Shown here one piece after another: positions 1 to 64,000 of a stretch of DNA of 64,000 nt; positions within the stretch are counted from its first letter, which is position 1; every line of letters begins with the position of its first letter. Both the position numbers and the translations under genes were made by a program. The DNA is taken from NCBI GenBank assembly GCA_017623655.1, contig JAGAON010000009.1, positions 62,001-126,000 on the forward strand, read 5' to 3'. Under the pieces are notes generated by a model. It was not told the DNA's origin. It saw nothing but the letters and a program-made list of their open reading frames with translations, and did no database searches. Source of the stretch: Prevotella sp. Its GTDB lineage: Bacteria > Bacteroidota > Bacteroidia > Bacteroidales > Bacteroidaceae.

Positions 1-1847
1 GCAACGAACGTCTTTCCCTCGCCGGAAACGGTGGAGGTGAACATTATGACGTTCTGCTTCCCTTTCATAAGGAACTGGAGGTTGGTACGCATTCCGCGGA
101 AAATCTCCTCCATCTGGTCGTTCTTGTTCTCCCTTACGACAATCTCTCCCTTGGTCTTTGCGCTCTCGTTGGCCACGGCCACGTCGGCAATGATAGGTCT
201 TGTCGTGAGTTTTGCCACATCCTCATGACCCTCAATGCGGAAACGTAGCATTTCTTGCAGTATCAAGATGCAGAATGGTATGGCAAGGCCGAGAATGAAA
301 GCTATCAACATTACGACGGAAATCCTTGGGCGTACCTTGCCTTCAAACAACGGTTTGTCGATTAGTTTGCCCTTATCGGCGGTTGCGGCGAGTGAGATTG
401 AGTTCTCTTCACGCTTCTGTAACAGCATGATATAGAGGCTTGACTTTACCTCCTGCTGTCTTCCTATCTCTGTAAGGAAACGTTCCTGCTCCGGAGAGTT
501 AGCGAGTTTTGAGGAGTACTTGTTGTAACTGTTCTGCAAAACGTCGCGTTGTATCTTGACATTCTTTATCGCTTGGCTGAGCGCACGCTTCAAAGAATTT
601 GTCAAATCATCGAGTTGTGCAGTGAGGGCAACTACCGTCGGACTGAGCTCCGAGGCACTTCCGAGGAGACGGTTGCGCTCAAGTACGATGGTATTGAACT
701 GGCTTATGAGCGTGGTGGCGGCCGGATCGGTAAGCCCTACGTTTGATGGGAGCGTCTGATACTTGTTGGACGGCATGTCAACATATTCCTTTATGCTTTC
801 CATCAGCAGCAGTTGCTTGCCCATTTCGGTAATTTCCTTCTCGGCTTCGTTCGTGTTTTCTATGACTTGCTGGGCCGTTGTCTGTATGTCAACCATGTTG
901 TTGACGCGCTTGAAGTTCTCGATTGCCCCGTCAGTGCTGCCCAGTTCCTTGTTTATCTTCTCCAGTCTTTCGTTGATAAACAATTCAGTGCGCACCGCAA
1001 TCTCGTTCTTGTCGATATTGGCGAGCCTGTTATAGACCACGGCAACTTGTTTAAGGTAATCTATTCCGCGCTCCGGTATGATGTCGTTGTGTATAATGTC
1101 CGCTATGGTTGTAGTCTTTGACAGAGCTTCCACACTCATGCTCTTGGCATACATTTCTGCTACTTTCGCCGGGTTATAGATGTTTGCCTTTATGCTGCGG
1201 CCTTCCTTCCATTTGTGTTTTGTCTCCTTGTTTTCCACAATGCTGACGATGCCGGCTTTCGTCGGGATGGACATTGGCAGGACTCCTGAGGCTGTAAACT
1301 CGACAGGTTCCTTGATTCCTTCCATGTAGTAGCCGCCCTCAACGTTGTAAATGTTACCTTCTTTCGTTATGTCAAGGTATATTTTCCCGCTTATTGTGTC
1401 AAGGTGAGCACGGTCAACATCCACGATTACAGGTGTTTCCTTGTATATAGCCCTGTCCTTTATGCGTCCTTCGCTTTCGTAACCGACATACAGTTTCAGG
1501 TCACGCACGGCGCCTTCCGCAATGCTTACAGACTTGAGAACTTCGAGTTCGTTGTCAAAACCGTCACTGTTGGTGACGAATCCAAGGTTGGCGGCGGCCT
1601 GTATCTTGTTGGAGTTGCGCATCATGTTGCGGTCATCCTCCTTTATGAGTATCTTCGCCGTAATCTGATATACGGCCGGAGTGTAGCGCAGATAAACGAC
1701 CGCTAAGCCTAAACAAATGAAAACAGACAATAGAATCCATTGCCAGTTAAGCAAGAAGGATTTGACAAAGAACTGTATGCTCAGGAAATTGCTTTCGGCA
1801 TTTTCCTGCTGAACATTGTTGGTTGCTTGGTTTGAATCTTCTATCAT
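1..1847 (-). CDS. Wzz-type chain-length determinant / BY-kinase, C-terminus outside window
   Basis: About 615 residues are visible, starting at the ATG at 1847. A first membrane segment lies near residues 37-53 and a second near 511-530, with a long periplasmic coiled-coil-rich region between them, the layout of Wzz/GNVR proteins. The reading frame runs off the left edge just after a Walker A motif (S-GEGKT, about residues 607-613), so the cytoplasmic tyrosine-autokinase domain is cut. Such proteins set polysaccharide chain length and control export by cycles of tyrosine phosphorylation at the inner membrane. The neighbouring minus-strand gene, 47 bp upstream, is an initiating glycosyl-phosphate transferase, which supports a capsule or exopolysaccharide role. 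The polysaccharide itself cannot be told. Confidence 0.9.
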   Translation of the reverse strand, partial: MIEDSNQATNNVQQENAESNFLSIQFFVKSFLLNWQWILLSVFICLGLAVVYLRYTPAVYQITAKILIKEDDRNMMRNSNKIQAAANLGFVTNSDGFDNELEVLKSVSIAEGAVRDLKLYVGYESEGRIKDRAIYKETPVIVDVDRAHLDTISGKIYLDITKEGNIYNVEGGYYMEGIKEPVEFTASGVLPMSIPTKAGIVSIVENKETKHKWKEGRSIKANIYNPAKVAEMYAKSMSVEALSKTTTIADIIHNDIIPERGIDYLKQVAVVYNRLANIDKNEIAVRTELFINERLEKINKELGSTDGAIENFKRVNNMVDIQTTAQQVIENTNEAEKEITEMGKQLLLMESIKEYVDMPSNKYQTLPSNVGLTDPAATTLISQFNTIVLERNRLLGSASELSPTVVALTAQLDDLTNSLKRALSQAIKNVKIQRDVLQNSYNKYSSKLANSPEQERFLTEIGRQQEVKSSLYIMLLQKREENSISLAATADKGKLIDKPLFEGKVRPRISVVMLIAFILGLAIPFCILILQEMLRFRIEGHEDVAKLTTRPIIADVAVANESAKTKGEIVVRENKNDQMEEIFRGMRTNLQFLMKGKQNVIMFTSTVSGEGKTFV

Positions 1848-1894
1848 ATTTTTGTTGTTTGAGTTTTTAGAGTGGTGAGAATGTGGTTTACGGT

Positions 1895-3301
1895 TCAATA
1901 TGCCTTGTCATCTTTCTTTATTATTTGCCATATTGTGAGGAAACAAATCTTTATGTCCAGCCAGAAAGACCAGTTCTCCATATACCAGATGTCGCGTTGT
2001 ACCCTGCCTTCCATTTGTTTTAGCTCTTTGGTCTCCCCGCGGAAACCGGTTACTTGCGCAAGTCCCGTGATGCCGGGCTTGATGAAATGGCGCACCATAT
2101 ATTCGCCGATCAGTTTGGAATACATCTCAGTATGAAGCACCATGTGTGGGCGCGGCCCTACCATACTCATGTCTCCTTTCAGTACATTGAAGAATTGCGG
2201 GAGCTCATCTATGTTGCTCCGGCGCATGAAGTCGCCGAAAGGAAACTTTCGCGGGTCGTCCTTTGTGGCCTGAAGGGTGTCGCTGTCTTTGTTGACGTGC
2301 ATGGAGCGGAACTTGTAACAGATGAAGTTCCGGCCGTCCATTCCCGTCCTGAGTTGCGAAAAGAATATCGGTCCGGGACTCTGTCTCTTTATGATAAAGG
2401 CGATAACAGGCAGGAAAAGCACCAGTATCAGCAGCACAATCAGGCTGCACACCACGTCGAACGTCCGCTTCATCACCCTGTTCTTCATGTCCAGCAGGGG
2501 CTCATGGTAATTGGTATATACCACGTTCTCGCCTATCAGTTCCGGCTTAAAGTACATTTTCTTGGTGTATGCTATGCGCGGTATATAATAAAAATGTATT
2601 ACGCAGGCATTGCAGAAGCGCATCAGTTTCCTTAACTTCTGTGTCTCCGTATGTGCCAAGGAACAATACATATCGTCTATAACGAACGACCTCGGCACAC
2701 GTCCGTCTATTATATCATATAAGTCCTGTATGGTTCCCAGCCTCTTTAATTCCTGTGGCGCGTCCGCTATCTCCTCGTCACTGTAATAGCCTCGGACGTT
2801 GTATCCGGCCATCGGGTCGAGCATTACCTCGTGATACATTTTCAGCAGTGACGGGTCTGAGCCTACGAACAGCACCGAACGGCTGTTTCTGCCCAAGCGG
2901 CGGAATTGCCCGATGGCTATCCTTTCCACGCCACGGGTTACCGCAAGGAGAACCGTGAGCAGTGCACTCATCAGAATGACGAACGCCATCTCGTTGGCGC
3001 TTTCCCGCGTTATGGTGTGCCACAGTATCAGGAAGAATGACTGTGACAGTACCACTACCGCCATAATGCGGAAGATAACGTCTTTGGCATAAACCTTACG
3101 CTTGTCCACTATCACAGGGAAGGCTATGGAGAAAAGCGCAAAGCATGTAATGCCCAGCAGCAAGGCGATGTTGAAATGGCGCTCTATTGACGCCGGGGTG
3201 AACTGGGGAAATATGACAATCATCGCTAACAACGCTACGATATACACCACAGCGTCGAACATAAGAATGATGGCCTGTATCAATTTGTTTTTATGTGACA
3301 T
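1895..3301 (-). CDS. Polyprenyl-phosphate sugar-1-phosphate transferase (WcaJ-like)
   Basis: 468 residues, the normal length of long polyisoprenylphosphate hexose-1-P transferases. Four N-terminal membrane segments are followed by a CoA-binding-like cytoplasmic region with the motif FVGSDPSLLK. The C-terminal catalytic domain opens near residue 278 with KRTFDVVCS and a fifth hydrophobic helix, and carries SPGPIFFSQLRTG, YKFRSM and RRSNIDELPQFFNVLKGDMS followed by GPRPH, all hallmarks of the bacterial sugar transferase family. It should attach the first sugar phosphate to undecaprenyl phosphate and so start assembly of a capsule or exopolysaccharide repeat unit. It sits upstream of the chain-length/kinase gene in the same direction. 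Sugar specificity cannot be read from the sequence. Confidence 0.93.
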   Translation of the reverse strand: MSHKNKLIQAIILMFDAVVYIVALLAMIVIFPQFTPASIERHFNIALLLGITCFALFSIAFPVIVDKRKVYAKDVIFRIMAVVVLSQSFFLILWHTITRESANEMAFVILMSALLTVLLAVTRGVERIAIGQFRRLGRNSRSVLFVGSDPSLLKMYHEVMLDPMAGYNVRGYYSDEEIADAPQELKRLGTIQDLYDIIDGRVPRSFVIDDMYCSLAHTETQKLRKLMRFCNACVIHFYYIPRIAYTKKMYFKPELIGENVVYTNYHEPLLDMKNRVMKRTFDVVCSLIVLLILVLFLPVIAFIIKRQSPGPIFFSQLRTGMDGRNFICYKFRSMHVNKDSDTLQATKDDPRKFPFGDFMRRSNIDELPQFFNVLKGDMSMVGPRPHMVLHTEMYSKLIGEYMVRHFIKPGITGLAQVTGFRGETKELKQMEGRVQRDIWYMENWSFWLDIKICFLTIWQIIKKDDKAY

Positions 3302-3699
3302 GTTTCTTGGGCCGTAATTTTGACTTGAATCCGATGGTGTCCCGCAATGGGCTCTAACCGCCTGGTAATCAATGCCGGAAAGAGGTGGATGTAATCAGCA
3401 CCCTTTTACCGTGTAAACAGCACCTGATTGCGGAGTGATTAGCACCTGATTACAGCGTAATCAGCACCCTTTTGCATGGAACCACGATACTGTCATGATT
3501 TCGCCGGACTTAATGTCGTTTGAATGATGATGTGAGATTCTAATTGTTTCTACTTCTGCAAAATTAGTAAAACTTTTCAAAAGACCAACACAAATAGCCA
3601 TTTTTCTTTCTCTTTTGGCTCTTTTATTTGTCAAATATCATGTTTTGTTATTTTTTTTATGTAACTTTGTAGCCAATTAAACATAACAAAAATCACATA
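3302..3699. other. Divergent intergenic region with a family A element
   Basis: This 398-bp gap separates the divergent polysaccharide gene and the orphan gene at 3700. It holds the 88-bp family A element at 3391-3478 and an AT-rich stretch leading to a Bacteroidetes-type -7 box (TAACTTTG) at 3662-3669 for the plus-strand gene. No convincing -33 TTG sits at the right distance. No ORF worth keeping was seen. Confidence 0.7.
3391..3478. repeat. Family A element, copy 1 (4 x 22 bp)
   Basis: Four contiguous 22-bp units begin at 3391, 3413, 3435 and 3457. Each is a near-palindrome of the form GTAATCAG-CAC-CTGATTAC, or the variant with CCTTTTAC as right arm, followed by about 3 variable bases. All four have the CACC-type centre. 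The same 88-bp architecture recurs at 6864, 26805 (degraded), 32824, 41658, 56097 and 61020. Confidence 0.9.
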
Positions 3700-4323
3700 A
3701 TGGGCATATTTTCTTTTTTTCAAAGACACAATGACAATACCGTCAAGGTCGGAGGAATGCAGGATTACATGATGCTGATAAGGGTATATTTCCAGGCCTC
3801 GATAGCGGCGCAAGTGGGGATAAACAACATAGCGATGCTTCCTGACCTCCGCATATTCAAGTCAACATTCAAGGTCCATACCGAGCACAACAGGCTGGGA
3901 ACAGGCGAGAAAAACGCCTGCCGCAAGATGCTGAAAAACATGTATGGGCATGATGACGCCTTCTTCCGGGAGATAGACAGGAGCGTAGCCAAGAACTGCC
4001 GCAAGATGCAGGACGTGCAGACGTACCTCTTGCAGTTCCAGCATTTCACGCAGGACACGATGATGCTGATGGGCAACCTGATGAAGTTCAAGCTGCGGCT
4101 GCCGTCAATATTCAGGAAGGCCATATACAGCATGACGCAGAAAACGGTCAATGACCTGTTCAACAAGAATGACTATTCCGACGCGGGAACACTGAAAGCC
4201 GTCGCCTCAGTGCGTAAGTACAACCAGCGGCTTGGCTTCTCTCAGGAGTGGATTACAGAGTTCGTATATCAGATCGTGATGCTGGCCAAAAAGGAGAAAG
4301 CACCGGCCGGAGACACGAAATAA
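3700..4323 (+). CDS. Conserved-looking hypothetical cytoplasmic protein
   Basis: 207 residues from an ATG at 3700, preceded by a TAACTTTG -7 box at 3662-3669. No signal peptide or membrane segment is visible. The protein is rich in basic and methionine residues and looks helical. The central region (for example KMLKNMYGHDDAFFREID) has no motif I recognise. It is not obviously part of the following operon, since the next gene has its own full promoter 120 bp downstream. Codon use matches the neighbours, so recent transfer is not suggested. I do not recognise a family and propose no function. Confidence 0.75.
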   Translation: MGIFSFFQRHNDNTVKVGGMQDYMMLIRVYFQASIAAQVGINNIAMLPDLRIFKSTFKVHTEHNRLGTGEKNACRKMLKNMYGHDDAFFREIDRSVAKNCRKMQDVQTYLLQFQHFTQDTMMLMGNLMKFKLRLPSIFRKAIYSMTQKTVNDLFNKNDYSDAGTLKAVASVRKYNQRLGFSQEWITEFVYQIVMLAKKEKAPAGDTK

Positions 4324-4389
4324 ACGCAACCCGGACGAAGCAAGCCGCCGAAGCTGCTGTAATAATTGGCAAAAAAAACGCAAAAAACT

Positions 4390-4420
4390 TTGGATGTTAG
4401 GAATAAAATCGTTAACTTTG
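4390..4420 (+). promoter_or_regulatory. Promoter of the coiled-coil/zapA/rny run
   Basis: TTG at 4390-4392 and TAACTTTG at 4413-4420, separated by 20 bp, match the Bacteroidetes housekeeping promoter. The first ATG follows 22 bp downstream. Confidence 0.75.
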
Positions 4421-4442
4421 CCACGAATTTACTTTATATTAT

Positions 4443-4739
4443 ATGTTAAAAGCCGAGTCAGACATAAAGACATTGACAACAAACGTTCGCCGACTGATAC
4501 TCCGGTTCACGGAGCAGAAGAAGGAAAACGCCGAGTTGTATGCCATGGTTGACGAACGCGACAGGCAGATAGCGGAGCTGAAACAGCAGCTAAGCGAGAC
4601 GGAAAGGAAATACAACGCTATGATGGCGGCAAAGATGCTGAGCATAGCCGACACTGATATAGAGACCACAAGAAAGAAGGTCAACAAACTCATCAGGACG
4701 GTGAACCAATGCATCACGCTGCTAAGCGAAAAGCAATAA
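4443..4739 (+). CDS. Small coiled-coil protein upstream of zapA
   Basis: 98 residues with no signal peptide. Residues 15-60 form a heptad-rich, strongly charged segment (EQKKENAELYAMVDERDRQ), typical of a parallel coiled coil, and the C-terminal 35 residues look like a second helix. It is first in a run with zapA, 57 bp upstream of it, and shares a clear promoter. Because ZapA often works with a small coiled-coil partner (ZapB in enterobacteria), a role in organising the Z-ring is a reasonable guess. No sequence identity to ZapB can be claimed from reading alone. Function is inference from position and shape only. Confidence 0.8.
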   Translation: MLKAESDIKTLTTNVRRLILRFTEQKKENAELYAMVDERDRQIAELKQQLSETERKYNAMMAAKMLSIADTDIETTRKKVNKLIRTVNQCITLLSEKQ

Positions 4740-4796
4740 GAAGGCTTCCCGCACACCAGCGGGAGCCGGCCACTACATCCTCAGCGACAGTAAGCT

Positions 4797-5099
4797 ATGG
4801 AAGAAAACGTAGAGAAACAACATATAACCATCCACATCTACGACACCCAGATATCCATCATGGTCCCGAAAGAACAGGAACAGATGTATAGAGAGGCGGG
4901 GTCGATGATCAATGAAAGGCTCAACACCTACTTCAACCATTACAAAGGCTTGAAGAGCGACAAGGAGATTATCTATTATGCGATGATAGATATAGCCCTG
5001 CGTTGCGTCATTGAGTCAAGGAAAAACGATGTTTCTCCCATCACGGATATTCTCTCCGCACTGTCTTCTGAGATTGACGAGGCACTGAAAGAGGCATGA
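4797..5099 (+). CDS. zapA: Cell division protein ZapA
   Basis: 100 residues, the usual ZapA length. The N-terminal half has the family beta-hairpin pattern (ITIHIYDTQISIMVPKEQ) followed by a helix with EAGSMINERLNTYF. The C-terminal half is a long amphipathic helix with a conserved-type I-Y-Y-A-M-I-D-I-A-L core. ZapA binds FtsZ and bundles protofilaments at midcell. The gene sits between a coiled-coil gene and rny, with 74 bp to rny, so the three are probably co-transcribed. Confidence 0.9.
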   Translation: MEENVEKQHITIHIYDTQISIMVPKEQEQMYREAGSMINERLNTYFNHYKGLKSDKEIIYYAMIDIALRCVIESRKNDVSPITDILSALSSEIDEALKEA

Positions 5100-5173
5100 A
5101 CACAGCCCCGAAGGCTTCAAGGAAGAACGTAAACAAACAAGAGAATATTAACAAATAAACCTATTCTACATTT

Positions 5174-6706
5174 ATGATTGATGTAATTATAGCTGTCGCA
5201 GCCCTTATCATTGGGGGACTGGGAGGCTACCTGATTTTCAGATATGTAATCAAGGGGAAATACAATGAGATGGTTGCCAGCGCCGAAAAGGCCGCGGAAG
5301 TGTTGAAAGAAAAGAAACTTCTTGAAGTAAAAGAGAAGTTCATCAACAAGAAAAGCGAGCTGGAGCGTGAGGTACAACAGCGTAACCAGAAGATACAGCA
5401 GACCGAAAACCGCCTTAAACAGCGTGAGATAAACCTCAACCAGAAGCAGGAAGACCTCGGAAAACGCAATCAGGAACTGGAGCAGCAGCACCAGCGCATA
5501 GAGAACGAGAGGAAACTTCTCGCCCTGAAAGAGCAGGAGTTGGCCAATATGCAGCAGAAGGAGCGCGAGAAACTGGAACAGCTTTCCGGCCTGTCTGCCG
5601 ACGAGGCGAAGGCAAGACTCATCGAAAGCCTGAAAGACGAGGCACGCACCAATGCACAGAGTTACATCAACGAGATAATGGACGAGGCAAAGATTAACGC
5701 CAACAATGAGGCGAAGAAGATTGTCATCAAGACCATACAGCGTGTCGCTACCGAAACGGCGATAGAGAATTCCGTAAGCATTTTCCACATAGACAACGAC
5801 GAAGTGAAAGGCCGTATCATCGGTCGCGAGGGCAGAAACATACGTGCTTTGGAGGCAGCGTGCGGCGTTGAGATTGTGGTTGACGACACACCGGAGGCTA
5901 TTGTCATCTCAGCCTTCGACCCAATACGCCGTGAGACGTGCCGGCTTGCGCTTCACCAGCTTGTGACAGACGGCCGAATACACCCCGCCCGCATCGAGGA
6001 AGTGGTGGCAAAGGTAAAGAAACAGCTTGAGCAAGAGATTATAGAGACAGGCAAACGCACCACCATCGACCTTGGAATACATGGTCTTCACCCGGAACTC
6101 GTGCGCATTGTCGGAAAGATGAAGTACCGTTCCAGCTACGGACAGAACCTGCTTCAGCACGCCCGCGAGACCGCCAACCTCTGTGCGGTGATGGCTTCCG
6201 AGCTCGGACTGAACCCGAAGAAGGCGAAGCGTGCGGGTCTTTTGCATGACATAGGCAAGGTGCCTGACGAGGAAAGCGAGCTGCCTCACGCCCTTTACGG
6301 TGCCAAGATAGCGGAGAAATACAAGGAGAAGGCAGAGATATGCAATGCTATCGGCGCACACCATGACGAGATGGAGATGACCTCTCTCATCGCTCCCATC
6401 GTGCAAGTGTGTGACGCTATCTCCGGCGCACGCCCCGGTGCACGCCGTGAGATAGTGGAGGCCTACATCAAACGTCTCAATGATCTTGAAGCAATCGCCA
6501 TGAGTTATCCCGGCGTTACAAAGACTTACGCCATACAGGCAGGCCGCGAACTGCGCGTGATAGTCGGCGCGGACAAGATGAGTGACGCCGAGACCGAGAG
6601 CCTGTCATCAGAGATTGCCACCAAGATACAGAACGAGATGACGTATCCGGGACAGGTAAAGATTACCGTAATACGCGAGACACGCAGCGTTGCCTACGCC
6701 AAGTAA
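5174..6706 (+). CDS. rny: Ribonuclease Y
   Basis: 510 residues, the standard length. An N-terminal membrane anchor (residues 2-22) is followed by a long charged coiled coil (about 30-170). The KH domain shows [15 protein letters not shown] near residues 214-228. The HD domain has the metal-binding HD in [11 protein letters not shown] near residue 360 and AHHDE soon after. The enzyme is a membrane-bound endoribonuclease that starts mRNA turnover. Domain order is complete and no key residue is missing. A hairpin at 6732-6771 follows the stop and probably ends the transcript. Confidence 0.97.
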
Positions 6707-6731
6707 GGCTGCCGAATCATAGAAATAAGAC

Positions 6732-6780
6732 ATCCGTGCCATCTGGTTGCTATGCGACAGATGGCACGGATTGTTGTTTG
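6732..6780 (+). terminator. Hairpin downstream of rny
   Basis: ATCCGTGCCATCTG at 6732-6745 pairs perfectly with CAGATGGCACGGAT at 6758-6771, with a 12-base loop and then TGTTGTTTG. The T tract is weak, but the stem and position fit an intrinsic terminator. Confidence 0.65.
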
Positions 6781-6863
6781 CAGGCACTCCCGCCTATCTT
6801 CCCTGCACACGATATACGGACGCACCAATATGTGTCCCTACATGAGGGAGGTTTGCCTGTATT

Positions 6864-6951
6864 GTAAAAGGGTGCTGATTACGCTGTAATCAGCACCTGA
6901 TTGTATCGTAATCAGCACCTGTTTACAGTGTAATCAGCACCCTTTTGTTTT
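6864..6951. repeat. Family A element, copy 2 (4 x 22 bp)
   Basis: Units begin at 6864, 6886, 6908 and 6930. The first has the GGTG-type centre and the other three the CACC-type, so the two ends face each other as an inverted pair (AAAAGGGTGCTGATT against AATCAGCACCCTTTT). Confidence 0.9.
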
Positions 6952-6972
6952 GCCCCGCAATTCTATCAGCAT

Positions 6973-7057
6973 TTGTAGAGACGATGTATAACATCGTCTC
7001 ACTACCTTTTTGCCCACTATCTTTTGCCGAGACGATATGGTACATCGTCTCTACACG
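6973..7057. repeat. Twin palindrome with TGTAGAGACGAT ends (family B-like)
   Basis: The outer ends TGTAGAGACGATGT and its inverse ACATCGTCTCTACA enclose two inner palindromes (GATGT-ata-ACATC and GATATGGTACATC) separated by a spacer of roughly 35 bp. The plan matches family B (two palindromes facing each other with TGTAG...CTACA ends), but the palindrome sequence is different. Confidence 0.75.
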
Positions 7058-7142
7058 CGGGGCAATCACTCGTCCGTAGGTATCCGGTTGTTTAGATGTA
7101 TAAAGGTAACGACAAAACAACCAGACCACCAAACAACCAAAT

Positions 7143-7943
7143 TCATATCTTCATCTTCAATCCCAGAGAGAGGCTGAGGATGTCTTTCAGCGGTATGCTA
7201 TGGTTCACGAACTTGCTGACAACATACAGGTCGCAGGTGGAAAGTTCCCATACAAAGCTGACTTGCTTTGACAAATAACGCTTGTTTCTGGGTATATGCA
7301 CGGTATAACGCTGTCCCAGGAAGAGATGGAAGCGTATCTTCGACGAGAACCTGTAATAGTCTCTGTCCGGGTATCGCTCCGGTTCTTTTGTCCAATAGTC
7401 ACCTCTCAGCACGGAGTTCATAAACAGTCCGCAGGACAAAGGCTGCCACGTATAACAGAACTTGCTGCCGCCGCGCTCATGGCTGCGGTATAGCCCTTTT
7501 GTCCAAGGCACGTAAGTTTGCCGCAAAGTGAAGGTGGCAAAGGCTTGCTTCTTTTCATATTTAGGGACAAAACCGAACATAACGTCCGTCTCCCACTGCC
7601 TGTGCTTGCCGTATTCCCAGCCTACTCCAAGGTTCAACAACCCTATACTGCCGGCATACTGGAAGCGGTAGAAACTGGGCATGAGGGACATCCACACCTT
7701 GTGACGGCGCTCTATGCGTTTCTCATACTGCGCTATCTTGCGGTTAAGTTTCGCTATCGTGTCACGGTATATGGTATCATATAACACGGTGCCGATGGCA
7801 GAACTGTCACCATCCCCCCCCATATCTGAAAATGAGTGCTGCGCTGTCACACTGTCAATCCGCGAAACAAGGCTGTCCTGCCGCTCCTGTGCGGAACCGG
7901 CAAAGGGCAGGAACATCATAAGGCTAAAAATTAATCGTTTCAT
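7143..7943 (-). CDS. Putative outer-membrane protein with signal peptide
   Basis: The ATG at 7943 opens a good signal peptide (MKRLIFSLMMFLPFAGSAQ). A longer in-frame start at 7955 would put four residues ahead of it and is less likely. The mature 247 residues begin with a Ser/Asp-rich segment and a short coiled coil near residues 57-80, then alternate aromatic and polar residues (FRFQYAGS-type strands, closing with LSLSLGLKMKI), as expected for a small beta barrel. The start overlaps the end of the upstream phosphoesterase gene by 20 bp, so translation is probably coupled. I do not recognise a named family. Outer-membrane location is inferred. Confidence 0.75.
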   Translation of the reverse strand: MKRLIFSLMMFLPFAGSAQERQDSLVSRIDSVTAQHSFSDMGGDGDSSAIGTVLYDTIYRDTIAKLNRKIAQYEKRIERRHKVWMSLMPSFYRFQYAGSIGLLNLGVGWEYGKHRQWETDVMFGFVPKYEKKQAFATFTLRQTYVPWTKGLYRSHERGGSKFCYTWQPLSCGLFMNSVLRGDYWTKEPERYPDRDYYRFSSKIRFHLFLGQRYTVHIPRNKRYLSKQVSFVWELSTCDLYVVSKFVNHSIPLKDILSLSLGLKMKI

Positions 7944-8757
7944 AGGTGTACCCATTCTCGTCTATGGTGAATACGTAGTATTGTCTGTCACAGGCGCAGG
8001 TTATCTGGTAATACATCAGTCCATTGCCGAAAATGTCGCTCACTACTGTGCTGTGGGCATGGCCGTTTATACAGAAGATCGGATTGTTAAGCTGCCGAAT
8101 CTCATAGTCAAAGGGCTTCGCCACGTTATTGTTGAACTCGTCTTGATATGGTGCCACGTGCATTACCATCACCGTATTCTTTGCCGACTTGTCTCCCCGG
8201 AAGCTCTCTATATAGCCAAGATCCGGCACAGGATTGGAGAAATCATATTCCAAGGCGTTGGTGTCAAGACAGATAAAGCGCGTCGGGCCGGCCACGAAAG
8301 AGAAGTTCTCGTTGCCGAACATATTGCGATACACCTCTTTTCCGCTGCCTATGCAGTCGTGGTTTCCAAGCAAGACGACATACGGCATGGTTAGTTTGTT
8401 AAGTATTTTCTGCTGCCATTCAAACTCTTTCGTCACTCCGAAGTCGGTGAGGTCGCCGCCGTGTATAACGAAGTCAATGTCTCCACGCGCGTTAATATCC
8501 GCCACCTCGTCTTCCGTCTCATCATACCATCGCTGCGTATCACTTATGAACGCGAACCTTATCCGGCTCTTCCCCCGCATCGCTTGCTCTATCCTTGCTA
8601 TGTTGCGGGCGTTTATATCCATGTCACCATCGATGTTCCCGTCATACGGGTGCACATCTATAAGGTCGCAAGACGCCAAAAGCAGAAAAGCGAAGGCATA
8701 AAGACACCTGCTCATCCTGATGGAGACTGCAACGAAATGAAGACTGTATTTTCTCAT
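7924..8757 (-). CDS. Metallophosphoesterase lipoprotein
   Basis: The calcineurin-like phosphoesterase fold is shown by motifs in the right order: FISDTQRW (a D-x-H variant with Gln for His), HGGDLTDFG (GD), LLGNHDCIG (GNHD), a later MHVAP and the closing NGHAHS. The N-terminus has a hydrophobic run ending in the lipobox LLASC, so it should be a periplasmic or surface lipoprotein. The start is placed at ATG 8757. A GTG at 8799 would extend the frame but overlaps the -7 box (CAAAGTTA on plus, 8799-8806) and cannot lie in the transcript. ATG 8715 is also possible. Substrate is unknown. The first motif departing from D-x-H is worth noting. Confidence 0.88.
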   Translation of the reverse strand: MRKYSLHFVAVSIRMSRCLYAFAFLLLASCDLIDVHPYDGNIDGDMDINARNIARIEQAMRGKSRIRFAFISDTQRWYDETEDEVADINARGDIDFVIHGGDLTDFGVTKEFEWQQKILNKLTMPYVVLLGNHDCIGSGKEVYRNMFGNENFSFVAGPTRFICLDTNALEYDFSNPVPDLGYIESFRGDKSAKNTVMVMHVAPYQDEFNNNVAKPFDYEIRQLNNPIFCINGHAHSTVVSDIFGNGLMYYQITCACDRQYYVFTIDENGYTYETINF

Positions 8758-8798
8758 AATCCACCACAGTTTTATCTGTTGAACATTATATTCCGCCA

Positions 8799-8806
8799 CA
8801 AAGTTA
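8799..8806 (-). promoter_or_regulatory. -7 box upstream of the phosphoesterase gene
   Basis: Minus-strand TAACTTTG at 8806-8799. No TTG at the ideal distance was found. It decides against the GTG start at 8799. Confidence 0.55.
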
Positions 8807-8880
8807 CAAATAAAAAACGGCGCGAGAAAACAATCTCACGCCTAAATTTTGTTCCGAAACACGGAATTATTATTTTTTTT

Positions 8881-9237
8881 CTATTGTTGTTTTTTGTAAT
8901 AATCCTCCCACTCTTTCATGGCTTTCTGCCAGTCGGAGGTTTCCGGCTGCTGCGCATTGTCTTCCGCGTCACGCCGTTTGTCACGCTCACGCTTAGCCTT
9001 CATATTGGCTATCGTGGCATCGTCAAGTATCAGTATGGCCCGCCTCTCTATTGCCGCATACAGCTCGTCAAGGCCGAAGTTCTTGCCCGGCTCATTGAAG
9101 TCGGATATATTAAACTCGTAATCGACGCGCAACTCGTGGCGGATAGCCTTTTGTTTAAGGCGGTTCGCCCTCTCTTTCAGTTTCAACAGCTTGGCTATCG
9201 CCAGTATCTCGCTTTGTGAATATTTGTTTCTGCCCAT
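8881..9237 (-). CDS. Small conserved-type hypothetical protein
   Basis: 118 residues, highly charged, with no signal peptide or membrane segment. The N-terminal half is helical and basic (KLLKLKERANRLKQKAIRHEL), the middle has a short mixed section (FNISDFNEPGKNFGLDELYAA), and the C-terminus is a long charged helix ending in YYKKQQ. It lies between a chromate-family transporter and the phosphoesterase on the same strand, 74 bp after the former. I recognise no domain. The basic helices would suit nucleic-acid or protein binding, but that is only an impression. Confidence 0.75.
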   Translation of the reverse strand: MGRNKYSQSEILAIAKLLKLKERANRLKQKAIRHELRVDYEFNISDFNEPGKNFGLDELYAAIERRAILILDDATIANMKAKRERDKRRDAEDNAQQPETSDWQKAMKEWEDYYKKQQ

Positions 9238-9280
9238 GTTGGTTGTTTTTTTCAGAAGGATACAAAAGAAAGCATTTGTC

Positions 9281-9300
9281 TCTCCTCCCGCGGGAGGAGA
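9281..9300. repeat. G/C-rich palindrome (family D)
   Basis: A perfect 20-bp palindrome centred on CCCGCGGG, flanked by CTCCT/AGGAG, followed by GGAGGAGGGGCT that runs into the stop of the transporter gene. Related G-run/C-run palindromes occur at 9905-10005, 17775-17812, 34482-34510 and 59840-59914. Confidence 0.7.
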
Positions 9301-9311
9301 AGGAGGAGGGG

Positions 9312-9890
9312 CTAATATAACAGCAGCAGACCGGCAAAGGCTGCATACACTATCATGCGTATTGGGTTTATCCTTATCATCTTAACCCCGACGAAAGTGG
9401 CCGTGAACAATGCTATGGACACCCAGAAGTGCCATGGCGACTGAACCGGAGTGTTGAAGTTCTCGGCATTACATAACAGCAGCGTTGCGGCCGCAAGCAG
9501 ACCCACCACCGCCGGTCTCAGCCCGGTAAAGACACTCTGTACCGACGGAGAGTCCATGTATTTCAGGAACATCTTGCTTATAAGCAGCATGAGAAAGAAT
9601 GACGGCAGCACCAGAGCTGTGGTGGCAACAAGGCTTCCAAGCATACCGAGCAATGCACTGCCGGTGGCATGATGCACCGCGGTATATCCACAATAGGTGG
9701 CGCTGTTGATACCTATCGGCCCCGGAGTCATCTGTGATATTGCCACAATGTTGGTGAACTCGGCCGACGAAATCCACTGATGGCTTACCACAACCTCATG
9801 TTGTATGAGTGACAACATACCGTATCCTCCACCGAAACCGAACATCCCGATGAGGAAGAATGTATAGAATAGTGTAAGGAAAAGCAGCAT
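9312..9890 (-). CDS. Chromate transporter family protein, short type (second of pair)
   Basis: 192 residues with five or six hydrophobic segments, half the length of classic ChrA, as in the paired short CHR proteins. The family signature is clear: GMFGFGGGYGMLSLI near residues 15-29, then SQMTPGPIGINSATYCGY and GLRPAVVGLLAAA. It lies 108 bp downstream of a second, different copy (9999-10535), so the two probably form a heterodimer, each giving one half of the transporter. Chromate/sulfate exchange is the textbook role, but many such pairs in gut anaerobes have never been tested and their true anion is not known. Confidence 0.92.
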   Translation of the reverse strand: MLLFLTLFYTFFLIGMFGFGGGYGMLSLIQHEVVVSHQWISSAEFTNIVAISQMTPGPIGINSATYCGYTAVHHATGSALLGMLGSLVATTALVLPSFFLMLLISKMFLKYMDSPSVQSVFTGLRPAVVGLLAAATLLLCNAENFNTPVQSPWHFWVSIALFTATFVGVKMIRINPIRMIVYAAFAGLLLLY

Positions 9891-9998
9891 AGTACAAAGT
9901 TATCTGGTTGTAACCCCTCCCCCATCCCCTCACGAAGGAGTGGAGATAATACGCTTTTAGGCATAGACACTCACTCTTGGGGAAGCCGAAGGGGGGCT

Positions 9999-10535
9999 TT
10001 ATTCACTCGGTTTCAGGAACTGTCCGTACAGGTAACCGCCCACTCCCGCGGCAAGGATGATGTATATCGGATTGACGCCCAGCAGCCATATAAGCATCGC
10101 CGAGCCTATCGGTATCCAGCAGTTCATCATGTTTATGCCCGCACTCTTGGCCATATTCCACGTGGGAATGGCGATGAGAGCCACCACGGCGGGACGTATT
10201 CCCGCAAATACCGCGGCCACCCAAGGCACATCCTGGAAGCTCTGGAAGAACATGGCGATGGCAAGTATTATAAGCAGCGACGGCAAAGCCGTGCCCAATG
10301 AGGTCGTCACCGCCCCCCTAACACCCATCAGCCTGTAACCTATAAAGACGGAAAGGTTTATCGCAAACACCCCGGGACAGGACTGGGCCACGGCTATCAG
10401 GTCCATGAACATCGCCTTGTCTATCCACTTGCGCTTGTCAACCACCTCAGCTTCTATAAGTGGTATCATGGCATATCCGCCGCCGAGAGTGAACAGTCCG
10501 ATGCGGAAGAAAGTGAGAAAAAGGGTTTTAAGCAT
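9999..10535 (-). CDS. Chromate transporter family protein, short type (first of pair)
   Basis: 178 residues, a membrane protein of the short CHR type. It carries FRIGLFTLGGGYAMIPLIE at residues 10-28, AQSCPGVFAINLSVFIGY near 50-67 and GIRPAVVALIAIPTW further on. The equivalent motifs in the downstream partner differ enough that this is an old duplication, not a recent one. Both partners follow purL on the minus strand, but a 150-bp gap with an 18-bp inverted repeat (10581-10665) separates them from it. The pair is inferred to work together as an anion transporter. Confidence 0.92.
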   Translation of the reverse strand: MLKTLFLTFFRIGLFTLGGGYAMIPLIEAEVVDKRKWIDKAMFMDLIAVAQSCPGVFAINLSVFIGYRLMGVRGAVTTSLGTALPSLLIILAIAMFFQSFQDVPWVAAVFAGIRPAVVALIAIPTWNMAKSAGINMMNCWIPIGSAMLIWLLGVNPIYIILAAGVGGYLYGQFLKPSE

Positions 10536-10580
10536 CTTGCATCAGTCGTGAGTGATGAATTATGAGTTATAAGTTGCAGA

Positions 10581-10665
10581 TTAAAAATTATGATTACGCA
10601 ACGGAATGTTCATGACATTCTTTTGAAATGTCGTTAAAACCGCACAACGTAATCATAATTTTTAA
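10581..10665. repeat. Inverted repeat between purL and the transporter pair (family E)
   Basis: TTAAAAATTATGATTACG at 10581-10598 and its exact inverse CGTAATCATAATTTTTAA at 10648-10665 form 18-bp arms around 49 bp. One identical 18-bp arm recurs alone at 32628-32645 after the outer-membrane barrel gene. It could act as a terminator-like hairpin on RNA from either strand. Confidence 0.75.
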
Positions 10666-10686
10666 TTCTTAACTTTTAATCCTTAA

Positions 10687-13600
10687 TTACTGTTTCTCTA
10701 TCCACTTGCGGGCATTAACGAACGCCTCATGCCACGGAGTAACCTCATCCGTCATCCGTCTTGACTCCGGATAGTAACCGCACTGCCATGGGAACTGCGT
10801 ACGTTCAGGGTGCGGCATAATGGCGAGATGCCGTCCGTCCTTCGACGCTATGGCCGCAACGTCATAGCAAGAGCCGTTCGGATTGGCCGGATACTCGCTG
10901 TGATTGTACTTCGCGGCGATGTTATACTCTGCCTCATCAAGCGGAAGATTGAACTTACCTTCACCGTGTGCCACCCAGACACCAATCTTTTCGCCGCTCA
11001 ACGAGCCAAGCATCACGGTGTCATTCTGCGGTATCTCCAGCGTAACGAAGGTCGATTCAAACTTATGAGAGTCGTTATGCAGCATCTCGGCATAGTCCTT
11101 CGCGTTGTTCACCGCATGGTCATTGTTGAGCAATCCCAACTCAACCATCAGCTGACAGCCGTTACATACGCCGAAGGACAGCGTGTCCTTGCGGGCATAG
11201 AACTTGTCGATTGCCTCCTTAGCCTTAGGGTTATACAGGAAAGCGCCGGCCCATCCTTTCGCGGAACCAAGCACATCAGAGTTTGAGAAGCCGCCGCAGA
11301 ACGCCACAAGGCTAACGTCTTCCAGCGTCTCACGCCCCGTTATGAGGTCAGTCATGGTCACATCCCTCACGTCAAAGCCCGCCATATAGAAGGAATAAGC
11401 CATCTCCCGCTCTGAGTTCGTGCCCTTCTCGCGTATTATTGCGGCAACAGGACGCTTGCCATCCGGGCGCGGTGTCATCTTCAACGGCTCGCCATTGAGC
11501 GACCACTCCACCGGGATGTTCTTGTAATTGGCGTAACGTTCCGCCGCCTTACCGTTGAAACTCTGACGGCGGTCGAGCAGGAACGAGGTCTTATACCACA
11601 CATCCCGCATCTCGTCTATGTCAAATTCAAGTGTCAGTTCACGGTTGGCAATCTCGGCGTTAGGCACAGACTGGTTGCTCTGATGACGCTTTACGGTCAG
11701 CTTACGCACCTCTTGCGGAACGCCAATCTTGGCATATCCCACTCCGGCATCCTCCAGAATCTTCTTCACCCGAGGCGCGTCAGCATCGCTAACCTGTATC
11801 ACTATTCCGGGATTCTCGGCAAACAGCACCTTGACAATGTCGTCACCGCTTATCTTGTCGAGGTCAAGCGCAAGGCCACCCTTAGTGTTTGCGAACGTCA
11901 TCTCAAGCAACGCAGTAACCAGACCGCCTGCCGATATGTCGTGACCGGCAAGTATCAGCCCCTCCTCTACGAGCTTCTGCACAGCCATAAAGGCGTCGCG
12001 GAAGTACTCGGCGTTCCTTACTGTCGGCACGTCCGAGCCCACTTTGCCCTGTGTCTGGGCGAATGCCGAGCCGCCAAGTTGCAGTTCGTCAAAAGAGAAG
12101 TCTATGTGGTACAGGCGTGAAGCCTTCACATCTTTTATAACGGGGGAGACCACCTTGCGCACGTCAGACACCTCACCGCCCGCGCTGACGATAACCGTTC
12201 CCGGAGCGATAATCTTCTTTCCGTCAGGATATTTCTGCGTCATTGACAGCGAATCCTTGCCCGTCGGCACATTAATCTGCAACTCACAGCAGAAGTCCGA
12301 CAGCGCCTTTACCGCGGTATATAGGCGTGCGTCCTCGCCTTCCTGCGCACGGCACGGCCACATCCAGTTAGCGCTGAGCGAGATGCTGTCCATACCTTCC
12401 GCCATAGGTGCCCACACAAGGTTTGTCAATGCCTCCGCAACAGACAGCACACTGCCTGCCGCCGGATTGGCGAGAGCGGCCTGCGGAGCGTGACCGAGGG
12501 ATGTGGCGATACCCTTACGGCCCTTATAATCCAATGCCACAACGCCACAGTCAGACAGCGGCAACTGCAATTCTCCCTGACATTGCTGGCGTGCCACGCG
12601 TCCCGTCACGGAGCGATCGACCTTGTTTGTCAGCCAGTCCTTGCAGGCAACGGCTTCCAGCTGCAACACGTCTTTAAGGTAACCGGCGAGCGTGTCGTTA
12701 AGGGTCGTATTGGAAGAAAGTCCTGACAGGTCGTATGTTGCCACGTCATAGTCGCGCCTTACGGTCTTGTCTATCATGTAAGTCTTTGGTGACGAGCCGA
12801 ACATCTGCTCCACAGCGAGGTCGAAAGGACGCACACCGTCGGCCTGTTCAAAGGCGAAACGGTGGTCGCCGGTGGTCTCGCCGACGGTGTACATAGGTGC
12901 GCGCTCACGGTCGGCAATCTGCTGAACGTGCTCTATCGCCCCCTCGTCGATGAGCAGACCCATGCGCTCCTGCGACTCGTTGGCAATGATTTCCTTTGCC
13001 GACAGCGTCTTGTCACCCACGGGAAGCTTGTCCATGTGTATCAGTCCGCCGCACTCCTCCACGAGTTCCGACAGGCAGTTCACGTGGCCGGCACTGCCAT
13101 GGTCGTGGATGGAAACGACAGGATTGGTGTCCTCCTCGCCCAAAGCACGTATCACGTTGTACGTTCTCTTCTGCATTTCCGGGTTGGCACGCTGCACGGC
13201 ATTCAGCTCTATACCGCTTGAATAGCGTCCCGTCTCCACGGAAGACACAGAGCCGCCACCGAGTCCGATGCGGTAGTTCTCACCGCCCATCACAACTACT
13301 TTGTTGCCGGGCTGCGGCTCTCCTTTCAGGCAGTCGCGCTCTATGCCGTAGCCTACACCGCCGGCAAGCATGATAACCTTGTCGTAAGCGTACTGCTCTT
13401 CCTTCTCCTGATGCTCGAAAGTCAGCACGGAACCGCAGATAAGCGGCTGTCCGAACTTGTTGCCGAAGTCCGAGGCACCGTTTGAGGCCTTTATCAATAT
13501 CTGCTCAGGCGTCTGGTACAGCCATTGGCGCACGGGCAGAATCTTCTCCCATGCCTGGCAGTCCTTGTCGTTACTCCAAACCGGCTTGTTGGCCGTCTGG

Positions 13601-14511
13601 CATGAACCGGCGGCATCTTCCGCGTTCTTTCTCGGGTAAGACGTCATATACACCGCCGTACCGGCTATCGGCCATGAGCCTACACCGCCGCCCATACGGT
13701 CGCGTATCTCGCCGCCCGTACCCGTAGCCGCACCGTTGAACGGCTCTACGGTGGTGGGGAAGTTGTGCGTCTCGGCCTTCAGCGAGATGACACTCTTTAC
13801 CGTCTTCGTGGTGTAGAAGTCCGGTTTGGTGTGGTCCGCGGGCGAGAACTGCTCTATCTCGGGGCCTGCCGAGAAAGCGACATTATCCTTGTATGCGGAG
13901 AGAATCTTGTTAGGATTCTCCTGAGTGGTCTTCTTTATCATCTGGAAGAGGCTTGACTCCTTCTCCTCCCCGTCGATGATGAACGTGCCGCCGAATATCT
14001 TGTGACGGCAGTGCTCCGAGTTTATCTGCGCGAAACCGAATATCTCCGAGTCTGTCAGCGGGCGGCCGAGCTGTCCCTCCACCTTGTGCAGGTAGTCCAT
14101 CTCCTCCTTTGACAGGGCGAGACCCTCCTGCTCGTTATACTCTTCAAGGTTTTCCACGTGCTTGATAGGCTCCGGCTTGATGTTGACGGTGAATATTTCC
14201 TGATCCAGTCCGTTATACATACGCTGCAACATCGGGTCATGGTCAGCGTCGGCGGAACTTACCGGGAAGTATTCCTCAATGCGGGAAATGCCTTTCAGCG
14301 ACATATTCTGCGTAATCTCCACGGCGTTCGTACTCCACGGCGTTATCATCTCACGGCGCGGACCTACGAAATAACCGTCTATACTCTGTGCATCGAGCTG
14401 TGTGGCATTGCCATAAAGCCAGCACAATTCCTGTGTCTCCAGCTCATCGGGCTGATGGTTTATCTCAGTCGCGATGATGTGCTCGGAAGGTGTCTTGAAG
14501 AAAAGAACCAT
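10687..14511 (-). CDS. purL: Phosphoribosylformylglycinamidine synthase, single chain
   Basis: 1274 residues from the ATG at 14511. A longer frame to 14610 would run through the promoter and adds residues unlike the family. This is the large PurL that fuses synthetase and glutaminase. The catalytic His region reads KAETHNFPTTVEPF, followed by GTGGEIRD; a second half has IHDHGSAGHVNC and GHDISAGGLVTALLEM. The C-terminal glutaminase has its nucleophile in FGVCNGCQL (about residue 1114) and the His/Glu pair in MPHPERTQFPWQ. It makes FGAM from FGAR, glutamine and ATP in purine synthesis. A full promoter lies at 14567-14597. It stands alone, with no other pur gene in the window. Confidence 0.98.
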   Translation of the reverse strand: MVLFFKTPSEHIIATEINHQPDELETQELCWLYGNATQLDAQSIDGYFVGPRREMITPWSTNAVEITQNMSLKGISRIEEYFPVSSADADHDPMLQRMYNGLDQEIFTVNIKPEPIKHVENLEEYNEQEGLALSKEEMDYLHKVEGQLGRPLTDSEIFGFAQINSEHCRHKIFGGTFIIDGEEKESSLFQMIKKTTQENPNKILSAYKDNVAFSAGPEIEQFSPADHTKPDFYTTKTVKSVISLKAETHNFPTTVEPFNGAATGTGGEIRDRMGGGVGSWPIAGTAVYMTSYPRKNAEDAAGSCQTANKPVWSNDKDCQAWEKILPVRQWLYQTPEQILIKASNGASDFGNKFGQPLICGSVLTFEHQEKEEQYAYDKVIMLAGGVGYGIERDCLKGEPQPGNKVVVMGGENYRIGLGGGSVSSVETGRYSSGIELNAVQRANPEMQKRTYNVIRALGEEDTNPVVSIHDHGSAGHVNCLSELVEECGGLIHMDKLPVGDKTLSAKEIIANESQERMGLLIDEGAIEHVQQIADRERAPMYTVGETTGDHRFAFEQADGVRPFDLAVEQMFGSSPKTYMIDKTVRRDYDVATYDLSGLSSNTTLNDTLAGYLKDVLQLEAVACKDWLTNKVDRSVTGRVARQQCQGELQLPLSDCGVVALDYKGRKGIATSLGHAPQAALANPAAGSVLSVAEALTNLVWAPMAEGMDSISLSANWMWPCRAQEGEDARLYTAVKALSDFCCELQINVPTGKDSLSMTQKYPDGKKIIAPGTVIVSAGGEVSDVRKVVSPVIKDVKASRLYHIDFSFDELQLGGSAFAQTQGKVGSDVPTVRNAEYFRDAFMAVQKLVEEGLILAGHDISAGGLVTALLEMTFANTKGGLALDLDKISGDDIVKVLFAENPGIVIQVSDADAPRVKKILEDAGVGYAKIGVPQEVRKLTVKRHQSNQSVPNAEIANRELTLEFDIDEMRDVWYKTSFLLDRRQSFNGKAAERYANYKNIPVEWSLNGEPLKMTPRPDGKRPVAAIIREKGTNSEREMAYSFYMAGFDVRDVTMTDLITGRETLEDVSLVAFCGGFSNSDVLGSAKGWAGAFLYNPKAKEAIDKFYARKDTLSFGVCNGCQLMVELGLLNNDHAVNNAKDYAEMLHNDSHKFESTFVTLEIPQNDTVMLGSLSGEKIGVWVAHGEGKFNLPLDEAEYNIAAKYNHSEYPANPNGSCYDVAAIASKDGRHLAIMPHPERTQFPWQCGYYPESRRMTDEVTPWHEAFVNARKWIEKQ

Positions 14512-14566
14512 GTTAGTGTATCGTTTTATTATTGTTTGTACCTTGCATTGATAAGCATATTCCATG

Positions 14567-14597
14567 CAAAGGTAAGGATATTTTCCGAGAAAAACAA
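14567..14597 (-). promoter_or_regulatory. purL promoter
   Basis: On the minus strand TTG (14597-14595) and TACCTTTG (14574-14567) are 20 bp apart. The ATG follows about 55 bp downstream. It fixes the start at 14511. Confidence 0.75.
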
Positions 14598-14775
14598 GAA
14601 ATATCGGCATTTTTGCGTATTTTGACCGTCACGAAACAGAAAACTCATTCTGCCGCGTTAAATCGGCTTCCGCCTGACGATTGCCCGGTTTTAGGCAACA
14701 AGGCGTCAGAACGCCCGTAAACGGGGAAAAATCAAATCGCTATTTTCCGCATTATGATTTACCGCCGCTTTCTGT

Positions 14776-14863
14776 GTAAAAAGGCCGCTTTCACGGTGTA
14801 ATATGGTGCCGATTACACCGTGATTTGCCGCTGATAACCGTGCGACAGCATTGCTTTCCTGCG
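14776..14863. repeat. Degraded family A-like element
   Basis: Four 22-bp steps can be laid from 14776: the first (GTAAAAAGGCCG...) and second (GTAATATGGTGCCGATTAC) are recognisable, the third is weak and the fourth very weak. Reported as a probable decayed copy. Confidence 0.45.
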
Positions 14864-15022
14864 GTAATTTTGCCTGTTTTGCCATCCTAAATACCCGTTT
14901 TTGCCGCAAATTAAGGAAACTTTAACAATTACGCCGTTCCTGTTTTAACATTTGATATATGAACGTAAACGGATTAATCGCTAACTTTGTAGCCGGAAAC
15001 GAAAACGGGAAGACGGAATGAC

Positions 15023-15721
15023 ATGGAAAGAAACAAACAAATAAAAATCAACCATTACGCAGACGGCACTACCAGTGTACTGCGTAAAGCCGTTGTTTAC
15101 ACAACATTACGGTTCTATCAACGCAGCGATGTCCTCTACCAACTGACGCAGGTGTTCTGCCAACGATACCTCCCGAAATACGGGGACCGTACCGTTGACC
15201 AGATGATACAGGCGGCAAGAAGCACGAAGCAGAACATCGCAGAGGGAAGCAGTGACGGACAGACTTCAATGGAAGTTGAGATAAAACTGTTAGGCATCGC
15301 ACGCGGTTCTAACCTGGAACTGCTCGAAGATTATCAAGATTATCTCAAACGGCACGGGCAATCAGAATGGAAGGGCAGCAATCCCCGCTTTGAAGGGCTG
15401 CATGATTTCTGCCGGGAACACAGCCTTTACAAAGATTATCAGCCACTGTTCCCCAACATGAACGACACAGAACTGGCCAACATGGCCATCTGCCTGTGCC
15501 ACCAGATAGACAGTGCGCTGACAAAATACATAGAGAAGAAAGACAGAGAATTTACGACAGAGGGCGGCATAAGGGAGCGTATGACTGCCGCACGCCTTGA
15601 ACAACGCAACACGCAGAAGGAGACCATAGCTAAGCAGGCGGCGGAGATTGACTCCCTAAGACGGCAACTTCAGGCGGCGCAAGCAGAGATTGCCCGTCTG
15701 AAAGCGGCACTTGACCGATGA
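15023..15721 (+). CDS. Four-helix-bundle protein with C-terminal coiled coil
   Basis: 232 residues. Residues 20-125 match the S23-type four-helix bundle known from intervening sequences in 23S rRNA genes (TTLRFYQRSDVLYQLT, ARSTKQNIAEGSSDGQ, EIKLLGIARGSNLELLEDYQ). Residues 190-232 form a classic heptad coiled coil (AAEIDSLRRQLQAAQAEIA). The gene stands alone, not inside an rRNA gene, and is preceded by a TAACTTTG box at 14982-14989. The family has a nucleic-acid- or ribosome-linked reputation but no settled function. The coiled-coil tail suggests self-association. Its stop overlaps a small downstream ORF by four bases. Confidence 0.85.
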   Translation: MERNKQIKINHYADGTTSVLRKAVVYTTLRFYQRSDVLYQLTQVFCQRYLPKYGDRTVDQMIQAARSTKQNIAEGSSDGQTSMEVEIKLLGIARGSNLELLEDYQDYLKRHGQSEWKGSNPRFEGLHDFCREHSLYKDYQPLFPNMNDTELANMAICLCHQIDSALTKYIEKKDREFTTEGGIRERMTAARLEQRNTQKETIAKQAAEIDSLRRQLQAAQAEIARLKAALDR

Positions 15722-15900
15722 ACGCAAGCGGCCTTTCCAAATGCAGGGGAAGCGGCTTTCCCGGAATATCCGGAAATTCCGGCTACCCCGGAGAAACCGG
15801 ATTTCTCCGGCAGGACATCACACAAAGCAGAGCCCTCCTCCCCCACCCTCAGCCAAACCCACGTCAACTTTTTCCCGCCCGCAACCAAGAAAATCGGTAA
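15718..15900 (+). CDS. Possible 60-residue ORF with Gly-X-Y triplets
   Basis: An ATG overlaps the stop of the preceding gene (ATGA), a common coupling arrangement. The first third encodes a short run of Gly-X-Y triplets (GSGFPGISGNSGYPGETGF) created by closely spaced CCGG motifs in the DNA. The rest is Pro/Arg-rich with no recognisable fold. The triplets may be only a by-product of palindromic DNA (15761-15810), so this is listed with low confidence. Confidence 0.2.
   Translation: MNASGLSKCRGSGFPGISGNSGYPGETGFLRQDITQSRALLPHPQPNPRQLFPARNQENR
15761..15810. repeat. CCGG-rich palindromic stretch
   Basis: Six CCGG motifs occur within 50 bp. They include the palindrome TCCGGAAATTCCGG and a hairpin GGAGAAA-ccgga-TTTCTCC at 15790-15808. 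It lies between the four-helix-bundle gene and typA and might act as a weak terminator. Confidence 0.55.
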
Positions 15901-15905
15901 TTAAC

Positions 15906-15936
15906 TTGCCGTTATGGCGAAAAAGTTGTACTTTTG
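15906..15936 (+). promoter_or_regulatory. typA promoter
   Basis: TTG at 15906-15908 and TACTTTTG at 15929-15936, spacing 20 bp. The typA ATG at 15961 follows 24 bp later. Confidence 0.75.
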
Positions 15937-15960
15937 CATCCGATTTATTTTTTATACAAG

Positions 15961-17763
15961 ATGCAGGATATTAGAAACATCGCAATCATCGCGCACGTGG
16001 ACCACGGAAAGACCACGCTCGTAGATAAGATGATGCTCGCAGGAAAACTTTTTCGTGAAGGCCAGAACAATTCTGACCAGGTACTTGACGCTAACGATCT
16101 TGAACGTGAACGAGGGATAACCATACTTTCCAAAAACGTGTCCATCAACTGGAAAGGAACAAAAATCAACATTATCGACACTCCGGGACACTCCGACTTC
16201 GGCGGAGAGGTGGAGCGTGTGCTCAACATGGCAGACGGCTGCATACTTCTCGTTGATGCCTTTGAGGGGCCTATGCCGCAGACACGCTTCGTGTTGCAGA
16301 AGGCCTTGCAACTGGGACTGAAGCCTATCGTCGTGGTGAACAAGGTCGATAAGCCCAACTGCCGGCCGGAGGAAGTCTATGAAATGGTATTCGACCTCAT
16401 GTTCTCCCTTAACGCAACGGAAGACCAGCTGGACTTCCCCTTGGTCTATGGCTCGGCAAAGAACGGATGGATGGCCGAGGATTACAGCGCGCCGACGGAT
16501 AACATAGACTATCTTCTCGACAAGATTGTGGAGATTATACCGCAACCTGAGATACTGGAGGGTACGCCGCAGATGCTCATCACGTCCCTTGACTATTCCA
16601 ACTACACGGGACGCATAGCGGTGGGACGCGTACACCGCGGAACGCTGAAAGAGGGAATGAACGTCACGATAGCGCACCGTGACGGGTCATTTGAAAAGAC
16701 CAAGATAAAGGAAGTGCACGTATTCGACGGCATGGGGCACACGAAAGCGCCGGAAGCGCAAAGCGGTGACATCTGCGCCATCATCGGACTGGACAAGTTT
16801 GAGATTGGAGACACCATCTGTGACTTTGAGAATCCGGAGCCGTTGCCGCCTATCGCCATCGACGAACCGACCATGTCAATGCTCTTTACCATCAATGACT
16901 CTCCGTTCTTCGGCAAGGAAGGCAAGTTCGTCACGTCACGACACATCAACGACCGGCTGCAAAAGGAACTGGAGAAGAACCTCGCCCTGCGCGTGGAACA
17001 GTTCGAGGACTCCACCGACAAGTGGATAGTCTCGGGCCGGGGCGTGCTGCATCTCTCCGTACTCATAGAGACCATGCGCCGCGAGGGGTATGAGTTGCAG
17101 GTGGGACAGCCACAGGTTATATATAAGGAAATAGACGGAGAGAAGTGTGAACCGGTGGAGGAACTGACGATAAACGTTCCGGAGGAATCCGCGTCAAAGA
17201 TGATTGACATGGTGACTCGCCGCAAAGGAGAGATGACTTCCATGGAGAATCAGGGGGAACGCGTGAACATCGAGTTCGACATACCGTCACGAGGCATCAT
17301 CGGCCTGCGCACAAACGTGCTGACGGCAAGTCAGGGCGAGGCGATAATGGCGCACCGGTTCAAGGAGTACCAGCCGTACAAGGGCGAGATAGTACGCCGC
17401 ATGAACGGCTCGATGATTGCCATGGAGACAGGCAATGCCTTCGCTTATTCCATCGACAAGTTGCAGGATCGCGGCAAGTTCTTCATCGAGCCGGGCGAGG
17501 ATGTGTATATGGGCGAGGTCGTGGGCGAGCACATACACGACAACGACCTTGTGATAAACGTCACCAAAGCCAAGCAGCTGACAAACACACGCGCTTCCGG
17601 GTCTGACGACAAGGCACGCATAGTGCCGCGCACCATACTGTCCTTGGAAGAGGCACTCGAATACATTAAGGCTGACGAACTGGTGGAAGTGACTCCGAAG
17701 TCCATGCGAATGCGCAAGGTGATACTTGACCATCTGGAACGCAAGCGCGCCAACAAGGAATAA
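15961..17763 (+). CDS. typA: Ribosome-associated GTPase TypA/BipA
   Basis: 600 residues from ATG 15961. An in-frame ATG at 15934 overlaps the -7 box and is rejected. The GTPase motifs are intact: AHVDHGKTT (G1), RERGITI (G2), DTPGHSDFGG (G3) and NKVDKP (G4), all within the first 140 residues. Elongation-factor-like domains and the BipA-specific C-terminus follow (for example SRGIIGLRTNVLTASQGEA near residue 440). It binds the 70S ribosome as an EF-G-like factor and is needed under cold or other stress. It is monocistronic with its own promoter and a G/C-rich hairpin after the stop. Confidence 0.98.
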   Translation: MQDIRNIAIIAHVDHGKTTLVDKMMLAGKLFREGQNNSDQVLDANDLERERGITILSKNVSINWKGTKINIIDTPGHSDFGGEVERVLNMADGCILLVDAFEGPMPQTRFVLQKALQLGLKPIVVVNKVDKPNCRPEEVYEMVFDLMFSLNATEDQLDFPLVYGSAKNGWMAEDYSAPTDNIDYLLDKIVEIIPQPEILEGTPQMLITSLDYSNYTGRIAVGRVHRGTLKEGMNVTIAHRDGSFEKTKIKEVHVFDGMGHTKAPEAQSGDICAIIGLDKFEIGDTICDFENPEPLPPIAIDEPTMSMLFTINDSPFFGKEGKFVTSRHINDRLQKELEKNLALRVEQFEDSTDKWIVSGRGVLHLSVLIETMRREGYELQVGQPQVIYKEIDGEKCEPVEELTINVPEESASKMIDMVTRRKGEMTSMENQGERVNIEFDIPSRGIIGLRTNVLTASQGEAIMAHRFKEYQPYKGEIVRRMNGSMIAMETGNAFAYSIDKLQDRGKFFIEPGEDVYMGEVVGEHIHDNDLVINVTKAKQLTNTRASGSDDKARIVPRTILSLEEALEYIKADELVEVTPKSMRMRKVILDHLERKRANKE

Positions 17764-17774
17764 CGCCAATACCT

Positions 17775-17812
17775 CAAACCCCTCCCCCTTAAAACTTATC
17801 GGGGAGGGATTG
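17775..17812. terminator. Hairpin after typA (family D palindrome)
   Basis: CCCCTCCCC and GGGGAGGG arms around about 15 bases, 12 bp after the typA stop. No strong T run follows, so terminator function is moderate at best. Confidence 0.45.
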
Positions 17813-17901
17813 GCCGTTATTTAAGAAGCCATCTGTTTTCCCAAAGAATGATAACAAGTAGTATGCAAGACCCCAAAACAAGCAAGCGTAACCGTTATGT
17901 C

Positions 17902-20421
17902 ATGAAACATGAAATCCGACTTTCCTTATTTTGCCTTATAGGATTGGGATTTATGCCCGCACAGGCGCAGACGGCAACAGGCCACTCACTGTCAGACGGC
18001 AGGAAAGAGGAGGTCACCAATGTCGAGATTGAGAACATAACGGTGACTGCCCCGTGCGGCATAGCCCGCAAAACGCCCGTGGCCATGAGTAATGTGGATG
18101 CGACACACATAGACGAGAAGCTGGGAGGGCAGGAACTTCCGGAGATACTGAACCAGTCACCGGGCGTGTATGCCACCAAGGGCAGCGGCGGACGAGGGGA
18201 CTCCAAGCTGAATATGCGGGGATTCCAGAACTACAACGTGGCAGTAATGATGAACGGTGTGCCGGTAAACGACATGGAATGGGGCGGCATATATTGGAGT
18301 AATTGGGCTGGTTTGGGCGACGTTGTGCGGTACATACAGGCGCAGCGCGGACTCGGAGCGAGTAAAATCGCCGCGCCATCAGTAGGCGGCACGGTAAACA
18401 TCGTCACCAAAACGACAGACCAAGGGAAAGGCGGAAACGTGATGTACGGAATAGGCAACGACGGTTACAACACGCTATCCCTGATGCTTTCAACCGGAAT
18501 GCTACCCAAAGGGTGGAACATATCCGCCATGTTCACAAAGACATGGGGCGACGGATACATACAGGGCACGGACTTCACCAACTACACTTACTTCTTCTCC
18601 ATAAACAAGAAAATCAACGACAGGCACCTGTTGTCGCTGACAGGTCTGGGATGTCCTCAGTCACATTACCAGCGTTCACAATACGACGGGCTGAGCGTGG
18701 CGGGATGGCAGAAGGCGAAGAACTACATGAACGGCAAAAGCGAATACAGGTATAACCCCACATACGGATTCGGGAAAAACGGAGAAAGGAAAACGTCCGC
18801 ATACAATTTCTACCACAAGCCGCAGTTTTCGCTGAACCACCAATGGGACATTGACAGCAAGTCTTCGCTCAGTTCAGCCCTCTATCTGTCCGTGGGACAC
18901 GGCTATGGAAACAGCGGTCAGGGAGTGGACGCAGCCAATACGAACAATTGGTATGGCGCAAGCAACGGCGTACTGAACGAGACTTTCCGCCACAGTGACG
19001 GCACATACGCCTATGACAAGGTGCAGGAAAGAAACGAGCAAAGCACTGCCGGCTCACTGATGGTGATGGGACGAAGCTACAACAACCATGTTTGGTACGG
19101 ATTGTTATCCACATATACGCGCCGCCTCAGCAAAGACCTGAACGTTTACGGAGGCATAGACGTAAGGTCATACAAGGGCACCCACACAACGGAGATTTCC
19201 GATTTGTATAACGGCAAGTACTTCACTGACCTGCGATACAGAAGCACTGTCAACCCGGAACTGAACTCAAAGGCCAAGGATCCGAACTGGAAATACGAGA
19301 AATTGGGTGTGGGTGACATCGTGAACAGAGACTACGACAGCCACATAGAGCAACAGGGAGTGTTCGCGCAAATGGAGTATAGCAAGGACAACAGGCTCTC
19401 CGCATTCCTTTCCGGTACACTGTACAACTCCACATATTGGCGTTATGACCGCTTTTATTATGACGCCGCACACGCCGAATCGGAGTCCGTGAGCTTCATG
19501 AGCGGCAGTGTCAAGGGCGGGGCGAACTACAACTTCGACCACAATCACAACGTGTTTGCCAACATAGGCTTCATAAGTCGCGCGCCAATATTCTCCGGTG
19601 GCGTGTTCCTCATGTCGCAATCAAGCAACGTAATCAATAAGGACGCAGTGAACGAGAAGGCTTTTTCTGCGGAAATAGGTTACGGTTACCGCAACAATTG
19701 GCTCACGGCAAACCTCAATGCCTACTATACTCTGTGGAAAGACAAGACAACTTCCAAGGCAGGTTACATGAACAGCGGGACAGACTTGTTCACAATGAGT
19801 CTCGGAGGTGTAGATGCCAAGCACTTGGGAGTGGAGGTTGACGTGACGGCAAAGCCCGCTTCATGGGTGACAGTGAAAGGTATGCTGTCGCTCGGAAACT
19901 GGAAATGGGCGAGCGATGCCATGGCTTATTTCTACAATTCAGCCAACCAGCCGCTGGCAAATCTTACCACCGGGGCGGTCGCAAGCGGCGTGGGAGCAGA
20001 CGATCACTTGAAGTTTACACTGAAACAAGACGGTAATCATGTGGGCGGTTCGGCGCAAACGACAATGGCTTTCGGTTCTGACTTCAACGTAATGAAGAAC
20101 TGTTCCATTGGCGCCACATTCACTTACTTCGCGCGAAACTACGCTGATTTCGCCATGCCGACAAGCGGAACATCCACCGAACTGACCTTGAATGAACCGT
20201 GGAAGATACCCGCCGCGGGCCAGTTGGACCTCAATGCCAGATACAACTTCATGCTCGGCAACTGCAAAGCGTCACTGTATGCGAACGTACAGAACGTGTT
20301 TGACTACGAATACATACAGGAAGCATACTACGACGGCACCCATAACAACTGGGAAGACGCCTACCGTATCTTCTATTCTTACGGCCGAACATTCACCATG
20401 AAGCTGCGCGTAGAATTCTAA
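17902..20421 (+). CDS. TonB-dependent outer-membrane receptor
   Basis: 839 residues from the ATG at 17902, which opens a clean signal peptide (MKHEIRLSLFCLIGLGFMPAQAQ). The plug domain starts near residue 40 and includes a plug core with ELPEILNQSPGVYATKGSGG and NMRGFQNYNVAVMMNGVPVND. There is no N-terminal carboxypeptidase-like domain and no SusD partner, so it is not a SusC. Barrel strands rich in aromatic and Asn residues follow, ending in a terminal Phe (MKLRVEF). It heads a unit with a lipoprotein (34 bp) and a sensor kinase. The ligand is unknown, and iron/haem, cobalamin or a small sugar are all possible. Confidence 0.95.
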   Translation: MKHEIRLSLFCLIGLGFMPAQAQTATGHSLSDGRKEEVTNVEIENITVTAPCGIARKTPVAMSNVDATHIDEKLGGQELPEILNQSPGVYATKGSGGRGDSKLNMRGFQNYNVAVMMNGVPVNDMEWGGIYWSNWAGLGDVVRYIQAQRGLGASKIAAPSVGGTVNIVTKTTDQGKGGNVMYGIGNDGYNTLSLMLSTGMLPKGWNISAMFTKTWGDGYIQGTDFTNYTYFFSINKKINDRHLLSLTGLGCPQSHYQRSQYDGLSVAGWQKAKNYMNGKSEYRYNPTYGFGKNGERKTSAYNFYHKPQFSLNHQWDIDSKSSLSSALYLSVGHGYGNSGQGVDAANTNNWYGASNGVLNETFRHSDGTYAYDKVQERNEQSTAGSLMVMGRSYNNHVWYGLLSTYTRRLSKDLNVYGGIDVRSYKGTHTTEISDLYNGKYFTDLRYRSTVNPELNSKAKDPNWKYEKLGVGDIVNRDYDSHIEQQGVFAQMEYSKDNRLSAFLSGTLYNSTYWRYDRFYYDAAHAESESVSFMSGSVKGGANYNFDHNHNVFANIGFISRAPIFSGGVFLMSQSSNVINKDAVNEKAFSAEIGYGYRNNWLTANLNAYYTLWKDKTTSKAGYMNSGTDLFTMSLGGVDAKHLGVEVDVTAKPASWVTVKGMLSLGNWKWASDAMAYFYNSANQPLANLTTGAVASGVGADDHLKFTLKQDGNHVGGSAQTTMAFGSDFNVMKNCSIGATFTYFARNYADFAMPTSGTSTELTLNEPWKIPAAGQLDLNARYNFMLGNCKASLYANVQNVFDYEYIQEAYYDGTHNNWEDAYRIFYSYGRTFTMKLRVEF

Positions 20422-20455
20422 TCCATCGGTATCAAGAACATAATACGAAACAAGT

Positions 20456-21730
20456 ATGAAGCTGACACCTTATATATATGTCGGAGCCGCACTGCTCGCA
20501 ACGGCGTCATGCGGTGACTTCAACGACAAACTTGACGGCTACTCGGAAGACGATTACAAGCCAAAAGACGTAAAAAACATAAAGTATGAGCTGACAAGCG
20601 ATGACTATACCAAGCTCTCCACACTGTCAGGAGACGACAAAATAAAGGCAAACCAATACCTGACAAGCGCTGAAGACGCCCATACCTACATCCCTCTGTG
20701 GCTGGCAGACACCTATCCGACAGCCGACAACGGCTCTACCGTAACCGTGACCTACAAGCAGTTGGGCGGCGAAAGCCACTATCTGGCACCGCTTAAGAAA
20801 GCGATTACATACACACTTGCCGCTGATGACGACGTGTCCGACATGGACGCACTGCTGAAAACAGTGAGACCGGAGGCTGAAAAGAATGACATCATACTGG
20901 TATGCACGGCTGACAACCTCAGCATGATGGCCTATCAGTACAGCAATGACACATGGAATGTGTTTACAAGCACAAGCACCGACATCACGGTATTGCCCCA
21001 ATCGGTTTACTCCGCATTGGGAAACACATTCGTGGAGAACGCTGACAACGTCATAACTACATACCTTAAAAACACATATCCGTACTCTTCCGACAGCGAT
21101 ACCAAGACAATCATATACTATTACAACAAGTATAAGGACATCGGCGCACGCCAATACACATTTGAAAGCGGCGCATGGAAACTCATGGCGCAATCGGAAA
21201 AGGTCGTGACAGAGGCGGTATCAGCGCCTTTTGTGCTCACGAACGGCACATGGAAGTATGATCCCAGCGTCACAATCACCCTGCCCCACATAAAGAGAGA
21301 CCCCGTAAGCACGATGTTCTATCAGGCGGCCACAGACTGGGTATGGAGCAATGTCGATGCACCGGCAGGCATTTCCAAGGGCAACGGCTATGTAAGCAAA
21401 TGGGGAAACAATGACTACTACACCGGCAGCAGTGCCTACAACAGCTGCGTGGATTGGTCTCCCGCCAACGCAAAGGCTCAAAACCCTGCGGCATTTGACG
21501 GCAAGTCAGACGAAGAAATAACGGCTTTCATGCAGGAAAACCTCATCAAAGTCTATGCGGAAGTGCTCAAGACACTATACCCCGAAACCAAAGCCGTGGA
21601 AGGAATAGACGTTATTTACACCGTCAACTTCACCGCCACCATGCCAAACGAAGTAAACTACACCATACAATACAAAGTCACCGGCGACGCAGTGTTCACT
21701 TACATAGAGAACTCAATGCGGCCATTGTAG
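20456..21730 (+). CDS. Surface-type lipoprotein in TonB receptor unit
   Basis: 424 residues with a lipoprotein signal ending in the lipobox LLATASC (Cys at residue 20), followed by an Asp-rich stretch that may direct surface export as in other Bacteroidetes. The mature part is rich in Thr, Tyr and Asp. It contains two regions of similar flavour (TYIPLWLADTYPTADNGSTV and YLKNTYPYSSDSDTKTIIYY), suggesting repeated beta domains. I do not recognise a family. By position it may be the ligand-binding partner of the receptor 34 bp upstream, taking the place that SusD has in sugar systems. That is inference only. Confidence 0.85.
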   Translation: MKLTPYIYVGAALLATASCGDFNDKLDGYSEDDYKPKDVKNIKYELTSDDYTKLSTLSGDDKIKANQYLTSAEDAHTYIPLWLADTYPTADNGSTVTVTYKQLGGESHYLAPLKKAITYTLAADDDVSDMDALLKTVRPEAEKNDIILVCTADNLSMMAYQYSNDTWNVFTSTSTDITVLPQSVYSALGNTFVENADNVITTYLKNTYPYSSDSDTKTIIYYYNKYKDIGARQYTFESGAWKLMAQSEKVVTEAVSAPFVLTNGTWKYDPSVTITLPHIKRDPVSTMFYQAATDWVWSNVDAPAGISKGNGYVSKWGNNDYYTGSSAYNSCVDWSPANAKAQNPAAFDGKSDEEITAFMQENLIKVYAEVLKTLYPETKAVEGIDVIYTVNFTATMPNEVNYTIQYKVTGDAVFTYIENSMRPL

Positions 21731-21773
21731 AAAAAGACAAACACCAAAACAAGCAAACAAGGTAACCACCGAT

Positions 21774-23738
21774 ATGCCAAGAATGAAATGGCTGCTCACT
21801 GTTATCCTCATTGCCTTGACAACAGTAGCACGAAGCAAGACTACGGAAAACAACACTGCGGAAGACAACTCCGTAGTGATAGTCTCTTCATACAATCCTG
21901 ATGTAAAGAATATAAGCGACAATTTATCCGCCTTTTACGAAGAATGCACAAAGCAGAGACTGTCCAACCCCATTGCCCTTGAAGACATCCATGCGCAGAA
22001 TCTGCCGGAATGTTTCACATGGAAAGAACGCTTGTGGAACATTCTCAGGAAATACTATGTTGGAGGCAAGAAGCCTGCCGCGATAGTATTACTGGGCAAC
22101 GAGGCCAACGCCGCCTTCTTCTCTACGGACAGGCGGGAGCTGAAAGCTACCCCGGTTATCGTGGGAATGGGTAGCGCCACATGCGTAAAACTGCCCGACA
22201 ACGACACTACCGACCTGAAACAGTGGAATCCCAAACCGTATAACCTTACCCGGGACTTCAAGGACTTCAACATTGTAGGCGGACGACTATACCACTATGA
22301 CATTAAAAAGAACATCGAACTGATAAACCGTTTCTACGCAAAGCGCGACACTTTGGTGTTTGTTTCCGACAACACCTTGGGCGGTGTCATCATGAAGGCA
22401 CGCTTCATGGAGCAGATGCAAGGCAACGGCAAGTACAAGATACAGTACATCGACGGCCGCCAGTTCACCTTCATGGACATCAACGAATACATGACCGGCC
22501 TTGGAAACGGTGCAGTAATGCTCTTAGGCACATGGCGGATAGACAGTACCAACCGCTTTCTTGTACGCAACACCACATACACCCTCAACGCTGTCAACCC
22601 ATACCTCCCCGCCTTCACATTGTCAGATGTGGGTATGGGACACTGGACGGCAGGCGGATTTTCGCCAGAATACCATATAATGGGCGGCTGGCTGGCAAAA
22701 GATGTCATCGGTTTTCTTAACACCGGGGTAAAGAAACTTCCCACACTCGTGCCCAACAAGTACATCTTCGACTTTGCAAAGATGAAGCAACTGGGACTGT
22801 CGCTTGACGATTTTCCACACAAATACGAAGTTGTCAACAAGCCCATCTCCCCGCTGGAAGAATACAAGACGACAATACTCAGCGTGCTCGGACTGATGAT
22901 AATACTCATCGGCTGCCTGCTGACATCTCTATATTTCCTGAAAAAGAGCAAGAAACTGCAAAAGGAACTGATAGCGCACGGTGAAGAGCTGGTACGCATG
23001 AAGGAGACAGCCGAGAAGGCCAAACAGGCGGCGGAAGATGCAAACATGATGAAATCAAGGTTCATTGCCGACATGAGTCACGAGATACGCACACCGCTAA
23101 ACGCCGTAATCGGTTTCGCGCAGGTACTGACAAGCACGGAATTAGAGACGAGTGAAGAAGAGAAAAAGGCCTTTGGAGAAATGATTATGCTGAACAGCGA
23201 GCTGCTTCTGAAACTCGTCAACGACATACTCGACATCTCCAAGATTGACGTCGGCAAGATGCAGTTCGACATACAGCCGACAGACATCGCCGACCTGTGC
23301 CATATAGCCGCCGTCTCCGCATCGGCAACACCCGTACCGGGAGTGGAGATTAAAGCAGAAACAACGGTGAAGGGTCTGATGATTGACACCGACAAAGACC
23401 GCCTTATGCAGGTGATGACAAACCTTCTGAGCAACGCCAAGAAGTTCACCGAAGCGGGCAGCATCACCATCGGCGTGGAGGCGGACAGTGAAAAGGACAT
23501 TGTCATCGTCAGCGTTGCCGACACCGGCTGCGGCATACCGGCAGAAAGCGCGGAGACAGTGTTTGAACGCTTCAAGAAACTGGACGCATTCAAACAGGGC
23601 ACAGGCCTCGGACTGGCAATAACACGCTCCATAGTGGAACAGCTCGGAGGCAGGATATGGCTGGACACCGGTTACACAGGCGGAGCGAGGTTCGTCTTCA
23701 CCCACCCCATTCATCACAAGAAAGCGGAAACGGCATAA
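21774..23738 (+). CDS. Membrane sensor histidine kinase with substrate-binding-like sensor
   Basis: 654 residues. A signal/anchor helix (about residues 4-20) is followed by some 335 periplasmic residues that read like an ABC-type substrate-binding fold (VIVSSYNPDVKNIS, AAIVLLGNEANAAFF, LVFVSDNTLGG). The membrane helix near residues 368-390 leads to a coiled coil and the kinase core: SHEIRTPLNAVIGF with phospho-acceptor His436, NLLSNAKKFT (N box), DTGCGIP (G1) and GTGLGLAI (G2). No receiver domain is attached and no response regulator gene is adjacent. Position 43 bp after the lipoprotein suggests it senses the same ligand the receptor imports. Confidence 0.93.
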   Translation: MPRMKWLLTVILIALTTVARSKTTENNTAEDNSVVIVSSYNPDVKNISDNLSAFYEECTKQRLSNPIALEDIHAQNLPECFTWKERLWNILRKYYVGGKKPAAIVLLGNEANAAFFSTDRRELKATPVIVGMGSATCVKLPDNDTTDLKQWNPKPYNLTRDFKDFNIVGGRLYHYDIKKNIELINRFYAKRDTLVFVSDNTLGGVIMKARFMEQMQGNGKYKIQYIDGRQFTFMDINEYMTGLGNGAVMLLGTWRIDSTNRFLVRNTTYTLNAVNPYLPAFTLSDVGMGHWTAGGFSPEYHIMGGWLAKDVIGFLNTGVKKLPTLVPNKYIFDFAKMKQLGLSLDDFPHKYEVVNKPISPLEEYKTTILSVLGLMIILIGCLLTSLYFLKKSKKLQKELIAHGEELVRMKETAEKAKQAAEDANMMKSRFIADMSHEIRTPLNAVIGFAQVLTSTELETSEEEKKAFGEMIMLNSELLLKLVNDILDISKIDVGKMQFDIQPTDIADLCHIAAVSASATPVPGVEIKAETTVKGLMIDTDKDRLMQVMTNLLSNAKKFTEAGSITIGVEADSEKDIVIVSVADTGCGIPAESAETVFERFKKLDAFKQGTGLGLAITRSIVEQLGGRIWLDTGYTGGARFVFTHPIHHKKAETA

Positions 23739-23798
23739 ATCATCCACATTCCCGACCGACATACCGGACAACCGCATTGCCCGCACATAACGACACAC

Positions 23799-23838
23799 AA
23801 AAGGACAGGCCGCCCACCAAGCGGGCCTGTCCTTTTTT
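23799..23838 (+). terminator. Terminator after the sensor kinase gene
   Basis: AAAAGGACAGGC (23799-23810) pairs with GCCTGTCCTTTT, followed by further T residues to 23838. The stem is strong and the A and T tracts on both sides make it usable from both strands, which fits its place between convergent genes. Confidence 0.88.
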
Positions 23839-23947
23839 ATGTTTCGCCCCATGAACCGTCCGGGATTATACCCATCCTAATGCTGAGCCGTACTTATGAA
23901 ACTGAAAAATTGCTGCCACCCGCTATCCTATCCCCCTACCCTGCAAC

Positions 23948-25129
23948 CTAAAAACTCACCGTTACCTCCGCCACAACCTTGTCCTTCTCGCTCTCCTTTG
24001 CACCTCCGTGCGGATACCAGTACCTCTCATAGTTCAGGCGTATGTCCGTGGGGAAATAAGGATTACGCACCGCAAAGGTCAGTCCGAGCGTCATGCGGTG
24101 GCGTTGGTAGTCGCTGATCGCGAGGCGGCCGGTCACGTTTCCCGCATCATCCTTGGTGAAACCCGCCTTGCCGTCAGAGTGATCATCCATGTAGTCGTAC
24201 CTCGCCTGACAGGCAACGCTTTGGAAAAACGTCCTGTTTCCCTTCAAAGGCATACGGTAAAGAGCCATGGCATTGACGGCATTGCAGGCGTCGAAGGCGT
24301 TGTCCATATACGTTTTGCGCAGGTATTCCGCCTCTATATGCAGGCCGCCGGCCTCATAGTACGTTCCGAAATCCAGCGAAGTGTATTTCGCCTGACGGTT
24401 GGCGATGGCGGTATGCTGCACCGACGGCACTACGGCAAGCCCCTCCACGGGAAACCATTGCAGGCGTGCGGAATAGCTGACGGCCTTGCTCCACGCCGTC
24501 TTCTGGTTGTCAAGGTTTGAGCCGTTGAACATTCCCGCATCCAGAACGGCCACCGGCCGTGCGCCGTCTCCTGCCCCATTAAAGGTGTAACCCACCTGCA
24601 AACCCACGTCACGCATATCTCCCACCTGCTTGGCTATGAAGCTTCTGTTGGCGAAATACTGCGCCGACGGATTGCGGTGAGCGTCTATGGAGAACGGCAT
24701 ACGCTGCTGGCCGATGCTCACGCGCAACGTCTTCCACGGCGTAACACGCACCCATGCGTCCTTCATCTTTATCTGACTCTCGTCGCACAAATCCACTTCC
24801 AGCTTGTATTCCGACCTCAACGGCAGCGCACCGCTTACACTCAGGCGTGCGTTGCGCACCTCAAAGCGTGACGCTTCCATCTCCGGCTGATACTCATATT
24901 TACCGCGCAGGATACCGTGAAGCTGCGGCATATACTTGCCTTTGGTCTCCGTCTTGGCCTGTTTCCCGTCAGTTTCGCGCATCTTCTCACGCATTTCACG
25001 GTTCTGCCGTTCCAGCATCGCCACACGTTCTTCCAGAGTCTGCGCCGCTACGGATATTCCTATACTCATCATAACCGCCACGCACAGCCATCTGCCGCAA
25101 CCTGTCTGTCTTGTCGTTTCATTCTTCAT
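23948..25129 (-). CDS. Phosphate-selective porin O/P-type protein
   Basis: 393 residues from ATG 25129. A longer frame to 25162 begins at about the expected transcript start and is disfavoured. The signal peptide ends in VAAQ. A coiled coil follows (LEERVAMLERQNREMREKM), as in trimeric OprP-type porins, then a barrel with the family pattern (KLEVDLCDESQIKMKDAWVR, SIGQQRMPFS, FANRSFIAKQ). The C-terminus ends in Phe. The class forms trimeric anion-preferring pores, classically for phosphate. A TACCTTTG box at 25174-25167 lies upstream. No phosphate-uptake gene is nearby. Confidence 0.9.
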   Translation of the reverse strand: MKNETTRQTGCGRWLCVAVMMSIGISVAAQTLEERVAMLERQNREMREKMRETDGKQAKTETKGKYMPQLHGILRGKYEYQPEMEASRFEVRNARLSVSGALPLRSEYKLEVDLCDESQIKMKDAWVRVTPWKTLRVSIGQQRMPFSIDAHRNPSAQYFANRSFIAKQVGDMRDVGLQVGYTFNGAGDGARPVAVLDAGMFNGSNLDNQKTAWSKAVSYSARLQWFPVEGLAVVPSVQHTAIANRQAKYTSLDFGTYYEAGGLHIEAEYLRKTYMDNAFDACNAVNAMALYRMPLKGNRTFFQSVACQARYDYMDDHSDGKAGFTKDDAGNVTGRLAISDYQRHRMTLGLTFAVRNPYFPTDIRLNYERYWYPHGGAKESEKDKVVAEVTVSF

Positions 25130-25166
25130 ATCGCCTTTATTGTCTCTTTTTGTTATTTTCACGGTG

Positions 25167-25174
25167 CAAAGGTA
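25167..25174 (-). promoter_or_regulatory. -7 box of the porin gene
   Basis: Minus-strand TACCTTTG. No good -33 TTG was found. It supports the start at 25129 over 25162. Confidence 0.55.
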
Positions 25175-25252
25175 CGGCGGCGATATTAACCGAATATGAC
25201 GGTGTCATTACAAAAACATTACAAAAACAACGGCCATTCAAAATATTATGAC

Positions 25253-25260
25253 TATCTTTG
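25253..25260 (+). promoter_or_regulatory. -7 box upstream of ndk
   Basis: TATCTTTG on the plus strand, about 115 bp before the ndk ATG. The leader contains a small inverted repeat (GCAAGC at about 25291-25296 and GCTTGC at about 25310-25315). No -33 TTG at the usual distance. Confidence 0.45.
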
Positions 25261-25375
25261 CATACGACAAGCTACACTCGGCAATTTGAAAGCAAGCATT
25301 CATTGCACTCGCTTGCATTGTCCTTGCAACACCTATATGATTCACTATTATTTACACTTAAACATTCCTTGACTT

Positions 25376-25849
25376 ATGAAACAGACGGAAAAGACACTGG
25401 TGCTGCTCAAGCCTTGCACCGTAAAACGTAACCTGATAGGCGAGATTATCTCCATATTCGAGAAGAAAGGGCTTCGCGTCGTCGGGCTGAAAATGATGCA
25501 ACTCACGGACGAGATACTCTCCGTACACTACTCCCATCTTGCCGACAAGCCATTCTTCCAGCGCATCAAAGACTCCATGATGGCCACTCCCGTAGTGGCG
25601 ATATGCCTTGAAGGGGTCAGCGCGGTGGATGTAGTGCGCACCATTACCGGCCCTACCAACGGGCGGACCAACTGTGTGCCCGGCACCATCCGCGGTATGT
25701 ACAGCAACAGTTATCAGGAGAACATCGTTCATGCGAGTGACTCTCTGGAGAACGCGGCGATAGAGTTGAAGCGTTTTTTCAACGACAACGAAATCTTCGA
25801 GTTCCCTCGTGAGCTATTCGAAGTGTTCTACGCAAGCGACGAGTTCTAA
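25376..25849 (+). CDS. ndk: Nucleoside diphosphate kinase
   Basis: 157 residues. The N-terminal KTLVLLKPCTVKRNLIGEI fits the conserved KPD.V.R region with Cys-Thr in place of Asp-Gly. The catalytic stretch is NIVHASDS with phospho-accepting His119, and the nucleotide-binding GTIRG precedes it. It transfers gamma phosphate from ATP to other nucleoside diphosphates and balances NTP pools. The gene is monocistronic with a strong hairpin 20 bp after the stop. Confidence 0.97.
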   Translation: MKQTEKTLVLLKPCTVKRNLIGEIISIFEKKGLRVVGLKMMQLTDEILSVHYSHLADKPFFQRIKDSMMATPVVAICLEGVSAVDVVRTITGPTNGRTNCVPGTIRGMYSNSYQENIVHASDSLENAAIELKRFFNDNEIFEFPRELFEVFYASDEF

Positions 25850-25869
25850 TATATAATAGTATAAAAAGG

Positions 25870-25913
25870 CAAGCCACCGCCTGAGTCTCAATGCACTCAG
25901 GCGGTGGCTTGCG
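25870..25913. terminator. Long hairpin between ndk and the toxin gene
   Basis: A perfect 17-bp stem, CAAGCCACCGCCTGAGT (25870-25886) with its inverse at 25895-25911, and an 8-base loop. It lies between the convergent ndk and toxin genes with A and T tracts at the edges. Probably a bidirectional terminator. Confidence 0.8.
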
Positions 25914-25916
25914 TTG

Positions 25917-26225
25917 TTACAGATTCCTTACAAGGTTCTTAACGGAACGGCGCGTGTCCCAGATATTGGCTATATAAACCGTCTCTTCATGTATAAAATA
26001 AATAAGTTTGAACGGTCTTGAAAGTACAATACGGCGATATTCAAAGGTTCTGTTAGCAGCCAAAGGCTCTTTCTGCCCTATATATGGATTCTCTTCCAAC
26101 AGCTTCTTTGCACGTTTCAAATCATTATTCAATTGCCGCAGCAACGCTTTTGAATAGAAATCGGCAGAACAGACGAAATATCTTTCCATCGTTCTGTTTG
26201 CTTCTTCCGTCCATTTTACTCGCAT
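25917..26225 (-). CDS. RelE/ParE-superfamily toxin
   Basis: 102 residues starting at ATG 26225. A GTG two codons earlier is less likely. The fold pattern is typical: a first strand (MRVKWTEEANRTMERYF), a helical hairpin with LKRAKKLLEENPYIGQKEP, then YRRIVLSRPFKLIYFIHEETVYIANIWDTRRS, with the R-x-x-x-x-x-x-K-L-I-Y core and late Asp-Thr-Arg-Arg of the family. It could cleave ribosome-bound mRNA (RelE) or poison gyrase (ParE), and the sequence does not settle which. Its start overlaps the antitoxin stop by 10 bp, so the two are translationally coupled. Confidence 0.88.
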   Translation of the reverse strand: MRVKWTEEANRTMERYFVCSADFYSKALLRQLNNDLKRAKKLLEENPYIGQKEPLAANRTFEYRRIVLSRPFKLIYFIHEETVYIANIWDTRRSVKNLVRNL

Positions 26226-26500
26226 AGCCACGGGTACTTCTTCTCATAATAATCATGAACATCCTCTGCCGCCATAACGTTGCCAGCCATAACATCCTGT
26301 TCCGCCCTCGACAGACTGTAAGCGATTTCACTTGCGTCGATAGGCGGCAGACAGCCGTCTGTCACTGCTTCGCCACCCTTATCCAATCCCAAGATGTGGC
26401 GAAGTTGACTTTTCACCTTGACTAACAATTCCGGATTATCAATGGCAAAGATTGCCTTTGCCAAAGAAATCTTCTCTGAATCCATAGCTGCTGTTGTCAT
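26216..26500 (-). CDS. Antitoxin partner of the RelE/ParE toxin
   Basis: 94 residues, first gene of the pair, ATG at 26500. The N-terminal half contains ISLAKAIFAIDNPELLVKVKSQL, a helical segment common to Bacteroidetes ParE-linked antitoxins, and the acidic C-terminus (AAEDVHDYYEKKYPWLCE) is suited to wrap the basic toxin. No ribbon-helix-helix or helix-turn-helix is obvious. Upstream lies a full promoter whose -33 region falls inside a perfect 12-bp palindrome (26551-26562), a likely autoregulatory operator. Confidence 0.82.
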   Translation of the reverse strand: MTTAAMDSEKISLAKAIFAIDNPELLVKVKSQLRHILGLDKGGEAVTDGCLPPIDASEIAYSLSRAEQDVMAGNVMAAEDVHDYYEKKYPWLCE

Positions 26501-26531
26501 AATCAGAAACCCTTTCTTTTTTCGTTCACTG

Positions 26532-26562
26532 CAAAATTACATCTTTATTTTTGTATATACAA
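26532..26562 (-). promoter_or_regulatory. Toxin-antitoxin promoter with palindromic operator
   Basis: Minus-strand TTG (26562-26560), 20 bp, TAATTTTG (26539-26532). The -33 element is part of the perfect palindrome TTGTATATACAA at 26551-26562. The placement fits binding of antitoxin or toxin-antitoxin complex to shut off transcription. Confidence 0.72.
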
Positions 26563-26804
26563 ATTTTTCCGTCATTATTTACATCCGGGAAAAACGCCGA
26601 GAATGAAGACGCCTACCTGTTCCCTTATTTACATAATGACAGGAAAACGGCACATTGACATGACATTCCGGTTTTGAAAAACTGCCGCTCTGAAATTGAT
26701 TTTAGAAAGATTGCCGGAGTGAAGAGGTGCTTTTCCACCAACAAAAACAGACATTCGGGCATTAATAACAGGCATATTCCACAGGCAGAAGCACTATTAC
26801 GCTT

Positions 26805-26892
26805 ATGAAAAGGCAACGGTGACAATGCAAAACGGTGCCGATAACAACGTAAACAGGTGCTGATCACAATGTAAAAGGGTGCCTTTTACTTT
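26805..26892. repeat. Family A element, copy 3 (partly degraded)
   Basis: 22-bp steps start at 26805 (weak), 26827, 26849 and 26871. The last three have GGTG-type centres (for example AACAGGTGCTGATCAC). Confidence 0.75.
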
Positions 26893-27097
26893 CCCAAAAA
26901 CGACCTTTCGCACCACAAAAGCGTTATCACGCTGATTTACAAAGCGTTGCACAGAACGCACGAGAATCGCGTATTTGGGAACGATATACGGTTTCATTGT
27001 CTGCAACGCCGTATTTTTGGGGTCGTAAAAAGACAATGTGTCAGCAAACAAAGGGAAATGGTGACACTTGCGCAAAGCGCTCCTCCATGTGCGGGGA

Positions 27098-27480
27098 AGT
27101 CCTGAAAGGACGGCATATCACAGTCTCTTGCACAGTATCTATTCTTGTGTTCCAATGCGGTGAAGTCCTGAAAGGACGGCATATCATAGCCCGGTGCGTA
27201 AGCGCCGGGTTGCGATGTCATTACCGGTAAAACGTATTGGAACCCCGAAGCCGGCAGGCGAGGAGCACAACGTGCGACGAGGGGTGAAAACATCCCTTGT
27301 CGTTTACTATATAAAAAAAGGAGCGCATTTTAGGGATATATCCATTTCTTTGTGTTACACCCCTCGGCGTCCTGCGGACACCTCGCCTGCCGGCTACGGG
27401 GTGCCAACACCATTTTCGGCCAACACTTTTTACCCGGGGTTTACACCCCGGGCTGTAATATTTCGCCCTTTCAGGGCTCA
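27098..27480. repeat. Family C two-armed element, copy 1
   Basis: The left arm (to about 27290) and the right arm (27352-27480) are imperfect inverse copies. Each contains three small hairpins: CCTGAAAGG type, CCCGG...CCGGG type, and a longer stem with AACCCCG and CGAGGGGT bases enclosing a small variable hairpin (GCAC-aac-GTGC on the left, GTCC-tgc-GGAC on the right). The outer part of the left arm is duplicated: AGTCCTGAAAGGACGGCATA at 27098 and again near 27164. Confidence 0.85.
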
Positions 27481-27500
27481 CCGCGCATTCCGCCGCATAG

Positions 27501-27698
27501 CACTGCCGCCCGCAAACGGCAACGACCTTATACCTACAACCCATAACCAAAAACCCTTTCATGACTCACTGCCGCCCGCAAACGGCAGCAACCTTATACC
27601 TACAACCCATAACCTAAAACCCTTTCAAGACTCACTGCCGCCCGCAAACGACAGCAACCTTATACCTACAACCCATAACCTAAAACCTACAAGAAAAC
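27501..27698. repeat. 66-bp tandem repeat, three units
   Basis: Units begin at 27501, 27567 and 27633, each with CACTGCCGCCCGCAAACG near the start, then CCTTATACCTACAACCCATA and AACCCTTTCA. The units are more than 90 percent alike. The T-A-C-C-T rich part resembles the family F palindromes at 29453, 46026, 54662 and 62404. Confidence 0.9.
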
Positions 27699-27781
27699 CA
27701 CCTACACACCAAAAACAGCCCGTTTGCGGCGGAAAAACGGCCTTTTTATGTTAACAAATGATAATTCCAAGAAAATAAATG

Positions 27782-27822
27782 GTACTTTGTATTGCAAAGT
27801 ACTGTGATTATATATACCTTTG
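27782..27822 (+). promoter_or_regulatory. padR promoter with palindromic operator
   Basis: A near-perfect palindrome GTACTTTG-tattg-CAAAGTAC spans 27782-27802. The -33 TTG (27792-27794) lies inside it, and the -7 box TACCTTTG is at 27815-27822, 20 bp on. A site overlapping -33 of its own gene is what PadR-type autorepression requires. Confidence 0.8.
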
Positions 27823-27849
27823 CACACAGAACATAAGAACAGAAGTATT

Positions 27850-28236
27850 ATGAACATAGACAACGCCAAATCGCAGATGAGAAAGGGAATGCTGGAATAT
27901 TGCATCATGCTGCTGCTGCGCAGACAGTCGTCTTACGCCGCAGACATCATACAAAAGCTGAAAGAGGCAAAGCTGATTGTGGTGGAAGGCACGCTATATC
28001 CATTGCTCACCCGACTGAAAAACGACAAACTGCTGTCGTATGAGTGGCGCGAATCCACACAGGGACCGCCCCGGAAGTATTACGTTCTGACAGAGACCGG
28101 AGAACTATTCCTTGCAGAACTGGACAAAGCGTGGAGCGAACTGACGCACACGGTGAACGTGCTGACACAGCAACAAAAAAGCGATATTATAACAATCCCC
28201 CCCATACAAACAACTAAAACTACCGGAACAAGATGA
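27850..28236 (+). CDS. PadR-family transcriptional regulator
   Basis: 128 residues from ATG 27850. An ATG at 27820 overlaps the -7 box and is rejected. The winged helix is clear: KGMLEYCIMLLLRRQSSYAADIIQKL, then VVEGTLYPLLTRLKNDKLLSYEW and PPRKYYVLTETGELFLAEL, the PadR recognition helix and wing. A short C-terminal tail dimerises in the small PadR class. It is first in an operon with two PspC-domain proteins and an outer-membrane barrel protein and ends with an ATGA overlap. A palindrome over the promoter suggests it represses the whole operon, probably released by an envelope or small-molecule signal. Confidence 0.93.
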   Translation: MNIDNAKSQMRKGMLEYCIMLLLRRQSSYAADIIQKLKEAKLIVVEGTLYPLLTRLKNDKLLSYEWRESTQGPPRKYYVLTETGELFLAELDKAWSELTHTVNVLTQQQKSDIITIPPIQTTKTTGTR

Positions 28237-29444
28237 AAAAGAACATCACAATAAATATGTTTGGCCAACTCTACGCCATCGACGAGGATGCGTTTGAGCT
28301 GCTCAACCGCTATCTTGACAGCATGAAGCGTTATTTCTCAGACAAGGAAGGCGGCGAGGAGATTGCCGACGACATAGAGCATCGCGTGGCGGAACTGCTG
28401 TGGCAACAGAAGGAAGAGGGCACCATGGCTATCAGCATAGAGGTGATAAAGGAGATAATAGGCAAGATAGGCAACCCTACCGAGATTGACTCTCAGGAAG
28501 AAAACGGCGGCCAAGAGGAGCAGACAGCGGCCGAGGACTATGAGGAAGCGGTGGAAGTAGAGGAGGATAAGCCTGACAACAGCCTGTTCGGATGGCTGAA
28601 AGGCAGGTATCTTTACCGTGACCCGAACGACAAGGTGCTTGGCGGCGTGTGCTCGGGCATGGCACAGTTCACCGGCAAGGGAACGTCATTAGGCTGGCGT
28701 CTGGGCGTGATACTCGCCGTATTCATACTTGCCGGCATGGGAAAACTTATCCACTTGGAACTCGTATGGGCGGTACTGCTGCTGTACGTGATACTGTGGT
28801 TCATCATCCCCCTGCCCCAAACGCCAGAGGACAGGCTGCGGATGAAGGGACAGAGCGTGACGCCGGAGAACATAAACGAGGAGATAATAAACGAGTCTGT
28901 CAAGGCTTCCACGGAAGGAAGACACGGTAACCGCAGGGGCAACGGATGCCTGCCGCTGTTGCTGAAGCTGGTTGCCGTGGTGTGCCTGCTGCCGTTTTTC
29001 GTTCTCGTAGGCATCGGAATGCTCGGCATAATAGCCCTTCTCATAGCCGTATTGGGACTGTCAGCCACCATGTTCCCCTACTTCGCCACAGAGAGCATGA
29101 CGTGGTTCCCGAACTACCTGACCGACCATGCCGGCACAATCTTCACCGCAATAATCTCCACGATGGCCATCATCGCCATCCCTATATACTGCATCGTGCG
29201 GGTATTGCGTGGCAATAGCAAGCCAATGTCAGCCAAAGGGACGGTGGCCTGCATCCTTCTGTGGATTCTAAGCATCGTGTTGGCGATAGTATCGATGACA
29301 AGTGTCGCCATGACCGGCTCAAAAGCGGAGAGAGACTACTATGACCTGCACCACAACCGGCATGACAACGAGCCGGACACAACACCCTACGAACCGCTGC
29401 CGACGGACAGTTCGTCGGTCGATACGATAGGGTGGCAGGGATAA
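28233..29444 (+). CDS. PspC-domain membrane protein
   Basis: 403 residues. The first 85 residues are soluble and acidic (ending in an E-rich linker near residues 87-110). A PspC domain starts near residue 128 (YRDPNDKVLGGVCSGMAQF) and its first helix follows. Several more membrane segments lie near residues 245-275, 290-310 and 335-360. PspC proteins sense or respond to inner-membrane stress. The four-base overlap with padR shows tight coupling. In Bacteroidetes this padR-pspC pair is common but the signal is not known. Confidence 0.88.
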   Translation: MKKNITINMFGQLYAIDEDAFELLNRYLDSMKRYFSDKEGGEEIADDIEHRVAELLWQQKEEGTMAISIEVIKEIIGKIGNPTEIDSQEENGGQEEQTAAEDYEEAVEVEEDKPDNSLFGWLKGRYLYRDPNDKVLGGVCSGMAQFTGKGTSLGWRLGVILAVFILAGMGKLIHLELVWAVLLLYVILWFIIPLPQTPEDRLRMKGQSVTPENINEEIINESVKASTEGRHGNRRGNGCLPLLLKLVAVVCLLPFFVLVGIGMLGIIALLIAVLGLSATMFPYFATESMTWFPNYLTDHAGTIFTAIISTMAIIAIPIYCIVRVLRGNSKPMSAKGTVACILLWILSIVLAIVSMTSVAMTGSKAERDYYDLHHNRHDNEPDTTPYEPLPTDSSSVDTIGWQG

Positions 29445-29452
29445 TACCCATA

Positions 29453-29568
29453 AGGTTGGAGGTGAAAGGTTGCGGGTTTTAGGCCGCATTACCTACTATT
29501 CTGACAACCGACAACCTCAAACGAAGTGACCAAAGACCTATAACCACAAAACCAAAAACCTCAAAAAG
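29453..29568. repeat. Family F palindromic AACCT-type repeat inside operon
   Basis: Runs of AAGGTTG/GAGGTGAAAGGTTGCGGG on the left and their loose inverse (ACAACC, ACCTATAACCACAAAACC) on the right, with a central CCGCATTACC. It fills the gap between the two PspC genes, within one transcription unit. Confidence 0.6.
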
Positions 29569-29572
29569 AACT

Positions 29573-29761
29573 ATGGACAAGAAACTTACACGCTCCGATG
29601 ACAAGATGTTGTTCGGCGTATGCGCCGGCATTGCGGAGTATTTCGACGTTGATCCCACGATAATAAGGGTGCTATGGGCGTGCCTCACCGTGTTTTCCAC
29701 ACTTTTCCCGGGCATCATTCTCTACATAATACTGGCCATAATAATACCGGTAAGGAAATAA
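29573..29761 (+). CDS. Small PspC-domain protein
   Basis: 62 residues that are almost only a PspC domain: KKLTRSDDKMLFGVCAGIAE, then YFDVDPTIIRVLWACLTVF and a second hydrophobic helix ending in IIIPVRK. It has one or two membrane helices. It lies 128 bp after the large PspC gene and 23 bp before the barrel gene. It may act with the larger PspC protein as an inner-membrane partner. Confidence 0.9.
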   Translation: MDKKLTRSDDKMLFGVCAGIAEYFDVDPTIIRVLWACLTVFSTLFPGIILYIILAIIIPVRK

Positions 29762-29784
29762 AAAACAAAGTAAAATATACGGAT

Positions 29785-32622
29785 ATGCGTTTACTAACCA
29801 TTATCATCACCATGGCACTCATGGCCGTTTCCACCCTGACAGCAACGGCGGAAACGAAGAAAAACAACAAGAAAAAGGCGACAATAACGCTTTACGGCGA
29901 GGTGTATGACTCGTTCACGCAAGGCAAGGTCAAGGCTTTCATCACGCTGATGAACACCGACTCCACCACGGTTGATACCGTAACGTGCAGCACACGCGAC
30001 ATGAGGACGTGGTCATATTACTACCTCAAAGCTCCAAGAGAGGAGAAGTCGTACATAATAAAGGCCACGGCCGAGGGCTATGAGGACACCTATCTCAACC
30101 ACGACATCACCAAACTGGGACGCAACAACTGGATAGAACTGCCGAACATACTTATGAAGCGCAAGCAGAACGACGTGTACAAGGACGTGGATCTGGAAGG
30201 GGTCGTGGTGAAAGGAACACGCATTCAGGTGGCGTACAAGGGCGACACGATTGTCTATGACGCCTCAGCCTTCAAGCTACCGGAAGGTTCTATGCTCGAC
30301 GGACTTATCCGCCAGCTGCCCGGAGCGGAGCTGAAAGAGAACGGAGACATATACATCAACGGCAAAAAGATTGACTATCTCACCCTCAACGGCAAGGATT
30401 TCTTCAAGGGAGAGAACAAGGTCATGCTGGAAAACCTGCCATACTTCACCGTGAAAGACATCAAGGTGTTCAACAAGGACACGAAGAAGAACGAGATGCT
30501 GGGCACGAAGCTGGAAGAGAAGGACTACGTAATGGACGTCACTCTGAAGCGGGAATACGCCCGGGGATACATCGCCAACGCCGAGGTTGGCGCGGGAACG
30601 GAGGACAGATGGATGGCGAGAGCGTTCGGAACATACTATGACGACCACACAAGAGTGTCGCTGTTCGGCGGCGCAAACAACGTGAACGAGAACCGGACAC
30701 CGGGCAGTGACGGCGAATGGAGCCCCAAGAAGGTGACCAACGGCATAAAGACCGTAAGGCAGGCGGGCATGAGCATCAACACGGAAGACAAGGGAAAGAA
30801 CGTGGAGGCAAACCTGAACGCAAGGCTGACATGGGACGATACCAACAACGAACGCAGGTCTTTCTCGGAGACTTTCACCGACAACGGAAGCATATTCAGT
30901 GACAGTTGGTCGCTGAACAACAGCAATAACTTCACCTTTTCCCTATACAATTACCTTACATTCCAGAAACTTAAGCTCGGAACCTACACCAACCTCTATT
31001 ACTCCAACTACAAGAACAACTCGGAATCGGCCGACTCCACATATAGCACCGCATTGACAAACCGCAATGAAGCGATAGGAATGTCACACACAAAGTATAT
31101 CGACATAAGCCACAACACATGGTGGGCACACAAGTTTGAGAGCGGAGACATAATGCAGTTTAACATCAGCGCCGGCTACAACAGGAGCGACCCGAGCGAG
31201 AACTTTGACAACACGAGGACGTATTACGCCGCAAGCGGCACGACGGAAACGCGCAACAGATTCAGCGACAACAACTCCAACGGCTACCGTTTCAGCCCGC
31301 AAGGGCTGTATGCCATACAGTTCCCGAACGAATGGCTGGCCATGGTTGAAACGGAATTTACGCAAAGATACAACAGTTATCACTACGACCGGTTCAACCT
31401 TGAGCGCCTGCCGGAGTCCGACTACGACGCCCTTGGCTGGCTGCCGTCGGTCCGCGAAGACATGATGACGGCGTATGACAGTGACAACAGCCGCTCATAC
31501 AACATCATGAAACGGCAATATACCGGTGCTGCGGCGATAATGAAGCGCAGCGACAACATGTCGTTCACCGTCAGACTGCCCTACACCCACTTCACGGAAA
31601 AGATGGGTTACCGCAACAATACGCTCGACACTCTGGCGCGAAGGTCATGGAACGAGTTTACGCCTGACATCTCCTACCGCACCTACGGCAAGACAAGCAC
31701 GCCGGTAGAGTTTAACTATTCCACACGTTTCTCGCAGCCTTCCTTCGAGAGTCTCATGCCATTGCGCAACACTTCCAACCCGCTGTACGTGACAATAAAC
31801 AACCCTGACCTCAAAAACAGCGTCATACACAATTTCAGCGGAAGGATAACGTTCAAGAATGACTCGCTCGCCAGCAGCGTATATGTGGGCTGCCACGCCG
31901 CCATCACACGTGACGCGGTGGGCAACCGCACCACATACAACACCGCGACGGGTGCCTACACCAACATGAGGGACAACGTCAACGGCAACTGGAACGGCTC
32001 CCTGTACGGAGGATGGCAACGTCCGCTGGACGAGAAAAAGTATTTCCGCATGGATATTTACGGCGATGCCGCATACGAGAGAAGCGTGGATTTCGCCACG
32101 GCAACAGCGGCAGCAGGCGGCAACGGCAGCCCGACAATCATGGAGTCGCCCATCTCCAAGGTGGATAACGTGAACCTTACGGCCACCGCCAAGTTCTCAT
32201 ACAAGAAAGGAGACCTGTCTGCCGGCATCATAGGCAAGATAACATCCCGCCACACAAGGGGGCAGCTCGACATTGTGAGGAGCATCGACGCCAACGACAT
32301 ACAGTACGGCGCGAACGTCACCTACACCATCCCCACGGTGAAACTGACCGTAGCAACCGACATTAACATGTACTCCCGCCGCGGCTATGAGAGCAGCATG
32401 ATGAACACGGACGAGCTGGTATGGAACGCGCAACTGTCGCGGTCGTTCTTCAAAGGCATGCTGACGGCGAAGGTACAGGCATACGACCTGCTGGCGCAAC
32501 TCAGCTCGAAACGGTACAACGTGAACGCACAGGGACGCACGGAGACATGGTATAACTACATACCCCGGTACGTTATGTTCAGCATGGCATACAAGTTCAC
32601 GAGGAAGCCAAAGAAGAATTGA
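29785..32622 (+). CDS. TonB-receptor-like outer-membrane barrel protein
   Basis: 945 residues from ATG 29785, which gives the signal peptide MRLLTIIITMALMAVSTLTATA. A carboxypeptidase-like beta-sandwich follows (ITLYGEVYDSFTQGKVKAF near residues 33-51), then a degenerate plug (GDTIVYDASAFKLPEGSMLD, KKIDYLTLNGKDFF). The remaining roughly 700 residues are barrel strands with many Asn/Tyr turns. This is the outer-membrane beta-barrel family related to TonB receptors but without a clear TonB box. It is last in the padR-pspC operon, so a role in envelope homeostasis is plausible, but nothing in the sequence proves it. Confidence 0.9.
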   Translation: MRLLTIIITMALMAVSTLTATAETKKNNKKKATITLYGEVYDSFTQGKVKAFITLMNTDSTTVDTVTCSTRDMRTWSYYYLKAPREEKSYIIKATAEGYEDTYLNHDITKLGRNNWIELPNILMKRKQNDVYKDVDLEGVVVKGTRIQVAYKGDTIVYDASAFKLPEGSMLDGLIRQLPGAELKENGDIYINGKKIDYLTLNGKDFFKGENKVMLENLPYFTVKDIKVFNKDTKKNEMLGTKLEEKDYVMDVTLKREYARGYIANAEVGAGTEDRWMARAFGTYYDDHTRVSLFGGANNVNENRTPGSDGEWSPKKVTNGIKTVRQAGMSINTEDKGKNVEANLNARLTWDDTNNERRSFSETFTDNGSIFSDSWSLNNSNNFTFSLYNYLTFQKLKLGTYTNLYYSNYKNNSESADSTYSTALTNRNEAIGMSHTKYIDISHNTWWAHKFESGDIMQFNISAGYNRSDPSENFDNTRTYYAASGTTETRNRFSDNNSNGYRFSPQGLYAIQFPNEWLAMVETEFTQRYNSYHYDRFNLERLPESDYDALGWLPSVREDMMTAYDSDNSRSYNIMKRQYTGAAAIMKRSDNMSFTVRLPYTHFTEKMGYRNNTLDTLARRSWNEFTPDISYRTYGKTSTPVEFNYSTRFSQPSFESLMPLRNTSNPLYVTINNPDLKNSVIHNFSGRITFKNDSLASSVYVGCHAAITRDAVGNRTTYNTATGAYTNMRDNVNGNWNGSLYGGWQRPLDEKKYFRMDIYGDAAYERSVDFATATAAAGGNGSPTIMESPISKVDNVNLTATAKFSYKKGDLSAGIIGKITSRHTRGQLDIVRSIDANDIQYGANVTYTIPTVKLTVATDINMYSRRGYESSMMNTDELVWNAQLSRSFFKGMLTAKVQAYDLLAQLSSKRYNVNAQGRTETWYNYIPRYVMFSMAYKFTRKPKKN

Positions 32623-32703
32623 GGGAATTAAAAATTATGATTACGTCATGCGGTGCAACCGGCATCGTCATGTCCGGGCACCGGCCGGGGGAATAAACCG
32701 CCC

Positions 32704-32780
32704 TTGTAGGGACGCACCTTGGTGCGTCCGCCGATACCGTCAATGCGCATTTTTCGGACGCACCGAGGTGCGTCACAACA
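32704..32780. repeat. Family B twin palindrome, copy in composite 1
   Basis: TTGTAGGGACGCACC-TTGGTGCGTCC and a facing CGGACGCACCGAGGTGCGTC enclose a spacer of about 23 bp. The whole is part of a 208-bp composite with the family A element at 32824-32911. It is an inverted copy of 41658-41862. Confidence 0.88.
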
Positions 32781-32823
32781 TGAAGGCAAGCCATTCCCGC
32801 CAGTAGGCACGGCGGGGTGCAAA

Positions 32824-32911
32824 ACAAAAGGGTGCTGATTGCGATGTAATCAGCACCCTTTTACCGTATAATCAGCACCTGATTGCAGTGTAATCAGCAC
32901 CCTTTTACAAC
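32824..32911. repeat. Family A element, copy 4 (4 x 22 bp)
   Basis: Units start at 32824, 32846, 32868 and 32890. The first has a GGTG centre and the rest CACC. The first two make a perfect hairpin of AAAAGGGTGCTGATT against its inverse. Confidence 0.92.
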
Positions 32912-32995
32912 GCATCTCACGCACTATTCGAGAACAACTTGTAACTCAACACATTACAAACATCATTCTTTCCCTGCATTTTATATATTCAGGAC

Positions 32996-33300
32996 AAAGC
33001 CTTGAAAAGGCGACATAACACAGCCCAGTGCGTAAGCGCTGGGTAAACCTGGGCATTCGGAAACGCCATTGGAACCCCGAAGCCGGTAGGCGAGATGCCC
33101 GGAGGGCAGCGAGGGGTGAAAATTAGTCACGCTATCTATAATACATTTCCTTCTGTACCGGCAGTGACTTATGACACCCCGCAACGACATTCTGTCGTCA
33201 CGCCTGCCGGCTTCGGGGTTTCCTATACCTTAATTACCGCCCAAAATAATACCCAGGGTTTGCACCCTGGGCTGTGTTATGTCGCCTTTTCAAGGCTTTT
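32996..33300. repeat. Family C two-armed element, copy 2
   Basis: The left arm starts with GCCTTGAAAAGGC, then CCCAGTGCGTAAGCGCTGGG, then AACCCCG...TGCCC-gga-GGGCA...CGAGGGGT. The right arm gives the inverse order with ACACCCCG, GACA-ttc-TGTC, CGGGGTTT, CCCAGGGTTTGCACCCTGGG and GCCTTTTCAAGGC. Small stems differ from those of copies 1 and 3 but stay paired. Confidence 0.88.
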
Positions 33301-33363
33301 TTCGTGCCGAGAAAGGTGCAGTGAAGATTATTTACTCACCATTTCCGCTACACCTTTCCATCT

Positions 33364-34251
33364 TCAAACTTCCGGACACGGGCTGTATTCCAACTTCAAA
33401 CAGCACCAGTTGTTTTCCGTCTTGCGCGAAATCTCATGCAGGCCAAGCCGCTCCGCCTCGGCAATGAGCATCGGGGCGTCCTCCTCATAGAATCCGCTGA
33501 GGATGAGAATGCCGTCGTGAACCATCACGCTCTGGAAGTGGCTGAGGTCTGCAAGGAGTATGTTGCGGTTGATGTTGGCCATCACCACGTCAAAGACGCC
33601 ATCGACATGAGAGAGCACGCCGGCGTCACCCAACAGTGTCTCCATCCTGTCCGCCACACCGTTAAGGCGCGCATTGTGCATGGAGTTGTCAACGCTCCAC
33701 TCGTCAATGTCGTACCCCACGGCTGCGTCTGCACCACAGAAAAGGGCCGTAATGGCAAGGATGCCGGTGCCGCAACCGCAGTCCAGCACCCTCCTGCCGT
33801 GCAAAGGGGTCTCAAGAAGCGTGGCAACCACCATGCGAGTAGTCTCGTGCGTGCCGGTGCCAAAGGCGTTGCTGGCGTGTATGCCGATATTGACCGGTGT
33901 GGAGAACTGCCCGCCGTCTGCGGTGTTGCGGGCGTCATAAATGGTCACCTTGCCCGAAACGACAATAGGCTCGAAGCCTTCTTCCTCCCAAACGGCGTTC
34001 CAGTCTTGGTCGGGTATGTCCTCCGTCTCATAGACGATGGTGACTCCCTTCACGGGGAACTCACCGATGGTATGCTCAAGAAGCATCTCGGAATAGTTGT
34101 CCTGCTGTATATATCCGATGATACCCTCGTCGGTATCCTCAAAGCTCTCGTACCCGCATTCGCCGCAAGCATCCGCCAGCAGCTCGCGGCAGGGTTGCAG
34201 CAGTTCCTGCGACGGGCACGCTATACAGAATCTGGTTAATAGGTATTTCAT
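33364..34251 (-). CDS. prmA: Ribosomal protein L11 methyltransferase
   Basis: 295 residues from ATG 34251. The 14 residues ahead of it in a longer frame do not fit the family. The N-terminal substrate-binding domain is followed by the Rossmann methyltransferase with VLDCGCGTGILAI (motif I, near residue 165), VGYDIDEWSVDNSM (motif II) and the catalytic-type VMANINRNILLADL. It trimethylates ribosomal protein L11 using S-adenosylmethionine. It is monocistronic and converges on the repeat block at 32623-33363. Confidence 0.94.
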   Translation of the reverse strand: MKYLLTRFCIACPSQELLQPCRELLADACGECGYESFEDTDEGIIGYIQQDNYSEMLLEHTIGEFPVKGVTIVYETEDIPDQDWNAVWEEEGFEPIVVSGKVTIYDARNTADGGQFSTPVNIGIHASNAFGTGTHETTRMVVATLLETPLHGRRVLDCGCGTGILAITALFCGADAAVGYDIDEWSVDNSMHNARLNGVADRMETLLGDAGVLSHVDGVFDVVMANINRNILLADLSHFQSVMVHDGILILSGFYEEDAPMLIAEAERLGLHEISRKTENNWCCLKLEYSPCPEV

Positions 34252-34283
34252 AGTGGTTGTTTGGTGGCAGCCCCTCCCCAGAA

Positions 34284-34452
34284 GGTGTATCAAAATATGG
34301 AAGTTAGCGGAAGTTAGCGGGAGTTATGCGGCTTGTGCCGCATGAAGTTAACGGACAATAGCCTGAATGTCAAGCTGAAAATCATTTGTCCGATAACTCC
34401 CAGTAACTCCTAAGCGGAGCATTAACTCCTGTTTACTTCATTTTGACACACC
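34284..34452. mobile_element. MITE-like element, 169 bp
   Basis: Terminal inverted repeats GGTGTATCAAAAT (34284-34296) and ATTTTGACACACC (34440-34452) match at 12 of 13 positions. Inside are a hairpin TGCGGC-ttgt-GCCGCA near 34327-34342, GGACAA against TTGTCC, and GGGAGTTAT against ATAACTCCC. No transposase is encoded. Clear target duplication was not seen. Confidence 0.6.
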
Positions 34453-34590
34453 CTCACAGATACCCTCACACGGTATTTATTCTCCCCCTCGGGGGAGTTA
34501 GAGAGGGGCTCTCATGTCCTGTAAATGTTAAATCCGCCACAAAGTTAGGAAAAAATAGGGAAAAACCTACCTATTGTTAGGGTTTTTCCG

Positions 34591-34598
34591 TATATTTG
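34591..34598 (+). promoter_or_regulatory. -7 box of the aromatic-rich protein gene
   Basis: TATATTTG, about 74 bp before the ATG. The nearest TTG (34574-34576) is too close to be a normal -33. Confidence 0.45.
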
Positions 34599-34671
34599 CA
34601 GTGAAAAACAAGATAATTTTGCATTATCGAACACAAGGGAACGTAAAACGGACCCGATAAACAAAAGCATT

Positions 34672-35556
34672 ATGACACGGCATTTCATACTATCAGCACT
34701 ATTGCTTTCCTTTGTCGTCAGCGTTATGGCACAGGATGATGACATGTACTTCACACCGAAGAAGGGCAACACGGCCAACACCGTGCAGCGCCAACAACGG
34801 AGCGAAGTGACAGAGGCATACGACTACGGAAACGGGGTTGCCGTAGGAAACAGCACCGTAACCCACTCCGGCTCGCTGCGGGACGTGGACGAATACAACC
34901 GCCGCAACCGCACGGGGAGTGAGTATTCTTACGGCGACGGCTATGCCGGCGGAACGCAAGACTCCATCCTCGTGTCAAGGGCCGACTACGAGAACAGCAT
35001 GAAGATGAAGCGGTTTGACGGTTACAACAACATCACGCTCGTGGTGAACGACCCGTGGTACTATGACCCATGGTATTACGACTCATTCTATTGGCGTACA
35101 CGCTGGTACGCCCCATGGTACTATTCCTATTATGACCCATGGCACTACGGCTGGGGATGGCACGGCTATTGGGGTTTCCACCACGGCTGGGGATGGGGGC
35201 ATACATGGCACAGGCCAATCATACACAGACCCGTATGGGGAAACGGCAGGCCGCGGCCGGGAATCGGCAACGGCAGACCGGTAAGGCCAAGCGTGAACAG
35301 ATACAGCAACAGAAGCAACCGGTTCAGCGGCAACGGGACAAGAACGAGAAGCGACAGGCCGGTGTTCTCAAACACACGCACGAACACTAACAATACCAAC
35401 AGAAGCGTGAACAGTGACAACACGCGCCGGTTCAACAGCTCGCCATCATCAGGCAGCTCGTTCAGCAGCGGCGGAAGCAGAAGCAGTTTCGGCGGAGGAG
35501 GCACACGCCCCGCAGGCGGAGGTGGCGGAAGCAGGTCAAGAGTAACAAGAAGATAG
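34672..35556 (+). CDS. Secreted Trp/Tyr/His-rich low-complexity protein
   Basis: 294 residues with a signal peptide (MTRHFILSALLLSFVVSVMAQ). Residues 20-115 are an ordinary acidic/polar region. Residues 120-180 are extraordinarily aromatic, with repeats such as DPWYYDPWYYDSFYW and YGWGWHGYWGFHHGWGWG. The last 110 residues are low-complexity Arg/Asn/Ser/Gly. There is no known domain. The next gene, 24 bp on, is a FadL-like outer-membrane protein, so they are probably co-transcribed. Function is unknown. A metal-binding or surface-adhesive role can be imagined from composition but is not shown. A second protein of similar style is at 48320. Confidence 0.82.
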   Translation: MTRHFILSALLLSFVVSVMAQDDDMYFTPKKGNTANTVQRQQRSEVTEAYDYGNGVAVGNSTVTHSGSLRDVDEYNRRNRTGSEYSYGDGYAGGTQDSILVSRADYENSMKMKRFDGYNNITLVVNDPWYYDPWYYDSFYWRTRWYAPWYYSYYDPWHYGWGWHGYWGFHHGWGWGHTWHRPIIHRPVWGNGRPRPGIGNGRPVRPSVNRYSNRSNRFSGNGTRTRSDRPVFSNTRTNTNNTNRSVNSDNTRRFNSSPSSGSSFSSGGSRSSFGGGGTRPAGGGGGSRSRVTRR

Positions 35557-35580
35557 TATCATATAAAAAAGAATATCCAC

Positions 35581-37173
35581 ATGAGAAAGAACTGGATCTT
35601 AGGCATTATGTGCCTCGCGACATACACGGCTGCGGCGCAAGAGACTTACGAAAACGCGCAACTTGCGACGGAAGACCTTAACGGTACGGCACGGTACATA
35701 GGCATGGGAGGCGCGATGGAAGCCTTGGGAGCGGACATATCGACCATGTCAACCAACCCGGCGGGCATAGGACTGTTCCGCAAATCGTGGGCGGGAGTGT
35801 CCGGAGGAGTGACATTCCAGAAAGGAACGGGGGAGTATAGCCCAAGCGTTGTCAACAGCGTTGGCAGCTTCAAGGATAACGTAACCAACGCGGACTTCAA
35901 CCAGTTGGGATTCGTATATTCCACGCAATGCGGCCAGCAGTCATGGTTCAACCTCGGTCTGAACTATCACAAGAGCCGTAACTTCAACATGATTTCAAAT
36001 GCGTTGAACACTCTCGACGGCCTTTCTTCCGTGAATTACATGACCGCCGCAAGGCTGGCAGCATACGGTGAGTACAGCATGGCGGACGTAGTGAACTGGG
36101 CGGTAATCAATGAAAACCTATCAACGGAAGTGACTCCCGCAGGCGAGGAGCCTTATTGGGACTACGGAAGCAGAGGTGCCGACGCCTATTTCGGTACAAA
36201 CAAGAACGAGGGTTACATCAGTGAGTTTGACGTTAACTTCAGCGGTAACTTCAACAACAGGGTCTTTCTCGGCCTGTCCATAGGCTTGAAGGACGTGCAT
36301 TACAACGGCACCACATTCTATGACGAAAGCCTTGTTGACGCCAACGGCAACTACGGAGGGGAGTATAACTTCGCCGATTACAGGGAAATAACAGGTACCG
36401 GCCTCAACATCAAGTTCGGAATCATATTCCGTCCCGTTGAAGAGTCACCGTTCCGCATAGGTGCTTACATTCATACTCCTACTTGGTATGACCTTGACTG
36501 CTACATGAATATGAACGCAAGGGCAACGTTCAGCTACCAGAACAATGACTACGACAACAGCGACGGCATCTCTTGGGGCTACAAATACAAGATGACCACG
36601 CCGTGGAAGTTCGGCCTTTCACTCGGACATACCATTAATAATATGGTGGCATTGGGAGCAACTTACGAGTACGCGGACTACTCGTCAACCAGGAACAAGA
36701 TAGTCTTTGATCAGGACCACACCATCTATGACCGTGACTATGAAATGGACCGGAACACAAAAGACTGCCTGCGCGGCGTGAGCACGGTCAAGTTGGGCGT
36801 GGAGGTGAAGCCCGTTCCGGAGGTGGCATTGCGCATGGGATACAACTATGTCAGCCCCATGTATAAGACAGACGGAAGCAAAGACATAAACATATCGACG
36901 GATGAAGAGTACGGAAGCAACGGGGCTTACGCCTCAACATACGACTATACCAACTGGAAAGCCACACACAGGGTAACGTTCGGCATAGGCTTTGCGCTGA
37001 CAAAGAACGTCAATCTCGATATGTCCTACCAGTACTCCACACAGAAGGGAGACTACCATCCGTTCCAAAATCTTTATGATTCGTACTCGGGAGAGGCGCT
37101 GAACATCGGCACACCGACCCGCATCAAGAACGACAGGCACCAGATAAACGCGACTATCGGATACAGATTCTGA
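35581..37173 (+). CDS. OmpP1/FadL/TodX-family outer-membrane protein
   Basis: 530 residues with a short signal peptide ending TAAAQ. The N-terminus of the mature protein carries the family's plug-like start (ARYIGMGGAMEALGADISTM, then NPAGIGLFRKSW), and strands with Tyr/Asp turns continue to a terminal Phe (NATIGYRF). FadL-type channels move hydrophobic compounds across the outer membrane. In Bacteroidetes these are often labelled haemin receptor without strong proof. A perfect stem with T run follows the stop (37180-37221). Confidence 0.9.
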   Translation: MRKNWILGIMCLATYTAAAQETYENAQLATEDLNGTARYIGMGGAMEALGADISTMSTNPAGIGLFRKSWAGVSGGVTFQKGTGEYSPSVVNSVGSFKDNVTNADFNQLGFVYSTQCGQQSWFNLGLNYHKSRNFNMISNALNTLDGLSSVNYMTAARLAAYGEYSMADVVNWAVINENLSTEVTPAGEEPYWDYGSRGADAYFGTNKNEGYISEFDVNFSGNFNNRVFLGLSIGLKDVHYNGTTFYDESLVDANGNYGGEYNFADYREITGTGLNIKFGIIFRPVEESPFRIGAYIHTPTWYDLDCYMNMNARATFSYQNNDYDNSDGISWGYKYKMTTPWKFGLSLGHTINNMVALGATYEYADYSSTRNKIVFDQDHTIYDRDYEMDRNTKDCLRGVSTVKLGVEVKPVPEVALRMGYNYVSPMYKTDGSKDINISTDEEYGSNGAYASTYDYTNWKATHRVTFGIGFALTKNVNLDMSYQYSTQKGDYHPFQNLYDSYSGEALNIGTPTRIKNDRHQINATIGYRF

Positions 37174-37179
37174 CATAAA

Positions 37180-37221
37180 ATGAAGGCAAGCGGCACATTT
37201 TCCGTTTGCCTTCATCTTTTT
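37180..37221 (+). terminator. Terminator after FadL-like gene
   Basis: ATGAAGGCAAGCGG (37180-37193) pairs with CCGTTTGCCTTCAT (37202-37215), one mismatch or wobble, followed by CTTTTTG. Confidence 0.8.
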
Positions 37222-37285
37222 GCAAACTCCACATACCAATATATAATGAATTTCATCACGCAAGGAAAAACTACATACCGAATGA

Positions 37286-37316
37286 TTGCGTATATCAAAA
37301 GAAAGTAGTATCTTTG
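37286..37316 (+). promoter_or_regulatory. pflB promoter
   Basis: TTG at 37286-37288 and TATCTTTG at 37309-37316, spacing 20 bp, 40 bp before the ATG. Confidence 0.78.
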
Positions 37317-37356
37317 CACTCTCATTTCTTAACAATGCAAAGATAACACAACATTT

Positions 37357-39597
37357 ATGGAATTTCAGAACCTGCAAACAGACTTCAAAGGTACGTCATG
37401 GAAACGTGAAATCGATGTCCGCGACTTCATCCAGCACAATTACGAGCCTTACAACGGAGACGAAAGTTTCCTCGCCGGCCCGTCAGAAAAGACCAACAAA
37501 CTGTGGGACATACTCACAAAAATGTTCGAGGTAGAACGTGAGAAGGGCGTGTATGACGTGGAAACAAAACTTCCGCAAGGCCTTGACACATACGGCGCGG
37601 GCTACATTGACAAGGAAAGCGAAGTCATTGTAGGTCTGCAAACGGACGCTCCGCTGAAGAGAGGCATATTCCCCAAGGGAGGAATACGTATGGTTCAGGC
37701 CGCGCTCATGGCCTACGGATACGACCTTGACCCTGAAACCAAGGAGATATATACCAAGTATCGCAAGACGCACAACGAGGGAGTGTTCTCCGCTTACAAC
37801 GATGATATAAAGGCGGCACGCCACGCTCACATCATAACCGGCCTGCCGGACGCTTACGGCCGAGGCCGCATCATAGGCGACTATCGCCGTATCGCCCTCT
37901 ACGGAACAAAGAACCTGATAGAGGAAAAGAAGCGTTTTCACAAACGAATAGACATACAGGAGTTCACGGAAGAGATCGTTCGCTGCCGTGAAGAGATTAC
38001 AGACCAGATCAATGCGCTTAAAGATTTCGAGCGGATGTGCGCCGCTTACGGTTTCGATGTCACCAGACCGGCCACCAATGCACGTGAAGCCGTGCAGTGG
38101 ACGTACTTCGGTTACCTCGGAGCTGTAAAGGATCAGGACGGCGCGGCCATGTCACTCGGGCGCGTATCGGCCTTCCTTGACATCTATATACAACGTGATT
38201 TGAAGAGAGGCATCATCACAGAAGCAGAGGCTCAGGAGCTGATTGACCAGATGGTAATGAAACTTCGTATCGTCCGCTTCCTCCGCACACCGGAGTATAA
38301 CGACCTTTTCAGCGGTGACCCGATATGGGCTACCACCTCGGTCGGCGGCATGGGCATCGACGGACGCTCCATGGTTACAAAGACAGACTACCGCTTTCTG
38401 CACACGCTTTACAACATGGGACCGTCACCGGAGCCTAACCTCACGGTGCTGTGGAGCCACCGTCTGCCCGAGACTTGGAAGAAATACTGCGCCAAAGTGT
38501 CAATGGACACCAGCGCGATACAATACGAAAACGACGACCTTATGCGCCCCGAGCTCGGCGATGACTACGGTATCGCCTGCTGCGTAAGTCCCATGAAGAT
38601 AGGCAAGCAGATGCAATTCTTCGGCGCACGCGCCAACCTTGCCAAGTGTATGCTGTACGCCATCAACGGCGGACGCGACGAAATGAGCGGCAAACAGGTC
38701 GCCCCCTGCTTCGCACCGATAGAGGGTGACTATCTGACCTTTGATGAGTTCTGGCCCCGTTTCGAGGCGATGATGCGCTGGTTGGCCAAGACTTACGTCA
38801 ACGCATTGAAGATTATACACTACATGCACGACAAGTACGACTACGAAGCCTTTGAGATGGCGCTCCATGACGGTGATGTCCAGCGCACACGCGCCACCGG
38901 TATAGCCGGCCTTTCCATCGTGACCGACTCCATCGCAGCCATGAAGCACTGCAAGATACGCATCATACGCGACGAGACAGGGCTGGCCGTTGACTACAAG
39001 ATAGAGGAAGGTGAGTTCGTACCGTTCGGCAACAACTGCGACGAGACCGACGAGATAGCGGTCATGCTGACCGAGAAGTTCATGGAGTATCTGCGCCAAC
39101 ACCGCACATATCGTGACGCCATCCCGACGCAAAGCCTGCTGACCATCACCTCAAACGTGGTGTATGGCCGCAACACCGGAGCCACACCTGACGGACGTAA
39201 GGCCGGCGTTCCTTTCGCACCGGGTGCCAACCCGATGAACGCCCGCGACATAAAAGGCGCGGTGGCGGCACTGGCTTCCGTCGCGAAACTGCCTTTCCAC
39301 CACGCCAAGGACGGCATATCCTACACCTTCGCCATCACTCCTTCCGCCCTCGGAAAGGACCGCGAGGCACAGGCCGAGAACCTTGTCAATCTTATGGACG
39401 GTTACTTTGAGCCGGACGGCGGGCAGCATCTCAACGTCAATGTGTTTGACCGTCAGTTGCTGCTTGACGCCATGGAGCATCCGGAGAAATACCCGCAGCT
39501 GACGATACGCGTCAGTGGTTACGCCGTAAACTTCGTGAAACTCACACGCGAACAGCAGCTTGACGTGCTCTCACGCACTATCAACAGCTGCATGTAA
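37357..39597 (+). CDS. pflB: Formate C-acetyltransferase (pyruvate formate-lyase)
   Basis: 746 residues. The adjacent catalytic cysteines are Cys408-Cys409 in IACCVSPM, and the glycyl-radical site is Gly721 in RVSGYAVNF. The [21 protein letters not shown] stretch is also diagnostic. The spacing and length fit true pyruvate formate-lyase, not a glycerol dehydratase type. It cleaves pyruvate with CoA to acetyl-CoA and formate in anaerobic metabolism. The activating enzyme follows 20 bp downstream. Confidence 0.97.
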
Positions 39598-39617
39598 GCA
39601 CAGCCGCAGGCCGTAAA

Positions 39618-40340
39618 ATGACCGCCAAGATACACTCCATAGAGTCCTTCGGCACCGTTGACGGGCCCGGCATAAGGTTCGTAACCTTCATGCAAGGCTG
39701 CCCGTTACGCTGTCAGTTCTGCCACAATCCCGACACATGGACCCCGCAGGGACCATGCAGGTACGAGATGACACCGACGGAACTGCGTGACGAAGCCATG
39801 CGCTACTACAACTATATAAGGAAAGGTGGCGTGACGCTCTCAGGCGGCGAACCGCTTTTGCAGGCCGGGTTCGTGGCGGAATATTTCCGCCTTTGCCATG
39901 AGGAGGGGCTGCACACGGCCCTTGACACCAGCGGACATATCCACACGCCACACGCCCTTGAAGCCCTGCGGCACACCGACCTTGTGCTGCTTGACATCAA
40001 GACCATGAATCCGGAGCTGTACCCCAAGCTCACGGGAGTGCCCCAAGATAACAACCTGCGGTTTCTTGACACATTGCAGGAGCGCGGCATACCCACATGG
40101 ATCCGCCACGTGGTAGTACCCGGACTCACCGACAATGACGAGTGGCTGCAACGCCTTGGCGAACATATAGCCAAGTATGACGTGGTGGAGAAGATAGAGA
40201 TTCTGCCCTACCATACCCTCGGCGCATACAAATACAAGGAACTCGGCCTACCCTACCCCCTCGAAGGCGTACCGCCGCTAAGTGCCGGACGCACCAAGGA
40301 GATAAAGCAGATGATGAGCAAATACAAACCGGTACAGTGA
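39618..40340 (+). CDS. pflA: Pyruvate formate-lyase activating enzyme
   Basis: 240 residues, radical SAM. The cluster motif C28-x3-C32-x2-C35 is in MQGCPLRCQFCHNPDTW, followed by the GGEPLLQ motif (SAM binding) and VVPGLTDN late in the protein. It makes the glycyl radical on PflB using a [4Fe-4S] cluster and S-adenosylmethionine. Its gene is in an operon with pflB and ends before a bidirectional terminator at 40381-40424. Confidence 0.96.
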   Translation: MTAKIHSIESFGTVDGPGIRFVTFMQGCPLRCQFCHNPDTWTPQGPCRYEMTPTELRDEAMRYYNYIRKGGVTLSGGEPLLQAGFVAEYFRLCHEEGLHTALDTSGHIHTPHALEALRHTDLVLLDIKTMNPELYPKLTGVPQDNNLRFLDTLQERGIPTWIRHVVVPGLTDNDEWLQRLGEHIAKYDVVEKIEILPYHTLGAYKYKELGLPYPLEGVPPLSAGRTKEIKQMMSKYKPVQ

Positions 40341-40380
40341 CAGGCGGCATTTCATGCCACCACGCCACACCGGAAAACGA

Positions 40381-40424
40381 AACGGCCTCCGCAGACTGTA
40401 AAAGTCTGCGGAGGCCGTTTTTTT
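40381..40424. terminator. Bidirectional terminator between pflA and CNNM gene
   Basis: AACGGCCTCCGCAGACT and its perfect inverse around a 5-base loop, with a following T run on the plus strand and A residues before it, placed between convergent genes. Confidence 0.9.
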
Positions 40425-40464
40425 CGTTTGTGCTAGCACTTATGGCTCCATCGGCAGCACGCCC

Positions 40465-41505
40465 TTACGGTCTTTTCTGCGCCTTAACCCACCGCTGCCA
40501 GCGCTCACGGGCGAAACGCTGCAAGTCGGTAGTGGTGTCATGCTCGTCCACTATCTCCACTCCCAGCATTGTCTCTATCACATCCTCCATGGTGACTATG
40601 CCCCTCATGCAGCCATACTCGTCCACTATGACGGATATATGCTCACGGCGTTCTATCATCTGCTCCCATATCTCCGCCACCAGCTGGCACTCCGGATAAA
40701 CCAGTATCGGGCGGCGTATGCTGCCCAAGGTGGCATCAAAACTATCCTCCGCCAATTTCTCCAGCACCGAGGCACGCAGCACATAGCCCGTAACGAAATC
40801 ACGGTTCTCCGCATACACCAGAATGCGGGAATAGGGGTTGAACTGCTTGGTGGCATGAAACTGCCGCACCGTCATTGTCTCCGGTGCCGACGCCACAACC
40901 ACACTGGGCGTCATTATCTCACGCGCCTTCACCTGCGCCGTAGCCAAAAAGTGCTGTATGGTATTGTTTTCCTCTGCCTTGAACACACCTTCCTCCGTAC
41001 CGACGCTAACCATCGCCCTTACCTCCTCACGGCTAACGGACAACGGCTTGACCTTGGGAGAAAACATACGCGTTATAAGTTCCGAAAGCAGCACCAGCGG
41101 ATAGCACACTATTATCATCACGTGTATGATACGGGTACAGGGCAATGCAAGGGCACGCCAATATGATGCGCCTATCGTCTTAGGTATAATCTCGCTGAAC
41201 ACGAGTATCATCAAGGTAAGGACAGCGGATATGACACCGAAATATTCCTCTCCGAAGACACGTGTTGACTCTGAACCCACACCGGCGGCACCTATGGTAT
41301 GCGCAACGGTGTTCAGCGAGAGGATAGCGGCCACAGGCCGGTCTATATTGGTTTTATACTTCCGCAACAACGGAGCGGCCTTCGCTCCCTCACTCTCCTT
41401 CATGGAGATAAAAGACATAGGAGTGGAAAGGAGCACGGCTTCAAGTACCGAACACAGGAACGAGACCGCAAGGGCTCCAAATAAATAAAGTAGGATAAGA
41501 CCCAT
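40465..41505 (-). CDS. CNNM/CorC-type membrane protein with CBS domains
   Basis: 346 residues. The N-terminal DUF21 (CNNM) membrane domain has four hydrophobic segments (residues 1-25, about 58-75, 88-108, 120-145) and the pattern FSEIIPKTIGASYW. A pair of CBS domains follows (REIMTPSVVVASAPETMTVR, then HISVIVDEYGCMRGIVTMED). The usual C-terminal CorC-HlyC domain is absent or very short, as the protein ends soon after the second CBS. Family members move or regulate magnesium and other cations. A TAATTTTG box is upstream on the minus strand (41559-41552). Confidence 0.9.
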   Translation of the reverse strand: MGLILLYLFGALAVSFLCSVLEAVLLSTPMSFISMKESEGAKAAPLLRKYKTNIDRPVAAILSLNTVAHTIGAAGVGSESTRVFGEEYFGVISAVLTLMILVFSEIIPKTIGASYWRALALPCTRIIHVMIIVCYPLVLLSELITRMFSPKVKPLSVSREEVRAMVSVGTEEGVFKAEENNTIQHFLATAQVKAREIMTPSVVVASAPETMTVRQFHATKQFNPYSRILVYAENRDFVTGYVLRASVLEKLAEDSFDATLGSIRRPILVYPECQLVAEIWEQMIERREHISVIVDEYGCMRGIVTMEDVIETMLGVEIVDEHDTTTDLQRFARERWQRWVKAQKRP

Positions 41506-41657
41506 AAATTGTCAAGAATCTTGTTTTGTTAACATATCGCTTTATGGAATACAAAATTAATAATTTTATCCTGACGACACTCGTTTTTTACGAAGTTTTT
41601 AGTTTTATGATGATACGCTAACAGTCCGTCATACACATACGGTAAACTGACAGTAAA

Positions 41658-41745
41658 GTAAAAGGGTGCTGATTACACTGCAATCAGGTGCTGATTATAC
41701 GGTAAAAGGGTGCTGATTACGATGTAATCAGCACCCTTTTGTTTT
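41658..41745. repeat. Family A element, copy 5 (4 x 22 bp)
   Basis: Units start at 41658, 41680, 41702 and 41724. Three have GGTG centres and the last CACC, the mirror of copy 4 as expected for an inverted copy. Confidence 0.92.
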
Positions 41746-41784
41746 GTACCCCGCCGTGCCTACTGCCGGGAATGGTTCGCCTTC

Positions 41785-41862
41785 ATGTAGGGACGTACCT
41801 TGGTGCGTCCGAAAAATTCGCATTGACGGTATCGGCGGACGCACCAAGGTGCGTCCCTACAT
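41785..41862. repeat. Family B twin palindrome, copy in composite 2
   Basis: ATGTAGGGACGTACCTTGG and facing CCAAGGTGCGTCCCTACAT ends, with a spacer of about 23 bp that is the reverse complement of the spacer in the copy at 32704, with one or two changes. Confidence 0.88.
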
Positions 41863-41896
41863 GAGCAGATTCTGTTTACGATGCGCCATGCAAGGA

Positions 41897-42808
41897 TTAC
41901 TTTTTCCTGTCCGCCTGCGCCTTGAAAAAGTCGGTCATGCGTTGCATTGTATCGGCGTTGAAGGTCACGGGGCCATGCTGTCCTCCCTCCACCGTGATGA
42001 AATCCGCCAGACGTCCCTTGGCCTTCAAGACATCGGAAAAGAACACGCTCTGGCAATAAGGCACCACAGGGTCGCTGTTTCCATGTATTACAAGAAACAT
42101 CGGGCCGCTTTCCGCTACATGGTTTATGGGACTTAACGCAGCCACAAGACCGGGATTGCTTGCCGGCGGGCAACCGAGCAGCACCGCCTCAGGTGACTTC
42201 CCGTCTTTCACCGTGCTGCAATTCTCCATACGGCTCATGTCAACCGGCCCGAACCAATCCACCACCGCATCGACACTGCTGCTGCTGTCAAGGCACGAAC
42301 CCACACTGCCTTCTATGTCTATGACCTTGTCTCCCGCACCATAAGTCCGCACACCGTTCGTCGTTCCGAGGAAAGACGACAGGTGACCGCCCGAGGAATA
42401 TCCGGTAACGCCGATGAATGAGGTGTCGAGACGATACTCCGCAGCGTGCGCCCTGACATATCTCACCGCCGCCTTCACATCGTTTACCTGCGCCGGGAAC
42501 TTGGCTTCCGTGCTGGCACGGTGGTTGACGCTGACCACGGCGAACCCTGCGTCAAGCAACGGACGCCCCAACTGTCGGAACGCATCCGCCTTGGCACTGT
42601 TGCTGAACCATGCGCTGCCGTAGATAAGGATTATGACCTTATGGCGTGACACGGTGTCGTCAGGCAGGTAAATATCCATCCTGTGCCCCACTATACCGTC
42701 TCCGGCATAATCCACATTCTCCCATTTCGCGCCGCCTTGGGCACTTGCGCCAATGGCTGTAAGGAATAGTGCGATTGAGACAATCGCCTTGAAAATAACA
42801 TTTTTCAT
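41897..42808 (-). CDS. Secreted alpha/beta hydrolase (acetyl esterase-like)
   Basis: 303 residues from ATG 42808, opening the signal peptide MKNVIFKAIVSIALFLTAIGASAQ. The longer frame to 42901 crosses a -7 box and is rejected. It has the alpha/beta-hydrolase order: oxyanion region IYGSAWFS, nucleophile Ser in GVTGYSSGGHLSSF, acid Asp in GNSDPVVPY and His in GGQHGPVTF. The BD-FAE/esterase-lipase class removes acetyl or feruloyl groups from plant polysaccharide. It is probably periplasmic. No glycoside hydrolase is adjacent, so the substrate is open. Confidence 0.9.
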   Translation of the reverse strand: MKNVIFKAIVSIALFLTAIGASAQGGAKWENVDYAGDGIVGHRMDIYLPDDTVSRHKVIILIYGSAWFSNSAKADAFRQLGRPLLDAGFAVVSVNHRASTEAKFPAQVNDVKAAVRYVRAHAAEYRLDTSFIGVTGYSSGGHLSSFLGTTNGVRTYGAGDKVIDIEGSVGSCLDSSSSVDAVVDWFGPVDMSRMENCSTVKDGKSPEAVLLGCPPASNPGLVAALSPINHVAESGPMFLVIHGNSDPVVPYCQSVFFSDVLKAKGRLADFITVEGGQHGPVTFNADTMQRMTDFFKAQADRKK

Positions 42809-42855
42809 TTCTGCATATTGTTTTAGGTAATGTTTTGCGGTATTTTCCCACAGTG

Positions 42856-42863
42856 CAAAATTA
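42856..42863 (-). promoter_or_regulatory. -7 box of the esterase gene
   Basis: Minus-strand TAATTTTG about 50 bp before the ATG. It rules out the upstream in-frame start at 42901. Confidence 0.5.
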
Positions 42864-42961
42864 GCAATAAAAACCGTCATGCAGGTTGCGGAATATAGCA
42901 TATAACACCATGATTATAACATGAAGACATGAAACTTCGCATATTGTACCATAAAGTTTCG

Positions 42962-44449
42962 CTACTGTTCCGTCTGCTCCTTCGGCCAGTTCACGAGATA
43001 CAGCGTCTCCGTGGCACGCGTGAAGGCGGTATAAAGCCAGTGGATGTAATCGGGAGTAAGCATATCGTCGGTCATATATCCCTGATCTACATACACGTGC
43101 CGCCACTGTCCGCCCTGCGCCTTATGGCAGGTAACGGCATACGCGAACTTCACCTGCAAGGCGTTATAGTACCTGTCCTCACGCACGGCCTTCAAGCGGT
43201 CAGCCTTGCGCGGGATGTCCATATAGTCCTCCATCACACCGTCATACAACAGTCTGTGCTGTGCGGGAGACAGTGCCGGAGCGTCAGTATGCAGCGCATC
43301 GAGGATGGCGGTGAACTGCATCTCGCAGTCATCGTAGTCCGGGAAACGGAGCGTGAGGTCGGCAAAACGGAAGCCGTAAAGCTCACGCACGTTGCGGACA
43401 CGCCGCACCAGCGCCATGTCGCCATTGGCAATGAAAGACATCAGCCCCTTCCCGGCATCCGTCCCTGACTGCGTTACGCCGTCCGGGGACGGGGATTCGG
43501 AAGCGGGCAGCGGCAAGTCAAAGTAATGGTTCTTCACTACCATGAGACGGTCTCCCGACGACAGTTCGCCGTCATGATCCACAACCTGCGCACGTATTCC
43601 TTTATTATATATGGTGGCGCGCTTGTTGCTGCGCGTGATTACTATGGTGTCGTCCATGCCCACACTGCCGTAGCTGCCGGACAAGGCGTCTATCAGCTCA
43701 CTGCCCGGCATCACTTTAATGTCGGCAAAGCCGCTGAACCTTATGCGGGGCAGTTCCGTCGCCCCGTCGTATGTGATGAGGCGGCGCAGCATTGTGGCGT
43801 TAACCAATATCCCGCTCTCCCGCTTCTGGCGCACCACCTCATGTATGTCACACTCGTATGTGTCAAGACCGTAACAGCCTATAACACCCGCCTGCAAGGC
43901 CGGTGCCTCGTCCTCACCCACCGGCGGCAGCTGCGCCGTGTCGCCGATGAGCATCATGCGGCAGTTGCGGCCGGAGTAGATGTATGTCACAAGGTCGTCG
44001 ATGACACCGCCGCCGTTGCCAATGAACGCCGGCATACCGTCGGCTGGCAGCTGCGGCACGGTACTGATCATGGAAGCCTCGTCCACCACGAACAATGTGT
44101 CGGCGTGCATATTGACATCAAGGTTGAAGTCGCCCTCCACCTTCTTCTGACGGTATATCTTGCGGTGTATGGTGGTTGCCGGCAGCGAACAGTTCAGCGA
44201 CAGCACCTTGGCGGCACGCCCCGTGGGAGCCATCAGCACCACCTTTTGCCGGAGAGAGAGAAGCGTCTTGACCATAGCCGCCACCAACGAGGTCTTGCCC
44301 GTGCCCGCAGAGCCGCGGAGTATCATTGCCGGCATGCCCTGACGGGCCGCGAGAAACGCCGTGAACACGTCGAGCGCGTTTCGCTGGTCGTCGGTGGGCG
44401 GAAAGCCGAAACGTTCCAATACCGTATGCTTAAATTCTGTTGTAGTCAT
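42962..44449 (-). CDS. RecD-like superfamily I DNA helicase
   Basis: 495 residues from ATG 44449. Walker A is GSAGTGKTSLVAAM near residue 43, Walker B VVDEASMIS near residue 117, and the closing UvrD/RecD C-terminal motif reads AVTCHKAQGGQWRHVYVD near residue 450. The protein is half the size of RecD2 and lacks an N-terminal extension, so it belongs to the short stand-alone AAA/RecD-like group widespread in Bacteroidetes. It should be an ATP-driven 5'-3' DNA helicase in repair or replication. No RecBC or AddAB partner is present here. Confidence 0.9.
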   Translation of the reverse strand: MTTTEFKHTVLERFGFPPTDDQRNALDVFTAFLAARQGMPAMILRGSAGTGKTSLVAAMVKTLLSLRQKVVLMAPTGRAAKVLSLNCSLPATTIHRKIYRQKKVEGDFNLDVNMHADTLFVVDEASMISTVPQLPADGMPAFIGNGGGVIDDLVTYIYSGRNCRMMLIGDTAQLPPVGEDEAPALQAGVIGCYGLDTYECDIHEVVRQKRESGILVNATMLRRLITYDGATELPRIRFSGFADIKVMPGSELIDALSGSYGSVGMDDTIVITRSNKRATIYNKGIRAQVVDHDGELSSGDRLMVVKNHYFDLPLPASESPSPDGVTQSGTDAGKGLMSFIANGDMALVRRVRNVRELYGFRFADLTLRFPDYDDCEMQFTAILDALHTDAPALSPAQHRLLYDGVMEDYMDIPRKADRLKAVREDRYYNALQVKFAYAVTCHKAQGGQWRHVYVDQGYMTDDMLTPDYIHWLYTAFTRATETLYLVNWPKEQTEQ

Positions 44450-44465
44450 TTTTAACGGCAACTAT

Positions 44466-44510
44466 TTGCTGCAACAACTTTTTTTTTGTACTTTTGCATC
44501 TGCAAAGTTA
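44466..44510. promoter_or_regulatory. Overlapping divergent promoters
   Basis: Plus strand: TTG at 44466-44468, 20 bp, TACTTTTG at 44489-44496. Minus strand: TAACTTTG at 44510-44503. The two -7 boxes face opposite ways only six bases apart, so the polymerases for the helicase gene and for the DUF3822 gene must compete. Confidence 0.7.
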
Positions 44511-44553
44511 ATATTTTTCCGTGAGAAAATAAAGAGATTTGAGAGATAGATGT

Positions 44554-44630
44554 TTGTAGAGACGCACATTGGTGCGTCCGTCTGCACGACAAGAACACTA
44601 TTTCGGACGCGCATTGGTGCGTCCCTACAA
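44554..44630. repeat. Family B twin palindrome in the DUF3822 leader
   Basis: TTGTAGAGACGCACATTGG...GGTGCGTCC, a 23-bp spacer, then CGGACGCGCATTGGTGCGTCC ending CTACAA. It lies wholly within the predicted 5' leader of the plus-strand transcript. Confidence 0.88.
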
Positions 44631-44676
44631 GCATCGCTAAAACAAGCGAGAACATAAACATACACCCCCTACCCCT

Positions 44677-45474
44677 ATGAACCCGACGAGCAACATACCA
44701 CCAAGACAACTCACCATACGAGCCGGACACAGCACCCTTTCATTCCTCACACCGGAGCAGGACGGCACGATGGCCTTTCATCCATATACGGTGAAAAGCG
44801 GAATGTCATTGTCAGCGAACCTGCGCGAGGCGTTCAAGGAGCAGCCTTACCTGCAAGAGCGTTTCACCAAGGCGGTGCTGACGGTGTGCAGTCCGGTAGT
44901 GCTTATACCGAAAGAGGATTATCTTGAGATTGACAACTTTAACGCGGAAACGATGTACGGCAGTGTGCTGACCGGGCACAAGGGTGAGGAAAAACTGACG
45001 AAAGAGCTGTATGAGCTTGACGCAATGGCGTTATACACGGTAAACAAAGACCTTAAAATGGTGGTGAGCGACAACTGCGGCAGCGTCGATGTGACGAACG
45101 TCATGCTGCCGGTGTGGCGACATCTGTACAAGCGTTACTACCAAAGCAGCGAGAGACGCAAGATGTTCGCTTACTTCCATGACAAGAGTGTCGATATTTG
45201 CAGCTTCGAACAACGGCGCCTGCACTTCGCCAACGTGTTTGACGCACAGCACGCTCATGACGCGCTGTACTACCTGCTGTTCGTCTGGAAACAGCTGGGA
45301 ATGAACCAAAAGACGGACGACCTGTTTATCATAGGTGATATGCCGCACCGTGACTGGCTGATGAACCGTCTGGCAACATACATTACACGTGTTCATACGG
45401 TAAACCCTGTGGCCGACCTTAACCGCTCGCCGCTGTCACAAATAAAAGGCATGCCGTTTGACATGATGCTGTAA
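44677..45474 (+). CDS. DUF3822 family protein
   Basis: 265 residues matching the Bacteroidetes DUF3822 pattern: an N-terminal LTIRAGHSTLSFLT, the mid-region TAVLTVCSPVVLIPKEDY-like segment with YLEIDNFNAETMYG, and the C-terminal LFIIGDMPHRDWLMNRL. The fold is thought to resemble actin/ASKHA-like ATPases, without established activity. It is paired with rsmD 23 bp downstream, as in many Bacteroidetes. The link between the two genes is unexplained. Confidence 0.85.
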   Translation: MNPTSNIPPRQLTIRAGHSTLSFLTPEQDGTMAFHPYTVKSGMSLSANLREAFKEQPYLQERFTKAVLTVCSPVVLIPKEDYLEIDNFNAETMYGSVLTGHKGEEKLTKELYELDAMALYTVNKDLKMVVSDNCGSVDVTNVMLPVWRHLYKRYYQSSERRKMFAYFHDKSVDICSFEQRRLHFANVFDAQHAHDALYYLLFVWKQLGMNQKTDDLFIIGDMPHRDWLMNRLATYITRVHTVNPVADLNRSPLSQIKGMPFDMML

Positions 45475-45497
45475 CCACCATTCCAACACTTAAAGAA

Positions 45498-46022
45498 ATG
45501 CGGATAATAACAGGACTATACAAGGGCAGACACTTTGAGATTCCACGGACATTCAAGGCACGCCCGACAACAGACTTTGCCAAAGAAAACATTTTCAACG
45601 TCATGTTGGGTTACATTGACTTTGAAGACATTGCGGCACTTGACCTTTTCGCCGGTACGGGCAGCATTTCCCTCGAATTGCTGTCACGCGGATGCAGCGA
45701 TGTAGTGAGCGTGGAGATGGACAGGGAGCACGCCGGCTTCATCCGCCAGTGCGTGGAAAAGCTCGGTACAATGAACCACACCCTGATACGCTCTGACGTA
45801 TTCCGATTCATGAAGTCATGCAAGAAACAGTTTGACTTCATATTTGCCGACCCGCCATACGCACTGCCTACACTGGCGGAAATACCCGACAAGGCTCTGC
45901 CCCTGCTGAAAGAAGGCGGGGTGTTTGTGTTTGAACACGGCAAGCAGCATGACTTCTCACAGCATCCGCGCTTTGCGGAACGCCGCACATACGGCAGCGT
46001 TAACTTCTCAATATTCAAGTAA
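45498..46022 (+). CDS. rsmD: 16S rRNA (guanine-966-N2)-methyltransferase
   Basis: 174 residues. Start MRIITGLYKGRHFEIP followed by the basic RPTTDFAKENIFN stretch, motif I DLFAGTGSISLELLSRG near residue 50, and the catalytic DPPYALP near residue 121. It methylates G966 in the small-subunit rRNA using S-adenosylmethionine. Follows DUF3822 closely and is followed by a palindromic family F stretch and dnaG. Confidence 0.94.
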   Translation: MRIITGLYKGRHFEIPRTFKARPTTDFAKENIFNVMLGYIDFEDIAALDLFAGTGSISLELLSRGCSDVVSVEMDREHAGFIRQCVEKLGTMNHTLIRSDVFRFMKSCKKQFDFIFADPPYALPTLAEIPDKALPLLKEGGVFVFEHGKQHDFSQHPRFAERRTYGSVNFSIFK

Positions 46023-46025
46023 ACT

Positions 46026-46119
46026 GTCGGTTGAAGGTCAGAGGTCGAAGGTTAAAGGTTTTCCGATAGCGTGACCTTAAACCCATAACCTACAACCTTT
46101 AACCAAGAACCTATAACCA
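46026..46119. repeat. Family F palindromic repeat between rsmD and dnaG
   Basis: Left part GTTGAAGGTC, GTCGAAGGTTAAAGGTT; right part ACCTTAAACCCATAACC, ACAACCTTTAACC, ACCTATAACCAC. The arms are loosely complementary and can form a long imperfect hairpin. It ends two bases or so before the dnaG TTG start. Confidence 0.65.
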
Positions 46120-46122
46120 CAC

Positions 46123-48228
46123 TTGATTGACAGAACCACCATAGAACGCATAAAGGACACCGCAGACATAGTGGATGTGGTGTCTGAGTTTGTCTCCCTG
46201 AAAAAGGTCGGGGCGAACTATCGCGGCCTGTGTCCGTTCCATAATGACCATACACCGTCATTTTACGTCAGTCCGTCACGCCGCACCTGCCACTGTTTCG
46301 TATGCGGAGAGGGAGGAGACAGCGTCGGCTTCATAATGAAGCACGAGCAAATGACGTATCCCGACGCACTGAGATGGCTTGCAAACCGTTATAACATAGA
46401 GATAGAAGAGCGCCAACTGACCGAGGAACAGAAGAAGGAGCAGTCGGAAAGGGAGGCCATGTTCATCGTGAACGAATGGGCGGCGGGTTATTTTAAGGAC
46501 ATTTTAGAGAAAGACATAGACGGACGTGCCATAGGAATGCAGTACTTCCGGCAGCGTGGCATAAGGGATGACATAATGCAACGTTTCCGCCTCGGCTTCT
46601 GCCTCAACGACCGTCAGGCCATGTCAAAGGCCGCCGTCGCGAAGGGATATAAGGAGGAATACCTGATAAAGACAGGACTATGTTACCGTAAAGACAACGG
46701 AGAACTGGCGGACAGATTTGCCGGACGCGCCATATTTCCGTGGATAGGCGTAAGCGGAAAGGTAGTGGCCTTTGGCGGAAGAGTGCTTGACGCACGCACG
46801 AAAGGGGTCAATCAGAAGTATGTTAACTCACCGGACTCCGACGTTTATCATAAGGATCGAGAGTTATACGGCATCTTCCAAGCCAAGAAAGCCATAGCGA
46901 GAGAGAACTGCGTGTATATGGTCGAGGGATATACCGACGTCATATCCATGCACCAATGCGGCATAGAGAACGTGGTGGCAAACTCCGGTACCGCCCTGTC
47001 CGAGTATCAAGTACACATCCTGCACCGCTTCACCGCCAACATAGTACTGCTGTACGACGGTGACGAAGCAGGCATAAAGGCCGCCTTGCGAGGCACGGAC
47101 ATGCTGCTGAAAGAGGGTATGAACGTCAAGGTTTTGCTGTTGCCGGACGGCGATGACCCGGACTCTTTCGCTAAAAAGCATAATGCCGAGGAGTTCAGAA
47201 AATACATTTCCGAACACCAGACGGACTTCATAGAATTCAAGACGAAAGTACTTCTCGAAGGAGTGGAAGACCCCGTAAAGCGTTCGGAGGCCATTTCGAG
47301 CATCATAAAGAGCGTCAGCGTGATAGGAGACCCTATCATACGGGCGACTTATATACAGGCTTGCGCATCAAGACTGGGCATTCAGGAGCAGATACTGATT
47401 GCCAAGATGAACGACAACATACGCGAATACCGCAGCGAACAGCGTAAGGAGGAGGAGCGGAAAAGACGCAACAGCAGCGCAATGCCGCAAAACTTCAACT
47501 CCACGGGACAGCAACCGACAGGCGCAAAGCAGGTACGCGGCGGTAATGACAGCATTGGAGATGACGGCAATATGCCACCGCCGGACGCGTTCCTGCCACC
47601 GGAAGCATTCAGCAAGCCGCAGCCATCGGAAACACAGACGGCCGAGACGGAACGCCGAAGCGATGCCGCCACAAGCACGACAAACAAGGTAAAGGAAACC
47701 GTTTCTGACCTTATAATAAAGAATGTAATCATACATGGCCACGAGATTCTGTATGACAAGGTGGAGACAGAGGATGGAAACATGACCTCACTGACGCTGG
47801 CCGAGGTCATAAGTTACGACCTTGCAGCGGACAATCTGACATTCAGCCTGCCGATATACAACAGGATTCTCAAAGAGGCTGTAAGCCATTCACACGAAGA
47901 GGGGTTCAATGCCGAACAGTATTTCACCCTGCATCCGGAGTACGAAATATCCTCTATCGCAATACGCCTTACGGCAAACGACGTCTTTTTGTCAAAGAGT
48001 TTACAGATAAAACACACCGAAGAGGCACTCCGTGACAAGGTCGTTCACCTGCTACTGGATTTCCGTTATGAATACATCACAGCCAAACTGGCCCGGTTAC
48101 GCACCGACATAGCATTGGCGGCAGGTGACGCACACAGGCAGAAAGAGCTGATGACCGAACTGCAACAAATGCAAAAGGTACGCAGCGCAGTGGCAAAGAA
48201 AATAGGAAGCAGCATTACAATACGGTAG
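46123..48228 (+). CDS. dnaG: DNA primase
   Basis: 701 residues with a TTG start at 46123 giving MIDRTTIERIKDTADIVDVV, exactly where other DnaG proteins begin. No in-frame ATG exists nearby. The zinc finger shows CPFHNDHTPSF and CHCFVC (about residues 38-64). The Toprim domain has YMVEGYTDVISMHQ near residue 266 and LLYDGDEAGIKA further on. The C-terminal helicase-binding part follows a Pro/Gln/Thr-rich linker near residues 450-520. It makes RNA primers for replication. The TTG start plus a palindrome at the ribosome-binding region suggests low or regulated translation. Confidence 0.96.
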   Translation: MIDRTTIERIKDTADIVDVVSEFVSLKKVGANYRGLCPFHNDHTPSFYVSPSRRTCHCFVCGEGGDSVGFIMKHEQMTYPDALRWLANRYNIEIEERQLTEEQKKEQSEREAMFIVNEWAAGYFKDILEKDIDGRAIGMQYFRQRGIRDDIMQRFRLGFCLNDRQAMSKAAVAKGYKEEYLIKTGLCYRKDNGELADRFAGRAIFPWIGVSGKVVAFGGRVLDARTKGVNQKYVNSPDSDVYHKDRELYGIFQAKKAIARENCVYMVEGYTDVISMHQCGIENVVANSGTALSEYQVHILHRFTANIVLLYDGDEAGIKAALRGTDMLLKEGMNVKVLLLPDGDDPDSFAKKHNAEEFRKYISEHQTDFIEFKTKVLLEGVEDPVKRSEAISSIIKSVSVIGDPIIRATYIQACASRLGIQEQILIAKMNDNIREYRSEQRKEEERKRRNSSAMPQNFNSTGQQPTGAKQVRGGNDSIGDDGNMPPPDAFLPPEAFSKPQPSETQTAETERRSDAATSTTNKVKETVSDLIIKNVIIHGHEILYDKVETEDGNMTSLTLAEVISYDLAADNLTFSLPIYNRILKEAVSHSHEEGFNAEQYFTLHPEYEISSIAIRLTANDVFLSKSLQIKHTEEALRDKVVHLLLDFRYEYITAKLARLRTDIALAAGDAHRQKELMTELQQMQKVRSAVAKKIGSSITIR

Positions 48229-48260
48229 GGAAAATCCTTTTTACGATAGGGAAAAACCTT

Positions 48261-48290
48261 TTGGAGGGAGCAGAACAAACCGTATCTTTG
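48261..48290 (+). promoter_or_regulatory. Promoter of the second low-complexity secreted protein gene
   Basis: TTG at 48261-48263 and TATCTTTG at 48283-48290, spacing 19 bp, 29 bp before the ATG. Confidence 0.75.
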
Positions 48291-48319
48291 CAGCAAGAAA
48301 CCTATTAAACCGCAAATAT

Positions 48320-49279
48320 ATGAAAACGATTATCCTGTCAACGGTGATATTTCTCACCGCCATCACCGGCGCAAGCGCCATGTCATACCAGCAAGCCCGT
48401 GAGCAAGCACTGTTTCTTACGGACAAGATGGCGTATGAACTGAACCTCAACGAACAGCAATATGAGGCGGCATACGAGATTAACCTCGACTATCTCATGG
48501 ACGTAAACACGGTGGATGACGTGTATTCCGTAAGTTGGAGACAGCGCAACGTTGATCTGCAACACGTGCTTTTAGACTGGCAATACACCGCATTCTGCGC
48601 TGCAACGTATTTCTTCCGCCCTCTGTCATGGCACTCCGGCAACTGGCATTTCGCCATTTACGCCCACTATCCGCACCGTGATTTCTTTTATTTCAGCCGT
48701 CCGGCGTGTTATGTTTCCTACCGCGGCGCACACAGTTGGAGACGTAACGGCGGAGCATCTTGGTATGTTCACCACGTCCATACCTTCCGCAATCCGGGAA
48801 GACCGCACGCCGGTTTGCGTGACAATTTCCATGGACACGGCTTCAGAAGAGGAGCAGGCAGGCCGGTAGAAGCGCACAGAGGTATAGAAAACAACCGCAG
48901 ACCGTATGGACAGCAGCACCATGACACTTACAGGAATAGCCGTCCCGGCACGCCAGTCTATAACAACAGGAATCAAAAATACAACAATTTCCAAAACAGG
49001 AACGACCGTGGTAACTACCGAAGGGAGAGCAGCACACGCACCACAGTGAATACACACGACACCGGTTCACGCGTCTATAACCGCAACAACCAGGCCGCAC
49101 CGTCAAACAACCGCAACGCTTACGGAAGGCCAAACAGCGGCAACTCGTCTTTCAGGAACAGCAATTCGCACACATTCTCATCAGGCAACAGGAGCGTGTC
49201 ACGCAGTTCCAATGCGACAACCCGCAGTGCATCGCCACAGTCGCAAGGCTCGCCTTCTTCCCGTATAAGCAGACGTTAA
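48320..49279 (+). CDS. Secreted His/Arg/Asn-rich low-complexity protein
   Basis: 319 residues. Signal peptide MKTIILSTVIFLTAITGASA, then a helical region with SYQQAREQALFLTDKMAYEL (residues 22-75) that reads like a short regulated helix pair, then a segment rich in His, Tyr, Phe and Trp (SWHSGNWHFAIYAHYPHRD). The last 150 residues are Arg/Asn/Ser/Gly-rich with no fold. It resembles the protein at 34672 in plan (signal, aromatic middle, Arg/Asn/Ser tail) but shares little direct sequence. It is 27 bp before a DUF308 membrane protein. No function is known. Confidence 0.82.
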   Translation: MKTIILSTVIFLTAITGASAMSYQQAREQALFLTDKMAYELNLNEQQYEAAYEINLDYLMDVNTVDDVYSVSWRQRNVDLQHVLLDWQYTAFCAATYFFRPLSWHSGNWHFAIYAHYPHRDFFYFSRPACYVSYRGAHSWRRNGGASWYVHHVHTFRNPGRPHAGLRDNFHGHGFRRGAGRPVEAHRGIENNRRPYGQQHHDTYRNSRPGTPVYNNRNQKYNNFQNRNDRGNYRRESSTRTTVNTHDTGSRVYNRNNQAAPSNNRNAYGRPNSGNSSFRNSNSHTFSSGNRSVSRSSNATTRSASPQSQGSPSSRISRR

Positions 49280-49306
49280 ATAATAAACAATCATATAACA
49301 GCACGT

Positions 49307-49996
49307 ATGAAAGCTATCAGGTCAAACATTTTCCGCGCCCTCTGCGCAATAGCAGTGGGCGCACTGCTCGTCAAATACCGTCAGGAAATGGTGCAGTGGA
49401 TGACAATAACCATAGGTATCCTGTTCTTCCTCTCGGGCGTTGTAGCCACAATCATGGCATACATAAGCCGCAGAGCCGCCCACAAGATTATGCAGTCGGC
49501 AGCCGAAGCGGCACAATCCGGCACGCAACCTGACGAGAAAACAGATGCAATCCAACCGCCACGCGGATGGGGATGGGGCCTGTCAGCCGGCGTGGGAAGC
49601 ATGATTCTCGGCGCAGTGCTTGCCCTTATGCCCGACACCTTTGTCAATTTCCTCGTTTACATACTCGCCGCCGTCCTCATAGTCGGTGCCCTGCAACAAT
49701 TCGCTTCGCTGATTACAGCCAGCCGTTTCGGTGCCGTCAGTATTGCATTCTGGGTCATGCCGGCACTTCTGCTCATTGCAGGCGTGGTGGTAATAGCATA
49801 CCCCGAAGCCATAGCGTCAGCCCCATTGTTCTTCATCGGATGGTGCATGATAGTATATGGCATAGTGGAATGCGTCAACAGCATAAAGACATACAATAAC
49901 CGAAAGGCCGCATCCAACGCATTACCGGCCACCGGAAAACCGGATTTCTCTGACGCGGAGACCGTAGAGTACGAGGAGTTGGACAAGAAGGAATAG
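49307..49996 (+). CDS. DUF308 (HdeD-like) membrane protein
   Basis: 229 residues with six hydrophobic segments in three pairs (residues about 10-25, 32-52, 87-108, 113-135, 143-165, 170-190), the DUF308/HdeD repeat arrangement (TITIGILFFLSGVVATIMAY, FLVYILAAVLIVGALQQFA). A short charged C-terminus follows (DAETVEYEELDKKE). HdeD gives acid resistance in E. coli. Whether this homologue does so is unknown. It is likely co-transcribed with the preceding secreted protein gene. Confidence 0.85.
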   Translation: MKAIRSNIFRALCAIAVGALLVKYRQEMVQWMTITIGILFFLSGVVATIMAYISRRAAHKIMQSAAEAAQSGTQPDEKTDAIQPPRGWGWGLSAGVGSMILGAVLALMPDTFVNFLVYILAAVLIVGALQQFASLITASRFGAVSIAFWVMPALLLIAGVVVIAYPEAIASAPLFFIGWCMIVYGIVECVNSIKTYNNRKAASNALPATGKPDFSDAETVEYEELDKKE

Positions 49997-50051
49997 CTTA
50001 TAACAAAGAGAAGGCAATCATAACGAATCGCACATTTTTATCAAAAAAGCC

Positions 50052-50082
50052 TTGGCAATATAGATTTTTATTCGTACTTTTG
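50052..50082 (+). promoter_or_regulatory. Promoter of the GPx-like/trxB pair
   Basis: TTG at 50052-50054, 20 bp, TACTTTTG at 50075-50082, 46 bp before the ATG. Confidence 0.75.
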
Positions 50083-50128
50083 CAATAAGAACAAATAAAA
50101 AAATACCTATACACAACAAATAATCAAG

Positions 50129-50593
50129 ATGAACTCAATCTACGACATTACGGTAAAAGACCGCAAAGGCAACGCCGTTCCCCTCAAAGGCTATGCCAAT
50201 GAAGTTGTACTTATAGTCAACACCGCAACAAAAAGCCCCCACACACCACAATACGAGGAGCTGGAAGCCATATACGAGAAGCACCATCCACAGGGATTCG
50301 CCGTCCTTGACTTCCCCTCCAACCAGCCGACCAAGTCGTGCCCGGGCACTGACGAGATGATACACCAGTTCTGCAAGGAGACCTATAACACGGAGTTCCC
50401 GCGTTTCAAGAAAGTCAAGGTCAACGGTGCGGACGCCGACAAGTTATACAAATACCTTACGGAGAAATTCCCGGGAGAAATAACCGAGGACTTCACCAAG
50501 TTCCTTGTCAACAAGATTGGCAAGGTGGTTGCACGCTATGACGCCTCAACCCCCATATCGGAAATAGACGCCAAGATAAAGGAAATGCTCTAA
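50129..50593 (+). CDS. Glutathione-peroxidase-fold protein without catalytic tetrad
   Basis: 154 residues, some 25 shorter than ordinary bacterial GPx. The family frame is clear: YDITVKDRKGNAVPLKGYA, VVLIVNTATK, TPQYEELEAIY, PGTDEMIHQFCKETY, EFPRFKKVKVNG, FTKFLVNKIGKVVARY. But the peroxidatic Cys position (NTASKCG) is Ser36, the FPCNQ Cys is Ser64, the second Gln of NQFGGQ is lost (NQPTKSC), and the WNF motif is EDF. Only Cys71 and Cys82 remain, and Cys82 lies where thioredoxin-dependent GPx proteins have their resolving Cys. The gene is 43 bp before trxB. Ordinary peroxidase chemistry is unlikely. A thiol role using Cys71/Cys82, or a non-enzymatic one, is possible. Confidence 0.85.
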   Translation: MNSIYDITVKDRKGNAVPLKGYANEVVLIVNTATKSPHTPQYEELEAIYEKHHPQGFAVLDFPSNQPTKSCPGTDEMIHQFCKETYNTEFPRFKKVKVNGADADKLYKYLTEKFPGEITEDFTKFLVNKIGKVVARYDASTPISEIDAKIKEML

Positions 50594-50636
50594 TAACCGT
50601 CCCAACTTCCACAAACCACAACAAGAACCAACCATC

Positions 50637-51569
50637 ATGTCCCATACGAAATGCCTTATATTAGGTAGCGGTCCGGCCGGTTACACCGCCGCGATATATG
50701 CCGGCAGAGCCAACCTCTCACCAATAGAATACTGCGGTCCGCAGACCGGCGGACAGCTGACACAAACCACTATCGTGGAGAACTTCCCCGGCTACCCGGA
50801 CGGAGTGGATGCCAACCAGATGATGATGGAGCTTCGCCAGCAGGCGGAACGCTTCGGCGCAGACATACGCGACGGCGAGATTGTAAAGGCAGACCTCTCC
50901 TCCAAGCCGTTCACCTTCACCGTTGACGACGGCACTACACTGACGGCTGACGCCGTAATCATAGCCACCGGCGCAAAAGCCAAGTACCTCGGACTTGAGG
51001 ATGAGCAGAAATACAACGGCATGGGAGTGTCAGCCTGCGCAACCTGCGACGGTTTCTTCTACCGGAAAAAGGTCACGGCGGTAGTGGGAGGAGGCGACAC
51101 CGCCTGTGAGGACGCGCTGTATCTCGCCTCACTTTGCAAGAAAGTCTATCTCGTGGTACGCAAGGATTACCTCCGCGCATCAGACATAATGCAACGCCGT
51201 GTGCGTGAGACAGAGAACATAGAAATACTCTTTGAGCACAACGCCACAGGCCTATACGGAGAAAACGGCGTGGAAGGCATGCACCTCGTAAAGCGCAAAG
51301 GCGAGGCGGACGAGCAGAAATATGATGTCGCCATAGACGGTTTCTTCCTCGCAATAGGGCACAAGCCCGTCACGGAACTGTTCAAAGGTCAGCTCGAGAT
51401 GGACGAGATGGGCTATATAAAGACCATCGGCAACACACAGCAGACGAACATAAAAGGCGTGTTTGCGGCCGGAGACGTATGCGATCCGACATACCGTCAG
51501 GCGATAGTGGCCGCAGGTACGGGCTGCAAAGCCGCACTTGAAGCGGAGAAATACATACAGACACTGTAA
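50637..51569 (+). CDS. trxB: Thioredoxin-disulfide reductase
   Basis: 310 residues. FAD motif GSGPAGYTAAIYAGRA at residues 10-25, redox pair Cys134/Cys137 in ACATCDGFF, NADPH motif VGGGDTACEDALYLA, and the closing FAD motif GVFAAGDVCDPTYRQAIVAAGTG in the last 45 residues. It reduces thioredoxin with NADPH. Placed after the GPx-like gene under one promoter, so the two may act on the same thiol pathway. Confidence 0.97.
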   Translation: MSHTKCLILGSGPAGYTAAIYAGRANLSPIEYCGPQTGGQLTQTTIVENFPGYPDGVDANQMMMELRQQAERFGADIRDGEIVKADLSSKPFTFTVDDGTTLTADAVIIATGAKAKYLGLEDEQKYNGMGVSACATCDGFFYRKKVTAVVGGGDTACEDALYLASLCKKVYLVVRKDYLRASDIMQRRVRETENIEILFEHNATGLYGENGVEGMHLVKRKGEADEQKYDVAIDGFFLAIGHKPVTELFKGQLEMDEMGYIKTIGNTQQTNIKGVFAAGDVCDPTYRQAIVAAGTGCKAALEAEKYIQTL

Positions 51570-51589
51570 GCGATAACCCTATAAACCGG

Positions 51590-51672
51590 AGTTATGAGAT
51601 ATGAGTTGCAAGTTACAGATACGGTCGTTTCCCTACGGGACTGCCGCCTATAACCTGCAACTCATATTTCGT
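51590..51672. repeat. Imperfect inverted repeat after trxB (family E-like)
   Basis: GAGTTATGAGATATGAGTTGCAAGTTA on the left and TATAACCTGCAACTCATATTTC on the right pair over about 15 bases (ATATGAGTTGCAAGTTA against TAACCTGCAACTCATAT, one change). Confidence 0.6.
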
Positions 51673-51722
51673 TTCAGCCATATCACACACAAAAAGCACT
51701 GACAACAGACGACTTATAACAC

Positions 51723-53114
51723 ATGAAACCACTACTGACCATCACACTTGCCATTGCTCTCACGGCACAATGCGCCGACATTCACGCGCAAAACGAAATC
51801 AACGACCAGAACACTCCGCTGCATCTCATGCAGCCACAATATGATACTCCTTACGGCATACCGGAGGAGAAAGACGTTAAAGCCACCATCGACCGCGTGC
51901 TGACATACCTTGAACAAGCCATGCCCGCCAAGGTGGAGAACGGCAGACTCGCAAAAGGCAGTTTCAGACTGACATCATACGAGGCCGGCGTACTATACGC
52001 AGCCATGCTCAACGCCGCCTCATCAACGGGTGACGAACGTTTCGCCAGATTCGCCACAGACCGCCTAAGCCTCATTGCGACACAGGCACCAAAGGAACTT
52101 AGGGAACTGAAAAAGGACAAAGAATATGACGCACAGATGCGTATGGTACTGTTTCCCGGTGCACTTGATGACTGCGGAGCCATGGCATCGGCATACTGCC
52201 GCCTGTGCATAATGAAACCGGGCCGCCTGCCATACGGGGCATACACAGCAGTGATTGACCGTTACATGAACTTTGTACGCAACGGCCAGTACCGCCTTCC
52301 CGACGGCATTTTCGCCCGTCACCGCCCCCATCACAACACGGTATGGCTGGACGATATGTATATGGGCGTCCCCTGCATGGCGTGGCACGGCGTGATGACC
52401 GACGACGTTACAGCCATACACGATGCCGTAAAACAGATAAAGCTGTTCAAGGAACGTATGTGGATGCCTGAGAAAAAACTGTTCCGGCACGGTTGGGTGG
52501 AAAGCATGACACCGCATCCCGCATACCATTGGGGCAGAGCAAACGGCTGGGGACTTCTGACCATGTGCGAGGTACTGGACGCCATAAGCAAAAACGGGAA
52601 CACCACAAACACCCAAAAAGACCGCGACTTCGTGCTTGACCTGCTGCAACAGCACATAGAAGGCTTGTCGGCGTTGCAGGACAAAACCGGTTTCTGGCAT
52701 CAACTGCTCGACCGGCAAGACACATACCTTGAGACATCAAGCACCGCTATATACACCTACTGCATGGCGCACGCCATAAACGAGGGCTGGATTGATGCGC
52801 AGACATACGGCGCACAAGTGCTGCTGGCATGGCAGGCGTGCCAGACAAAGGTGAACGGCAAAGGGCAGGTGGAAGGCACTTGCGTAGGAACGGGCATGGG
52901 CTTTGAGCCGGCTTTCTACGCCTACCGCCCTGTCCACCACATGGCCGCCCACGGCTACGGCCCGATGATATGGGCCGGTTCAGAGGTCATACGTATGCTG
53001 CGCAACACCCATCCCAAGATGAATGACTCAGCCATTCAGTTCTACAAGACAAGGCAAAACACTGACAAACCTATCTTCACGGAAGGCAATCCGGACACGG
53101 AAATACTGTGGTAA
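51723..53114 (+). CDS. GH105-type unsaturated glucuronyl/galacturonyl hydrolase
   Basis: 463 residues with signal peptide MKPLLTITLAIALTAQCADIHAQ. The (alpha/alpha)6 barrel motifs of GH88/GH105 are present: GALDDCGAMASAY, VWLDDMYMGVPC with an Asp-Asp pair, HGWVESMTPHPAYHWGRANGWGLL and the closing SSTAIYTYCMAHAINEGWI. It removes the unsaturated uronic acid left by pectate or rhamnogalacturonan lyases. The protein is probably periplasmic. No lyase or SusCD pair is next to it, so it looks like a lone pectin-degradation gene. Confidence 0.9.
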   Translation: MKPLLTITLAIALTAQCADIHAQNEINDQNTPLHLMQPQYDTPYGIPEEKDVKATIDRVLTYLEQAMPAKVENGRLAKGSFRLTSYEAGVLYAAMLNAASSTGDERFARFATDRLSLIATQAPKELRELKKDKEYDAQMRMVLFPGALDDCGAMASAYCRLCIMKPGRLPYGAYTAVIDRYMNFVRNGQYRLPDGIFARHRPHHNTVWLDDMYMGVPCMAWHGVMTDDVTAIHDAVKQIKLFKERMWMPEKKLFRHGWVESMTPHPAYHWGRANGWGLLTMCEVLDAISKNGNTTNTQKDRDFVLDLLQQHIEGLSALQDKTGFWHQLLDRQDTYLETSSTAIYTYCMAHAINEGWIDAQTYGAQVLLAWQACQTKVNGKGQVEGTCVGTGMGFEPAFYAYRPVHHMAAHGYGPMIWAGSEVIRMLRNTHPKMNDSAIQFYKTRQNTDKPIFTEGNPDTEILW

Positions 53115-53170
53115 GACATCATTTTCATAGAAATACGGCACAACAGGCACAAAATATTCGCCCAAAACCT

Positions 53171-53200
53171 TTGCCAATTCAAAAAATATTATTACCTTTG
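53171..53200 (+). promoter_or_regulatory. tRNA-Leu promoter
   Basis: TTG at 53171-53173, 19 bp, TACCTTTG at 53193-53200, 34 bp before the tRNA. Confidence 0.78.
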
Positions 53201-53234
53201 CAGCGCAATTTAAGCATACTACCATTCTAACCTT

Positions 53235-53316
53235 GCCCAAATGGCGGAATTGGTAGACGCGTTGGTCTCAAACACCAATGCCGCAAGGCGTACCGGTTCG
53301 AGTCCGGTTTTGGGCA
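53235..53316 (+). tRNA. tRNA-Leu (anticodon CAA)
   Basis: Acceptor arms GCCCAAA and TTTGGGC pair fully. The anticodon stem is TTGGT/ACCAA with loop CTCAAAC, giving anticodon CAA (codon UUG). A long variable arm (GCC-gcaa-GGC) is typical for leucine, and the T arm ACCGG-TTCGAGT-CCGGT is regular. The CCA end is not encoded (CAT follows). A strong terminator comes 13 bp later. Confidence 0.96.
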
Positions 53317-53328
53317 CATTATCATCTC

Positions 53329-53368
53329 AAAAAGTCCTTACAGACATTTCGTTTGTAAGGACTTTTTC
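53329..53368 (+). terminator. Terminator after tRNA-Leu
   Basis: AAAAAGTCCTTACA and TGTAAGGACTTTTT around a short loop, followed by further T. Clear intrinsic terminator, usable on both strands. Confidence 0.88.
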
Positions 53369-53457
53369 TTTGTATAAACACGCTATCCCCATGCAATGAA
53401 GAGCCAATGAGTGTTGTGAACACAAACAATAGGTAATAAACGGACAGCAGGGCAACC

Positions 53458-53534
53458 TTGTAGGGACGCACCTTGGTGCGTCCGCCTGTACATGAAATAC
53501 GACGATTCGGACGCACCAAGGTGCGTCCCTACTA
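53458..53534. repeat. Family B twin palindrome between tRNA-Leu and hisC
   Basis: TTGTAGGGACGCACCTTGG...GTGCGTCCG, a 23-bp spacer, then CGGACGCACCAAGGTGCGTC and CCTACTA. The palindromic cores are perfect. The spacer shares its first bases (CCTG-TAC) with the copy at 44554 (TCTG-CAC). Confidence 0.9.
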
Positions 53535-53615
53535 TTCAAAAAAGGCAGGAACGTATGGCTTGGCACCATACATTCCTGCCCTTCGCTATTCTATCATGCC
53601 GTGATGCCTATCCCA

Positions 53616-54650
53616 TCACATAGACCGCAGCGCACCGAGAAGCTCGCTGTTCTCCTCCTTCGTGCCGATGGTGATGCGCAAACAGTTGTCACACAGCTTG
53701 ACACGGGTGCGGTTGCGCACGATGATTCCTTTATCGACAAGATAGTCGTAGGTGCGCTGGGCATCGTCAACCTTCGCCAAGAAGAAGTTGGCATCGGTGG
53801 GATAAACCTTTTGACATATCTTCAACTCAGAAAAAGCGAGCATCACCCTGTCCCTTTCATGCAACAGAAGCTTCACCCATTGCTCCACGGCATGGGTGTC
53901 AGACATACGCTGCAACGCCTGCTTCTGCGTAAGAAGGTTGACATTGTAAGGATATTTCACCTTGTTATAAAGGTCTATTATCTCCTTGGAAGCAAACGCC
54001 ATGCCGAGCCTTATGGCCGCCGAGCCCCATGCCTTGCTCATTGTCTGGAGCACTATAAGGTTGGGATATTCCGGCAACAGCCGTGTGACGGGTGTCTCAC
54101 GGGAGAAGTCTATGTATGCCTCATCCACCACAACAAGACCTTGGAACTGCTCTATCACCTTTATTACCTCCTCGCGATGCAGGCTGTTGCCCGTGGGATT
54201 GTTGGGGCTGCACAGCCATATCACTTTCGTATTGTCATCACAGGCGGCGAGAACGCGGTCAGCTTCAAGCTGGTATTGGTCATTGAGCATAACATTGCGG
54301 TACTCCACATTGTTAATGTCGGCGCACACTTCATACATCCCGTAGGTAGGACATATCGCCACAACGTTATCCTGCTTCGGCTCACAGAAGCAGCGATAGA
54401 CGAGGTCTATGGCCTCATCGGAACCGTTGCCGAGGAAGATACACTCCTCCGGCACGCCCTTTATCTGCGACAACCGTGCCTTGACCTCATGCTGAAGCGG
54501 GTCCGGATAGCGGTTGAAAGGGTCGTTATAAGGGTTTTCGTTGGCGTCAAGGAAGACGTGGGCGGCACGTCCGCTGTACTCGCTGCGTGCGCTGCTGTAT
54601 GGTGCAAGTGACCAGATGTTGGGTCGTGTGAGTTGCTGTAATGGTTTCAT
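53616..54650 (-). CDS. hisC: Histidinol-phosphate aminotransferase
   Basis: 344 residues. [17 protein letters not shown] at the N-terminus is the HisC hallmark. PLP residues follow in the class II order: [27 protein letters not shown] and the PLP lysine in [13 protein letters not shown]. It converts imidazoleacetol phosphate to L-histidinol phosphate. In Bacteroidetes it normally sits between hisD and hisB. Here it is 3.9 kb from hisD with its own promoter inside the end of the upstream gene (54815-54845), and no hisB follows. Confidence 0.95.
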
Positions 54651-54661
54651 ATCTTTTGGAA

Positions 54662-54800
54662 TTAAAGGTTATTGGTTGCGGGTTGCAGGTCTTTTGGATA
54701 CAGAGAACGGCACACAGGCAATGTGACCTTCCGCCTACCGCTCGGCTTTGCCGCTTTCATAGTTGCGGAGAACCGGAGAAAGAACCTTAAAACTACAAAC
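54662..54800. repeat. Family F palindrome in hisC leader
   Basis: AAAGGTTATTGGTTGCGGGTTGCAGG on one side, ACCTTAAAACTACAAACC on the other, with C/G-rich CCGCCTACCGCTCGGC between. It is in the predicted leader of hisC (about 165 nt). Confidence 0.55.
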
Positions 54801-54814
54801 CTGTCCTTAATCGG

Positions 54815-54845
54815 CAAAGTTACTAATTAATCATGATTCAGGCAA
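54815..54845 (-). promoter_or_regulatory. hisC promoter inside the end of the upstream lyase gene
   Basis: Minus-strand TTG (54845-54843), 20 bp, TAACTTTG (54822-54815). The -33 lies in the last codons of the MalY-like gene. Confidence 0.72.
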
Positions 54846-56002
54846 ACTTTTGCCATTCTTTTTAGTCCTTCGTGCAGTTTCTGCCTCTGCGTGGCAAGGT
54901 TGATGCGGATGAAGTCGCGTCCTGCCGCACCGTAATGCTGCCCTTCACTGACGCATACCTTGGCCTCGTCGAGCAGCCGTCCGGCAAGTTCTGCGCCTGA
55001 AACACCGAGTGATGAGACGTTCACCCACAAGAGGTAAGTGCCTTCCAGTTTCGTGACTCTAAGCATAGGGAGGTGCTCCGCCATGAAAGCGCGGGCGAAA
55101 TCGTAGTTGGAATAGACATATTCCTTCATCTGGTTCATCCACTCTTCTCCCTCGGTCGTATATGCGCTTTGCAGTGCTATGACGCCGAACGGATTGACAT
55201 CGCATACCTCGTTTATGTTTATCGCCTTGTCTATGCGGCGCCTTATGCCGTCATCGGCGGCAATGATGTTGGCTATCTGCAAGCCGGCGATGTTGAATGT
55301 CTTTGACGGAGAGACGCAGACGGCGCACGGAGCGTCGCTGACGGAGTCGAAGGGGGTGTAACGGCAGCCATTGGTAAACTCGCAATGTATCTCGTCCGCA
55401 ATGACGAACACGCCGTTACGGCGGCATATTCCGCCCATCATCCTCAGTTCCTCGGCCGTCCATACACGGCCGGCGGGGTTATGGGGGTTGCAGAGAAGAA
55501 AGACTTTCACGGCCGGATCGGCGCACTGCCGTTCAAAATCCGCGAAGTCGATATGGTATGTCGGCAGTGTGTTTTCATCGCCGGCATCATAGACAAGGGT
55601 GTTGTCGGCAAGAAGACACCGGTTGTTGCGTATGCTGGAAAAGAAACAGTTATACACCGGTGTCTGCACAAGCACCTTGTCACCGGGCTGTGTCATGGCC
55701 TTGATGATGGCCGAAATGGCCGGCACCACGCCCGTGGTGTATATGTACCATGCCTTTTCCGTCCGCCAGTTATGGCGGCGGTGAAACCAGTCTATGGTGG
55801 CTTGGTAGAAGCTGTCGGGCACTGCCGTATAGCCGAAACACCCGTGCTGCATACGCTGCCGCAATGCCTGTATTATGACTGGAGCCGTCTCAAAGTCCAT
55901 ATCCGCCACCCACAGGGGGATGGTTTCATTGTCGGGCATCGTGTCATACTTGTAACTGTTCGTGCCAAAACGGTTGACGGGAAGGTCGAAATTGTATTGC
56001 AT
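54827..56002 (-). CDS. MalY/PatB-type pyridoxal-phosphate C-S lyase
   Basis: 391 residues from ATG 56002. A longer frame to 56188 is a translation of the family A repeat and is rejected. Characteristic stretches are PVNRFGTNSYKYD and IPLWVADMDFETAP at the N-terminus, NPHNPAGRVW, ADEIHCEFT, and PSKTFNIAGLQIAN with the PLP lysine. Family members cleave cystathionine or cysteine (beta C-S lyases). It sits between DUF3737 and hisC, in the place where the histidine operon is broken. Confidence 0.92.
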   Translation of the reverse strand: MQYNFDLPVNRFGTNSYKYDTMPDNETIPLWVADMDFETAPVIIQALRQRMQHGCFGYTAVPDSFYQATIDWFHRRHNWRTEKAWYIYTTGVVPAISAIIKAMTQPGDKVLVQTPVYNCFFSSIRNNRCLLADNTLVYDAGDENTLPTYHIDFADFERQCADPAVKVFLLCNPHNPAGRVWTAEELRMMGGICRRNGVFVIADEIHCEFTNGCRYTPFDSVSDAPCAVCVSPSKTFNIAGLQIANIIAADDGIRRRIDKAININEVCDVNPFGVIALQSAYTTEGEEWMNQMKEYVYSNYDFARAFMAEHLPMLRVTKLEGTYLLWVNVSSLGVSGAELAGRLLDEAKVCVSEGQHYGAAGRDFIRINLATQRQKLHEGLKRMAKVCLNHD

Positions 56003-56096
56003 GGCTGTTGGTTGGAAAACTGTTTTCTGCATTAGTTCCATCGTTTGGAAACCGTGTCTGTAACCGGCTGACAGACAGGGACTGCAAGAGGCGATT

Positions 56097-56184
56097 GCAA
56101 TCAGCACCTGATTACAGTGCAAACAGGTGCTGATTACCGTGTGAACTGGTGCTGATTGCAGTGTGAACAGCACCTGATTGCGTG
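56097..56184. repeat. Family A element, copy 6 (4 x 22 bp)
   Basis: Units start at 56097, 56119, 56141 and 56163 with centres CACC, GGTG, GGTG, CACC. A lone half-unit TTATCAGCACCCGGTTATC at 56226-56244 overlaps the stop of the DUF3737 gene. Confidence 0.92.
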
Positions 56185-56239
56185 GCAATGTGTTTTCATG
56201 CCCATTGCCAATGGGATTTCCGGGGTTATCAGCACCCGG

Positions 56240-57079
56240 TTATCTCACCACCGCATCGGCCGGTTTCTTCTGGTTTTCGTCTATTATCATTTCCCCGCAT
56301 CTACCCTCCACGGTTATCGTTCCGCTTGTCGGGTTCTTGATACTCACCACGTCTCCCTTGATGTTTCCGTTGACAGTGGAGTATTCAAAGAGCAGGTTGG
56401 CGTCGTCTCCGAATGTGCAGTCCTCAAGTGTCAGGCCGTCAACATAACACAGCAACTGCTCGCCGGTAAGGTGACAGCGCACCAGTTTCATGTTCTTGGC
56501 ATACCATCCGAGGTATTCTCCGTTGACCTCGCAATCTACAAGGGTCACGTTCTCCGACTCCCAAAAGGCATCCTTGGAGTTGATTACGGCATTGCGGATT
56601 TCCACGTTCCTTGCATATTGGAAACTGTAATTGCCGTCCTGACGGTAGTTCTCGATGCGTATGTCGGACGTGTGCATGAACAGGTAGTCGCAGTTGCATA
56701 TCGTTACGTTCTGCAAGGTGACGTTGCGGCAGTCCCACAAGGTCTCCTCTCCGTTGGTGAAGTCCGTGTTCCTCACCGTAATGTTCTCCATCCTGCGGAA
56801 CATCTTTGGCGCATCTACCTTGCAGTCCGTCATGACACAGTCCTTGGAATACCACAGGCTGGACCGCGCACTCTCCGCGAAATAACTGCCGGTAACCTTG
56901 AATCCGTATGTTTCCCAAAACACGTACTTGCCCTCAAAGGTGCAGTTGTCGGCCTCAATGTCGCTTGATTCCTTGATTGACGACTCGCCGGCGTGTATCG
57001 TTACGTTCTCCAGCCGCAGGCCGTGTGAGGCATACAGCGGCCTTTCCCCGCCAAATTCCTTGTCCCTGATAATCTTCAT
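56240..57079 (-). CDS. DUF3737 family protein, right-handed beta-helix
   Basis: 279 residues. The sequence is a run of short V/I-rich rungs with C/N turns (LRLENVTIHAGESSI, NVTLQNVTICNCDYL, ENVTLVDCEVNGEYL), which makes a pectin-lyase-like right-handed parallel beta-helix. No signal peptide is seen. The family is DUF3737, known as a common cytoplasmic protein in gut bacteria without assigned activity. Its ATG overlaps the MATE gene stop by four bases. Confidence 0.88.
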   Translation of the reverse strand: MKIIRDKEFGGERPLYASHGLRLENVTIHAGESSIKESSDIEADNCTFEGKYVFWETYGFKVTGSYFAESARSSLWYSKDCVMTDCKVDAPKMFRRMENITVRNTDFTNGEETLWDCRNVTLQNVTICNCDYLFMHTSDIRIENYRQDGNYSFQYARNVEIRNAVINSKDAFWESENVTLVDCEVNGEYLGWYAKNMKLVRCHLTGEQLLCYVDGLTLEDCTFGDDANLLFEYSTVNGNIKGDVVSIKNPTSGTITVEGRCGEMIIDENQKKPADAVVR

Positions 57080-58524
57080 TGTGTGTTACTCTTATCCTTT
57101 ATACTGCTCCACCCCTTGGTGCAAAGCCTGATTATAAATATCGTTCCACGCACGCAAAGCTCTATGGCCATCGCTAACCATACGCCATGCAGACCCATGG
57201 AATACACAAAAACAGATGTCAACGTTACCCTGACACCCCAGATGCTGCACAGGTTCATGATGCTTGGCACCACCGTTTTTCCCGCGCCTACAAACACCGC
57301 GTTGGCCACAATGGCCGCCGCGAAGCCTGGTTCCGCCCACGCTTCTATGCGGAGGATTTCCGATCCGAGTTTAATGACATCCGTATCAGGCGTTATCAGC
57401 GCCATCATCTCCGGCGCGAAGACCCACATGACCAGTCCCATAAACGCCATTATGCCCATTCCCAGAGCCATGGAAATCCATGCGAAGCTGTGCATCAGGT
57501 CACGTCTCTGTGCCCCTTTGCTCTGCCCTACCAGCGTGGTAGCGGCGTCAGCCACACCGTGTCCGGGCATATAACACAGGCTTTCAACGTTGATGGCGAA
57601 GGTGTTTGCAGCTATGGCGATGCTGCCCAAGGGGGCGATGATGGAGCTGATGGTTATCTGTGCGGTACACATGATGCCGCGTTCCATGCTTATCGGTATG
57701 CCGATGAATCCCGCTTTCTTCAACGTTTTCCACGTGGGAAGATACGGATACAGCGTTCTCCACACTCCTTTTTCCTGATATTCACGGGGCACGAGAGTCT
57801 CCGTCGTGTCATTAGAGAAGCGCAGTGCCTTGTCTTTCACTATAAGGGAATACAGCATACAGAGCACGGTCACGAAATAAGCGACGATGGTTCCGTATGC
57901 CGCTCCTGCCGTTCCCATCCCGCATTGGAAGATGAATACGTAGTTGAAGATAATATCCAAGGTGCACATCATGACCATAAGCATGCTCGGCACCTTCACG
58001 TTTCCGCTGCATCTGAGGCTTCCCGCCGCCAGACTGTTAAGCACAATGAGCGGCATTCCGCAGGCGAATATATTGAAATATGCCGTTGCGTCGGCGCAAA
58101 TCACATCGTCTGCGCCCAGCCAATGGGGCAGTCCCGGAGCGATGCCAAGGCCTATAAGCATCAGTATCAGGGAGAAAACCAGCCCTGACAAGATGCCTTG
58201 CCTTATAACGGTGCGTGCCCCTTGCAGGTCTTTCGCCCCCACCCTATGCGCCACTTGCACAGAGAATCCGGCGGCAAAGGCCGACGTCAGGCCTCCGAAC
58301 AGCCAGATGGTAGTAGAGACAAGACCCACCGCCGCGGCCTCATCGGTACTTAGATGCCCCAGCATGGCGGCGTCTATCATCTGCATAACGATGGAGGACA
58401 GCTGGGCGATGATGGCCGGCAAACTCAAAATGACAGTGAGACGAAGCTTCTGTTGAAGCGTCATCTCACAATCTTCCCGGCTCAACATGCCGAGCAACTC
58501 GTCTTTTGTATGATGCCTTGACAT
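57076..58524 (-). CDS. MATE-family multidrug/toxin exporter
   Basis: 482 residues from ATG 58524, which overlaps the hisD stop by one base (TGATG). A longer frame to 58596 would lie inside hisD. Twelve membrane segments in two halves are visible. The first starts with LRLTVILSLPAIIAQLSSIV, then IDAAMLGHLS, and the second half begins near GFIGIPISMERGIMCTAQ. MATE exporters use a sodium or proton gradient to expel drugs or metabolites. The tight link to hisD is odd for an exporter. Confidence 0.93.
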   Translation of the reverse strand: MSRHHTKDELLGMLSREDCEMTLQQKLRLTVILSLPAIIAQLSSIVMQMIDAAMLGHLSTDEAAAVGLVSTTIWLFGGLTSAFAAGFSVQVAHRVGAKDLQGARTVIRQGILSGLVFSLILMLIGLGIAPGLPHWLGADDVICADATAYFNIFACGMPLIVLNSLAAGSLRCSGNVKVPSMLMVMMCTLDIIFNYVFIFQCGMGTAGAAYGTIVAYFVTVLCMLYSLIVKDKALRFSNDTTETLVPREYQEKGVWRTLYPYLPTWKTLKKAGFIGIPISMERGIMCTAQITISSIIAPLGSIAIAANTFAINVESLCYMPGHGVADAATTLVGQSKGAQRRDLMHSFAWISMALGMGIMAFMGLVMWVFAPEMMALITPDTDVIKLGSEILRIEAWAEPGFAAAIVANAVFVGAGKTVVPSIMNLCSIWGVRVTLTSVFVYSMGLHGVWLAMAIELCVRGTIFIIRLCTKGWSSIKDKSNTQ

Positions 58525-59807
58525 CAGAAAACACTTTTCACCCGCAGCCGCATAGCGTTGGCATGAGCCTCCAGCTGTTCGTTTTCCGCCATACATACCA
58601 CTGCGGGACCTATCGCTTTGATTCCTTCCCGTGTGAGATGCTGGAACGTTATCTTGCGGTTGTAGGAGTCAAGATTAACTCCGCTGTACGACATAGCGTA
58701 GCCATGCGTGGGCAAAGTGTGGTTCGTTCCGCTGGCATAGTCACCCGCTGACTCGCAGGCATAGCTGCCGAGGAATACCGAACCGGCGTTTGTCACCTTC
58801 TCCGCAAGTGCTTCATAGTCGTCGGTTGCAATGATAAGATGCTCCGGAGCGTATGCGTTACTGAGTGCCATGGCCTCTTCCTTGTCGCCGACAAGCACGA
58901 ACTGTGAGTTGGCGAGCGTCTTTTCCGCTATTTCATGGCGCGGAAGCATGGCGAGCTGGGTTTCCGTTTCCCTTACGACCTCGTTGAGCATAGCCTCGGA
59001 AGTGGATATGAGTATCACCTGCGAGTCCGTTCCATGCTCTGCCTGCGAGAGCAGATCGGCCGCCACAAAGGAAGCGTTGCTGCTGTCATCGGCTATGACA
59101 CACACCTCACTCGGCCCCGCCGGCATGTCTATCGCCACGTCATGCAGCGACACTTGTTGCTTCGCCGCCATGACATACTGGTTGCCCGGGCCGAAGATTT
59201 TATACACCTTCGGCACGGATTCCGTACCGTATGCCATCGCTCCTATGGCCTGCACACCGCCGGCCTTGAATATCTTGCTGACGCCGGCAACGCGTGCCGC
59301 CACGAGAATGGCGGGATTAACCTTGCCTTCCTTGTTCGGAGGCGTGCAGAGAACTATCTCCCTGCATCCGGCAATCTTGGCCGGAGTGGCGAGCATAAGC
59401 ACCGTGGAGAACAAGGGAGCCGTGCCTCCGGGGATGTAAAGCCCCACCTTTTCTATGGGCATACTCTTCTGCCAGCACTCCACACCTGTTGCGGTCTGCA
59501 CCTTTCTTCCCTCAAATTTCTGCGACTCATGGAACGCCGCTATATTGTGGTGAGCCAGCACGAGGGCGTCTTTCAGTTCCTTGTCAACAAGGTTCTCCGC
59601 CTCCTGCATCTCCTCTTCGGTCACCGCAAGCTGCGCAAGCACGGCCTTGTCAAACTTTTCCTCGTATGCAATGACCGCCTTGTCACCACGCTCCCGCACG
59701 TCAGCAAGCACGGAAGACACAGTGGCGTTGAGCTGCGACACGTCCAGATGAGGACGCTCGCATATCTTCGCGTATTGTTCCTTGGAAGGATATTTTATAA
59801 TGTTCAT
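58524..59807 (-). CDS. hisD: Histidinol dehydrogenase
   Basis: 427 residues. NAD/substrate motifs: YIPGGTAPLFSTVLML, GPGNQYVMAAKQQV, DMPAGPSEVCVIAD, zinc ligands in LSQAEHGTDSQ, and GTNHTLPTHGYAMSYSGV near the end. It oxidises L-histidinol to histidine in two steps. hisG lies 115 bp upstream, separated by two family D palindromes (59840-59914). The MATE gene start overlaps its stop. Confidence 0.96.
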   Translation of the reverse strand: MNIIKYPSKEQYAKICERPHLDVSQLNATVSSVLADVRERGDKAVIAYEEKFDKAVLAQLAVTEEEMQEAENLVDKELKDALVLAHHNIAAFHESQKFEGRKVQTATGVECWQKSMPIEKVGLYIPGGTAPLFSTVLMLATPAKIAGCREIVLCTPPNKEGKVNPAILVAARVAGVSKIFKAGGVQAIGAMAYGTESVPKVYKIFGPGNQYVMAAKQQVSLHDVAIDMPAGPSEVCVIADDSSNASFVAADLLSQAEHGTDSQVILISTSEAMLNEVVRETETQLAMLPRHEIAEKTLANSQFVLVGDKEEAMALSNAYAPEHLIIATDDYEALAEKVTNAGSVFLGSYACESAGDYASGTNHTLPTHGYAMSYSGVNLDSYNRKITFQHLTREGIKAIGPAVVCMAENEQLEAHANAMRLRVKSVF

Positions 59808-59839
59808 ATTCTTTTTTTGAGGATAGTGCCCCCTACCAA

Positions 59840-59914
59840 CTCCCCCGCGGGGGAGAGCAAATACATCTTTCCGGTATTATCCCCCTCCCTCGGGAGGGGG
59901 AAAGTGGGAGGGGC
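59840..59914. repeat. Two family D palindromes between hisG and hisD
   Basis: CTCCCCCGCGGGGGAG at 59840-59855 and CCCCCTCCCTCGGGAGGGGG at 59881-59900, the latter followed by AAGTGGGAGGGGCTC. Both could form strong hairpins in the his mRNA and lower hisD expression relative to hisG. Confidence 0.8.
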
Positions 59915-59922
59915 TCCGGTTT

Positions 59923-60774
59923 TTACAATATCATCTTCTCTATCGGCAGCACGAGGATGCCTTCCGCTCCGGCAGCCTTCAACTGCCCTACTATCTCCCA
60001 GAAGTGCTTTTGGTCTATCACGGTATGGACGGAAGTCCATCCCTCCGTCGCCAAAGGCAGCACTGTGGGTGACTTTATTCCCGGCAGTATAGCGACAATG
60101 TCATTCACCTTTTCCGTCGGGGCGTTCATCAGGACATACTTCTTGTCGTCAGCCACAAGGACGGACTTTATGCGGAACAGGAACTCGTCCAGCACGCTCT
60201 GCTTCTCCGGTGTCAGCTCCTTGTTGCCAATCAGCAGAGCCTCGCTCTTCATCACCACCTCCACTTCGCGGAGCTTGTTGCTGACGAGCGTGGAGCCGCT
60301 TGACACGATGTCGAAGATGCCGTCGGACAATCCTATGCCCGGAGCAATCTCCACCGAACCCTGAATGACGTGTATGTCGATGCTGATATTGTTGTCATCG
60401 GCAAACTTCTGGAGAATCTTGGGGTAAGAGGTGGCAATCTTCTTGCCGTCAAACCACTGCACGCCGGGATAATCCACAGCCTCAGGGATTGCGAGGGAGA
60501 TGCGGCACTTGGAGAAACCGAGACGCTTTACGATGTTGGCATCCTCCCCACGCTCCACAAATTCGTTCTCACCCACGATGCCGATGTCGGCGACACCGCT
60601 TGCCACACACTCCGGAATATCATCGTCACGCATATAAAGCACCTCCAGAGGGAAGTTGCTTGACTGCACGAGCAGGGTGCGGCGGGCGTTGTTTATCTTG
60701 ATACCTGTCTCCTTGAGGAGGTTCATTGTGTCCTCATAAAGACGACCTTTGGACTGAACTGCGATTCTTAACAT
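59923..60774 (-). CDS. hisG: ATP phosphoribosyltransferase, long form
   Basis: 283 residues, so the long form with the C-terminal regulatory domain and no need for HisZ. Motifs: MLRIAVQSKGRLYEDTM, DIGIVGENEF, KKIATSYPKIL, GSVEIAPGIGLSDGIFDIVSSG, and the closing histidine-binding ACT-like region (EGWTSVHTVIDQKHFWEIV). It catalyses the first and committed step of histidine synthesis and is feedback-inhibited by histidine. The promoter is at 60910-60940 with a leader of about 130 nt. Confidence 0.96.
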   Translation of the reverse strand: MLRIAVQSKGRLYEDTMNLLKETGIKINNARRTLLVQSSNFPLEVLYMRDDDIPECVASGVADIGIVGENEFVERGEDANIVKRLGFSKCRISLAIPEAVDYPGVQWFDGKKIATSYPKILQKFADDNNISIDIHVIQGSVEIAPGIGLSDGIFDIVSSGSTLVSNKLREVEVVMKSEALLIGNKELTPEKQSVLDEFLFRIKSVLVADDKKYVLMNAPTEKVNDIVAILPGIKSPTVLPLATEGWTSVHTVIDQKHFWEIVGQLKAAGAEGILVLPIEKMIL

Positions 60775-60778
60775 TTCC

Positions 60779-60835
60779 TTATGACTTGTTTTTGTTTTTA
60801 CGGGTTGCCCCGCCCGCTTGCACGTTTAGCTTCAT
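60779..60835 (-). other. Short upstream ORF in the hisG leader
   Basis: An ATG-started 18-codon frame (MKLNVQAGGATRKNKNKS) ends four bases before the hisG start. It has no histidine codons, so it is not a classical his attenuator leader peptide. It may set hisG translation by re-initiation, or be chance. Confidence 0.3.
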
Positions 60836-60909
60836 CTGCGTTATCCTGATTATACATAACCGAACAGTCTTGCATACAAACAGCGTGACAACCATATTGT
60901 TTCTGACTG

Positions 60910-60940
60910 CAAAGTTACAACATTTTCCCCGAAAATCCAA
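60910..60940 (-). promoter_or_regulatory. hisG promoter
   Basis: Minus-strand TTG (60940-60938), 20 bp, TAACTTTG (60917-60910). Leader about 130 nt. Confidence 0.72.
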
Positions 60941-61019
60941 ATTTTATTTCAAGGTAAGTTACGACAATCCGTAACACACTATATAACAGGCCGATACACA
61001 AAGGCAAAAAGATGCCGCC

Positions 61020-61107
61020 GCAATCAGCACCTGTTTGCATCGTAATCAGGTGCTGATCACACAGTAAAAGGGTGCTGATTGCAGTGTAATCTGGTGCTGA
61101 TAGCGAG
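61020..61107. repeat. Family A element, copy 7 (4 x 22 bp)
   Basis: Units start at 61020, 61042, 61064 and 61086, with centres CACC, GGTG, GGTG, GGTG. A family C element begins 19 bp after the last unit. Confidence 0.92.
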
Positions 61108-61126
61108 AGGGGATGATATGGGGAAA

Positions 61127-61434
61127 AAGCCCGGAACGGGCGACATAATACAGCCCGGTGCGTAAGCGCCGGGTAAGCATGGGCACTCGGAAACACCATT
61201 GGAACCCCGCAGCCGGCAGGCGAGGTGGCCAAAGGCCGCCGAGGGGTAAGGAAACAAGAGGGCAATAGAACAAAAAGGCGACACGGCAAAAAGGCGGACA
61301 AGGCATAACACCCCTCGTCGCACTCCGTGCTCCTCGCCTGCCGGCTACGGGGTGCCAATACGTTTTATCGCCCGATACAATTAAACCCAGCGCTTACGCA
61401 CTGGGCTATACTCTGTCACCCCTTTGGGGTTCGA
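61127..61434. repeat. Family C two-armed element, copy 3
   Basis: Left arm: GCCCGGAACGGGC, CCCGGTGCGTAAGCGCCGGG, AACCCCG...GGCC-aaa-GGCC...CGAGGGGT. Right arm: ACCCCTCG...GCAC-tcc-GTGC...CGGGGT, CCCAGCGCTTACGCACTGGG and ACCCCTTTGGGGT. Same plan as copies 1 and 2 with different but paired stems. Confidence 0.88.
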
Positions 61435-61451
61435 CGCAGTTTTATAATTGA

Positions 61452-62378
61452 TTATCCTGCACCAACTTCCCTCATTACTCTCTTCAAGCCCTTCCTGCCC
61501 CACACAAGACAGAAGGCGAAGAGCATCCTGACGGACAGGATGCACACCGCGGAAACGCCGCACACGCCGAATGTCATCGTGTCTTCCAGCATGGAATGGT
61601 TCATTATGAGGTGATAGTTCACCTCATTGGCCTCCTCCCTTGTTATCTGTCCGCTGTCTTCAAGGTCAAGCATCGCCGCGGAACCGTAGCTAATACCCAG
61701 CACATTGCCCACAAGCCACAGGTAGGCGGCGTTCTCCGGCAGACCGAAGAAACGCATGACGGGACGCAGGGGGACGACAAGCATGCGCATGATGTTGTAT
61801 CGTTCAAGGACACGCTGCAATACCATCAGCGTGTAAATAAGCACCAGTATCATCAGTGACATACGCACAGAACCGCAAGCCCACTGCCACACCACATCCC
61901 ACACGGACACATCCGCCGCCACCGTATGCCGCGCAATGAAGGGCCGGGGCATGGAGGGAAGCACTATGTTAAGGCCGAAGGCGGCTATGAAGGCGGCCAT
62001 GATGCGCAGCAAGCCCATCTTGTAAGGATTGGAACCGACCTTGTTTATAACGGCGCATTCCAGCGGAAGGGCGTGGCACAGCACCATCATCACGGCGAGG
62101 ATGGTGGCCTCACGCATCGTCAACGCCATGCTCATCATCACGGCAAGGCCGGCGTATGTGGTGACGGAAGCGGCCGTAAGAAACGCTATGGCGGATGCGC
62201 CGGGCAGGCCTAAATACCGGAACACGGGATTCAAGTACTGCGACAGCCACGCTATCACGCCGTAATGCTGCATAAGAATGACCGCCAAAGATATGGGAAC
62301 CATAATCTTCAGCAGCCACAATGTTGTCTTGACAGAAGGAGCAAAAGCGTCCTCAAAGCATATAAGAAGTTTCTTCAT
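61452..62378 (-). CDS. Nucleoside-recognition (Gate) domain membrane protein
   Basis: 308 residues with about eight hydrophobic segments. The two halves each carry the Gate-domain style (MVPISLAVILMQHYGVIAWLSQYL..FRYLGLPGASAIAFLTAA and VLERYNIMRMLVVPLRPVMRFFGLPENAAYLW), as in SpmA/SpmB and YjiH proteins. Conserved Gly/Pro pairs sit between helices. The family is linked to nucleoside or small-solute movement in the inner membrane. The substrate is unknown. Confidence 0.85.
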   Translation of the reverse strand: MKKLLICFEDAFAPSVKTTLWLLKIMVPISLAVILMQHYGVIAWLSQYLNPVFRYLGLPGASAIAFLTAASVTTYAGLAVMMSMALTMREATILAVMMVLCHALPLECAVINKVGSNPYKMGLLRIMAAFIAAFGLNIVLPSMPRPFIARHTVAADVSVWDVVWQWACGSVRMSLMILVLIYTLMVLQRVLERYNIMRMLVVPLRPVMRFFGLPENAAYLWLVGNVLGISYGSAAMLDLEDSGQITREEANEVNYHLIMNHSMLEDTMTFGVCGVSAVCILSVRMLFAFCLVWGRKGLKRVMREVGAG

Positions 62379-62403
62379 CTGCTAATTTTATTGACATAAA
62401 ATT

Positions 62404-62528
62404 AGAGGTTAGAAAGTGTTAGGCCTTAGGTTGTAAGGTTATGGGTTGTAGGTTAAAAGGTCTCTGTCCTCCAAAGACCTATAACCTTTTAACCTAACAC
62501 CTTACAACCTAAGCCCTAAAACCTCCTA
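62404..62528. repeat. Long family F palindrome between rnhB and membrane-protein gene
   Basis: GAGGTTAGAAAGTGTTAGG, TTAGGTTGTAAGGTTATGGG, TTGTAGGTTAAAAGGTC on the left; GACCTATAACCTTTTAACC, ACACCTTACAACCTAAG, CTAAAACCTCCTAACCTCC on the right. The arms pair over much of 55 bp, giving the longest hairpin of this family in the window. Confidence 0.75.
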
Positions 62529-62535
62529 ACCTCCC

Positions 62536-63174
62536 CTACTTCCAGCGGAAAGTCTTGCGGTGATACGGCGTCAGTCCATGGTCGGCTATCGCCTGCCGGT
62601 GCTTCTTTGTAGGGTATCCCTTGTTTGAAAGCCAGTCATACTGCGGATAATCCTCCGCCAACCGGTTCATGAAGTCGTCACGGTAGGTCTTGGCAAGGAT
62701 TGAAGCAGCGGCTATTGACATATACTTGCCGTCGCCTTTCACTATCGTCGTGTGCGGCAGGGGCTGGCAATCATAAAGCAATGGCAGCTCACCGTAACAC
62801 TCAACACTGCCGTGATCCACCGTGGGATAATACGGGTCGAAGCGGTTACCGTCTATTATCAACGCCTCAGGACGTACCGCCAAACTGTCGAGAGCGCGGT
62901 GCATGGCGAGATAAGAGGCGTGAAGGATGTTTATCTTGTCTATCTCCTCCGCGGTGCATACGCCCACAGCCCACGCCACGGCGTCACGTTCTATCACCTC
63001 ACGCAGTTCGTAACGTCTTTTCTCCGTCAGCTGTTTGGAGTCATTAAGCAAGTCGTTGTGATAGTCAGAAGGCAGTATCACCGAGGCGGCATACACCGGG
63101 CCGGCAAGGCATCCCCTGCCGGCCTCGTCACAACCTGCCTCTATCTTGTTTTTGTAATAATGTGTCAAAAGCAT
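62536..63174 (-). CDS. rnhB: Ribonuclease HII
   Basis: 212 residues. Active-site Asp-Glu in [18 protein letters not shown] at residues 14-31, [11 protein letters not shown], then a further acidic residue in LIIDGNRF and the [21 protein letters not shown] stretch (within the usual spacing). The C-terminal [11 protein letters not shown] is typical. It cuts RNA in RNA-DNA hybrids and removes single ribonucleotides. Complete, with no missing key residue. Confidence 0.96.
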
Positions 63175-63204
63175 ATACTTACACTCTTTCGGAGGGTTGC
63201 ACCG

Positions 63205-64000
63205 TTATTTATAGAACAGCTGCACGCCGTTTCCTTTATGTCCGCCAGACCCGTCCGGCACCGTGCGCCCTACTCCCGCCGCGCTGACAGTGACACGCGT
63301 GTCGCGTGAATTGTTGAAGAAACGGGCATGGAACGTACCGTCTTTGTCTATCTTCGGGTTGGGATTCCAGTAGAGCGTGCGCCGGTAGTCCTTCGGTTTG
63401 TCAGGCACTGCCGTGCTGTAATCGGGCGAATAGAACTGTTCCGGGTATGTTATGCCGGGCAGAATGTAACGTCTGTCGCGATAGGAATAGCGTTGCCCGT
63501 CGTTGGATATGGACTCAAACTGAAGCGTAACGTCGGCCGCATGACTCTCAACCACATCGCCTGAGTCGGTACGGAGGTCATAGTCGGTATAGACCTTGAT
63601 GTTTTGCAGGCGTTTCAGTCTAAGCAAATTGAACACGGCAGTGGCCGTTTTCGGCTTGTCGTACTCATTAACCGATGGCGTATAGTTACGGAAAAAGGTC
63701 GTGCCGTCAACCATGGCACGCAGGTTAAACTGGTTTCTCCGGCCCATATTGCCCACGAAATACGTGGCAATGGCCATCGGCATGCGCTTGAAGTCGGCCA
63801 CACCGAGCATCAATCCGTAGTCGGACGCTTCGTTATAGGCCTGATACATATCCATCACTATGGCGGGTTTCTTCATGTCAATGGAGCGTTTGCCACGACG
63901 TTTCGCACTTACCACCACTGTCTGTAACAAATGGTTGCCGGCAAGACGGCTGCCCGCACTTATCTGTTCGTCATCGTCTTCATCGACAAAGAACAACTCC
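63205..64000 (-). CDS. C-terminal part of a large envelope protein (MG2/TonB-plug type), N-terminus outside window
   Basis: The frame is open to the right edge and begins inside a coding region (a TTG at 63996 is just a Leu codon). About 265 residues are visible. A plug-like start (LLQTVVVSAKRRGKR near residue 24) is followed by a repeated Tyr/Asp-rich region and the ending RRTLYWNPNPKIDKDGTFHA, then FFNNSRDTRVTVSAAGV. That ending is typical of Bacteroidetes proteins that join a macroglobulin-like domain to a TonB-plug domain at the cell surface. It stops 30 bp before rnhB. Function is unknown. Confidence 0.75.
   Translation of the reverse strand, partial: ELFFVDEDDDEQISAGSRLAGNHLLQTVVVSAKRRGKRSIDMKKPAIVMDMYQAYNEASDYGLMLGVADFKRMPMAIATYFVGNMGRRNQFNLRAMVDGTTFFRNYTPSVNEYDKPKTATAVFNLLRLKRLQNIKVYTDYDLRTDSGDVVESHAADVTLQFESISNDGQRYSYRDRRYILPGITYPEQFYSPDYSTAVPDKPKDYRRTLYWNPNPKIDKDGTFHARFFNNSRDTRVTVSAAGVGRTVPDGSGGHKGNGVQLFYK

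Follow-up and report, generated by a model that had tools for sequence, protein, structure and literature searches.

Phased arrays of 22-bp dyads in Prevotella: candidate docking sites for a DNA-binding protein

Introduction

Short palindromic sites dispersed along the chromosome include parS and matS, which are read by a DNA-organising protein and occur singly, for the most part close to the origin or terminus. Repeated protein-binding sites are also present in Tn7-like elements, which are known for target immunity and the TnsB sites of which are not dyads. According to excerpts of the report on ShCAST, a Tn7-like element, each of its ends has four 22-bp TnsB sites, these being unevenly and nonsymmetrically spaced (PMC9371665). 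REP/BIME sequences, as described in excerpts of PMC2817692 and PMC8049555, are persistent intergenic palindromes, present at around a hundred or more per genome, with a mosaic structure and alternating orientation; passages in one of these papers (PMC8049555 or PMC2817692) have BIMEs binding gyrase and IHF, with a link to chromosome organisation. In Porphyromonas gingivalis the BrickBuilt MITE, in the excerpted description (PMC4596501), has 23-nt direct repeats, present 1 to 22.8 times, together with a leader and a tail, which carry IS5-like terminal repeats, the element being present in 19 copies; the same excerpts mention, without giving their sequence, 22-nt tandem repeats of strain W83 (PMC4596501).

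Results

The DNA analysed here, referred to as the window, is a stretch of 64,000 nucleotides (C5:62001-126000) from a Prevotella MAG, G000, the assembly of which comprises 1.93 Mb and is 60% complete. An original prediction had described seven elements in the window, each of which does split into four 22-bp units and then end; the decayed first unit reported at 26805-26892 was seen again, and an eighth, decayed array at 14754-14841 extends the earlier list. A unit consists of a 19-bp dyad, i.e. two 8-bp arms separated by CAC or GTG as the 3-bp centre, followed by a spacer of 3 bp that is partly fixed in G000 (first base A in 67%, last base T in 67%). Considered as half-sites, an array has eight 8-bp words, mostly GYAATCAG, GYAAACAG or GYAAAAGG in G000, the direction of which alternates every 11 bp, with 3 bp between neighbours. 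The arrays, with their centres as C or G, and the tail motifs adjoining some of them are as follows.

3353..3390, minus strand: tail motif, 36-38 bp, left of the 3391 array (score 17.9; opposite side -21.4)
3391..3478, no strand: array, four units, centres C C C C (26, 28, 22 and 25 bits; nothing in phase outside)
6864..6951, no strand: array, four units, G C C C, located after an RNase Y gene (5174-6706)
14754..14841: decayed array, in which three units can be recognised and the first is very weak (about -12, 10, 23 and 9 bits)
26805..26892, no strand: array, four units, the first decayed, then G G G (in-phase unit scores)
32824..32911, no strand: array, four units with centres G C C C, 95% identical to its twin at 41658
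41658..41745, no strand: array, four units, G G G C, twin of the 32824 array
56059..56096, minus strand: tail motif left of the 56097 array (score 22.8; opposite side -25.8)
56097..56184, no strand: array, four units, C G G C (in-phase unit scores)
60982..61019, minus strand: tail motif left of the 61020 array (score 15.9; opposite side -28.4)
61020..61107, no strand: array, four units, C G G G (in-phase unit scores)

The window also has three elements of 300-315 bp (27164-27478, 32998-33297 and 61128-61431), starting 271, 86 and 20 bp past an array, both ends of which match Rfam Acido-Lenti-1 in inverted orientation, with 36-41 of 46 terminal bases in common. They resemble small inverted-repeat elements, an observation that bears on the nature of Acido-Lenti-1. 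A 66-bp tandem repeat (2.8 copies, 95% matches) is present within an ORF call at 27501-27687.

The original prediction named no described element with this rule, and none was found in titles and abstracts, most subscription journals being outside the search. The arrays share with parS and matS their dispersal along the chromosome as short palindromic sites, but they are multi-dyad and occur approximately every 6 kb. They are like Tn7-like ends, as excerpted, in having several 22-bp candidate protein sites, but these are dyads at an even step, no cargo or target duplication was seen, and the flanks of twin arrays are mostly unrelated. The resemblance to BrickBuilt, so far as the excerpts describe it, includes occurrence in the Bacteroidales, an intergenic location, short tandem units without spacers, and the absence of a transposase remnant inside; by contrast the array units are dyads, usually four, and 117 arrays of at least two units were found in 856 kb. 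BrickBuilt was rejected on the step, which is 22 bp with none at 23 in G000, and on the dyad nature of the units. A CRISPR array was likewise rejected, given the 3-bp spacers and degenerate repeats.

As with the REP/BIME sequences (REPINs, RAYT) of the excerpts, there are around a hundred or more palindromes, intergenic, mosaic, alternating and long-lived; the arrays differ in having 19-bp dyads at a fixed 22-bp step, in their regular spacing, and in that the complementarity of the arms is not kept by compensatory change (95 arrays). By eye, no GTAG/GGAG-type foot was recognised in the array or flank columns, but GTAG-tagged palindromes come directly after some tails. The single match to PF01797 in the 60%-complete G000 assembly (C3:292123-292467) is flanked by GCCCTGAAAGGGC palindromes, and only one of its sides has an array, of three units, at a distance of 0.6 kb; the RAYT/REP family was considered unlikely, since the RAYT next to one array carries its own palindrome. 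This RAYT-like gene locus (L052:11700-13400, G000 C3) has, in addition to the GCCCTGAAAGGGC palindromes, a tandem block of ~50-60-bp repeats.

The wider occurrence of the arrays in G000 was assessed with a matrix trained on 27 units of the window, using an 856-kb sample comprising the window, the whole of C3 and C4, and portions of C9, C6 and C7. Units of more than 8 bits numbered 253 in 462 kb (including the window) versus 6 in 164 kb of first-order shuffles. A generic detector, i.e. four copies of GYAA-N11-TTRC at a 22-bp step, tolerating mismatches at no more than 6 of the 32 positions, gave 112 matches in the 856 kb, with none in the reversed sequence and none at steps of 20, 21, 23 or 24.

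Unit number was counted for groups having one unit above 15 bits, with in-register units accepted down to -12 bits and groups omitted if they lay no more than 60 bp from the end of a stretch. The 856 kb of G000 gave 7 groups of one unit, 5 of two, 7 of three, 97 of four and 6 of five (n = 122); in 95 four-unit arrays all units score above 0 bits. Four is the commonest number both here (97 of the 122) and in G060, Prevotella sp. SUG853, which is a sister species (28 of 42 groups). The claim of exactly four units holds as a strong mode, but not as an absolute rule, and other Prevotella differ. In G001, which shares a genus with G000, the main counts are 4-6, from a list that doubles some arrays at an 11-bp shift, and in G010 the mode is five (16 of 21 multi-unit groups, at loci picked around unit matches, with end units often weak). 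In one five-unit array a 22-bp unit is perfectly duplicated, and some arrays of two units seem, by eye, to be complete, from which it follows that units are gained and lost, with four being favoured.

The predicted fixed 22-bp step was borne out: lag 22 is nearly the sole repeat period in G000 and recurs in several Prevotella. When self-similarity over 66 bp at lag 22 was compared with that at 15 other lags, windows numbered 99 versus 2 in G000, 42 versus 2 in G060, 12 versus 0 in G016, 3 versus 0 in G010, 2 versus 0 in five further Prevotella, and 0 versus 1 in other genera. Counts were 2 versus 1 in G004, 1 versus 3 in G003, 1 versus 0 in G007, 0 versus 0 in G011 and 0 versus 8 in G009, and the signal in G001 was noisier (16 at lag 22 versus 26 elsewhere, with a maximum of 6 at any one lag). 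At a looser setting, three stretches from the five further Prevotella had a lag-22 match and no other lag, and two had none. The generic detector found 42 matches in G060, 15 in G001, 11 in G016, 2 in G010 and 1 in G004, with one four-unit match (from G017) among the RNase Y loci of 29 Prevotella and a three-unit match only in one stretch of G078. It found none in 120 kb of G009, in small samples of G003, G007, G011 and the five further Prevotella, or in about 209-223 kb of other genera; reversed sequences gave none except for one in the five further Prevotella, and steps of 20, 21, 23 and 24 gave none throughout. The three-unit count in G004 (1) is below that of its reversed control (2-3), making arrays in G004 doubtful. 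Arrays need not exist in every Prevotella.

A scan of named genome contigs for a two-unit pattern, from which the source genome was possibly excluded, matched 33 stretches, 32 of them in three Prevotella/Prevotellaceae MAGs, the third apparently being G021, and one in a Hyphomicrobiaceae MAG, where the match is probably due to chance. The consensus unit, with up to two mismatches, has many matches in G000, G001 and G021 and none in the remaining 33 genomes, of 36 examined from the same genus; at this tolerance 4 of 24 genomes of the same order have a single match. No match was found in plasmids and phages with one array as query, or in viral contigs with the two-unit pattern.

The inner letters of the half-sites differ by species. 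In G016 the prevailing form is GYAATYTG, the centres being, for example, CGT or ACG; in G010 they are GYAAAAGR around TNA; and in one array of G078 they are, by eye, GCAATCTT around CGC. Such species dialects, together with a dispersed, regular and mostly intergenic distribution, would suit a mark for self-recognition or biased DNA uptake, as in Neisseria. Known uptake sequences are single short words present in larger numbers. In G000, lone units are few (7 of the 122 strong groups), and the 22-bp phasing of several dyads would have no obvious role in uptake, so that a mark of this type is considered very unlikely.

The regular spacing of the arrays is the strongest new fact concerning them: they occur approximately every 6 kb in G000, G060 and G016, the genomes in which spacing was measurable. 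On C3 and C4, spacing was determined for arrays of at least two units, one of them above 15 bits, and compared with random placement into intergenic gaps, either by length or uniformly over gaps of at least 150 bp. The whole of C3 has 43 arrays with a minimum distance of 2439 bp, and that of C4 has 44 with a minimum of 2307 bp; no neighbours are closer than 2300 bp on either, versus 6.9-10.0 expected (P 0.0007 or less per contig and null), this limit, like that of 1800 bp used for G060, having been fixed after the minima were known. The coefficient of variation (CV) of the spacing on C4 is 0.52 versus 0.83-0.84 under the null, a value as low being reached in 0 of 3000 draws. On C3 it is 0.74 versus 0.84-0.86, which is not significant (P 0.15-0.18), because C3 holds two long empty stretches; genes in these include those for SecY, RNA polymerase alpha, PEP carboxykinase, EF-Tu and a type III restriction system and, likely, on ORF size alone, rpoB and rpoC. 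In the window by itself (8 arrays), the minimum distance has a P value of 0.02-0.04, the CV one of 0.06 and the count below 2300 bp one of 0.15-0.26.

In G060, where the stretches were picked around unit matches so that the spacing sample is biased, 36 pairs have a minimum of 1801 bp, with none below 1800 bp versus 10.8 expected under the uniform null. For G016, the closed genome of a more distant Prevotella with other half-sites, ten stretches were taken at fixed coordinates, with a matrix trained on the same stretches and a threshold above the reversed control; its 24 arrays in 200 kb give 14 pairs with a minimum of 1631 bp, a median of 6.2 kb, and a CV of 0.35 versus 0.78 under the uniform null (P 0.0003). 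With a looser caller, pairs closer than 1500 bp were 1 of 82 in G000 (minimum 263 bp) and 2 of 40 in G060 (minimum 132 bp), still far under the null expectations of 19.3 and 11.2, respectively. The G001 sample has 4 pairs, too few to judge.

The positions of the arrays are mostly inherited between sister species. The comparison of filled and empty sites proposed with the original prediction gave, for collinear regions of G060 and G000 with overlapping directions merged, 11 distinct shared sites and 1 empty site; the latter differs by some 200 bp around the array, with an unreadable insertion boundary. From G060 to G000, both flanks could be aligned for 15 of 53 arrays, 11 of which are shared and none empty, with 4 at synteny breaks or on different stretches. 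From G000 to G060, a direction biased against empty sites by the choice of G060 stretches, as the converse is not, 10 of 117 arrays are shared, 1 is empty, 4 are at breaks or on different stretches and 102 are not comparable. An earlier pattern-chosen set had 9 shared and 5 leading to different stretches (L107 and L125 merely crossing a stretch boundary), and, in reverse, 4 shared and 7 leading to different stretches. Two G000 arrays have no counterpart in the less related G001, in which the G000 matrix may miss arrays.

Genes next to an array in G060 have an orthologue in G000 that is also next to an array in 24 of 32 cases, versus 6 of 52 for other genes (P 4e-9). The corresponding figures beyond the sister species are suggestive only, being 4/7 versus 13/49 for G001 and 5/7 versus 5/14 for G016 (both P 0.18), and 0/1 versus 4/10 for G010. 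In seven orthologous pairs of equal unit number the arms are 76% identical (71% in random pairs), the centres 79% (47%) and the spacers 50% (36%), and the kept orientation of the centres argues that the arrays were inherited. The near-neutral letters of orthologous arrays have drifted far, with the half-sites holding their consensus. No two of the 36 G060 arrays exceed 82% identity, close to the 80% attained when arrays were simulated from the columns, and yet single arm positions are occupied by A in up to 98% of cases or by G in up to 91%; the adherence of old, mutually unlike copies to the consensus points to selection.

Two separate observations were made on the aligned stretches. L122:1-2882 and L063:3870-6927, both of which include an array, form a patch of 94-96% identity, other aligned stretches being mostly at 74-87%, which suggests recent transfer between two Prevotella. 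The array flanks of L102, L111 and perhaps L094 map to separate places in G000, as if recombination between arrays had joined their neighbourhoods.

Within G000 there is evidence for copying. Nineteen array pairs, involving 23 of 91 arrays, are 90-98% identical, whereas arrays simulated from G000 column frequencies are at most 87% alike. In 12 of the 16 pairs listed, both of the adjoining 20-bp bins stay below 12 of 20 identities; a further three pairs have some letters of the flank or tail in common. The twins at 32824 and 41658 share a one-sided flank of ~120 bp (32704-32823 and 41743-41862; 110 of 120 identities), and 204 bp of array together with this flank is 87% identical at contig 101 of G021, from which it follows that a composite of array and repeat was copied.

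These results are relevant to the original proposal of a quantised mobile palindrome, taken here as a non-autonomous 85-bp array using GYAAAAGG outer arms as short inverted ends, with a transposase acting in trans, perhaps with Tn7- or Mu-like target immunity separating the copies, and with old copies persisting. Arrays were indeed copied or converted within G000, mostly as 85-bp blocks; the high identity of twins with mostly unrelated flanks, the immune-like distances between arrays, and the prevalence of AAGG-type (GYAAAAGG-like) outer arms (119 of 194 in G000, versus 5 of 72 in G060) are as such an element would have them. However, no excess of target-site duplications over shuffled flanks was found for words of 4-9 bp at left offsets of 0-11 and right offsets of 0-59, in 51 tailed and 40 tailless arrays; gene conversion between resident arrays would leave edges just as sharp; and, of the three members of the best twin group, one is at a position shared with G060 and another at a position shared with G021. 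Further, no copy carrying a transposase was noticed, there are no recent copies among the 36 arrays of the sister species, positions are mostly inherited, the only RAYT-type match in the incomplete assembly has a different palindrome, and the half-sites of old copies remain on consensus. Both gene conversion between fixed sites and rare transposition would fit the G000 twins, and an element of this type is regarded as unlikely, though it has to be taken seriously.

The location of the arrays was predicted to be intergenic, which applies to most: 68 of the 95 arrays on C3, C4 and the window have zero overlap with an ORF call, but 13 are mostly inside one. The ORF calls are crude, the longest ORF being taken, and some overlaps are false, e.g. 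that of the 56097 array under a TTG-extended start. Operators for a global transcription regulator, or sites for a transcription-boundary factor, between transcription units would be in keeping with this location, with the finding that none of 181 gaps of at least 150 bp contains two arrays, and with a slight preference for convergent gaps (18 of 31 occupied versus 54 of 150 other gaps, P 0.027). By contrast, divergent gaps (15 of 42) and tandem gaps have the same occupancy, 0.36, the median distance of an array is 153 bp to gene starts versus 65 bp to gene ends, and even spacing is not expected of a regulon.

The tail motif provides a further argument with respect to transcription. A tail of 36-38 bp, with the consensus AACGGCnTTTGTAACGCATTGAATTGCAAnGnGTTGTA, adjoins 62 of 115 G000 arrays, normally on one side (on both sides of 4), and the other 53 have none, so that it was dropped as an obligate part and treated as a frequent companion in G000. 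All 21 motif matches above 20 bits adjoin arrays, with none in the reversed control, a partly circular result given that the motif was learned from array flanks; 7 of 78 G060 flanks score for the tail, versus 1 in the reversed control. Three cases in the window had pointed to the one-sided tail as a promoter or operator mark; this was rejected, since over the 856 kb the tail is directed towards a gene start in 26 cases and towards a gene end in 29. Operator-type arrays are, with this independence of gene direction, judged distinctly unlikely. Directly after the tail in about ten of 27 oriented arrays there is, by eye, a palindrome like TAGGGACGCACCTTGGTGCGTCC, GTAG-tagged and at a fixed position, e.g. 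at L048:8445 and L056:8709.

Each unit could in principle be folded as RNA, with a stem of up to 8 bp and a 3-nt loop, and an array might then be a chain of four transcript hairpins, i.e. an attenuator, processing or stability element. In 95 arrays, however, arm covariation within units was no better than shuffled (z -0.5, -1.6, -2.1 and -1.8 for units 1-4), and arms facing each other across a spacer gave z values of -0.9, -3.0 and -1.0, so the units are not hairpins; correlations between distant arms (1R-3L, z 3.8; 1L-4R, z 2.6; 1L-2L, z 2.0) are taken as shared descent of subfamilies. Variation in the arms stays within an alphabet of half-sites, which is what contacts with a protein would lead one to expect. 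Rfam has seven matches in the window at gathering score (1 tRNA and 6 Acido-Lenti-1), none of them on an array. With the placement of arrays being unrelated to the direction of transcription, a hairpin chain was rejected on the grounds of this placement and the missing within-unit covariation, and RNA elements in general are highly improbable.

Discussion

The architecture and phasing of the arrays, the constraint on their half-sites, the absence of covarying stems, the inheritance of positions and the regularity of spacing, together with their presence in several Prevotella with differing inner letters, fit a selected protein-binding array better than any RNA element or known transposon. The phased protein-binding array of the original prediction is thus supported, albeit indirectly, by the constraint on half-sites, the absence of hairpin covariation and the recurrence of the 22-bp step in several Prevotella. 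That the arrays are selectively kept protein sites is a prediction from sequence that we consider probable.

In the mechanism proposed, each array would be a docking array for a putative sequence-specific DNA-binding protein. Eight half-sites of the GYAAnnnn type, alternating left and right every 11 bp, would set dimers two helical turns apart along the same face of the DNA, such that adjacent dimers could stack side by side, with four dimers likely being the usual complex in the G000 species. The complexes would be located approximately every 6 kb, at inherited intergenic places, and rarely less than 2 kb apart. Their use may most likely be structural, either as anchors dividing the chromosome into loops or supercoil domains or as nucleation points for a nucleoid protein. 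Because spacing is even in species whose half-sites are of two kinds, a structural role across the whole chromosome is the leading guess.

Overall, a phased docking array with a structural role in the chromosome is the best explanation available, with a probability of about 45%, the protein, its cooperativity and the structural role being putative. The structural role taken by itself has at most a little under an even chance. Results that argue against a structural site include the following: 23 of 91 G000 arrays have a twin of at least 90% identity, which would be needless for a static site, and the inner half-site letters change fast, which is unusual for an essential structural protein.

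The general view is that bacterial chromosomes are split into topological domains of a size of roughly 6 kb, and we know of no sequence-defined, regularly placed anchors for such domains. It may be, though we propose this only tentatively, that part of Prevotella has an undescribed system of chromosome organisation, in which putative phased multi-dimer complexes form a ladder of anchors at ~6-kb intervals and the protein and its half-site change together. If the arrays are anchors, the domain boundaries of Prevotella would be readable from sequence and could be tested by deletion. If they are instead mobile, they would be an unusual family, regularly spaced, without a detectable target duplication and with constrained half-sites. 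On either reading, the arrays would be a strong bait for an undescribed DNA-binding protein.
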